37,065 bases of DNA from Cytophagaceae bacterium (GTDB lineage Bacteria > Bacteroidota > Bacteroidia > Cytophagales > Flexibacteraceae). Where the stretch lies: the NCBI GenBank assembly GCA_027485575.1, contig JAIXQU010000097.1:1-37065 (forward strand). Reading direction: 5' to 3'. The notes beneath the pieces were generated by a model. It saw only the letters and a list, made by a program, of their open reading frames with translations, ran no database searches and had not been told where the DNA came from. The position numbers and the translations under genes were made by a program. Below are positions 1 to 37,065 of this stretch, piece after piece. Position 1 is the stretch's first letter; the number at the start of each line of letters is the position of its first letter.

Positions 1-123
1 AAGTTGTTTGACGATTACAGGATTGGAAAAGATTTGGTTGTTCCATCAGGGGTAGAAAAGTATAGCCGCAGAACCCTATGTGGGAATATTGCTCAAATTT
101 TGAATGAGATTTCCGTAGGTTGA
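1..123 (+). CDS. C-terminal end of an unidentified protein (partial)
   Basis: An open frame runs from the first base to a TGA at 121-123 and encodes the last 40 residues of a protein that starts outside the window. The tail reads KLFDDYRIGKDLVV, then GVEKYSRRTLCGNIAQIL, ending in EISVG. I do not recognise the family from this much sequence. The frame is uninterrupted and no other frame there looks better, but the 40 codons are too few to prove coding. The 197 bases between it and the next gene start are AT-rich, with no hairpin or gene that I can support. Confidence 0.45.
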   Translation, partial: KLFDDYRIGKDLVVPSGVEKYSRRTLCGNIAQILNEISVG

Positions 124-320
124 AGCTGGAATGCCATAAAAGCACTGGTTTTTTGAAGTTCCAAAATTTAATAGATATATTCAAATTTTGTTGGATTTTA
201 TTTCTTTACACAATAAATTTTCTTTTTTATTTGGAGGTTAACTTAAATTCTACTATTTGCGTATAGAAAGCGTTTTTCAGTTTTGTATTGAAGAACCAGT
301 TCGTTTCAACCAACAAAGCC

Positions 321-1349
321 ATGAAAAGATTTACCCTTCTTTTCCTTCCCTTTTTTTGTCTCAGTTTTTCCCAGGGGCAAGGTCAATCAAACCAAAAATC
401 AATTGATAATCTTGATTATTTCGAGAGCAAGACGCTGGCTGTTTATGAGCAGATTCTGGAGTTACACAAGCGGATTTTGCTCCATGATGTCAAACGGATA
501 AAGAACTATAAAAAAGAAATGCTGTACCATCTTTCCAGGGAGAAAGAGTCATTTGAGAAAAAAGAGATGTTTAATGGTCAGGAGCGGCTCAAACAGGTCT
601 TTATTCAGTTTATCAAAGATTCTGAAGATTATCTTCAATATGAGCCTGATGTTTTGATTCAGTATTCTGAAGATGAATTTTCTGATTCAATTCATTTTCA
701 ACAAAACCGGCATTTGGCCAGACTTGAGCTTTTATGCAATAAAGCAACTGGATTACAGAAAGAAATTGAACGATTTTGTATAATAAACAAGGTGGTGGGC
801 CGAAAGCAGGAAACACCCATTAATGAGCATTTCCTGATGATGAAAAATCTGGTTAAATACGCTTGCCAGATACATAATATAGTAATGGAGATTCGGGTTA
901 ATGAACGGCTATGTGTAAAACTCTGCACCATGGATAGTTTGGAAGCAGCTGAAAAATGGAGAATTTCATTAATTAATTCTGCAGATCAAGGTGCCCATTT
1001 TCTTAGTTCCCTCCCAACATATTTTGGAGATAGAAGTCTGATTATTTGTGCTTTACATAGCATTAAACAATATCGGAAAGAAGCAAACCACGATCTGGCG
1101 AAAGTGTTAAACATGAAAAAAAGGGAGTTTCAAACCAAACAGAAATCCAAAACGGAGGATAATGGCATTAAAGCAGCAAATAATTTGGATGATAAAAAGC
1201 ACAATCAAATTTCCCCTGACAACGAAAAAGTGCAAACGGTTATCCTTGAAACCATTGAAAAGGAACGAGCCTTACATGAAGATGCTTTTGCCTTCATATT
1301 CTCGGAATTTCTCAACCATAGAATGAAGTTTCAAACTGTAGGAAAATGA
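321..1349 (+). CDS. Exported helical protein of unknown function
   Basis: This encodes 342 residues. The frame opens at a TTG at 288, but the ATG at 321 directly precedes a clean signal peptide (MKRFTLLFLPFFCLSFSQGQ), so I start there. The mature part is rich in Lys, Glu, Gln and Leu with long helical stretches (around residues 30-110 and 150-230). A low-complexity charged linker near residues 270-310 (KQKSKTEDNG, NNLDDKKHNQ) precedes a final helix. I see no catalytic motif, lipobox or T9SS sorting tail, so it is probably a periplasmic or surface-exposed helical protein. It is monocistronic by context, with about 230 bases on to the next gene. The family is not recognised. Confidence 0.7.
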   Translation: MKRFTLLFLPFFCLSFSQGQGQSNQKSIDNLDYFESKTLAVYEQILELHKRILLHDVKRIKNYKKEMLYHLSREKESFEKKEMFNGQERLKQVFIQFIKDSEDYLQYEPDVLIQYSEDEFSDSIHFQQNRHLARLELLCNKATGLQKEIERFCIINKVVGRKQETPINEHFLMMKNLVKYACQIHNIVMEIRVNERLCVKLCTMDSLEAAEKWRISLINSADQGAHFLSSLPTYFGDRSLIICALHSIKQYRKEANHDLAKVLNMKKREFQTKQKSKTEDNGIKAANNLDDKKHNQISPDNEKVQTVILETIEKERALHEDAFAFIFSEFLNHRMKFQTVGK

Positions 1350-1441
1350 AAGGTCTGATTGAAAAATAGTTGTCAAATAAAATTTGGTTAGCAATTGTTT
1401 AACAGAATTTTTAGTTCATATATTGACCAACTATCGGTAGG

Positions 1442-1558
1442 GGTTAATTGAAAAGTAAAATTGGTTAGTGAGACACTAACCCAGGCTGGGTGGTTAAATG
1501 AAAAGCAAAATTGGTTAGTGAGACACCAACCCAGGCTTGGACACTAACCCAGGCTGGG
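1442..1558. repeat. Direct-repeat array of about 50-bp units with internal hairpins
   Basis: Two near-identical units, 1442-1490 and 1492-1540, are followed by a truncated third copy at 1541-1558 that repeats only the last 18 bases. In unit 1, GGTTAGTG (1463-1470) and CACTAACC (1474-1481) form a perfect 8-bp stem with loop AGA. Immediately after, CCCAGGCTGGG (1480-1490) is a second short palindrome. Unit 2 keeps both with single changes. A degenerate TTTGGTTAGCAATTG lies at 1384-1398. The array ends 22 bases before the metallophosphoesterase start, so it may sit in that gene's leader or mark the edge of transferred DNA. Confidence 0.85.
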
Positions 1559-1580
1559 CCGAAATTTTTGACAGAACGCA

Positions 1581-2426
1581 ATGAACAGACGAAAATTTAC
1601 AAACAGGACATTTTTGGGACTGACCGGTATAGGTCTTTTCAGCGGCTTATATACCTGGCAAATTGAACCGTTTTGGTTGGAGTTTGTGAAAGTGAAAATG
1701 CCAATCAAAAATTTGCCAAGGGACTTAATTGGCAAGACGCTTATGCAAATAAGTGACATTCATATTGGAAATCAGTTTGACCATCATTTTGTTATTGACT
1801 CATTCAAAAATGCAAAAGAATTTAAACCCGACTTTGTCGTTTACACAGGCGACTATGTAAGCACCCACAAGGACCAAATCCAGTATGACAAATTAGAAGA
1901 AACATTATGTAACATCGTCAAAGGGGAAATAGCGACTATTGGCATTTTAGGTAACCACGACTATGGACCAAATTGGTCGGAAAACTCCGTTGCAGAAAAA
2001 GTTTCGGAAATACTTACGGGCAAAGGCATTCAACTTTTAAGAAATGAAACTGCTGAAGTAAACGGATTAAACTTTATTGGCTTTGACGACTTTTGGGGTC
2101 TTAACTTCAATCCCGAAAAGACAATGAATGGTTTTGATAAATCAAAAGCAAACATTGTATTGTGTCATAATCCTGACGTTTGCGACTTGGATGTTTGGGG
2201 GGAATACAACAGTTGGATATTATCAGGACATACACATGGTGGACAAGTCAAACCACCGTTTCTTCCGCCACCAATGTTGCCTGTAAAAAACAAAAAGTAT
2301 TCTGCCGGACAATATGAATTGAGCAATGACAGAACTCTATACATAAATAGAGCCTTAGGCCATTTATGGCAAGTACGATTTAATGTAAGACCAGAAATAA
2401 CGATTTTTGAATTACAAAATGGATAA
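1581..2426 (+). CDS. YkuE-like metallophosphoesterase (calcineurin fold)
   Basis: This 281-residue protein has all motifs of a dinuclear-metal calcineurin-like phosphoesterase: ISDIHIG (D59, H61), YTGDYV (D91), GILGNHDYG (N125, H126), CHNPD (H196) and SGHTHGGQ (H217, H219). Residues 10-27 form a hydrophobic N-terminal segment after MNRRKF, so it is probably membrane-anchored or exported with the active site outside the cytoplasm, as in YkuE and related enzymes. The substrate is unknown; relatives act on UDP-sugar lipids or other phosphoesters. It stands alone, directly behind the repeat array at 1442-1558. Its codon choice (frequent GAC and AAC) looks different from its neighbours to my eye, which fits acquisition by transfer, but I have not measured this. 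Confidence 0.88.
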   Translation: MNRRKFTNRTFLGLTGIGLFSGLYTWQIEPFWLEFVKVKMPIKNLPRDLIGKTLMQISDIHIGNQFDHHFVIDSFKNAKEFKPDFVVYTGDYVSTHKDQIQYDKLEETLCNIVKGEIATIGILGNHDYGPNWSENSVAEKVSEILTGKGIQLLRNETAEVNGLNFIGFDDFWGLNFNPEKTMNGFDKSKANIVLCHNPDVCDLDVWGEYNSWILSGHTHGGQVKPPFLPPPMLPVKNKKYSAGQYELSNDRTLYINRALGHLWQVRFNVRPEITIFELQNG

Positions 2427-2461
2427 GCCTGATGCTCACCAGTTTTTGGGAATAAGTCTTT

Positions 2462-2935
2462 TCAATTCAAAGGCAAATCCTTCAACTCAAATGGTTCTAT
2501 TTTGAATAAATCCTCTTGAAGGAAGTTGTAAAGAGTTATCTCGTTACCCGTTTTGTCCTGGAGCACCACCTTGTCAATAATTCCATCAGGTGATGAACTT
2601 TCAATGGATTGCTGTTTGAACTTAAAACCTAAAAACTTCATCAGGAAGCAAAAGCCACCCATACCTAAATTCAGAAAAGGTCTTTTTGCTGTTAAACCGT
2701 TTCCGCTGATGAATTGCACGCAGCCAACCCGCAAAAGCAGAATTTGTGAGCTGTCAATTTTATCAAGGTCAACCAAAGATTCCTGATCATAATAGAGACT
2801 ACGTGAGAAGCATAGAAAATCAGTTGCCTTTTCAGCAAGCATAAAATACTCATTCTCAATGGCCAGTGCCATTTCTTCACTCGTAAAAAGTATTTTTAAG
2901 TGGTTTAGATAATGTTCGCTCAACTGAATTTTCAT
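2462..2935 (-). CDS. Hypothetical protein, 157 residues
   Basis: The ATG at 2933-2935 opens a 157-residue frame without a signal peptide. The N-terminal third (MKIQLSEHYLNHLKILF, then ENEYFMLAEKATDFL) looks helical. The middle holds a Gly-rich segment, LNLGMGGFCFLMKFLGFK, that could be buried or membrane-facing. The C-terminus is charged, with repeated acidic residues. No family is recognised. It is transcribed towards the metallophosphoesterase, with only 35 bases between the two stop codons. A perfect 9-bp-stem hairpin sits about 45 bases upstream of its start (2979-2998). The coding call rests on length, the ATG start and plausible composition. Confidence 0.6.
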   Translation of the reverse strand: MKIQLSEHYLNHLKILFTSEEMALAIENEYFMLAEKATDFLCFSRSLYYDQESLVDLDKIDSSQILLLRVGCVQFISGNGLTAKRPFLNLGMGGFCFLMKFLGFKFKQQSIESSSPDGIIDKVVLQDKTGNEITLYNFLQEDLFKIEPFELKDLPLN

Positions 2936-2978
2936 GAATCAAATTTCAGATATTTTTTTGAAGAAAAATAGTTACATG

Positions 2979-2998
2979 ATTATTTAGAACTAAATAAT
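2979..2998 (-). promoter_or_regulatory. Perfect palindrome upstream of the 157-residue protein gene
   Basis: ATTATTTAG (2979-2987) and CTAAATAAT (2990-2998) form a perfect 9-bp inverted repeat with loop AA. It lies about 45 bases upstream of the start at 2935. It could be a dimeric-regulator operator. It is AT-rich, so chance is not excluded. Confidence 0.3.
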
Positions 2999-3139
2999 TG
3001 ATTGTAAACGAGATATAACCGATCTGAACGCCACCAATACTTTGGTTAGGCTTTCAGAGAATAAGAATATCTTTGATTTAGCAGGTTGATTTCTGTAAGC
3101 TCAAGCAGTTCCGGGTGGAATGTGTAGGAGGGACAAAAA

Positions 3140-3154
3140 AAACCTTCCAGGTTT
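3140..3154 (-). terminator. Short AAACCT/AGGTTT hairpin after the T9SS-tail relic
   Basis: AAACCT (3140-3145), TCC, AGGTTT (3149-3154) form a 6-bp stem. On the minus strand a T-run follows (complement of 3134-3139), giving a weak intrinsic-terminator shape. It looks like a shortened version of the long palindrome at 3289-3322, in the same place relative to a sorting-tail stop codon. Confidence 0.4.
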
Positions 3155-3177
3155 GAGGTGGCCAGGTTTGCGACGGC

Positions 3178-3282
3178 TTACGGCGCCAGCACAATTTTCT
3201 TGATCTCAATGGCATGCCCCTGCGGATTGGTGATGTGCAGGTAATAAACGCCGTGGACTTTGCTTTGCTGCTGGCAGAAGGC
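3178..3282 (-). pseudogene. Relic of a T9SS C-terminal sorting tail
   Basis: Reading the minus strand in one frame gives AFCQQQSKVHGVYYLH, then ITNPQGHAIEIKKIVLAP and a stop at 3178-3180. The intact LamG gene just upstream ends in LYLLHLINPQGHITEVKKIVLAP in the same layout. The relic is therefore the last 35 or so codons of a second T9SS cargo gene, whose remainder is missing: the frame runs into the long palindrome at 3289-3322. The two tails differ at many amino-acid positions, so this is a paralogue tail rather than a fresh copy of the neighbouring gene. Confidence 0.85.
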
Positions 3283-3288
3283 TAAAAA

Positions 3289-3322
3289 AAACCTATAAGC
3301 TCTTCGAAGAGCTTATAGGTTT
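3289..3322 (-). terminator. 34-nt perfect palindrome between LamG gene and tail relic
   Basis: The arm AAACCTATAAGCTCTTC (3289-3305) is followed at once by its exact reverse complement (3306-3322). In RNA this gives a long stem with a TTCGAA tip. On the minus strand it lies 13 bases after the LamG gene stop and is followed by a T-run (complement of 3284-3290), so it would act as a strong intrinsic terminator. A sister palindrome with the same AAACCTATAAG arms is at 5858-5890. Confidence 0.75.
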
Positions 3323-3335
3323 GGGGTGGGATGGC

Positions 3336-5093
3336 TTACGGTGCCAGCACAATTTTCTTCACTTCGGTGATGTGGCCCTGCGGGTTGATGAGGTGCAAAA
3401 GGTAAAGACCATTGCCGCCCCAGGTGCTCATACTCAACACCTGCTGCTGCTGACTGATGAGCGTGGCCGGATACACCTCCTGCCCCAGAGAATTGCTGAT
3501 TCTGATTTTCCAGCCTTGCATCAATGCCAGATTGCCGGCATCGAGCGTGATGGCGGTATTGCCGGGATTAGGCCATACTTTTAAGGTATTGCCATAAGCC
3601 ACCGGATTGTACGACGTAATGCCGGTATGGATGAGCAAAGTATCGGTTACGGTGATGCTGGTTTGGCAGATGCCCTGGTTGTAAAGTTGGGTAATTTCTT
3701 GTGGGGTAAGGGCACGGTTCCAGATGGCGATGTCGTCGAGGGAGCCTTTGAAGTATCTTGGATAAAACATGTCAGCGCCTAAGTTAAACTGGTTAGTTTG
3801 GGTCCATGGATTCGTACTTATAGCCGCTATTGCTGTATCAACTAAAACACCATTGTAATAAAGTCTAAGTCGTGGACTTGGATTGGTTTGATAAGTTCCA
3901 ACAACATGATTCCAATTTTGAATATCTTGAAATGATATAGATTCCGCTAAATTTGTTGTTTGTTGATTGACATACCATCTGATAGCTTTTGTATTTGGCC
4001 AAGAGCCTAAGCCGGTATAAGCTGATCCATTTTGGTTTCTGCCGCCCACAAAAGAGCTACCTGGGTTGTTGAATAATGAATCATTATTTTTAAACCAACA
4101 GGAAAAAGTGAATTGTGTTTGACTCGAACTACCGAATCCTTGTTGGATCGTAGTTGGTAGCGAAATATGATTGTTTTGAAATGAATATGCACTATTAGTA
4201 TTCCCAAACCGATCAGCGGTAAGCGTAGCGCCGTTTACTGTGCCATGGTTGTTGTTGCCGCTTTCATCCAGCGCATTGCCACAAAATGGCCAGTAGCCAA
4301 CCAAACCTTGTGCTAAGCTGGCAGGAAAAGTAGGGCAGTTGGCGGTTGTGTTGGCGCCCTGGTACAAAGAGGTGATTTCCTGCTGAGTGAGGGCCCGGTT
4401 GTAGATGGCGATGTCGTCCATACCGCCTATGTATGGTTCTAAGTAATTTGTCCAATTTTGCCCTATCCTTAGATTGGAATTAGAGCAGGTGTCTGCTTGA
4501 GCATTAGGAGCTGCAATATTGGATTGAAGAATCGCATCAACAAAAATCTGTATTGAAGTTGAACTTGTAATACATGAAATCATATGGTAGGTCCCGTCCG
4601 AAAAATTCAAAGAATTTGCAGCGCCAACCCAGCCAAATCCTGGTAAACAATTACTGTTATATTTTGAAAAGTAACCTATACCCGATACTCCAGGCGAAAA
4701 GTAATTAAGGGTAGCATTATAATTTTCATTACTTGCATCATTAAAATTAGCCTTGTTAAACAAACACATCCTATTGTTAGAACTAGTTTTAAACCAAAGA
4801 TTAATTGTGCCATTAGGCAAATTCAGTGAGGGATGATGAATTATTTCAATGAAATCATCTATTCCATCAAAGCTATACGCCTTCCCAACATTTCCAAACC
4901 GATCCGAAGTAAGCGTAGCCCCGTTTACCGTCCCATTGTTGTTGTTCCCCGATTCATCATTGGCATTTCCATTAAAAGGCCACCAGCCAACGAGGCCATT
5001 GGCGGGTACATACGAGGGGAGAGTTTGGGCCGTTCCATTGCCAGCAAGGGCAAGCAGGGCGAGGACAGAGAGAAGAGTTTTTTTCATTTTCAT
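3336..5093 (-). CDS. T9SS-secreted protein with two LamG-like domains
   Basis: This encodes 585 residues from the ATG at 5091-5093 (a second ATG at 5087 fits equally well). The frame stays open upstream to 5216, but only these starts give a signal peptide (MKKTLLSVLALLALAGNGTAQ). Two concanavalin-A/LamG-type lectin domains follow, about residues 35-235 and 265-475. Each opens with a near-identical module (GLVGWWPFNGNANDESGNNN and GLVGYWPFCGNALDESGNNN) and ends with DDIAI(Y/W)NRALT.QEI. The last 80 or so residues are a T9SS sorting domain: VWPNPGNTAITLD, then a final KKIVLAP. It is probably carried across the outer membrane by T9SS and displayed or released, where it may bind glycans. No catalytic domain is visible. 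Confidence 0.9.
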   Translation of the reverse strand: MKMKKTLLSVLALLALAGNGTAQTLPSYVPANGLVGWWPFNGNANDESGNNNNGTVNGATLTSDRFGNVGKAYSFDGIDDFIEIIHHPSLNLPNGTINLWFKTSSNNRMCLFNKANFNDASNENYNATLNYFSPGVSGIGYFSKYNSNCLPGFGWVGAANSLNFSDGTYHMISCITSSTSIQIFVDAILQSNIAAPNAQADTCSNSNLRIGQNWTNYLEPYIGGMDDIAIYNRALTQQEITSLYQGANTTANCPTFPASLAQGLVGYWPFCGNALDESGNNNHGTVNGATLTADRFGNTNSAYSFQNNHISLPTTIQQGFGSSSQTQFTFSCWFKNNDSLFNNPGSSFVGGRNQNGSAYTGLGSWPNTKAIRWYVNQQTTNLAESISFQDIQNWNHVVGTYQTNPSPRLRLYYNGVLVDTAIAAISTNPWTQTNQFNLGADMFYPRYFKGSLDDIAIWNRALTPQEITQLYNQGICQTSITVTDTLLIHTGITSYNPVAYGNTLKVWPNPGNTAITLDAGNLALMQGWKIRISNSLGQEVYPATLISQQQQVLSMSTWGGNGLYLLHLINPQGHITEVKKIVLAP

Positions 5094-5510
5094 TTTTTTA
5101 GGTTTTCCCTGCACTGTCCCGATGCAGAGGGTTGTAAAAAAAATCAGCGTGGGACAGTTGCCATACTTGTAAGCGTGGGAGTCGAAGCCCAGTGAACAAA
5201 GTAAAGCAACGCCCACGCTTTAACGCGGGCGTTATGCTTGTACCTCCCTGTTCAATAGAATTTTCGACTTTTCGCTTACAGGATTCTACAGCAAACGCTG
5301 ATTATATTATGTTAGCCATCAAGGCTGTATCATATTCTATATCATTCAATTTTAATTGTCTGGTGCAAACATAATCGTAAAAATATTATGTTGGTTAAAT
5401 TCATAAATGAAATGCTATGTATCGGCATGGAAAAACTGGTCATTGTCGTTGCCCGGTTGGTAAGCGGTTGCAAAAAATTAGTTTTCTGTCTTGGCCCTGT
5501 GGGCAGCTGC
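5094..5510. other. Gene-free stretch with clustered short inverted repeats
   Basis: I see no credible gene here. Close to the LamG gene start are several short inverted repeats: CTGCA/TGCAG (5109-5127), CTGTCCC/GGGACAG (5114-5120 with 5151-5157), AAGCGTGGG/CCCACGCTT (5171-5179 with 5212-5220), and AACGCCC/GGGCGTT (5208-5233). They overlap, so only some can form at once. They could structure the LamG gene's 5' leader or be remains of small repeats. Bases 5240-5510 are AT-rich and unremarkable apart from leading into the repeat at 5511. Confidence 0.5.
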
Positions 5511-5843
5511 TTATCGGGCGTGGCTCCAGCCACGTTCGCACTATTAATAAGCCTCTGGCTTACATGACCAATGTTTTGTTAATAAAAAACGGGATTCAAT
5601 TTGAGGATTATGAGAAAGATGTTTGATTTGGCCGGAGGCCTTACAATATCCGGAACGTGGCGGAGCCACGCTCCATTGGCGGCGGCTGTTTATCGGGCGT
5701 GGCTCCAGCCACGTTCGCACTATTCATAAGCCTCTGGCTTACATAACCAACTTATTGCCAGAAAAAAACGGGATCAAGAAAGATGTTTGATTTGGCCGGA
5801 GGCCTTACAATATCCGGAACGTGGCGGAGCCACGCTCCATTGG
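5511..5843. repeat. Tandem pair of nested-hairpin (MITE-like) elements
   Basis: Copy 1 is 5511-5679 and copy 2 is 5690-5843. They are nearly identical except for a short internal deletion in copy 2. Each copy is bounded by inverted ends: GCGTGGCTCCAGCCACGTTC on the left (5518-5537; 5697-5716) and GAACGTGGCGGAGCCACGC on the right (5653-5671; 5817-5835). Each end is itself a hairpin. Inside are two more small hairpins, AGCCTCTGGCT and GGCCGGAGGCC, whose surroundings also pair imperfectly with each other. There is no open frame of note, so this resembles a non-autonomous, REP/MITE-type element. Confidence 0.85.
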
Positions 5844-5857
5844 GGAGATGTAAAAAA

Positions 5858-5890
5858 AAACCTATAAGGTCTCGAAGACCTTATAGGTTT
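5858..5890 (-). terminator. Long palindrome after the acnA-tail relic
   Basis: AAACCTATAAGGTCT (5858-5872) and AGACCTTATAGGTTT (5876-5890) form a perfect 15-bp stem with a 3-base loop. On the minus strand it follows the stop codon of the aconitase-tail relic (5911) by 20 bases and is followed by a run of T (complement of 5852-5860), as expected for an intrinsic terminator. It shares its arms with the palindrome at 3289-3322. Confidence 0.75.
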
Positions 5891-5910
5891 AAATACTGAA
5901 AGTCAAAAAC

Positions 5911-6014
5911 TTACCCCTTCAAAAACTGCCGGGTCACATACTGCATAATGCCGCCGTGTCGGTAGTATTCGATTTCCACTTGGGAGTCAAGTCTGGAAAA
6001 GGCTTTGAAATTGC
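5911..6014 (-). pseudogene. Relic: duplicated 3' end of an aconitase gene
   Basis: The minus strand encodes FKAFSRLDSQVEIEYYRHGG, then IMQYVTRQFLKG and a stop at 5911-5913. This matches the last 32 residues of the intact acnA (end 6583) with a single amino-acid change (Ile to Phe). Over 33 codons I count ten base differences, nine of them silent, so this copy diverged while it was still selected as coding sequence. Homology stops near 6014, about 30 bases before the stop of the ORF6N gene. The fragment has its own terminator palindrome at 5858-5890. It looks like an acnA 3' end from a related lineage, left after insertion or recombination. Confidence 0.9.
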
Positions 6015-6041
6015 AAATGTATTTCAATGTCTGGTTTCTTT

Positions 6042-6533
6042 TTATACTTTCCCCACCTTAAACCCAATCTCTCTTCTGGGTTCATTCTTTTCGTGAAACA
6101 ATTGCTTTATCGCATCAAAAACCACTGCAAATTGGTGGTCATATTTAGATTCAAGCTTTTCGATTTTTTCGGCCAGTTCTTTGTGGGTGGCAAGGTAATC
6201 CCTGATTTGAACAAAGGCTCGAACCACAAAAATGCTTGCTTTGATGGCTACTTCAGAATTGAGGACACTTGCCAGCATTACTGCGCCATGTTCGGTGAAA
6301 GCATAAGGTCGGTATTTTCTGAGCAAACCAAAGGTCGCATTTTGCGACCTTAAGATTTTCCATTCCTCTTCAGAAAGTTGAAACATGAAATCTTCTGGAA
6401 ATCTGGATAGATTTCGTTTTACCTGTTCATTCAATCTTTTGGTTTCAACACCATATATATCAGCTAGCTGCGAATCTAAAAGAACCCGTTTACCTCGAAT
6501 TAAATGTATGCTATTTACAATTTGAAATTCCAT
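6042..6533 (-). CDS. ORF6N-domain DNA-binding protein
   Basis: This encodes 163 residues from the ATG at 6531-6533; the frame extends to a TTG at 6557, but that lies inside a palindrome. The first 110 or so residues match the phage-type ORF6N domain: IRGKRVLLDSQLADIYGVET, LNEQVKRNLSRFPEDFMF, LRSQNAT, YAFTEHGAVMLASVLNS. The tail is a coiled coil (AEKIEKLESKYDHQFAVVF) ending in a basic REIGFKVGKV. ORF6N domains are known from phage and mobile-element proteins and are thought to bind DNA. The gene sits between the intact acnA 3' end (49 bases upstream) and the duplicated acnA tail, which suggests arrival on an inserted segment. Related palindromes lie upstream of it and inside it. Confidence 0.9.
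   Translation of the reverse strand: MEFQIVNSIHLIRGKRVLLDSQLADIYGVETKRLNEQVKRNLSRFPEDFMFQLSEEEWKILRSQNATFGLLRKYRPYAFTEHGAVMLASVLNSEVAIKASIFVVRAFVQIRDYLATHKELAEKIEKLESKYDHQFAVVFDAIKQLFHEKNEPRREIGFKVGKV
6331..6351. repeat. Palindrome inside the ORF6N gene
   Basis: AAGGTCGCA (6331-6339) and TGCGACCTT (6343-6351) form a perfect 9-bp stem with loop TTT, entirely inside the coding region at the conserved LRSQNAT codons. Its GTCGCA...TGCGAC core is the same as that of the palindrome upstream of the gene (6546-6570). It may be a binding site read by the protein itself, or a consequence of the codons for this motif. Confidence 0.7.
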
Positions 6534-6545
6534 ATTCAAAAAAAC

Positions 6546-6570
6546 TTGAAGTCGCAAATTGCGACTTCAA
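6546..6570 (-). promoter_or_regulatory. 25-nt perfect palindrome between acnA and the ORF6N gene
   Basis: TTGAAGTCGCAA (6546-6557) and TTGCGACTTCAA (6559-6570) form a perfect 12-bp inverted repeat around one central base. On the minus strand it lies 12 bases after the acnA stop and is followed by a run of seven T, so it can serve as the acnA intrinsic terminator. It also ends 13 bases before the ORF6N start and could be an operator. It shares its GTCGCA core with the palindrome inside that gene. Confidence 0.7.
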
Positions 6571-6582
6571 ACTAATTTTTCA

Positions 6583-9297
6583 TTACCCCTTCAAAAACTG
6601 CCGTGTCACATACTGCATAATGCCGCCGTGTCGGTAGTATTCAATCTCAACTTGCGAATCCAATCGGGAAATGGCTTTGAACTCAAAAGTGGAACCATCT
6701 TCCCGAACTGCTTTCACGGTCAGCTCTTTGCCTGGAAAATTGTCGCTGCCAAGTCCAATGATGCTGAATGATTCTCTACCCGTTAGACCAAGGCTTTCGG
6801 TATTTTGTCCGTCTTTAAATTGCAATGGAACTACGCCCATTCCTACCAGATTGCTTCTGTGGATACGCTCATAACTTTCGGCAATCACAACCCGGATTCC
6901 TAAAAGGTAGGTTCCTTTGGCTGCCCAGTCCCGGCTTGAACCGGATCCGTATTCTTTACCAGCCAAGACCATTAAAGGCGTGTTTGTTCCTTTGTATTGA
7001 ACAGCAGCATCATATACGGTAGTTTCCTCGTTGGTTGGGAAATAGGTTGTGAATCCACCTTCTTTCGTAGCCACTTTATTTTTGATTCGTACGTTGGCAA
7101 AAGTTCCACGAACCATCACTTCATCGTGTCCTCTCCGGCTTCCATAAGAGTTGAAATCTTCTTTTGCAACACCTCTGCCAATCAGGTATTTACCTGCTGG
7201 AGTTCCTTCTTTAAAAGAACCGGCTGGTGAGATATGGTCGGTGGTAACAGAATCGCCCAAACTCAACAATACCCTGGCATTGTGGATATCCTGAATCTGG
7301 CCTGGCTCTACAGACATGTTTTCAAAAAACGGCGCTTCTTTAATATATGTAGATTCTGCATCCCATTTGTACACCTGTCCGGTTGCGGATTGCAATTCCT
7401 GCCACTGTGCGTCGCCATCAAAAATGGTATCGTAGCTCTTGGCAAATTCCGTTGTGGAAAGCGAAGAATGAATGGTGCTGTTGATTTCTTCTGTAGTTGG
7501 CCAAATGTCTTTTAACAAAACAGCGTTTCCAGATTTGTCAAAACCCAAAGGATCGTTTTCAAAATCGAAGTCAACTTTTCCAGCCAAAGCATAGGCAACA
7601 ACCAACATGGGTGACATCAAAAAGTTCATTTTGATTTGAGGGTGAACCCTTGCCTCGAAATTACGGTTACCAGAAAGGGCAGAAGCCACAACCAGGTCAT
7701 GAGATTCAACCGCTTTGGCGATATGGTCAGGTAAAGGACCTGAGTTTCCGATACAACTTGTGCAGCCATAGCCTACCACGTTGAATTTCAGCTTCTCCAT
7801 GTAAGGCAACAAGCCGGATTTGGAAAGATATTCGGTAACTACTTTGGAACCTGGAGCCAGCGAAGGCTTTACCCAAGGTTTGATGTCCAGACCTTTTTCA
7901 ACTGCTTTTTTGGCTATCAATCCTGCTCCGATCATTACAGATGGATTGGAGGTATTGGTACAGGAAGTGATGGCTGCGAGAACCACATTTCCATCGTACA
8001 ACATGTAATCCTCTTTGCCGTCAAAAACATAAGCGCCTTTCATAGAACCTTCTTCGATGGTGGCGGTTTCTGTTTTTGCTCTACTTGCGGCAGGTACATA
8101 TTTTCTTCCAAAATCCTGAATCAAACCTTCAAATTTGGATTTGAATTCGGATACAACAATCTTATCCTGAGGTCTTTTTGGGCCCGAAACGGTTGGAACA
8201 ACGGTTGATAAATCCAGTTCCACAACGGATGAATATTCAATTGGTTCGCTGTGATCCAACCAAAGCATATTGGCTTTGCAATAGGCCTCCACAGTTTTAA
8301 CCAACGCTTCAGGCCGGTTTGATTTTCTTAAATAATCCAATGTCTGGTCATCAATCGGGAAGAAAGAAACAGTAGAACCAAACTCAGGTGACATATTGGA
8401 AATGGTGGCTCTGTCCGGAACAGTAAGCGTGGCAAGTCCTTCGCCAAAAACTTCTACGAATTTGCCAACCACACCATGTTTTCTTAAGATTTGGGTAATG
8501 GTCAAAACCATATCAGTTGCCGTTGTTCCCAACGGAAGTTTTCCAGTCAGTTTTAAACCAACTACTTCCGGCATGATGAAAAACAAAGGCTGACCCAAAA
8601 GGGCTGCTTCTGCTTCAATTCCACCCACACCCCAGGCCACAACACCGATTCCGTTTACCATTGGCGTGTGAGAATCAGTCCCCACCAAAGTATCAGGAAA
8701 AGCGATTCCATTTCTAACCTGAACGGCTTTGGCCAGATATTCAAGGTTTACCTGGTGGCAAATGCCCATTCCCGGAGGCACCACAGAAAAGTTATCAAAC
8801 GATTTCTGCGCCCATTTCAGGAACTGATATCGTTCTCCATTTCGCTCATATTCAACTTCTACATTTTTTTCTAATGAATCAGCTGTGCCGAAATAATCCA
8901 CCATAACAGAATGGTCAATCACCAAATCAACAGGAATCAATGGATTTACCTTATTTGGGTCCATTCCTTTTCTGGCCATTTCACCTCTGATTGAGGCAAT
9001 GTCAACCACGGCCGGAACACCTGTAAAATCCTGCATCAATACCCTGGCTGGCATAAAAGGAATTTCTTTGTCCGCTGGTTTTGGCGCCCAACCCAAAACG
9101 GTTTCTACATTTTCCTGCGTTATCGCAAAACCATCATAGTTTCTCAGTGCATTTTCAACCAGAATCCGGATAGAATAAGGAAGTTTGGAAATGTTTTTTC
9201 CTTGCTTTTGAAGTTCTGCAAGGCTATAATACTTTACTTTTCCATTTGGTGTATCGAGTTCACGGACAATGCCGTAGATGTCTTGTTTTTCTGACAT
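6583..9297 (-). CDS. acnA: Aconitate hydratase A
   Basis: This 904-residue enzyme interconverts citrate and isocitrate in the TCA cycle in the cytoplasm and is of normal length for the AcnA/IRP1 type. The three [4Fe-4S] ligands are visible: C446 in ITSCTNTSN, and C512 and C515 in GYGCTSCIGNSG. Also present are GTDSHTPMVNG (around 206-216), the swivelling C-terminal domain with SLGDSVTTDHISPAG, and the substrate-binding YGSGSSRDWAAKG. The ATG at 9297 gives the standard N-terminus. It is transcribed alone: the rplY terminator lies upstream and a 25-nt palindrome lies just after its stop. The 3' end has been duplicated (relic at 5911-6014), but the gene itself is intact. Confidence 0.97.
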   Translation of the reverse strand: MSEKQDIYGIVRELDTPNGKVKYYSLAELQKQGKNISKLPYSIRILVENALRNYDGFAITQENVETVLGWAPKPADKEIPFMPARVLMQDFTGVPAVVDIASIRGEMARKGMDPNKVNPLIPVDLVIDHSVMVDYFGTADSLEKNVEVEYERNGERYQFLKWAQKSFDNFSVVPPGMGICHQVNLEYLAKAVQVRNGIAFPDTLVGTDSHTPMVNGIGVVAWGVGGIEAEAALLGQPLFFIMPEVVGLKLTGKLPLGTTATDMVLTITQILRKHGVVGKFVEVFGEGLATLTVPDRATISNMSPEFGSTVSFFPIDDQTLDYLRKSNRPEALVKTVEAYCKANMLWLDHSEPIEYSSVVELDLSTVVPTVSGPKRPQDKIVVSEFKSKFEGLIQDFGRKYVPAASRAKTETATIEEGSMKGAYVFDGKEDYMLYDGNVVLAAITSCTNTSNPSVMIGAGLIAKKAVEKGLDIKPWVKPSLAPGSKVVTEYLSKSGLLPYMEKLKFNVVGYGCTSCIGNSGPLPDHIAKAVESHDLVVASALSGNRNFEARVHPQIKMNFLMSPMLVVAYALAGKVDFDFENDPLGFDKSGNAVLLKDIWPTTEEINSTIHSSLSTTEFAKSYDTIFDGDAQWQELQSATGQVYKWDAESTYIKEAPFFENMSVEPGQIQDIHNARVLLSLGDSVTTDHISPAGSFKEGTPAGKYLIGRGVAKEDFNSYGSRRGHDEVMVRGTFANVRIKNKVATKEGGFTTYFPTNEETTVYDAAVQYKGTNTPLMVLAGKEYGSGSSRDWAAKGTYLLGIRVVIAESYERIHRSNLVGMGVVPLQFKDGQNTESLGLTGRESFSIIGLGSDNFPGKELTVKAVREDGSTFEFKAISRLDSQVEIEYYRHGGIMQYVTRQFLKG

Positions 9298-9404
9298 AGA
9301 AGTTGCTTTAGGCAGATGTTATGTTGAATTTTTAAAGCTGCGAAAATAGGGACTTTGAATTTCAGGATTGATTAAAATTGAAAAAAAACTCAAGTTAAAT
9401 CCAT

Positions 9405-9437
9405 AAAAAAAGCCTCCGGGGTTTCAGAGGCTTTTTT
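9405..9437 (-). terminator. Intrinsic terminator after rplY
   Basis: An A-run and GCCTC (9405-9416) pair with GAGGC and a T-run (9427-9437), giving a hairpin with a U-tract in either direction. It lies 18 bases past the rplY stop on the minus strand. It separates the prs-rplY unit from acnA, whose promoter must lie between here and 9297. Confidence 0.88.
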
Positions 9438-9455
9438 GGTCAATCTAACTAAATA

Positions 9456-10019
9456 TTAGTCTTTCTGGTTTTTTAATGCCCTTGGGATTTCAATGGTCAC
9501 CACAGGCACTGAAGCCGGATTTAATATTTTGTAATTTTCGGTTTCAATGGAACTCACTTTGACAGTTTTTCCAAGATCAAGATCTGAAACATCGATGCTT
9601 ACAAAATCAGGAAGGTTTGCTGGTAAAGCTGAAATTTTTACTTTTCTAAGCCTTTGAACAAGTTTTCCACCTTTGGAAACGCCTACTGAGTTTCCTTTGA
9701 TTCTGACAGGAACTTCCATTTTAACTTCCTTTTTCTCATCTAACTGAAGGAAATCTGCATGAAGAATAATGTCATTAACCGGGTGAAATTGAATATCCTG
9801 CAAAATTGCCCTGAATTTTTTTCCTTCCACATTCAGGTCCACAATGTGCGCATCTGGTGTATAAACCAAAGCCCTGAATAAATACATAGGTACTGCAAAA
9901 TGTACCTGTTCGTTTCCACCATAAAGTACACAAGGCACTTCGGCTTTTTCACGGAGTTCTTTAGAGGCGGTTTTACCGAGATTCGCTCTTTTAAACCCTA
10001 CAATCTCTACTGATTTCAT
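9456..10019 (-). CDS. rplY: 50S ribosomal protein L25 (TL5/Ctc type)
   Basis: This encodes 187 residues: an N-terminal L25 5S-rRNA-binding domain (about 1-90; ASKELREKAEVPCVLYGG, then the IVDLNVEGKKFRAILQDIQ segment), followed by the C-terminal beta domain of the long TL5/Ctc form (EVPVRIKGNSVGVSKGG, LPDFVSIDVSDLDLGKTVKV). It binds 5S rRNA in the large ribosomal subunit. It follows prs by 27 bases on the same strand and should share its transcript, an arrangement common in bacteria. A strong terminator follows at 9405-9437. The length and start are normal. Confidence 0.96.
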   Translation of the reverse strand: MKSVEIVGFKRANLGKTASKELREKAEVPCVLYGGNEQVHFAVPMYLFRALVYTPDAHIVDLNVEGKKFRAILQDIQFHPVNDIILHADFLQLDEKKEVKMEVPVRIKGNSVGVSKGGKLVQRLRKVKISALPANLPDFVSIDVSDLDLGKTVKVSSIETENYKILNPASVPVVTIEIPRALKNQKD

Positions 10020-10046
10020 TTTTGAAAATTGATTTGTATATAAAAA

Positions 10047-10976
10047 TTAAAGAAATAACGTACTTATTGATTCTTGTGCGTGCACTCTTCGAATTGCTTT
10101 TGCAAAAAGAGGAGCGACACTGAGCACTTTTATTTTTGGATTATTCAACTGTTTTTGGGGTAAAGAATCGGTTACCACAATTTCAGTCAAGGCTGAATTT
10201 AGTATTACTTCATTGGCTTTGCCTGAAAAAATACCATGGGTGCAAAATGCCCTAACGCTCAATGCTCCCTTTTCCATTAAAACGGCAGCTGCTTTTGCTA
10301 AGGTGCCACCTGTATCTACGATATCGTCAACCAGCAAAACATTCATCCCACTCACATCTCCGATAACCTGCATGGTTGCAATTTCATTTGCCCTTAACCG
10401 ATGCTTGTCACAAACCGCCAGTTCTACACCAAAATGTTTGGCATATGTTCTTGCCCTTCCAACACCGCCAACGTCTGCTGAAGCAAACATGAAATTACTT
10501 AGTTTTAAGTCCCTTATGTAAGGAACGAAAATTGCTGTGCCATCCAAATGGTCAACAGGACAATCGAAAAAGCCTTGAATCTGTCCTGCATGCAGGTCCA
10601 GCGTCATCAATCTTTGGATACCGGCGGCTGACAATAAATTGGCCACCAACTTTGCACCAATGGCAACTCTTGGCTTGTCTTTTCTATCCTGCCTTGCATA
10701 ACCGAAATATGGAATTACAGCAGTAATATTGCTCGCAGAAGCCCTTCTAACAGCGTCAGCCATGAGCAAAAGTTCCATTAAATTATCAGAAGGAGCGCAT
10801 GTCGCATTGATCAGGAACACATCTTCTCCGCGAATGGATTCATTAAATTCAGGTGCCATTTCTCCATCACTGAATTTGTTAATTTTCAATGCACCAAGAG
10901 GGGCGCCGTAATGTTCTGAAATCTGCTCAGCAAGGTATTTGGATACTGTGCCGGAGAAGATTTTTACGCTGGACAT
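10047..10976 (-). CDS. prs: Ribose-phosphate pyrophosphokinase
   Basis: This 309-residue enzyme makes PRPP from ribose 5-phosphate and ATP, feeding purine, pyrimidine, histidine and NAD synthesis. It has the FSDGEMAPEFNESIRGEDVF N-terminal segment, the ATP-binding loop YFGYARQDRKDKPR, the metal-binding LDLHAGQIQGFFDCP, and the PRPP loop LLVDDIVDTGGTLAKAA. Length is typical of class I enzymes. It is the first gene of the prs-rplY pair. A TACCTTTG -7 box lies at 11003-11010, leaving a leader of about 20 bases. Confidence 0.97.
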   Translation of the reverse strand: MSSVKIFSGTVSKYLAEQISEHYGAPLGALKINKFSDGEMAPEFNESIRGEDVFLINATCAPSDNLMELLLMADAVRRASASNITAVIPYFGYARQDRKDKPRVAIGAKLVANLLSAAGIQRLMTLDLHAGQIQGFFDCPVDHLDGTAIFVPYIRDLKLSNFMFASADVGGVGRARTYAKHFGVELAVCDKHRLRANEIATMQVIGDVSGMNVLLVDDIVDTGGTLAKAAAVLMEKGALSVRAFCTHGIFSGKANEVILNSALTEIVVTDSLPQKQLNNPKIKVLSVAPLFAKAIRRVHAQESISTLFL

Positions 10977-11002
10977 AAGTTTTTGCTATGCGAATTGGGC
11001 CG

Positions 11003-11010
11003 CAAAGGTA
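11003..11010 (-). promoter_or_regulatory. Bacteroidota -7 promoter box for prs-rplY
   Basis: The minus strand reads TACCTTTG, a perfect TAnnTTTG match, 26 bases upstream of the prs ATG. I see no clear TTG at the expected -33 distance, so the call rests on the -7 box and its position. Confidence 0.55.
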
Positions 11011-11073
11011 TGCTTTTTGTGATTGAATCGGAAGAATTTTCTAAAAATAGTCTTTCAAAAATGAAGTCTAAGG

Positions 11074-12021
11074 TTAAATCCACTTTTTGTTTCTGAAGTA
11101 ATAGATTATTCCAAGGCTTGAAACAGACATTAAAATCAATGAAATCCAAAAACCAACGGGAGAATGAAGTCCGGGAATCAGGTTGAAATTCATTCCAAAA
11201 ATGCTGGCTATCAGGGTAGGAGGGAGGAAAACAATACTGAAAACAGTAAATATCTTGATAATTTGATTTTGCTCCAGTGTGATTAAGTTCATCAGGGTAT
11301 TTTGAAGATATTCCAATCTTTCAAAATTAAAACTTGTGTATTCCAACAAGGACGAAATGTCCTTCAACACAATTTTTAGCCTGTCTTTTTTGTCTTCTGG
11401 AAAAAGGGCAGAGCGCATGCATGCAGAAAGCACCCGCTGTTTGTCTATAATTCCAGCCCTCAGTTGCATGGTTCTTTCCTGGAGGTCATTGATTACCAGA
11501 ATGTTGTTGCTGTCTGTTTGTCTGTTTGTGTTTAAACTTCGAGAAATCTGGGTAATATCTTTCGCAATGGTTTCAACCAAATCGGCCTCATAATCAATCT
11601 GGGTTTCAAACAAACGAAGCAAAACATCGGAACCGGAAAGAAACTGCTCTTTACTGATTTTCATTTTCCTGACTGTATCAGCAAAAATTCTGGAATCGCC
11701 TGTCCTTAGTGTAAACAACGTTCCAGCCTTCAACTGAAAAGCCACCGGATAAGACTCTTCTTCCTTTTTTGGGTTGATTATCAGAAAGTTTGAGTTTGCG
11801 ATTATGGTTTGCTCTCTTTCCACATATCGGCTGGAACTCTCTATCTCTATTACTTCCTGCGGGGTTTGAAAACTAAGGTTGAAATGCCCTTCAATCCAAT
11901 CTTCGTCTGACGCGGATGCGTTTTGAAGATCTACCCAAACGATGTCGTCCAATTCTTCAATTTCTTCCAGCGAGGTTTCTTTTCGGATATCCTTTCCTTC
12001 TTTGTAGTAAACCCTGACCAT
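11074..12021 (-). CDS. corA: CorA-family divalent metal transporter
   Basis: This encodes 315 residues: a long cytoplasmic N-terminal domain with alpha/beta and coiled-coil parts (about 1-250), then two C-terminal membrane helices (about 257-275 and 288-309) separated by the family signature GMN (276-278). CorA proteins form homopentameric Mg2+ or Co2+ channels in the inner membrane. After GMN the loop reads FNLIPGLHSPVGFW, lacking the P-E-L acid pair seen in classical CorA, so ion preference is uncertain and Zn2+ or other transport is possible. It ends in a basic RNKKWI tail. It stands alone between prs and the CoA-transferase gene on the same strand. Confidence 0.9.
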   Translation of the reverse strand: MVRVYYKEGKDIRKETSLEEIEELDDIVWVDLQNASASDEDWIEGHFNLSFQTPQEVIEIESSSRYVEREQTIIANSNFLIINPKKEEESYPVAFQLKAGTLFTLRTGDSRIFADTVRKMKISKEQFLSGSDVLLRLFETQIDYEADLVETIAKDITQISRSLNTNRQTDSNNILVINDLQERTMQLRAGIIDKQRVLSACMRSALFPEDKKDRLKIVLKDISSLLEYTSFNFERLEYLQNTLMNLITLEQNQIIKIFTVFSIVFLPPTLIASIFGMNFNLIPGLHSPVGFWISLILMSVSSLGIIYYFRNKKWI

Positions 12022-12120
12022 GCTTTCCGGAATATTTTAAACTGAAGTTTTGATAAAATCGACTTTAAATAGCTGACTTTGAATTATTTGTTTTCCAATT
12101 TTTAGGAAAATTGTGTTGTG

Positions 12121-12777
12121 TTATTCTTCCATTTCAAATACTGAACCGGAGATTTTCAGCTTTCCTTCCGTTGAATTTTGAATTTCTTCAATGCCCACAC
12201 CTTTGGCCCTTTCAAGAAGCATAAAACCACCTTCAGGCAGGACTTCAAAAACACCGAGTTCGGTTACAATTTTTTTTACGCAACGCAAACCCGTTATAGG
12301 AAGACTGCAATTTTTAAGGAGTTTCGATTTTCCATCTTTGCTTTTGTGCTGCATGGCGACTATGATGTTTTTGGCCGAGGCAACCAAATCCATGGCCCCA
12401 CCCATGCCCTTAACCATTTTGCCTGGAACTTTCCAGTTTGAAATATCTCCATTTTCAGAAACTTCCATTGCGCCCAAAACAGTTAAATCTACATGGCCAC
12501 CACGGATCATGGCAAAGCTGTCAGCTGAGCTAAACAAGGAAGAACCAGGTATCATTGTTATGGTTTGTTTTCCGGCATTGATTAAATCCGGGTCTACTTC
12601 TGAATCATTTGGAAAAGGCCCGATTCCCAAAAGTCCATTTTCAGATTGAAGGACTACATTAATTCCTGAAGGAATATAGTTGGCAACCAAAGTTGGAATC
12701 CCAATTCCCAGATTTACATAATATCCATCTTTTAATTCTTTGGCAATTCGTCTGGCAATTCCGTTTTTGTCGAGCAT
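12121..12777 (-). CDS. scoB: 3-oxoacid CoA-transferase, subunit B
   Basis: This encodes 218 residues from the ATG at 12775-12777, which gives the usual start MLDKNGIARRIAKEL; the longer frame to 12828 adds an unlikely tail. The catalytic glutamate lies in SENGLLGIGPFP, with GIGIPTLVANYIP before it and the GGAMDLVASAKNIIVAMQH and GFMLLERAKGVGIEEIQ segments after. With a subunit A it transfers CoA between succinate and acetoacetate (SCOT/AtoDA type). No subunit A gene is next to it: the upstream neighbour is divergent aguB and the downstream one is corA. The partner must be elsewhere. The 266 bases between it and aguB are AT-rich with no clear signal. Confidence 0.9.
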   Translation of the reverse strand: MLDKNGIARRIAKELKDGYYVNLGIGIPTLVANYIPSGINVVLQSENGLLGIGPFPNDSEVDPDLINAGKQTITMIPGSSLFSSADSFAMIRGGHVDLTVLGAMEVSENGDISNWKVPGKMVKGMGGAMDLVASAKNIIVAMQHKSKDGKSKLLKNCSLPITGLRCVKKIVTELGVFEVLPEGGFMLLERAKGVGIEEIQNSTEGKLKISGSVFEMEE

Positions 12778-13043
12778 GGTGCAGTAATTAGGATGGCAAA
12801 AAAAGGCAATTAAGATTTTGAAACGCAAAAAGTTTTAAAGGACTTTTCATTTTTTCTTTCAAGGCAAATGAATCAATGCTTTTCACTGTTATTCTAAAAG
12901 CTTGAAATTGAGAATATTGATTAATATCTTAACCTAAAAACCAATTAACCTGCCCTCGATTTCCAATTAAGTTGGTAGTTTGCATCGGCAAAAAATAGTA
13001 GGTTTAAATAAGTTAAAGTTAAGAATTTCAGCAGTTTAAGAAA

Positions 13044-13910
13044 ATGGAAAGAAAGGTTAAGATTGGTATGGTCCAGACGGAGTGCAGCAATGTACCTTCC
13101 CAAAATATGGATTATACGGTTGCCCAAATCAGGAAATTGGCATCAGCAGGAGCTCAGGTTATTGTTTTACAGGAACTTTTCAGGTCACTTTATTTTTGTG
13201 ATATCGAATCCTATGACAATTTTGGATTGGCCGAATCTATTCCAGGACCTTCCACAGATTTTTTAGGAAAACTTGCAGGTGAACTAGGTGTGGTTATTGT
13301 AGCCTCCCTTTTTGAAAAACGTGCGGAAGGTCTTTATCATAATACAACTGCGGTTTTAAATGCCGACGGTTCATATCTCGGGAAGTATAGAAAAATGCAT
13401 ATTCCTGACGATCCTGGTTATTACGAAAAATTCTATTTTACCCCCGGAGACCTGGGATATAAAGTTTTTGATACAAAATACGGCAAGATCGGAGTTTTGA
13501 TTTGTTGGGATCAATGGTATCCCGAAGCGGCAAGAATTACCACTTTAATGGGTGCAGATTTTCTGGTTTATCCGACCGCCATAGGTTGGGCACTTCATCA
13601 GGATAAAAGAACCAATGAACTTCAATACAATGCCTGGCAATCGGTTATGAAAGGTCATTCTGTCGCAAATGGGATTCCGGTAGTTGCTGTAAACAGGACT
13701 GGGATAGAAGGAGATATGCAGTTTTGGGGAGGCTCTTTTATTACCAATGCCTTTGGAAATGTAGAGTTTCAGGCTGCCCATTTGGAGGAGTCAGTTTCTA
13801 TCCAAACGATCGATTTAAACCTATCTGATTATTACCGCACACATTGGCCATTTTTACGTGACCGACGAATAGATTCCTACAACCTAATCGAAAAGCGATT
13901 TATTGATTAG
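13044..13910 (+). CDS. aguB: N-carbamoylputrescine amidase
   Basis: This 288-residue nitrilase-superfamily enzyme hydrolyses N-carbamoylputrescine to putrescine, CO2 and ammonia, the last step of the agmatine route to polyamines. The catalytic triad is present: E44 in VLQELFRSLYF, K117 in KYRKMHIPDDPGYYEKFYF, and C154 in LICWDQWYPEAAR. The substrate-specific segments TAIGWALHQDK and FWGGSFI are also those of AguB. It starts at an ATG at 13044 and is the first gene of a tight plus-strand run (15 bases to the glycosyltransferase). Agmatine deiminase, its usual partner, is not in the window. Confidence 0.93.
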   Translation: MERKVKIGMVQTECSNVPSQNMDYTVAQIRKLASAGAQVIVLQELFRSLYFCDIESYDNFGLAESIPGPSTDFLGKLAGELGVVIVASLFEKRAEGLYHNTTAVLNADGSYLGKYRKMHIPDDPGYYEKFYFTPGDLGYKVFDTKYGKIGVLICWDQWYPEAARITTLMGADFLVYPTAIGWALHQDKRTNELQYNAWQSVMKGHSVANGIPVVAVNRTGIEGDMQFWGGSFITNAFGNVEFQAAHLEESVSIQTIDLNLSDYYRTHWPFLRDRRIDSYNLIEKRFID

Positions 13911-13924
13911 AAAAATGTATAGTC

Positions 13925-15055
13925 TTGGACATTAGTTTTTTACATCTTTTTTTATATTCCTTTACCGGGATATTTGTTTTCTGTGGGGTCATTCAAATGT
14001 TTTACCACTGGTATTTTTTTATAAGAATTATCAGGTTTAAAGATGAAACAACAGACCCTGAAATCTGGCCTTCGATATCTGTTATCATTTGTGCAAGAAA
14101 CGAACTTCAAAATCTTCAAAAACTTATTCCTCTTTTGTTGTCGCAGGATTATCCTGATTTTGAGATTGTTATAATCGATGATAGGTCCGACGATCCAATG
14201 TATGACTATATGTTAGAGCAAAGGGCCAGTCAAAAAAATCTGAAATTGGTACGGGTCAATTATACCCCGGAGGGAATGAACCCAAAGAAATTTGCTCTAA
14301 CCATGGGAATCCGGTCAGCCAGATTTAACAATTTGCTTTTTACCGATGCCGATTGTATTCCGACAGGAAACCAGTGGATTAAAACAATGGCCAAAAATAT
14401 TGCAGGTAAGGAAGAAATAATTTTAGGGTATTCTCCCTATTTAAAAATGCCAGGCCTGTTGAATGCATTAATCCGATATGATGCTTTTTTTACCGCAGTT
14501 CAGTATTTCAGCTTTGCACTTGCAGGTTTGCCATATATGGGCGTAGGAAGGAATCTTGCCTATAAAAAACCTCTTTTTATGAAGTTAAAGGGCTTTTTCA
14601 AGCATATTCCGGTAACAGGTGGAGACGACGATTTGTTCGTAAACAGGGCAGCTACCAAAAACAATATTTCCGTTTGCTTAGATCCCGAAAGCTTTAATTT
14701 TTCTATTCCTAAAGAAACCTGGTATGACTGGTACCGGCAAAAAACCAGGCATTTATCGGTAGGGAAATATTATAAGGCAAACCATAAATTTTTATTGGGA
14801 ATGCTTGCTGTTAGTAATTTACTGTTTTATCTGACCGCCATTCCTTTATTTTTCTTTCCAATTACATTACCTTTGGTTGCAGTTGGTTTTATTTGGAAAA
14901 TCGCCAACCATGCAGTGGTTATGAATCAGATAAAAAAGAAATTAAATGAACCTTTTTCAATTTGGCTATTTCCGCTGCTTGATTTTACGCACAGTATAGC
15001 CATTTTTGCATTTTCATTTCCTGCCAGATTCTCTAAAAGAGCCACATGGATGTAG
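13925..15055 (+). CDS. Membrane-anchored family 2 glycosyltransferase
   Basis: This encodes 376 residues from a TTG at 13925; there is no in-frame ATG before codon 25, and starting there would cut the first membrane helix (about 5-35). The GT2 domain (about 48-270) shows SVIICARNELQNL, IVIIDDRSDD, the metal-binding TDADC (D141, D143), the GGDDDLF acidic motif (D234-236) and a QKTRH motif (272-276) in place of QxxRW. Two or three more membrane helices follow (about 288-330, 350-372). It is probably a processive or lipid-linked sugar transferase for a surface polysaccharide or glycolipid; the sugar is unknown. Its last codons overlap the sigma-factor start by 10 bases, so they are translationally coupled. 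Confidence 0.88.
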   Translation: MDISFLHLFLYSFTGIFVFCGVIQMFYHWYFFIRIIRFKDETTDPEIWPSISVIICARNELQNLQKLIPLLLSQDYPDFEIVIIDDRSDDPMYDYMLEQRASQKNLKLVRVNYTPEGMNPKKFALTMGIRSARFNNLLFTDADCIPTGNQWIKTMAKNIAGKEEIILGYSPYLKMPGLLNALIRYDAFFTAVQYFSFALAGLPYMGVGRNLAYKKPLFMKLKGFFKHIPVTGGDDDLFVNRAATKNNISVCLDPESFNFSIPKETWYDWYRQKTRHLSVGKYYKANHKFLLGMLAVSNLLFYLTAIPLFFFPITLPLVAVGFIWKIANHAVVMNQIKKKLNEPFSIWLFPLLDFTHSIAIFAFSFPARFSKRATWM

Positions 15056-15657
15056 AATATCTTTCCTTTAAAGAGCGGAGCCCTGAGCTATATAACAAAG
15101 TTATGTTGGCTAAAGAGGGAGACCAGAAGGCCATTGCTTTCTTGCTTGAAAGGTATAAAAAATCGCTTTTATCCATGATTCTTAAAATGGTCAGGAATCT
15201 TGACGATGCGGAAGATATTTCCATTGAGGTTTTCGAAAAGGCATTCAGAAACATTCATAAATTCGATGCCAAATACTCATTTTCTACCTGGCTATTTAAA
15301 ATTGGCACCAACCATACCATTGATTTTCTTCGCCACAAAAAATTAAAAACTTTCAGTATTCATGGAGAAGTAAGCGATGGAAAAGGAGATTCTTTTACCA
15401 TCGATGTTGCATCACATGATTTTGACCCTCAGGAGATTCTGCTTAAAAAACAAAGCCATGAACAATTAAGAGACATTGTATCACAGCTTCCGGCTATGTA
15501 TCAAACTCTTATCCGGATGAAGTATTTTGATGAGTTGAGTCTGGAAGAAATTCAAAAGGAAATTCAAATTCCGGTCAATACAATTAAAATCAGGTTGTTC
15601 CGGGCCAGAAATCTGATACTTGGTATCATGGAAGGTAAGAGGAGCAATAAATATTAG
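15046..15657 (+). CDS. ECF-type RNA polymerase sigma factor
   Basis: This encodes 203 residues. Region 2 (about 20-95) holds the core-binding and -10-melting signature DDAEDISIEVFEKAFRNI, then YSFSTWLFKIGTNHTIDFLR. Region 4 (about 143-195) has LPAMYQTLIRMKYFDELS and a helix-turn-helix LEEIQKEIQIPVNTIKIRLF. The two are joined by a linker with an acidic stretch. It directs RNA polymerase to a specific promoter set; which set is unknown. Its ATG lies inside the end of the glycosyltransferase gene. No anti-sigma gene is visible next to it, which is unusual for an envelope-stress ECF factor, though Bacteroidota have SigW-like factors without one. Confidence 0.92.
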   Translation: MDVEYLSFKERSPELYNKVMLAKEGDQKAIAFLLERYKKSLLSMILKMVRNLDDAEDISIEVFEKAFRNIHKFDAKYSFSTWLFKIGTNHTIDFLRHKKLKTFSIHGEVSDGKGDSFTIDVASHDFDPQEILLKKQSHEQLRDIVSQLPAMYQTLIRMKYFDELSLEEIQKEIQIPVNTIKIRLFRARNLILGIMEGKRSNKY

Positions 15658-15675
15658 CAGACTATTTTTCTTTAC

Positions 15676-15692
15676 TCCCTGAACGGCAGGGA
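15676..15692 (+). terminator. Small hairpin between sigma-factor gene and gmhB-like gene
   Basis: TCCCTG (15676-15681) and CAGGGA (15687-15692) form a 6-bp stem with loop AACGG, 18 bases after the sigma-factor stop. No strong U-tract follows (CTTTAATTTATT), so it may only attenuate transcription into the next gene. Confidence 0.4.
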
Positions 15693-15715
15693 CTTTAATT
15701 TATTATTTTATTAAA

Positions 15716-16234
15716 ATGAACAAATGCATCCTTCTGGATAGAGATGGAGTTTTAAATGAAGAAAAGGGTGATTATGTCTTTTTGGAAAGCGATTTTGTAA
15801 TTCCGGAAGGTGTTCCCGAAGGTTTAAAAATGCTCAAAGCAGCCGGATTTAAAATGGTTGTGGTTACAAACCAGGGAGGAATTGCCAAAGGCCTTTACAC
15901 AAGGGAGGAAGTAAAAAAACTACACAATAAAATTCAGGAAGCCTCCGGTTTTTCCATTGATCACCTTTTGTATGCCCCATTGCACCGCGATTTCTCAAAA
16001 ACACTCGCGAGTAAGCCAGGGAGTTTGATGATGGAAAGAGGTCTTGCTTTGGTTGGCGCCTCTTCTGAAAAAAGCTGGTTAATCGGGGATGCAGAAAGGG
16101 ATTTAATTGCTGGCAAAAAAGTAGGGGTAACCACCATCCTCATTCCGACTTTAAAAGAAAAGGAATCGGCTTTTGCTGATTTTGTTTGCTTTTCATTTTT
16201 AGAAGCGGTGGCGCTTATTCTCTCAAAAGGCTAA
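15716..16234 (+). CDS. gmhB: GmhB-like HAD-IIIA phosphatase
   Basis: This encodes 172 residues with all four HAD motifs: LLDRDGVLN (nucleophile D8, acid D10), VVTNQGGIAKG (T51), SKPGSLMMERG (K100) and IGDAERDLIAG (D125, D129). The order and spacing fit D-glycero-D-manno-heptose 1,7-bisphosphate 7-phosphatase, which acts in ADP-heptose synthesis for LPS core. The zinc-binding Cys-x-His...Cys-x-Cys loop of classical GmhB is missing: the stretch between motifs 2 and 3 reads LLYAPLHRDFSKTLASKPG without cysteines. Substrate preference is therefore less certain, and histidinol-phosphate-type or other sugar phosphates are possible. It is the last gene of the plus-strand run. Confidence 0.82.
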   Translation: MNKCILLDRDGVLNEEKGDYVFLESDFVIPEGVPEGLKMLKAAGFKMVVVTNQGGIAKGLYTREEVKKLHNKIQEASGFSIDHLLYAPLHRDFSKTLASKPGSLMMERGLALVGASSEKSWLIGDAERDLIAGKKVGVTTILIPTLKEKESAFADFVCFSFLEAVALILSKG

Positions 16235-16362
16235 ATTTAAAATCAGGAAGTAGCCCTGTTTCCCTGCAAGGTTTGAATGGAATTTCATCAGTTGATTTCC
16301 TGCAGCAAATAATCAAGTTCATTCGAACTAAAAAAAATCCGGTTTTTTGAGTTGGTCATTTT

Positions 16363-16506
16363 ACCCAAATTACCCAATAGAAAGAGCTTTTGGTTCATAA
16401 ATGATTGATTTTCATTTTAAGTTCTCTACCTTGGAAAAGATCCAGGTGAGATTATAAAGCATAGAAATTCAATCATTTACATCCTATCGCATCATCCGGG
16501 ATAAAG
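16363..16506. repeat. Dispersed intergenic inverted-repeat element, copy 1
   Basis: This stretch matches 33170-33337 over its whole length. Its centre is a long imperfect hairpin: AAATGATTGATTTTC (16399-16413) pairs with GAAATTCAATCATTT (16464-16479), and the inner flanks (CTCTACC with GGTGAGA) continue the stem. There is no open frame. It lies after the GmhB-like gene and abuts the DUF1080 relic. The remaining gene-free bases 16235-16362 show nothing I can name. Confidence 0.8.
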
Positions 16507-16832
16507 ACTGGATAATCATGAATGGAAAAAATGTGGAACACGGGTTAGTTATATAAAGTCCAAAAAGAATTTACAATTTCTATTTTTAGTTGGACCTCAT
16601 TCCAGTTTCTCCAGTGGAGAAATGACTAAGGCAAATTGTAAATTCAAATTAGACTTTAAATAATAAAAAGAACATAGATTACGATAAAAGGTCTGATGAA
16701 CTTAGTGCAGGAATTACCGAAGTTAGATATCGGAAATTTCCCTTTATTGCTAAAGATAACAAGGGTCATTTCCTGCTTCAGGATCATGGGGATGAAGTTG
16801 CTTTTAAAAATATAAAAATCCAGACATGGTAA
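16500..16832 (+). pseudogene. DUF1080 (3-keto-glycoside hydrolase type) relic split by a repeat
   Basis: One frame reads DKDWIIMNGKNVEHGLV (16500-16550) and stops. After an inverted-repeat element it resumes as LNNKKNIDYDKRSDEL (from about 16658), then FPFIAKDNKGHFLLQDHGDE and VAFKNIKIQTW, ending at 16830-16832. These are the NGxxVEHWLNG and GHIxLQDHGDxVxFRNIKI blocks at the C-terminus of DUF1080 (PF06439) proteins. The N-terminal part is gone; repeat copy 1 sits where it should be. The relic's last codons overlap the ATG of the following oxidoreductase gene, as in a once-coupled operon. Confidence 0.85.
16554..16658. mobile_element. Small inverted-repeat element inserted in the DUF1080 gene
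   Basis: The left end TAAAGTCCAAAAAGAATTTA (extending to 16579) and the right end TTAGACTTTA (reaching back to 16633) are reverse complements with a few mismatches over 26 bases. Inside is TTTCTCC/GGAGAAA (16606-16622, loop AGT). The element interrupts the DUF1080 frame exactly between VEHGL and LNNKKN, so the uninterrupted reading is clear. It encodes nothing and is about 105 bases long, like a MITE. The target duplication is short and ambiguous (TTA or TA). Confidence 0.7.
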
Positions 16833-18172
16833 CTCCACAAGTAAAGAATTCACGAAGAGACTTTATTCAGAAATCAGGTTTTATAGCTGGCGGTATGGCA
16901 ATTGGCTTAAGCCCATTAAGTTATGGAAAAATAATAGGGGCCAATGATAGGGTCAATGTTGGCATGGTAGGTTTTGCTATGCGGTCAAAACAATCGCTGA
17001 TTCCTGGCTTTATGAACCATGCCAGGGAGCTGAATATGGAAATCATTGCCTTAAGCGATATATGGAAATTAAGGCGGGAAGAAGGTCAGGTGTTTTTGAA
17101 AGAAACAACGGGCCGGAGTTCTATTGCAATGGCCCGAAACAATGAAGAATTGTATGCCAACAAAAATGTGGATGCAGTTATAATTGCCACTGCAGATTTT
17201 CAGCATGCTTTGCACGGGATTGAGGCAGTAATGGCCGGAAGAGATGCGTATATTGAAAAACCATTGGCCAACACCATGGAAGATGCAAAAGCAATTTTGA
17301 AGGCTGTAGAAGATTCGAACAAAATAGTTCAGATCGGCACCCAACGAAGATCAGGATGGAACTACAAGGCAGCTGAGAATTTTATTAAATCCGGAAAGTT
17401 TGGTAAGGTAAATCTGATTGAGCTCACATGGAATGTACATCAACCTGGTCGCTGGCGATTACCCGACCTTGTGAGAAAATGTAAAGAGGAAGATACAGAC
17501 TGGAAACGCTTTTTGATGAATAGGCCGCAAGTTCCGTTTGATCCGAGAAAGTGCTGTGAATACAGGCTTTTTTGGCCATATTCTTCCGGAATACCAGACC
17601 AATGGATGGTGCATCAAATAGATACTGTTCATTGGTTTTCAGGGCTTTACAGGCCAAGGTCTGTGGTTGCCAATGGTGGAATCTACCAATGGAATGATGG
17701 AAGAGCCAATTATGACACGATGACCGCCGTTTTTGACTATGGAGACTTAAAGTCTGAAGATGTTGGTTTTCAGGTGGTTTACACCAGCAGGTTGGGAAAT
17801 TCAGCGGGTGGAATAAATGAACATTATTTCTCAAACGATGGAATGTTGAATCTTGAAACCAACCAGGTTTCATCCACAGTAGGTCTTGACGGAAAAATGG
17901 CTTCAGCCACGGGTTTAGAAGTAAATCTTTTAGAAAACTTTTCACTTTCGGAAGCCATTAAAGGGGAATCCGGAGTCAATACCGGAGCAGACCCTTTGAC
18001 ATCTGCACATATGCGAAACTGGATGGAATGCATTCGATCAAGAAAACAACCCAACGCGGACGTAAGGGCAGGATACAACCATTCCGTGGCACTTTGTATG
18101 ACCATTGCTGCCCTTCAATCGGGAAAAAAGGTGACATTTAATGACGAAAAACAGGAGGTCATTATGGATTAG
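16826..18172 (+). CDS. Tat-exported Gfo/Idh/MocA-family oxidoreductase
   Basis: This encodes 448 residues. A twin-arginine signal, SRRDFIQKSGFIAGGMAIG (R10, R11), marks export of a folded, cofactor-loaded enzyme. The NAD(P)-binding fold follows (VNVGMVGFAMRSKQ, LSDIW, VDAVIIATADFQHA), with the family EKP motif at 144-146 (AYIEKPLANTMEDA) and substrate-domain residues QWMVHQIDTVHWF and NWMECIRSRKQPNADV. Exported members of this type oxidise sugars or glycosides, often at C3, and are found with DUF1080 proteins. That fits the DUF1080 relic whose end overlaps this start. DUF6807 follows 49 bases downstream. The substrate is not deducible. Confidence 0.9.
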   Translation: MVTPQVKNSRRDFIQKSGFIAGGMAIGLSPLSYGKIIGANDRVNVGMVGFAMRSKQSLIPGFMNHARELNMEIIALSDIWKLRREEGQVFLKETTGRSSIAMARNNEELYANKNVDAVIIATADFQHALHGIEAVMAGRDAYIEKPLANTMEDAKAILKAVEDSNKIVQIGTQRRSGWNYKAAENFIKSGKFGKVNLIELTWNVHQPGRWRLPDLVRKCKEEDTDWKRFLMNRPQVPFDPRKCCEYRLFWPYSSGIPDQWMVHQIDTVHWFSGLYRPRSVVANGGIYQWNDGRANYDTMTAVFDYGDLKSEDVGFQVVYTSRLGNSAGGINEHYFSNDGMLNLETNQVSSTVGLDGKMASATGLEVNLLENFSLSEAIKGESGVNTGADPLTSAHMRNWMECIRSRKQPNADVRAGYNHSVALCMTIAALQSGKKVTFNDEKQEVIMD

Positions 18173-18221
18173 TTTTTTATTTTTAATAGTGCTACATTGA
18201 GGACCAATCCGTTTATTACCC

Positions 18222-19301
18222 ATGAAAATTATGGCAAAATTCCTATTAGCAATCCTGCTTTGTAGTTTCTGGCCCGGAAATCAAACCTTCTCCCAGGGAA
18301 TAAAGGCAAAACCGGCAAAACCCAGGCAAAAAGGTGGCGTGGAGGTGATTCCGGTGCCATCTAAACGCAGGGTAGATGTGAGGATTGATGGTAAACTGTT
18401 TACATCTTACAGGTATCCATTGGAGGTTAAAAAACCAATTTTATGGCCCATCATTTCTTCATCCGGCCATTCCATAACCCGTGGGTTTCCAATTGCACCT
18501 GAAGCGGGTGAAAGAATAGACCATCCACATCACGTGGGACTTTGGTTTAACCATGGAAATGTAAACGGGTTGGATTTCTGGAACAATTCGGAAAGTATCG
18601 GGCCCGAAAATAAAGGTCCGTTTGGAACCATAGTTCATGAGAATATAGAAAACTACACCAGTGGAAAAGACCTTGGCGAACTGTATGTTTCTTCGCTTTG
18701 GAAGGATACCAATCAAAAAGCGATTTTGACAGAAAATACCTGTTACATTTTTGAAAAAAAGGGGAAAGACAGATGGATAACCCGGGTTACAAAACTAAAA
18801 GCAGGTGCTGATACGGTTAGATTTGAAGATAATAAGGAGGGTATGTTGGGTTTAAGACTTTCAAGATTTTTGGAAATGCCTACCCAAAAACCAGAGATTT
18901 ATCTTGATGCAAAAGGAAATCCTACCTCTGTTCCCATTATGAATAATGCTGGAGTTTCCGGAAATTTTAGAAACAATGAAGGGGTAACAGGGGAAAAAGT
19001 TTGGGGAAAACGGGCAAAATGGTTAAGCGTTTCAGGAGAAAAAAACGGGAAAAAAACAGGGGTTATTGTATTCGACCATCCCTCTAATTTTAACTATCCT
19101 ACCCATTGGCATGCAAGTCCTTATGGCTTGTTTTCTGCAAATCCCATTGGCTCAAAGATATTTTCTGAAGGGCTGGAATATCATCCCAAAATTTTACCTC
19201 CTCATTTTGAAATGGAGTTTCGACACAGAATCATGATTATTTCCGGCCCACCAAAGTCGGATTCTCAGATTGGTCAACTCTTTGAAGATTGGGCAAAATA
19301 A
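18222..19301 (+). CDS. Exported DUF6807 (PmoA-like) protein
   Basis: This encodes 359 residues with a signal peptide (MKIMAKFLLAILLCSFWPGN, cleaved near FSQG; an ATG at 18231 is an alternative start). The fold family is recognised from the His-rich RIDHPHHVGLWFNHG near residue 100, followed by NGLDFW, and from NYPTHWHASPYGLFSANP near residue 290, both typical of DUF6807, which databases also label 'methane oxygenase PmoA' without any real link to methane oxidation. These proteins are usually exported and lie beside Gfo/Idh/MocA and DUF1080 genes, which points to carbohydrate metabolism. The conserved His residues suggest metal or substrate binding. The exact reaction is unknown. Confidence 0.85.
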   Translation: MKIMAKFLLAILLCSFWPGNQTFSQGIKAKPAKPRQKGGVEVIPVPSKRRVDVRIDGKLFTSYRYPLEVKKPILWPIISSSGHSITRGFPIAPEAGERIDHPHHVGLWFNHGNVNGLDFWNNSESIGPENKGPFGTIVHENIENYTSGKDLGELYVSSLWKDTNQKAILTENTCYIFEKKGKDRWITRVTKLKAGADTVRFEDNKEGMLGLRLSRFLEMPTQKPEIYLDAKGNPTSVPIMNNAGVSGNFRNNEGVTGEKVWGKRAKWLSVSGEKNGKKTGVIVFDHPSNFNYPTHWHASPYGLFSANPIGSKIFSEGLEYHPKILPPHFEMEFRHRIMIISGPPKSDSQIGQLFEDWAK

Positions 19302-19359
19302 GTGGCTGCCTTCGGTGGAAACTTGGTTTTTTTGGCATAAACCTGCAAATTGCTCGTCA

Positions 19360-22335
19360 ATGCCAAAAAATAAGTCATTCCGGTTTTCCTTTTTTCAATA
19401 CTTTTTGGCAACAGGGCTTTTATGCTTTCTGTGTTTAGATTCTCGTTGTCAGGATTTTAAGTATCGAAACTTTACAACCAAAGATGGCCTTCCTTCCAAT
19501 ACAGTCTACTCCAGTATCCAGGACAAGGAGGGTTTTATTTGGTTTGCCACAGAATATGGAGTCAGCAGGTTTGATGGTTTTGTCTTTCAAAACTATGGAA
19601 AACAGGAAGGGCTTTCTGATGATGATGTTTTTGGGCTGTTTCAGGATTCTAAAGACCGCATATGGTTCTTAATGAGCAATGGAACATTGAGTTACTACAA
19701 AAATGGAAAGATATTTAGCAAGGGGAATGATAAAATTCTTATCCATTTTGATTCCAAATCCTATTTTAATGGTTGTGTGGAAGATGGCTTTTCCAACATT
19801 TGGTTTACCACTTATGCGGATGGAGTATATGTATTGAGGCCAAATGGAAAAATTGATCACCTGAGAGAAAGCCTCGAAATTTCATCACGCTTTATTGTGT
19901 CCAGCCCATACCTTGATGCCAAAAAAAATGTTTGGATTTTAGGCAATGAAGGCACCATTAACCTGAGTGAAAATCCAGGCAAAACCGTTGTTCAGGTTGA
20001 AAAACATCATTTTTCAAATGAGTATTTTTTTGTGACCAAAAACCAGGAATTAGTCTTTACCTCCGGCAAAAAGTTCTTTAAGGCAAAAAGCTTTTCTTCT
20101 CCTTTTCAAATTTTAGATTCAAACCAGGTATCATATCAGAAAGTCGTTTCAAAAATTGTAGAAGATAAATCTGGAAATATTTGGGTTTCAAGTTTTAGTG
20201 AGATTACAAAGTACAAAAATGGAATATTTGAAAAACAAAATTCCACCTCTTATCTGAAAGGTAAAAATGCATCCAGTATTTTGTTTTGCGCACAGGGAAA
20301 TGTATGGGTAACATCTTTAAACCAGGGGATTTTTCTGGTTAATAATCAAGACATTACCCACTTTGATTTTAAGTCCAATCCTGACCCTGTTCCGGTGTCA
20401 GCCATAAATTTTGATGGAAATAAGATTTGGTTTGGAACGGACAATGGGAAGATCGGAATTTTAAAAGAAAACAAAATTGAAGAGTTTCTTTTCCCCACTG
20501 ATGGTAAGTTTTTTGGAAGAGGTAGAGTCAAAGGTTTTTTAAATTTTCCAACAGAAAAAATAACCATTACTGCTTCTGGAATTGGATTGGGATATTTTAA
20601 GAATCAGAAACTGGTATCTATTTTACCTTCAGGGGCAAAAACTCTGGCGTATGAGAAAAAAACCAATAGCCTAATCATAGGCACAGGTTCAGGTCTATAC
20701 AGACTTTCAAAAGCCGAACTGATTGCTTTTTTGGATAAGCAGGATGCTGATTTTGAGGAAGTCAAGGATTTTTTAAAATCAAACCAACAAGAGTCCTTAA
20801 TTCCTCCAACCCGGGTGTATAAAACTTTAATTGATGATTACTCCACCATTTGGGTTGCTACCAATTCTGGTTTGGTGAGTATAGAGTATAATAAAGTTCA
20901 GATTTGGAAAACAGTTGACCAACGTCTCGGTGTTTCGTTTCAGAATATGGCTTTGCTCGAAGATGGCTCCCTGGCCTTGTCTTCAAATGGCCTGGGTGTA
21001 TATATTTTTCGGGACGGAATTGTTAAGATAATCAATTCAAAATCAGGATTAAGTTCGGATTATATCCGGAATTTGAGGGTTACCGGAGATAGCCTTTGGG
21101 TTTGTACTTCCAAAGGCATTAGTTTAATTCAGTCTAAAAGTGGATTTGCAAATTTTGAAATTTCGACCTGGAATAAAAGTAACGGGTTGGTGTCAGAAGA
21201 TATTTGGGATATTCTTTCAAGGAAAGATTCGCTTATTATTTCTTCATCAGAAGGCGTAGATATTTATTCAAAAGGAATTATTAATCAGGTTTTTGAAAGA
21301 ACTGTGCATTTAAAGTCGTTCTTTCTGAATGGTAAGGCTCTTCCCATTTCCAATGAATTTACGATTGACTCATTAAACTCTTCCATCAGGTTGGTTTTTT
21401 TTGACCTTGATTTTAAAAACCTGGGATTGATAAAGTACAGGTACAGGCTAAATAAAAATCTGGCCTGGCAGGAAGTCTCTGGAAATTCGATTCAATTCTA
21501 TGGGGTGAATAATGGTTTCTTTGAAATCGAAATTCAAAGAAAAATCGGATCTGGAAAATGGTCGGAACCCATTCCTTTGGCTAAAGTTCTGATTGATTCA
21601 GGCAATTTCTGGCCACTGCTTTTTTTAATTTTAATAATGGCATCTGGTGTTTTGGTTTTTTCATATTATCAGTGGGTCCAACCCTTATTGGATTCCAAAG
21701 AATCCAGGCAATTGGCGTTTAATCGTTATAGATTTGAAAGCATCAGCATTTTTATAAAGCGAAGTTTTAGTGGGGCTAATTTTCTAATTGGAGAACGAAA
21801 AAATCTGGAGGCATTGACTTTTATCTCTAAATCCAAACGGATTTTTTCTTTGATATTCTTTGGATTTGAGGATGTTGAACATTCTCTTTTTTTAGAAGAG
21901 CAATTGGTAAAAGAATACGTTGCCCTAAATAATCTGGAAGGAAACTCTGTGGAATTGGATTTTTCGACCGGACTGATAAACGGTTCTGAAAATATCATTA
22001 TTCCTAAAATGATTGTTTTTCAAGTCATTGAAAGCTTGATTATTTCTTTTCCAAAGGATTCTGAAGTTCTTAAAATTGAGATTGCTTGCTCAAAGATAGG
22101 GGAGCTACTTCAAATAATGATTTCATATACAGTTCAGGGACATTGGGAGTTTTCTGAAGAAAGTGAAACTTCCTTCAAAGAAAATATCAATAAAATAAGA
22201 GAGCGATTGGCTGGTCTGATTGGGAATAAAGCTTCTAAGATGGATGTTGTTTTGAGATCTAAGCAACAAATTGGAAAGCGTGGAATTGGTGTTCAGCTTT
22301 GGCTGCCTTACAAGTTTAACGCTGAAGGCAGCTGA
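19360..22335 (+). CDS. Two-component-type propeller sensor with degenerate LytS-like kinase domain
   Basis: This encodes 991 residues from the ATG at 19360, which precedes a signal/anchor segment (SFFQYFLATGLLCFLCLDS); the frame opens at 19270 inside the previous gene. About 12 Reg_prop-type blades follow (for example DKEGFIWFATEYGVSRFDG, EDKSGNIWVSSFSEI, DDYSTIWVATNSGLVSIEYN), then a Y_Y_Y-like domain (about 660-745, IKYRYRLNKNLAWQEVSG) and one membrane helix (about 749-772). The cytoplasmic part (about 780-991) aligns with the LytS/YehU His_kinase and HATPase regions. However, the phospho-acceptor block reads SISIFIKRSF with no His, and the N-box reads IPKMIVFQVIESLI with no Asn. It is probably a non-phosphorylating sensor. 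No response regulator is adjacent. Confidence 0.85.
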   Translation: MPKNKSFRFSFFQYFLATGLLCFLCLDSRCQDFKYRNFTTKDGLPSNTVYSSIQDKEGFIWFATEYGVSRFDGFVFQNYGKQEGLSDDDVFGLFQDSKDRIWFLMSNGTLSYYKNGKIFSKGNDKILIHFDSKSYFNGCVEDGFSNIWFTTYADGVYVLRPNGKIDHLRESLEISSRFIVSSPYLDAKKNVWILGNEGTINLSENPGKTVVQVEKHHFSNEYFFVTKNQELVFTSGKKFFKAKSFSSPFQILDSNQVSYQKVVSKIVEDKSGNIWVSSFSEITKYKNGIFEKQNSTSYLKGKNASSILFCAQGNVWVTSLNQGIFLVNNQDITHFDFKSNPDPVPVSAINFDGNKIWFGTDNGKIGILKENKIEEFLFPTDGKFFGRGRVKGFLNFPTEKITITASGIGLGYFKNQKLVSILPSGAKTLAYEKKTNSLIIGTGSGLYRLSKAELIAFLDKQDADFEEVKDFLKSNQQESLIPPTRVYKTLIDDYSTIWVATNSGLVSIEYNKVQIWKTVDQRLGVSFQNMALLEDGSLALSSNGLGVYIFRDGIVKIINSKSGLSSDYIRNLRVTGDSLWVCTSKGISLIQSKSGFANFEISTWNKSNGLVSEDIWDILSRKDSLIISSSEGVDIYSKGIINQVFERTVHLKSFFLNGKALPISNEFTIDSLNSSIRLVFFDLDFKNLGLIKYRYRLNKNLAWQEVSGNSIQFYGVNNGFFEIEIQRKIGSGKWSEPIPLAKVLIDSGNFWPLLFLILIMASGVLVFSYYQWVQPLLDSKESRQLAFNRYRFESISIFIKRSFSGANFLIGERKNLEALTFISKSKRIFSLIFFGFEDVEHSLFLEEQLVKEYVALNNLEGNSVELDFSTGLINGSENIIIPKMIVFQVIESLIISFPKDSEVLKIEIACSKIGELLQIMISYTVQGHWEFSEESETSFKENINKIRERLAGLIGNKASKMDVVLRSKQQIGKRGIGVQLWLPYKFNAEGS

Positions 22336-22345
22336 TATGAAATCG

Positions 22346-23095
22346 CTAATCGATCAAGGCATTAACAAAGGCCTTTCCCAGGTTTTTGCTTAGGGGATGA
22401 ACCTCTTCCATTTTCTCCGGATGCCATTGAACTGCCATTAAGAACGGCATTTTGCTGGAAGAAGAACCTTCAAAAGCTTCTATGAGACCATCGGCAGAGA
22501 TGGAAGACGAAACCAGATCTTTGCCTAAAACATCAACCCCTTGGTGGTGGTTGCTGGCTATCATTCCTTTTTTAATCCCCGAAATTTTGGAAAGTTTCGT
22601 GTTGCTCAAAACTTCGACTTCATGTTCCGTAGGTCCATTTTCCCGATGTCTTACTTTAATTCCCAATCTGGAAGGAATATCAACTATTAAGCTTCCCTTT
22701 AAAAAAACATTGATCAATTGAAATCCCCTGCAAATTCCAAATACTGGTTTTTTAAAGGTAAAAGCATAGTCAAGCATTTTAAACTCAAGGGAGTCTCTTC
22801 TTAAATCAAAATCTCCGCAATCGCTTGTATCTTTTTCTTTTCCATACCTTCCGGGATAAATGTCTTCGCCACCAGTCATCAAAAAGCCTGAAGCATTTTT
22901 AAGCCAATACTCTATGGAGTCCTTCCGGACGTGGTACATGGATACCAACTTTAGATTTGGATCTTGTCGCAAAAGCCACCTGTCATACACTCCATTCCCA
23001 TACGATTTTGATATTAAAACAATCTTTGCTTTTTGACCAAATAAAGAATTTGAAAAAGCGAGTAACAGGCCGATTATTAGATAGATACGAGACAT
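22346..23095 (-). CDS. Exported class-I glutamine amidotransferase-fold hydrolase (peptidase C26 type)
   Basis: This encodes 249 residues from the ATG at 23095, which directly starts a signal peptide (MSRIYLIIGLLLAFSNSLFG); an ATG at 23113 would overlap the GH92 gene by 14 bases. The gamma-glutamyl hydrolase (PuuD-like, C26) signature is complete: LMTGGEDIYPGRYG, the nucleophile elbow FGICRGFQLINV (C122), SNHHQGVD and AVQWHPEKME (H225, E227). C26 enzymes hydrolyse gamma-glutamyl amides and are usually cytoplasmic. The signal peptide puts this one in the periplasm or outside. It follows the GH92 gene by 4 bases and ends 10 bases from the stop of the convergent sensor gene, with no terminator visible between them. 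Confidence 0.85.
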   Translation of the reverse strand: MSRIYLIIGLLLAFSNSLFGQKAKIVLISKSYGNGVYDRWLLRQDPNLKLVSMYHVRKDSIEYWLKNASGFLMTGGEDIYPGRYGKEKDTSDCGDFDLRRDSLEFKMLDYAFTFKKPVFGICRGFQLINVFLKGSLIVDIPSRLGIKVRHRENGPTEHEVEVLSNTKLSKISGIKKGMIASNHHQGVDVLGKDLVSSSISADGLIEAFEGSSSSKMPFLMAVQWHPEKMEEVHPLSKNLGKAFVNALID

Positions 23096-23099
23096 AATT

Positions 23100-25247
23100 T
23101 TATTTCCATTCAAAAGTTCCGCCTGAAATTAAATCACTGTGCTTGATTTTATAACCAGGGAATATTTTTCCATTTTTATACAAGGCATTTCCTTTGCCTG
23201 AAACCGAATATTTTTTTCCTCCGGGAAGATTGATTTCTGCTTTTTCGAGATAAGGCGGAATCAGCCAGTATTCATCTGTTCCGGCAAGAGGATAAATCCC
23301 AAGATATCCCCAGACCAACCAACTTGACAAAGCTCCTGAATCATCCATGCCCGGTAAACCTTTGTTTCCAATCACAAATTTTTCGGCCAGAAGCTTGTGC
23401 ACTATGTTTTTTGTTTTTTCTCTTTCGCCAATCCACATATAACCGTAGGGTAAAATAAACCCAGGTTCAACCCCAATATCGAAATGGTTTCCAGAAAAAA
23501 TGCTGTCCAGTCTTGCGCTGAAAGCTGGCTTTCCACCTGTCAGACTTATGATAGAGTCAACGAGATGAACTGCTGATAATTGATTTAACCAAACATTTCC
23601 TTCATAAAAATAAGGTCCATTCCCATGGCCACTTTTCATAAATCCGGGCGTAAAATCCGGCACCCATTTGTTAAGGCTGTCTTTTACCCAAAAGAATTTT
23701 CTGTCTGGATGCCAAAGGTTTATTACTTTTTGAGAACGGGTTTTTAATAAATTTGATTCGGCAATTTTTCCAATTTTATCGGCAAAAAGACTAAGTGAAT
23801 AATCATTAAATGCATATTCAAGACTGGTTGATGTGCAGTTTTTGATTTTAGAGGAGCAAAAACCATTTTTGAGATATTCCGCATTTCTTCCATATAATTC
23901 GGGTCTATCGGTTTGGTTCATGGCGTTGTCTATGCAAACCTTCCATGCTTTGTTTACATCCGCTCCAACCAAAATGCCTTTTTGAACCGCCTCAGAAAGA
24001 ATCACTTCGGCATTGCAACCGCCCTTGGCCCTAGCAAAATCACCGGCAATCCAGGCATCAGGTAGCCATTTCTTACCTTCTCCAATTCTGACCAGACTAT
24101 GAAAAATTCTTCTTTGTTGTGCTGGATAAACAAGATTATGCAAGGGCATCAAGGTCCGGAATGTATCCCAAAACGCATCAAGGTCCCAGAAATGAGCTTC
24201 CCCAAATTGGTCTTCGGGATGGTTTCCAGCCACATCGGTGGGCATTATCATTGTATGGTAAACCGCGGAAAAAAACATCTGAGTTTTTTCAATCGGGTCA
24301 TTTTCAATCGAAAAAACAGATAATCTGTCTTCCCAGGCCATTTCTGCCGATTTTTGGATGGTCTCAAAACTGAGATTCAGATTTTTTTCAAATGCAGGCA
24401 GGGTTTCATCCTGATTTTTATATGAAATACTGACGGTCACTTCAATGCTTTCTCCGTTTTCTACTTTTCCAGTTAGGGCAAAACCTGTGGTATCAAACTT
24501 TAAAGTGGGCTTTGCCTTTGAACCTTTGGGTACAGGCATTTTAAGGGTATCCAATTTATAGCTCAGCGTGCTGCTTTTTATATTGGCCTGGCCCTGGAAA
24601 AAAATGGTATATGGATTTTCTCCTCCCCAACCACCGCCAAAGGAAGCGGAACCTGAAAAACTGCCATCTGCAGAGGCAGTAAACTTTGTGCCTTTAAAAG
24701 ATGCTTTTGGATTTCTGGAAAGGGTATGGGATAAGTCCACCAGAATGGAAGCCAAATAAGGTTCTGTGGCTCCATTTTTTTGAAATTTATACCTATGTCT
24801 TCCTATGTTCTGGTTGGCAGTTAGTTCTGCGGAAACTACTCCGGAATTTCTAATCAAATCCACAGAATAAAAGCCTGGCGATGCTTTTTCATTGTTTTTG
24901 CTTTCGCTGGCCATTTTTTTCCAATCGGGATTTCCTACCATTGGAGAGACAAGAATGTTTCCATACCTTCCTTCGCCTCCTGTTCCACTTAAATGGGTGT
25001 GACTGAATCCAATAATGGGTTTGCCGGGCTGATATCCAGAAGTTGGCGTAGGGAATGGGCAATCCGGACCTAGCCTGACCATACCAAAAGGAGAACACGC
25101 ACCGACAAAAACATTTCCTCCATCACAACCCCAAAATGGGTCAACTTTTCCGCAAAGATAATTTGGCTGTTCTTGGGCAAAAACCGGCAGAATAGTCTTA
25201 AAAAGAATTAAAACTAAAATGGGAAATTTGGTTTTTCGCCTGTTCAT
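23100..25247 (-). CDS. GH92 alpha-mannosidase, exported
   Basis: This 715-residue protein has a signal peptide (KFPILVLILFKTILPVFAQ). GH92 motifs: KVDPFWGCDGGNVFVGACSP near residue 35, TSGYQPGKPIIGFSHTHLSG near 70, the catalytic-domain segments WDLDAFWDTFRTLMPL and LPDAWIAGDFARAKGG, and the C-terminal GLPGMDDSGALSSWLVWGYL with its acidic residues. GH92 enzymes are Ca2+-dependent inverting exo-alpha-mannosidases that trim N-glycans and yeast mannans. Length is normal. The GIYPLAGTDEYW stretch differs from the usual LGFYPV-PG form, so linkage specificity cannot be read. It forms a pair with the C26 gene downstream. No SusC/SusD pair is present, so this is not a classical PUL. Confidence 0.93.
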   Translation of the reverse strand: MNRRKTKFPILVLILFKTILPVFAQEQPNYLCGKVDPFWGCDGGNVFVGACSPFGMVRLGPDCPFPTPTSGYQPGKPIIGFSHTHLSGTGGEGRYGNILVSPMVGNPDWKKMASESKNNEKASPGFYSVDLIRNSGVVSAELTANQNIGRHRYKFQKNGATEPYLASILVDLSHTLSRNPKASFKGTKFTASADGSFSGSASFGGGWGGENPYTIFFQGQANIKSSTLSYKLDTLKMPVPKGSKAKPTLKFDTTGFALTGKVENGESIEVTVSISYKNQDETLPAFEKNLNLSFETIQKSAEMAWEDRLSVFSIENDPIEKTQMFFSAVYHTMIMPTDVAGNHPEDQFGEAHFWDLDAFWDTFRTLMPLHNLVYPAQQRRIFHSLVRIGEGKKWLPDAWIAGDFARAKGGCNAEVILSEAVQKGILVGADVNKAWKVCIDNAMNQTDRPELYGRNAEYLKNGFCSSKIKNCTSTSLEYAFNDYSLSLFADKIGKIAESNLLKTRSQKVINLWHPDRKFFWVKDSLNKWVPDFTPGFMKSGHGNGPYFYEGNVWLNQLSAVHLVDSIISLTGGKPAFSARLDSIFSGNHFDIGVEPGFILPYGYMWIGEREKTKNIVHKLLAEKFVIGNKGLPGMDDSGALSSWLVWGYLGIYPLAGTDEYWLIPPYLEKAEINLPGGKKYSVSGKGNALYKNGKIFPGYKIKHSDLISGGTFEWK

Positions 25248-25406
25248 GAAACGAATGAAGGAAAGAAAATTGACTATTTCAATAAAACTGAAATCTAATT
25301 GGTCAAAACAGGTATTAAAAACTTTTCGAAGAACCTGGGTAGTCTATTGCCAATGAAGTAATACAGTTTTTGAGTTTGTTTTAAATGGAAGAAGGGTAAA
25401 AAAGCA

Positions 25407-25431
25407 AAGCCTGATATTTTAAATCAGGCTT
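25407..25431 (-). terminator. Intrinsic terminator after frr
   Basis: AAGCCTGAT (25407-25415) and ATCAGGCTT (25423-25431) form a perfect 9-bp stem. On the minus strand it is followed by TGCTTTTTT. It lies 29 bases past the frr stop and ends the pyrH-frr transcript. Confidence 0.88.
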
Positions 25432-25460
25432 CGAATTCATTTTGATATTTGATCAAAAAG

Positions 25461-26021
25461 TTAAACGGTCATAATTTCTTTTTCTTTGTCGGCAATCATT
25501 TGATCCACCTTTTGACTATGGGAATCAGTCAGTTGCTGGACTTTTTCTTCTGCTCTTTTGATGTCATCTTCAGAAGCGCCTTCTTTTTGGAGTTTTCTTA
25601 ACTCTTCGTTGGTTTCTTTTCTGATGGAACGGATGCTGACTTTCCCTGCTTCACCTTCATTTTTTACTTGCTTCACAAGGTCTCTTCTTCTGTCTTCGGT
25701 CATGGGTGGAACAACAAGTCGAATCACTTCACCATCGCTTTGCGGGTTGAGGCCAAGATCACTGTTGATGATGGCTCTTTCGATATCGGGAATTAACTTT
25801 TTTTCAAACGGTCGGATAATGATGGTTCTGGCATCTGTGGTATTTACAGTTGCTGCCTGGTTCAACGGAGTTGTAATTCCATAATATTCAACTGTTAAAC
25901 CATCCAACATAGAAGGGTTTGCCTTTCCAGCCCTTATTTTGTTGAATTCTATTCCTGTGTGCTTCAAGGCCTTATCCATTAATTCTTTGGCCTCGTCCAG
26001 AAACATATTAATTTCTTCCAT
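25461..26021 (-). CDS. frr: Ribosome recycling factor
   Basis: This encodes 186 residues, the normal family length. With EF-G it splits the post-termination ribosome. Family segments are clear: FNKIRAGKANPSMLDGLTVE, the NTTDARTIIIRPFEKKLIPD block, IINSDLGLNPQSDGEVIRL, PPMTEDRRRDLVKQVKNEGE and a final helical VDQMIADKEKEIM. It follows pyrH by 25 bases, the conserved bacterial pyrH-frr order. A start at M6 (MFLDEAKELM) is possible but M1 fits the spacing. The tsf-rpsB genes that often precede this pair are not in the window. Confidence 0.97.
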   Translation of the reverse strand: MEEINMFLDEAKELMDKALKHTGIEFNKIRAGKANPSMLDGLTVEYYGITTPLNQAATVNTTDARTIIIRPFEKKLIPDIERAIINSDLGLNPQSDGEVIRLVVPPMTEDRRRDLVKQVKNEGEAGKVSIRSIRKETNEELRKLQKEGASEDDIKRAEEKVQQLTDSHSQKVDQMIADKEKEIMTV

Positions 26022-26046
26022 TGCTATTTTAAGAGTTATTTTCTAA

Positions 26047-26754
26047 TCAATTGGTTACCAGGGTTCCAATTTCTTCACCCTGAATCAGTTTTAAAAGATT
26101 ATCTGGTTTATTCATGTCAAAAACGATGATTGGCAAATCATTTTCTTTGCAAAGGGTAAATGCGGTCATGTCCATAACATTAAGCCCCATTTCGTAAACC
26201 TGGTCAAATGAAATGCTTTTGAATCGGGTTGCAGTAGGGTCTTTTTCCGGATCGGCTGTGTAAATTCCATCTACCCGGGTACCCTTCAAAACTACATCGG
26301 CTTCAATTTCGATGGCTCTGAGCGAAGCCGCAGAGTCGGTAGTGAAATAAGGTCTGCCAATTCCAGCGCCTAAAATTACAACCCGTCCTTTTTCCATGTG
26401 ACGGATTGCTCTCCTTCTGATAAATGGCTCACAAACTTCATCTATTTTTATTGCAGACATTAATCGGGTGTACAAACCTTCATTCTCACAAGCTCCCTGA
26501 ATGGCCATGGCATTTATCAAGGTGGCCAGCATTCCCATATAATCGCCGGTTGCTTTTTCTATACCAGCGCCTGCAGCATCTTCACCTCTGAAAATATTGC
26601 CTCCCCCAATCACAACCACGATTTGGACTCCCAGCTCGGAAACCTTTTTGATTTCAGACGCATAAAGTTTAAGCATGCTGGGGTCGATTCCGTAACCTTT
26701 TTTGCCCAGCAGTGACTCACCGCTTAGTTTTAGAAGAATCCTTTTGTATTTCAT
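26047..26754 (-). CDS. pyrH: UMP kinase
   Basis: This encodes 235 residues from the ATG at 26752-26754 ([17 protein letters not shown]); the frame extends seven codons further but the shorter form is the family norm. It phosphorylates UMP to UDP as a hexamer of the amino-acid-kinase fold. Visible are [27 protein letters not shown], the substrate segment [37 protein letters not shown] and [18 protein letters not shown]. It is the first gene of pyrH-frr, with a TATATTTG -7 box at 26784-26791. Confidence 0.97.
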
Positions 26755-26783
26755 GAATTGGTGTCGTATGCCCAAAGGCGCTG

Positions 26784-26791
26784 CAAATATA
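26784..26791 (-). promoter_or_regulatory. -7 promoter box for pyrH-frr
   Basis: The minus strand reads TATATTTG, a perfect TAnnTTTG box, 29 bases upstream of the pyrH ATG. It lies between the stop of the GH2 gene and pyrH, so pyrH-frr need not be read through from the galactosidase gene. No clear -33 TTG was found. Confidence 0.5.
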
Positions 26792-26828
26792 TGATTTTGG
26801 CTTTTTTTGCCTAATTCTGAATCAACTT

Positions 26829-30041
<3,213 letters not shown>

Positions 30042-30043
30042 CT

Positions 30044-31063
30044 ATGCTTGAAAAAATAAAGGAGATTAAAGCAGCCATTGACGCTTTTGTGATTGATAGT
30101 CCGGCTAAGCTTGAGGAGTTCAGAATTTCTTATCTGGCTAAAAAAGGAGTTATCACCGACCTGATGACTGGCCTTAAAGATGTAGTTCAGGAGGAGAGGA
30201 AGTCTATTGGACTGGCGCTTAATGATTTAAAAACCAAAGCATGGGAAAAGTTTGAGCAACAGCAATCTGGCTTGGGAGAATCAACGGTTGAAACCGATGC
30301 CCCTGATATGAATTTACCAGTCCAGGTTTTTCCCCTTGGGTCACGTCATCCTTTATCCATTGTGCGGCAGGAAATCATTGAAATTTTTGAACAAATGGGT
30401 TTTGCCATGTCTGATGGTCCTGAGATTGAAGATGACTGGCATAATTTTTCAGCCCTCAATTTTCCTCAAAACCATCCGGCAAGGGACATGCAGGATACTT
30501 TTTTCATATCTAAAAATCCGGATGTGCTTTTAAGAACCCATACTTCTACGGTTCAGGTAAGGCTAATGGAAAAACAAAAGCCACCCATCCGGGCCATCAT
30601 GCCGGGCAGAGTTTATAGAAATGAGGCCATTTCGGCAAGAGCCCATTGTCTGTTTCATCAGATAGAGGGATTGTATATAGACCGTAATGTCGGATTCAAA
30701 GATTTAAAGCAAACCCTCTATCATTTTGTCAAAGAGATGTTTGGTAAGGACCAAAAGATAAGGTTCCGTCCTTCATTCTTTCCTTTTACCGAGCCAAGTG
30801 CTGAGATTGATATTTCATGTCTCATTTGCAATGGTGCTGGTTGCAACATATGTAAACATACCGGTTGGGTAGAAATTGGAGGTTCTGGTATGGTTGATCC
30901 CAATGTTCTTACAGCCAATAATATTGACCCGGAAGAGTTTACTGGCTTTGCTTTTGGTATGGGTATAGAGCGAATAACCATGCTCCGGTACGGAATCAAG
31001 GATCTCCGGCTTTTTACTGAAAACGATGTCAGGTTTGTCAGTCAGTTTTCAGGGTTGTCGTAA
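30044..31063 (+). CDS. pheS: Phenylalanyl-tRNA synthetase alpha subunit
   Basis: This encodes 339 residues from the ATG at 30044 (MLEKIKEIKAAIDAF); the frame opens earlier but runs back into the divergent gene. With PheT it charges tRNA-Phe. It has an N-terminal coiled coil (about 1-80) and a class II catalytic core: PDVLLRTHTSTVQVR, motif 2 RVYRNE and FHQIEGLYID, RFRPSFFPFTEPSAEIDI, and motif 3 GFAFGMGIERITMLRYGI. A four-cysteine segment, CLICNGAGCNICKHTGW, sits before GGSGMVDPNVL and could bind zinc. pheT is not next to it; a terminator follows at 31164-31196, so the two subunits are encoded apart. Confidence 0.97.
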   Translation: MLEKIKEIKAAIDAFVIDSPAKLEEFRISYLAKKGVITDLMTGLKDVVQEERKSIGLALNDLKTKAWEKFEQQQSGLGESTVETDAPDMNLPVQVFPLGSRHPLSIVRQEIIEIFEQMGFAMSDGPEIEDDWHNFSALNFPQNHPARDMQDTFFISKNPDVLLRTHTSTVQVRLMEKQKPPIRAIMPGRVYRNEAISARAHCLFHQIEGLYIDRNVGFKDLKQTLYHFVKEMFGKDQKIRFRPSFFPFTEPSAEIDISCLICNGAGCNICKHTGWVEIGGSGMVDPNVLTANNIDPEEFTGFAFGMGIERITMLRYGIKDLRLFTENDVRFVSQFSGLS

Positions 31064-31163
31064 TCACTTCACGCAAAGAATTTCTTTTTCGTTTTTACAC
31101 AGGAAACTTCAGGAGTGGTTTTAGTTGAATTCCATTGGAAAAAAATAATAAAAATCATTACAT

Positions 31164-31196
31164 AAAAAAAAGCCTCCTGAATTGGATGCTTTTTTT
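31164..31196 (+). terminator. Intrinsic terminator after pheS
   Basis: An A-run with GCCTCC (31164-31177) pairs with GGATGC and a T-run (31184-31196), with one mismatch in the stem. It lies about 100 bases past the pheS stop and can work in both directions, so it may also end the minus-strand gene at 31256. Confidence 0.75.
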
Positions 31197-31255
31197 GACT
31201 TACAGTATTTAACAAAAGCCTGAATTCAATATTTCAGACTTTTTAAGAATAGACA

Positions 31256-31684
31256 TTAATTAGAACCCAACTCCCAAACAACCTCTTTTGCTTTTCCACC
31301 CACTGTCAGGATCAATCTGGCAGGTGCGGGCATAAGAACCAGTCTTGAAGTTTTATCCGGATACTTGTCCGCTTCGACGATTACTCCTTCTTTGGTGGTT
31401 ATTTCATAAATCGGGTCGCCATCCAGCGTTTCCCCCTTTCTTACATAGTTTTTGGCAATGTAGGCAGTTGGAATGAGGACATCGGTTTCAGAACAAACCT
31501 TTTCATGCACTTCTTCCAAAACATTTTCCATGTAATCGCCGAACTCGGAAAGAAAGGCATCTTCGGCATTGTGCAAATCATCTTCAGCTTCGTCGTATTG
31601 CTCATCGGCATAATCCAGCTGGTTTAGCTTTATCCTTTTCTCAGCAAGGTCAATTAAAGCTGCATTGAATTTTTTCTGATTCAT
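31256..31684 (-). CDS. Acidic protein of unknown function
   Basis: This encodes 142 residues from the ATG at 31682-31684; the frame runs open to 31789, but that would add an unlikely hydrophobic tail covering the divergent promoter. The N-terminal half is helical and strongly acidic (DYADEQYDEAEDDLHNAEDA), probably coiled-coil. The C-terminal half looks like a small beta domain (YVRKGETLDGDPIYEI, SRLVLMPAPARLILTVGG, KEVVWELGS). There is no signal peptide, so it is probably cytoplasmic. It looks like a conserved Bacteroidota protein, but I cannot name a function. It is divergent from the dioxygenase gene. Confidence 0.75.
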   Translation of the reverse strand: MNQKKFNAALIDLAEKRIKLNQLDYADEQYDEAEDDLHNAEDAFLSEFGDYMENVLEEVHEKVCSETDVLIPTAYIAKNYVRKGETLDGDPIYEITTKEGVIVEADKYPDKTSRLVLMPAPARLILTVGGKAKEVVWELGSN

Positions 31685-31788
31685 CGGTCTTATTTCTATT
31701 TCCAGCTTCAAAGGTTGATTTGTGTTTAGAATTATCAAAATAAATAATGAAATAGATTTTAAAATATTAAAGAAAACCTTGAAAATCA

Positions 31789-31796
31789 TATTTTTG
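31789..31796 (+). promoter_or_regulatory. -7 promoter box for the dioxygenase gene
   Basis: TATTTTTG matches TAnnTTTG and lies 20 bases before the ATG at 31817, a normal leader length. No convincing -33 element was found in the AT-rich stretch before it. Confidence 0.45.
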
Positions 31797-31816
31797 CACC
31801 ATAAATAAAATTACCT

Positions 31817-32944
31817 ATGCTTATAGCCACAGAACCAAATGTTTCTAAAACCGATTCTGATTTTCTTCCTCTGCTTGGAACAGACCATGTGGAGTTTTAT
31901 GTTGGCAATGCGAAACAGTCTGCCTATTATTATCAAACGGCCTTTGGGTACAATCTTGTAGCCTATTCCGGGCCTGAAACCGGAGATAGAGAAAAAGCTT
32001 CTTATGTGCTGGAACAAGGAAAAGTAAGATTGGTTTTAACCACTGCCATGCAGCCTGATTCCTACATTTCAGAACATGTAAAAAAGCATGGTGATGGGGT
32101 CAAGGTTTTGGCCATCTGGGTAGACGATGCCACAAAAAGCTATGAAGAAACCACAAAGCGAGGCGCAATTGGTGTTTCAGCACCTAAGACTTTAACAGAT
32201 GCCCACGGGTCAGTGGTAATGGCTTCAATACAAACCTATGGCGAAACCATTCATACCTTTGTCGAACGTAAAAACTACAATGGTCCATTTCTTCCAGGAT
32301 TTAAGGCAGTAAACAAACCAGCCATTTCTACACCCATCGGATTAAAACATATTGATCACTGCGTTGGTAATGTAGGTTGGGGCGAAATGAACCGTTGGGT
32401 TGAGTTTTACGAAAATGTGATGGGTTTTAAACTACTTGTCACATTTGATGACAACGATATTTCAACCGAATATTCTGCCCTGATGTCAAAGGTGGTTTCC
32501 AATGGAAATGGATATGTTAAATTTCCCATCAATGAGCCGGCTGAAGGCAAAAAGAAATCTCAGATTGAAGAGTACCTAGATTTTTACAAAGGACCAGGTG
32601 TTCAGCATCTGGCTTTGGCGACAGACAATATTCTGGAAACGGTAGGAGAATTACGAAGAAGGGGCGTAGAATTTTTACATGTACCAGAGGTATATTATGA
32701 TGACCTGAAGGAAAGGGTAGGAGAGATAGATGAAAAAATAGAAGAGTTGAAAGCACTTAACATTCTGGTTGACAGAGATGATGAGGGGTATCTTTTGCAG
32801 ATTTTCACCAAGCCGGTAGAAGACAGGCCTACCTTGTTTTATGAAATAATTCAAAGGCATGGAGCCCAGTCTTTTGGAAAAGGCAATTTCAAAGCCCTTT
32901 TCGAATCCATTGAAAGGGAGCAGGAGCTGAGAGGGAATTTATAG
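31817..32944 (+). CDS. hpd: 4-Hydroxyphenylpyruvate dioxygenase
   Basis: This 375-residue non-haem Fe(II) enzyme converts 4-hydroxyphenylpyruvate to homogentisate in tyrosine breakdown (and pigment formation). It has two vicinal-oxygen-chelate halves. The iron ligands are H181 (LKHIDHCVGNV), H264 (GVQHLALATDNI) and E343 (TLFYEIIQRHGA). The C-terminal GNFKALFESIEREQ gating helix is also typical. Length and start are normal. Other tyrosine-pathway genes (homogentisate dioxygenase, fumarylacetoacetase) are not next to it. A strong terminator follows at once. Confidence 0.96.
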   Translation: MLIATEPNVSKTDSDFLPLLGTDHVEFYVGNAKQSAYYYQTAFGYNLVAYSGPETGDREKASYVLEQGKVRLVLTTAMQPDSYISEHVKKHGDGVKVLAIWVDDATKSYEETTKRGAIGVSAPKTLTDAHGSVVMASIQTYGETIHTFVERKNYNGPFLPGFKAVNKPAISTPIGLKHIDHCVGNVGWGEMNRWVEFYENVMGFKLLVTFDDNDISTEYSALMSKVVSNGNGYVKFPINEPAEGKKKSQIEEYLDFYKGPGVQHLALATDNILETVGELRRRGVEFLHVPEVYYDDLKERVGEIDEKIEELKALNILVDRDDEGYLLQIFTKPVEDRPTLFYEIIQRHGAQSFGKGNFKALFESIEREQELRGNL

Positions 32945-32963
32945 CCTTGATGTAGTTTAAATT

Positions 32964-32999
32964 AAAAAAAAGACCTCCATTTCAAGAGGTCTTTTTTTT
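32964..32999 (+). terminator. Intrinsic terminator after the dioxygenase gene
   Basis: An A-run with GACCTC (32964-32976) pairs with GAGGTC and a run of T (32986-32999). The stem is perfect and lies 20 bases past the stop codon. Confidence 0.92.
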
Positions 33000-33068
33000 T
33001 GTTTATCAATGTTTATGCAATGCCTGAATTAGAAATGGAAGGCAGCGATGGTAATTCACAAGCAGTTA

Positions 33069-33179
33069 AACCCAAATTCAATGTCGTTAAGTTAGGGCCT
33101 TGCACCCTTCTTCCTTTGGAGAAGGGAAGGGATGAGGTTCACATAAAAATCTTAACTTATCGGCATTGAACCCAAATTC
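33069..33179. repeat. Nested-hairpin element flanked by 11-bp direct repeats
   Basis: The direct repeat AACCCAAATTC occurs at 33069-33079 and 33169-33179. Between lies an inverted repeat, TTCAATGTCGTTAAGTTA (33077-33094) with TAACTTATCGGCATTGAA (33153-33170), two mismatches. Its loop contains a further stem, CCCTTCT/AGAAGGG. There is no open frame. It abuts the dispersed repeat at 33170-33337, whose other copy at 16363 carries only a single such motif and so shows the likely empty site. Confidence 0.7.
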
Positions 33180-33337
33180 CTCAATAGAAAAAGCTTTTGG
33201 TTCATAAATGATTGATTTTCACCTTAAGGCATCTGCCTTGGAGGACTTGTCCCGAACCAGCTTCGGGAGGATTTTAGTGAGGTTGTAAAGCATAGAAAAT
33301 CAATCATTTACATCTTATTGCATGATCTGGGTTAAAG
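33170..33337. repeat. Dispersed intergenic inverted-repeat element, copy 2
   Basis: This matches 16363-16506 along its length. The ends of the stem are AAATGATTGATTTTC (33206-33220) and GAAAATCAATCATTT (33295-33309), perfectly complementary here. Copy 2 has about 25 extra bases in the loop, including the hairpin TCCCGAA/TTCGGGA. It encodes nothing. Together with the element at 33069 it fills most of the gap between the dioxygenase terminator and the MFS gene; bases 33338-33450 show nothing else. Confidence 0.8.
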
Positions 33338-33454
33338 TATTTTGAAACCGAATTCAAAAAAAATAAGGTATTGATTACAGCTACAATTAAATTGACAATG
33401 AACTGCTTCTGATAAAAGTATTTTTTTTACCAGCGTCCGAAAAAGTCAATCATA

Positions 33455-33462
33455 TACTTTTG
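33455..33462 (+). promoter_or_regulatory. -7 promoter box for the MFS transporter gene
   Basis: TACTTTTG matches TAnnTTTG and lies 37 bases before the TTG start at 33500. The -33 region shows no clear TTG. Confidence 0.4.
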
Positions 33463-33499
33463 TCTAACGGTGGAGATTTAAAACATTAAAAAAACCTTT

Positions 33500-34660
33500 T
33501 TGAAAGTAATTTCTGTAATCGCTTCCTTCCTGCTGATGCTTTGTTTAGGCGGGGTATATGCCTGGAGTATTTTTGTTCCATTGTTAAAAGCTGAGCTAGG
33601 ATTTTCATCCACCCAGACCCAGATTTTAATCGGATCGACTCTTGGGATTTTTGCCCTGACTATGACTGTATCTGGCAGACTCGAACAGAGATTTGGCCCC
33701 AGACTTGTTGCTTCACTTTCTGGATTTTGTTTGTTTCTTGCTTATTTTCTGGCAAGTAAAACCCAGGGAGAATTTTCTTTATTGTTGTTGACAATCAGTC
33801 TTTTGGCAGGATTGGCAACTGGATTTGGATATGTGGTTTGTTTGGTAGTTCCGGCAAAGAACTTTCCAAATCACAAAGGACTGGCTGTGGGTATTTCCCT
33901 GTCAGGATTTGGTGCAGGGGCGATTTTACTCAGTCACTATATTAAATCTTTAATGGAAATACAGTCCGACATTTCAATTTTAACCATCTTCTTTAAGGTT
34001 TCTTTGGTTTATGGAATGGCGGCTCTTATTGCCATTCCTTTTTTAAAATACGATCGGGACCAGGAAAAAGGGTCAATTCAACCATCAGTTTCAGCCATTT
34101 CCATTCTTTCCAACCCTGGTTTCGCTATCTTGTTCTTCACCCTTTTCTCGGCCTCATTTGCCGGACTTTTGGTGTTAAGCAATATCAAACCATTGATTTT
34201 GTCATTTTCTTTTTCAGAGAAAACAGCAACCCTTGGCATTTCTCTTTATGCTTTTGGAAACATGTCAGGCAGGGTAGTTTATGGATATTTGGTTGATAAA
34301 TTGGGCGGTTATAAAACCACCATTTCTTCGTTTTCCGGGTTGATTTTCTTTCTTTCCTTTTTGAGTTTTGTTCCTCAAAATGAATTGTTTATGTATGTCA
34401 TTCTATTTGGAACAGGGTTTTCCTACGGTGGTTTTTTTATTTTGATGCCCATGTACACTGCCAGTATTTTTGGCGTAAATCAACTGGGCGCTGTTTACCC
34501 ATTTGTTTTTTTAGCCTATGGTTTGGCAGGAATTTTTGGGCCTTTGTCTGCAGGATTTCTATTTGACTTTTCCCATTCCTATCAATTCTCTTTGGCCATT
34601 TCCATTTTAATCTGTTGTCTTGGGCTGTATATTTTCATTCGAAACAGAAAGTTGATTTAG
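33500..34660 (+). CDS. MFS transporter, OFA (oxalate/formate antiporter-like) family
   Basis: This encodes 386 residues from a TTG at 33500; a stop lies upstream in frame and no in-frame ATG occurs before the first helix. Twelve membrane helices can be counted. OFA features are LCLGGVYAWSIFVPLLKAEL in helix 1, the GRLEQRFGPR loop between helices 2 and 3, and SGFGAGAILLSHYIK in helix 5. The second half repeats the fold (ALYAFGNMSGRVVYGYLVDK-like loop, GFSYGGFFILMP). OFA proteins exchange or import small carboxylates in the inner membrane; the substrate here is unknown. It stands alone and is followed by uvrB after 117 bases. Confidence 0.88.
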   Translation: MKVISVIASFLLMLCLGGVYAWSIFVPLLKAELGFSSTQTQILIGSTLGIFALTMTVSGRLEQRFGPRLVASLSGFCLFLAYFLASKTQGEFSLLLLTISLLAGLATGFGYVVCLVVPAKNFPNHKGLAVGISLSGFGAGAILLSHYIKSLMEIQSDISILTIFFKVSLVYGMAALIAIPFLKYDRDQEKGSIQPSVSAISILSNPGFAILFFTLFSASFAGLLVLSNIKPLILSFSFSEKTATLGISLYAFGNMSGRVVYGYLVDKLGGYKTTISSFSGLIFFLSFLSFVPQNELFMYVILFGTGFSYGGFFILMPMYTASIFGVNQLGAVYPFVFLAYGLAGIFGPLSAGFLFDFSHSYQFSLAISILICCLGLYIFIRNRKLI

Positions 34661-34694
34661 GCCCATCATCTTCTCCATGGGTTGAAAATCCAGT

Positions 34695-34702
34695 TATTTT
34701 TG
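34695..34702 (+). promoter_or_regulatory. -7 promoter box for uvrB
   Basis: TATTTTTG matches TAnnTTTG and lies 75 bases before the uvrB TTG. The overlapping TATATTTC at 34703-34710 is a weaker alternative, with a TTG 18 bases upstream of it (34682-34684). Confidence 0.4.
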
Positions 34703-34777
34703 TATATTTCTGCATTGTGGAAACAGTTTTCAGCATTTAAGGATTCTTTTAACCAACTTTGACTTTTATAAAATTTC

Positions 34778-36799
34778 TTGGAATTTAAACTCACATCGGA
34801 ATACGAACCAGCCGGGGACCAACCTCAGGCAATAGAGAAACTTGTTGAGGGGGTTCTTAATGGTGAAAAAGCCCAAACCCTTCTGGGAGCAACGGGAACC
34901 GGTAAAACTTTTACCATTGCCAATGTCATCGCCCGAACACAAAAACCAACCATCATTTTAAGCCACAACAAGACTTTGGCTGCCCAGCTTTATGGCGAAT
35001 TCAAGCAGTTTTTTCCAGAAAATGCCGTGGAATATTATGTTTCCTATTATGATTATTATCAACCGGAGGCTTTTATTCCAAGTTCCGGAACCTACATAGA
35101 AAAGGATCTTGCCATCAACGAAGAAATTGAAAAACTTCGGTTGGCTGCTACTTCAGCTTTAATTTCTGGCAGGAGGGATGTGGTCGTTGTGGCTTCTGTT
35201 TCAAGTATTTATGGTATAGGAAATCCGGAGGAATTTGGCAAAAACGTGGTAAAGATTTCCGTTGGAGATACTATAAGCAGAAGCACTTTTTTGTATGCGT
35301 TGGTTTCTATTTTATACCATAGAACTGAAATTGAGTTTAAAAGAGGAACATTCAGGGTAAAGGGTGATACGGTAGATATTTTTCCTGCGTATGCAGATTT
35401 TGCTTTCCGGGTTTACTTTTTCGGCGATGAGGTGGAAGCCATTCATAAAATAGACCCTGTGGATGGAACCCGAATCGATCAGGACCTGAATATGGTGCTG
35501 TACCCGGCCAATCTTTTTGTAACGGGAAAGGATTCTTTGCAACAAGCCATCAAGGAAATACAGGATGATTTGGTTCAACAAATTAAATTTTTTGAGTATG
35601 AAGGAAGATTTTTAGAATCAACCCGAATCAAAGAAAGAACTGAGTTTGACCTGGAAATGATGCGTGAATTGGGTTATTGCTCTGGTATTGAGAATTATAG
35701 CCGATATTTCGACAGGAGGCTTCCGGGCACCCGGCCTTTTTGTCTTCTGGATTATTTTCCAAATGACTATTTACTGGTCATTGATGAGAGTCATGTGACT
35801 ACACCGCAAATCAGGGCTATGTGGGGTGGAGACCGCAGTAGAAAATTAAATCTGGTGGATTATGGGTTTCGGTTGCCATCGGCGCTGGATAACAGACCTT
35901 TGACTTTTAATGAGTTTGAAGGCTTAATCAACCAGGCAGTTTATGTTTCGGCAACGCCATCCGATTATGAATTAAGGCTTTCAGAAGGGGTTGTAGTTCA
36001 GCAGATTATTCGTCCAACCGGTCTTCTTGATCCCATAATCGATGTGCGGCCAAGTCAAAATCAGATAGATGATTTGCTGGAGGAAATCAGGAAAAGAATT
36101 GAGCTAAAGGAAAGGGTTTTGATTACGACCTTGACCAAAAGAATGGCGGAGGAACTTTCTCATTTCCTTGACAGATTGAACATTAAATGCCGATACATTC
36201 ACTCGGAAGTAAAAACCCTGGACCGGGTCGAAATTTTAAGAGAATTGAGAATGGGAATTTTTGATGTTCTGGTAGGAGTAAACCTTTTAAGAGAAGGACT
36301 GGATTTGCCGGAGGTTTCACTCGTGGCTATCATGGATGCCGATAAGGAAGGATTCCTGAGGGACGGCCGTTCACTAATTCAAACCATAGGAAGGGCCGCA
36401 AGAAATGAAAACGGTGTGGTTATCATGTATGCCGATCGGGTCACAGATTCCATGGAAAAGGCCATTTCAGAAACCAACCGAAGGCGAAGTATTCAAATGG
36501 CTTATAATGAGGCCCATGGGATTACTCCAAAAACCATTTTGAAAAGCCATGATTCCATTATGCAACAAACCAAAGTGGCAGAAAGCAAAAAGGGTTATTC
36601 TGAAAAGAAATACTATGTCGAGCCTGATGAAATTTCCGTTGCAGCAGACCCGGTTACAAGTATGATGAGCAAGGAGGAAATTAAAAAGCTGGTTGACAGG
36701 ACACAAAAAGCAATGGTTAAGGCAGCCAAAGACCTTGATTTTATTGAGGCTGCAAAATTACGGGATGAATTAAAGGCATATACGGAGCTTTTGAAGTAA
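34778..36799 (+). CDS. uvrB: Excinuclease ABC subunit B
   Basis: This encodes 673 residues from a TTG at 34778; the in-frame codon at 34769 is a stop and the TTG gives the canonical [19 protein letters not shown]. UvrB verifies damage handed over by UvrA and recruits UvrC in nucleotide excision repair. Walker A is GATGTGKT (37-44). The damage-probing beta-hairpin region [20 protein letters not shown] lies near 90-110, [11 protein letters not shown] follows, and helicase motifs V and VI are [20 protein letters not shown] and [12 protein letters not shown]. The UvrC-binding coiled coil is at the C-terminus ([19 protein letters not shown]). The protein is complete and of normal length. Confidence 0.97.
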
Positions 36800-36856
36800 A
36801 CGAGTATGTGTATAACTTCTGCATCTAAACTGAACATAGACTTCGTAGTTCCTGCT

Positions 36857-36928
36857 TTTAAGCCGGATTTGTCAGTTGGGAATCTCTGTCTGCCAAAAGG
36901 CAGGTATTTCGGATATAAACGGCTTAAA
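36857..36928. other. Inverted repeats downstream of uvrB
   Basis: TTTAAGCCG (36857-36865) and CGGCTTAAA (36920-36928) are exact reverse complements. Inside is CTGCC-AAAA-GGCAG (36890-36903). A third small hairpin, CCTGA/TCAGG, lies at 36951-36967, followed by a T-run at 36984-36991. These could end uvrB transcription or be a repeat element. No gene is visible from 36800 to the window end. Confidence 0.5.
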
Positions 36929-37065
36929 CCCAGAATAGTCATAAAGAATGCCTGACAACAAATCAGGGCCAATTACAATCTGATTTTTTTTAAAAAACTC
37001 AAATTCACAATAGTTAGGAAAGCATTATTGGTGACATATAACACAGCATTAATTATTTAAACCAC

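Follow-up and report, generated by a model that had tools for sequence, protein, structure and literature searches.

The window analysed here, a stretch of 37,065 nucleotides, carries on its minus strand a single ORF6N-domain gene (ATG at 6533, stop codon at 6042-6044) downstream of acnA. The encoded protein matches Pfam PF10543 (E=6.6e-34, 116.5 bits against a curated cut-off of 27.8) and the PHROG 4792 anti-repressor (E=1.3e-21), and the gene is the only ORF6N match in the whole genome. A reading of the sequence alone had picked out two related palindromes with a GTCGCA core at this gene, and both are indeed perfect: one, with two 12-nt arms and a 1-nt centre, is placed between the acnA stop (6583) and the ORF6N start codon, and the other, with 9-bp arms and a 3-nt loop, spans the LRSQNAT codons (residues 61-67). 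The features discussed below are the following.

6042-6533, minus strand: ORF6N-domain gene, 163 aa, predicted winged-helix-like DNA-binding protein
6331-6351, no strand: in-gene palindrome AAGGTCGCA-TTT-TGCGACCTT, proposed self-binding site in the LRSQNAT codons
6546-6570, no strand: upstream palindrome TTGAAGTCGCAAATTGCGACTTCAA, proposed second self-site and possible acnA terminator
6414-6443, minus strand: codons of the predicted recognition helix, residues 31-40
6438-6440 (K32), 6435-6437 (R33) and 6426-6428 (E36), minus strand: codons of the residues that together predict the half-site GTCGCA
6583-9297, minus strand: acnA (aconitase), upstream neighbour on the same strand, 904-aa ORF named by sequence
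6583-6681, minus strand: copy A of the acnA 3' end, joined to acnA, 90% identical to 5911-6009
5911-6009, minus strand: copy B of the acnA 3' end, a repeat of copy A displaced beyond ORF6N
5858-5890, no strand: terminator-like palindrome after copy B, 15-nt arms

GTCGCA forms both halves of the internal site and both halves of the upstream site, as K32, R33 and E36 predict. The pattern GTCGCAN{0,20}TGCGAC occurs twice in the window and in none of 100 dinucleotide shuffles. A genome search, which the sequence-only reading had proposed, bears it out: the only GTCGCAN{0,8}TGCGAC sites in the 3,906,659-base assembly are these two, in and just before the ORF6N gene, and the reversed control pattern is absent. 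The shorter pattern TCGCANNNTGCGA has three genome sites, namely both window palindromes and C16:20657, against one for its control pattern.

The acnA locus and possible mobility

The ORF6N gene and its upstream palindrome are flanked by the two copies of the acnA 3' end, which are 99 nt long and 90% identical. The palindrome at 5858-5890 is probably the original acnA terminator; in three relatives that lack an ORF6N match at acnA, a terminator-like stem follows right after the acnA stop (judged by eye). The acnA repeat might have arisen as a long target-site duplication that later decayed. The two tails differ in nine codons, one of them non-synonymously, which suggests that both copies diverged while functional; the acnA genes of relatives are too diverged to assign the native copy. 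Direct repeats (E<=1e-5, within 500 bp) occur at 14 of 97 other ORF6N sites, the window excluded, against 6 of 408 control positions. Codon figures at other flanking repeats are 8/17 (L021), 5/15 (L105), 3/13 (L093) and 1/4 (L078), and the repeats at L069 and L110 look, by eye, more like decay. Downstream of the acnA tail copy the window also holds direct repeats nested within one another (5502-5595, 5681-5774, 5613-5679 and 5777-5843), whose inverted parts are of the GTGGCTCCAGCCAC type.

Two further loci are noted for their arrangement. A same-genus genome (L150, G002:C128) has, in order, acnA, a 206-aa gene, a partial acnA tail, a broken ORF6N gene with palindrome, and a third acnA tail (4176-4283; 751-936); the 206-aa product (4316-4936, minus strand) resembles by eye a REP-associated tyrosine transposase with a PNHFHLL motif. 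At L093 (G004:C193) the ORF6N protein is long, and its C-terminal, phospholipase-D-like part (by eye) is repeated in the upstream gene at 96% identity.

In one genus (g66) a single site between two convergent genes was found empty in 13 stretches and filled in 28; these were picked to show both states, and the filled ones take in three duplicate fetches and some remnants. The filled loci among those listed carry, by eye, differing palindromes and helices between near-constant protein ends, some with downstream arrays. These arrays (L184-L193, L228-L244) hold up to about seven palindromes by eye, all downstream of ORF6N at the one orthologous site; many of the palindromes are imperfect, and some have mixed halves or ORF6N-like flanking code.

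The internal palindrome in the ORF6N and KilA-N families

Relatives were gathered mainly through protein similarity, with few loci fetched by palindrome pattern. Genome records supplied 564 loci, of which the best 80 were taken; to these were added loci from 98 related genomes searched by Pfam profile, 30 loci from an alignment-profile search of 296 genomes of the window's phylum, one genus sampled using the DNA of a whole locus, and viral contigs. Within a named phage collection, ORF6N was matched in 14 records and KilA-N in 17; phage P1 is absent among the latter. The Pfam family Rha (PF09669) matched in 11 of 247 genomes, two of them above the cut-off, and 10 of the 11 places overlap ORF6N places. 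Before counting we set aside sixteen matches that lacked a recognisable helix motif, roughly half of which were fragments. The evaluable unique ORF6N genes number 227; they come from bacteria and from phages, and the window's gene is among them.

When the LRSQ-coding DNA is compared over these homologues, as the sequence-only reading had advised, 221 of the 227 genes have a palindrome in the same loop (at least 9 of 12 arm pairs and at least 5 of 7 inner pairs, with the centre set by complementarity alone), against 29.5 expected from synonymous recoding, and six lack it. The arms are perfect, 12 of 12, in 100 genes, where recoding predicts 0.04. Removal of the pattern-fetched loci leaves 220 of 226, still with 100 perfect. 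A first set of 111 genes, which includes pattern-fetched loci and at least one chance regex match, had given the same picture in the codon test: at least 10 of 12 arm pairs round a 3-nt loop in 101 genes against 1.3 expected, and 12 of 12 in 52 against 0.01. Loci of the phylum that were new by protein profile have the palindrome, at 10 of 12 pairs or better, in 26 cases out of 26. Ordinary codon use, which had been named as something that might fully explain the internal site, is ruled out by these recoding figures.

The cores differ from gene to gene (GTCGCA, GTCACA, GTTCCA, GTGCCA, ATCRCA), with both arms varying in step, and 8 of 106 genes have two palindromes within the loop. The centre of the palindrome falls in one codon phase in 192 genes (mostly LRSQxAT-like) and in another in 29 (mostly VVANCDH-like); none of the 221 uses the third phase. 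Since the palindrome is found in two reading frames, it is the DNA that is conserved and not the peptide. Across the genes compared, the internal palindrome is a family trait, kept as DNA rather than as peptide.

KilA-N (PF04383) was fetched as a comparison family and proved positive. Its 87 unique domains come from 30 loci and the best 80 of 118 viral loci, and at least four look like chance regex matches. An internal palindrome with at least 10 of 12 pairs is present in 77 of the 87 (8.9 expected) and is perfect in 39 (0.1 expected); all 77 are centred at one constant distance from a conserved Trp codon. The helix residues at -1, -5, -2 and -6 from this Trp track half-site positions -5 to -8, with many of the sequences closely related. 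The loci L320-L429 are KilA-N genes of this kind, with their own internal palindrome and arms that track recognition-helix residues.

Over 98 genomes, the window's own included, GGTCRCANNNTGYGACC occurs at 15 places, 11 inside an ORF6N match, two within 60 bp of one and two elsewhere; all 15 belong to genomes with ORF6N, and the pattern is absent from the 78 genomes without an ORF6N match. Next to the two solitary palindromes (G018:C1:2666418 and G092:C77:44341; L114, L121) a weak search turned up no convincing trace of an ORF6N gene. Perfect CA-NNN-TG palindromes with arms of at least 8 lie inside the gene in 84 of 135 cases, up to 300 bp upstream in 10, up to 300 bp downstream in three, at 300-1500 bp in two and near another ORF6N copy in four; farther than 1.5 kb from the gene, 345 kb of flanking sequence contains none. 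The proposal that the palindrome is a mobile one tied to the gene holds to the extent that palindromes accumulate beside some ORF6N genes, but they are undispersed in the genomes searched, where copies stay at ORF6N genes, and a dispersed mobile palindrome is ruled out for those genomes.

The upstream copy fares differently from the internal one. Scanning for one of four cores within 200 bp, with the array genus left out, we found an upstream site in only 18 of 185 genes, so that its absence from orthologues, which had been put forward as evidence against the proposal, is what is mostly seen; the upstream copy is thus optional and the internal one near-constant. Where upstream sites exist, 14 of 22 fit the specificity of the protein, where chance would give 8.6 (p=0.004 in a permutation test over loci that ignores relatedness), and eight mismatch the protein's class; with the pattern-fetched loci kept in, the match is 15 of 23 against 8.7 (p=0.0015). 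Downstream palindromes do not track specificity, with 15 of 25 matching in the array genus against 12.9 expected and 0 of 4 elsewhere.

Covariation of the palindrome with the predicted recognition helix

The AF2 model of the window protein is confident over the domain (mean pLDDT 85.5) and has a helix at residues 31-40, which are encoded about 100 bases away from the palindrome centre. Foldseek with the ORF6N model gave no match at E<=0.001, the best VIA Z is 6.9, and a sequence search of solved structures gave nothing convincing; the best solved-structure matches, all weak (Z below 7), include the DNA-binding folds of Ski/Dachshund, RacA, Par and Mbp1, along with an unrelated viral envelope protein.

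Residue 36 of this helix goes with the half-site in the 221 genes (E36 with CGCA: 145 of 156 half-sites, Q36 with CACA: 211 of 218, K36 with TCCA: 19 of 22, R36 with GCCA: 26 of 40), the R36 class being loose. Both halves obey this code in 194 genes, one half in 15 and neither in 10, while two genes have another residue. Without pattern-fetched loci, both halves obey in 108 of 124 cellular genes and in 35 of 36 from the one genus, whose exception is L241 (the same locus as L202); viral loci obey in 5 of 5 cases fetched before the rule was seen and in 45 of 55 fetched after. The pairings have a familiar chemistry: glutamine with adenine, lysine or arginine with guanine, and glutamate opposite cytosine.

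Ranking all alignment columns by mutual information with the core pair, in 158 genes with symmetric cores (pattern-fetched loci included), puts residue 36 first (1.25 of 1.347 bits) and residue 33 next. Residue 36 is likewise the top column for half-site position -3 (1.27 of 1.43 bits), and residue 32 is the top column outside the palindrome for position -6 (0.66 of 0.91 bits). K32 genes have G at position -6 of both halves without exception (120 of 120); R32 genes are divided among A/A (38), mixed (22) and G/G (13). The symmetric cases in the second reading frame follow the same code (E with CGCA in 14 of 14, Q with CACA in 10 of 10), and because it holds there with a different peptide, coevolution within the protein between residue 36 and the loop is ruled out.

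Relatedness was controlled with 199 genes having symmetric cores of the four main classes, the helix and palindrome codons masked and disjoint closest pairs drawn. At 70% identity or above, residue 36 differs in all 28 pairs whose cores differ, 27 of which obey the code on both sides, and in none of 34 pairs with the same core; at 50% or above it differs in 73 of 75 and 5 of 87, respectively. On the masked tree, Fitch parsimony puts the minimum number of changes at 51 for the core, 55 for the residue and 56 for the two jointly, so that core and residue mostly switch together. Within this set of sequences the covariation of core and helix is near-deterministic and is not explained by relatedness.

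Proposed self-recognition, its alternatives and known systems

From these comparisons we conclude that the ORF6N protein would bind its own gene. The earlier suggestion of self-recognition is strongly supported, in that the palindrome core covaries with recognition-helix residues in bacteria and phages alike, and since protein and site change together, each gene seems to hold its own switch. We suggest that ORF6N contacts a palindrome of the form [G/A]T NN CA-NNN-TG NN A[C/T] through its predicted winged-helix domain, probably as a dimer, with helix residues 36, 33 and 32 setting base pairs -3, -4 and -6 of the half-site. The site would be carried in the protein's own coding sequence, here with another copy just before the start codon. 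Bound protein may then occupy the gene, as a roadblock or by a loop joining the sites 217 bp apart, and such occupancy may lower the gene's own expression; autoregulation is the likeliest consequence of the predicted self-binding. We consider self-recognition through an in-gene site, with autoregulation as its presumed outcome, to be probable. An in-gene operator would go wherever its gene goes, and the gene comes to lie behind a wide variety of host genes. Of 126 upstream neighbours, 92 share the strand of the ORF6N gene, the median distance being about 100 bases, and the neighbours are so diverse that an operator belonging to a host promoter would be left behind when the gene moves.

The protein could instead recognise its own gene for spread or exchange rather than expression, the palindrome being the recombination or capture site of a mobile single gene with a swappable DNA-binding segment. 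The flanking direct repeats, the arrays that adjoin some ORF6N genes, and the variable helix and palindrome between near-constant protein ends at the orthologous site of one genus (by eye) would all fit, as would array palindromes with mixed halves and the appearance, by eye, of L241 and L244 as truncated between in-gene and array palindromes. However, the protein matches no recombinase or nuclease family (Pfam, PHROG), the genomes searched show no dispersal of the palindromes, and deletions between repeats require no dedicated enzyme; we regard this account as unlikely. Less credible by far is that the site works like an origin or a centromere to which the gene's product binds, as in replication initiators with an in-gene origin: the in-gene self-site recalls phage lambda O and pT181 RepC, and there is the weak fold similarity to the DNA-binding domains of RacA and plasmid Par, but the window copy is a lone chromosomal gene amid unrelated genes, neighbours across loci are diverse, and no replication family is matched.

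Two other explanations dispense with binding by the protein. Were the palindromes to act as RNA, the internal one would be an mRNA hairpin and the upstream one a terminator. Both fold well (upstream -16.7 kcal/mol against a shuffle mean of -5.8, z -5.5; internal -12.9 kcal/mol, z -6.7), and a U-run follows the upstream one, where the minus strand continues with GTTTTTTT. Yet mismatches of the G-U type show no excess (35, against 50 of the A-C type), which rules out selection for an mRNA hairpin, and the covariation with helix residues is left unexplained. As a whole we find the RNA account very improbable, slightly less so than an origin; the upstream palindrome, on its folding energy, could still double as a terminator of acnA transcripts. 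That ordinary codon use or mutational correction produced the internal palindrome has a negligible chance of being right. Imperfect palindromes are known to be corrected through templated mutation, but recoding does not approach the number of perfect arms, and neither process accounts for the helix covariation or the two reading frames.

Returning to self-recognition, we tentatively extend it to a class of self-addressed genes, ORF6N and KilA-N, in which the DNA that encodes the binding domain would also be the domain's target. The coding-plus-target cassette could be exchangeable, with array copies as reserve or relic, and bacteria and phages would then harbour mobile genes that each control themselves independently of the others; we hold this to be possible rather than probable. 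We know of no described equivalent of such a class. The proteins of both families are common among bacteria and phages and have for the most part gone unexplained. If they are self-addressed, specificity could be read straight from the gene; if each gene holds its own target, it becomes predictable by sequence and many genes gain a testable function, and a protein-DNA recognition code would be measurable in natural variation. Among the papers listed, in the parts available (PMC5587575 and PMC12737573 included; subscription journals and preprints lay outside this scope), none was found to describe an in-gene palindrome.

The window protein also matches the PADLOC profile PDC-S05 (E=2.1e-52), so that it shares a profile with a candidate anti-phage gene. 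PDCs were identified by guilt-by-embedding, and most of them still await validation (PMC12988326). The neighbours of ORF6N genes are diverse. The 98 upstream neighbours scanned, of 126, span 138 Pfam families, the commonest among those listed being N6_Mtase and HsdM_N with five members; the 93 downstream neighbours scanned, of 115, on which PADLOC was also run, span 124 families, the commonest among those listed having four members and the type I specificity domain two. With no family common across loci beyond hsdM in 5 of 98, a defence-island gene is disfavoured, and the automatic anti-phage label on the family contrasts with neighbours most of which share no common family.

Several known systems resemble parts of this arrangement. 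The origin iterons of the phage lambda O protein lie inside gene O, and the origin of the pT181 family lies inside repC; as with ORF6N, specific sites are found in the protein's own coding sequence and specificity covaries with the site. ORF6N differs in being a single-gene, predicted winged-helix protein with a palindrome and with no replicon or nicking function seen, and in having its site in the codons of the DNA-binding domain itself, in records titled with many phyla (among the best 80 of 564 loci). Autoregulated transcription factors and phage repressors are alike in the proposed self-binding and in upstream sites that match specificity above chance, but ORF6N genes have their near-universal site within the coding sequence, with an upstream site only as an optional addition. 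RAYT genes are flanked by palindromes (REP, BIME) that their product binds, and some ORF6N genes similarly have arrays nearby; unlike RAYTs, the ORF6N protein has no Pfam match to a Y1 transposase, and its palindromes lie inside the gene and are undispersed (two genome sites; 13 of 15 at ORF6N in 98 genomes). The Rickettsia palindromic elements also lie within coding sequences in more than one frame; they occur in many genes, whereas in the genomes searched the ORF6N palindromes keep to ORF6N loci, and they follow the helix of the encoded protein.
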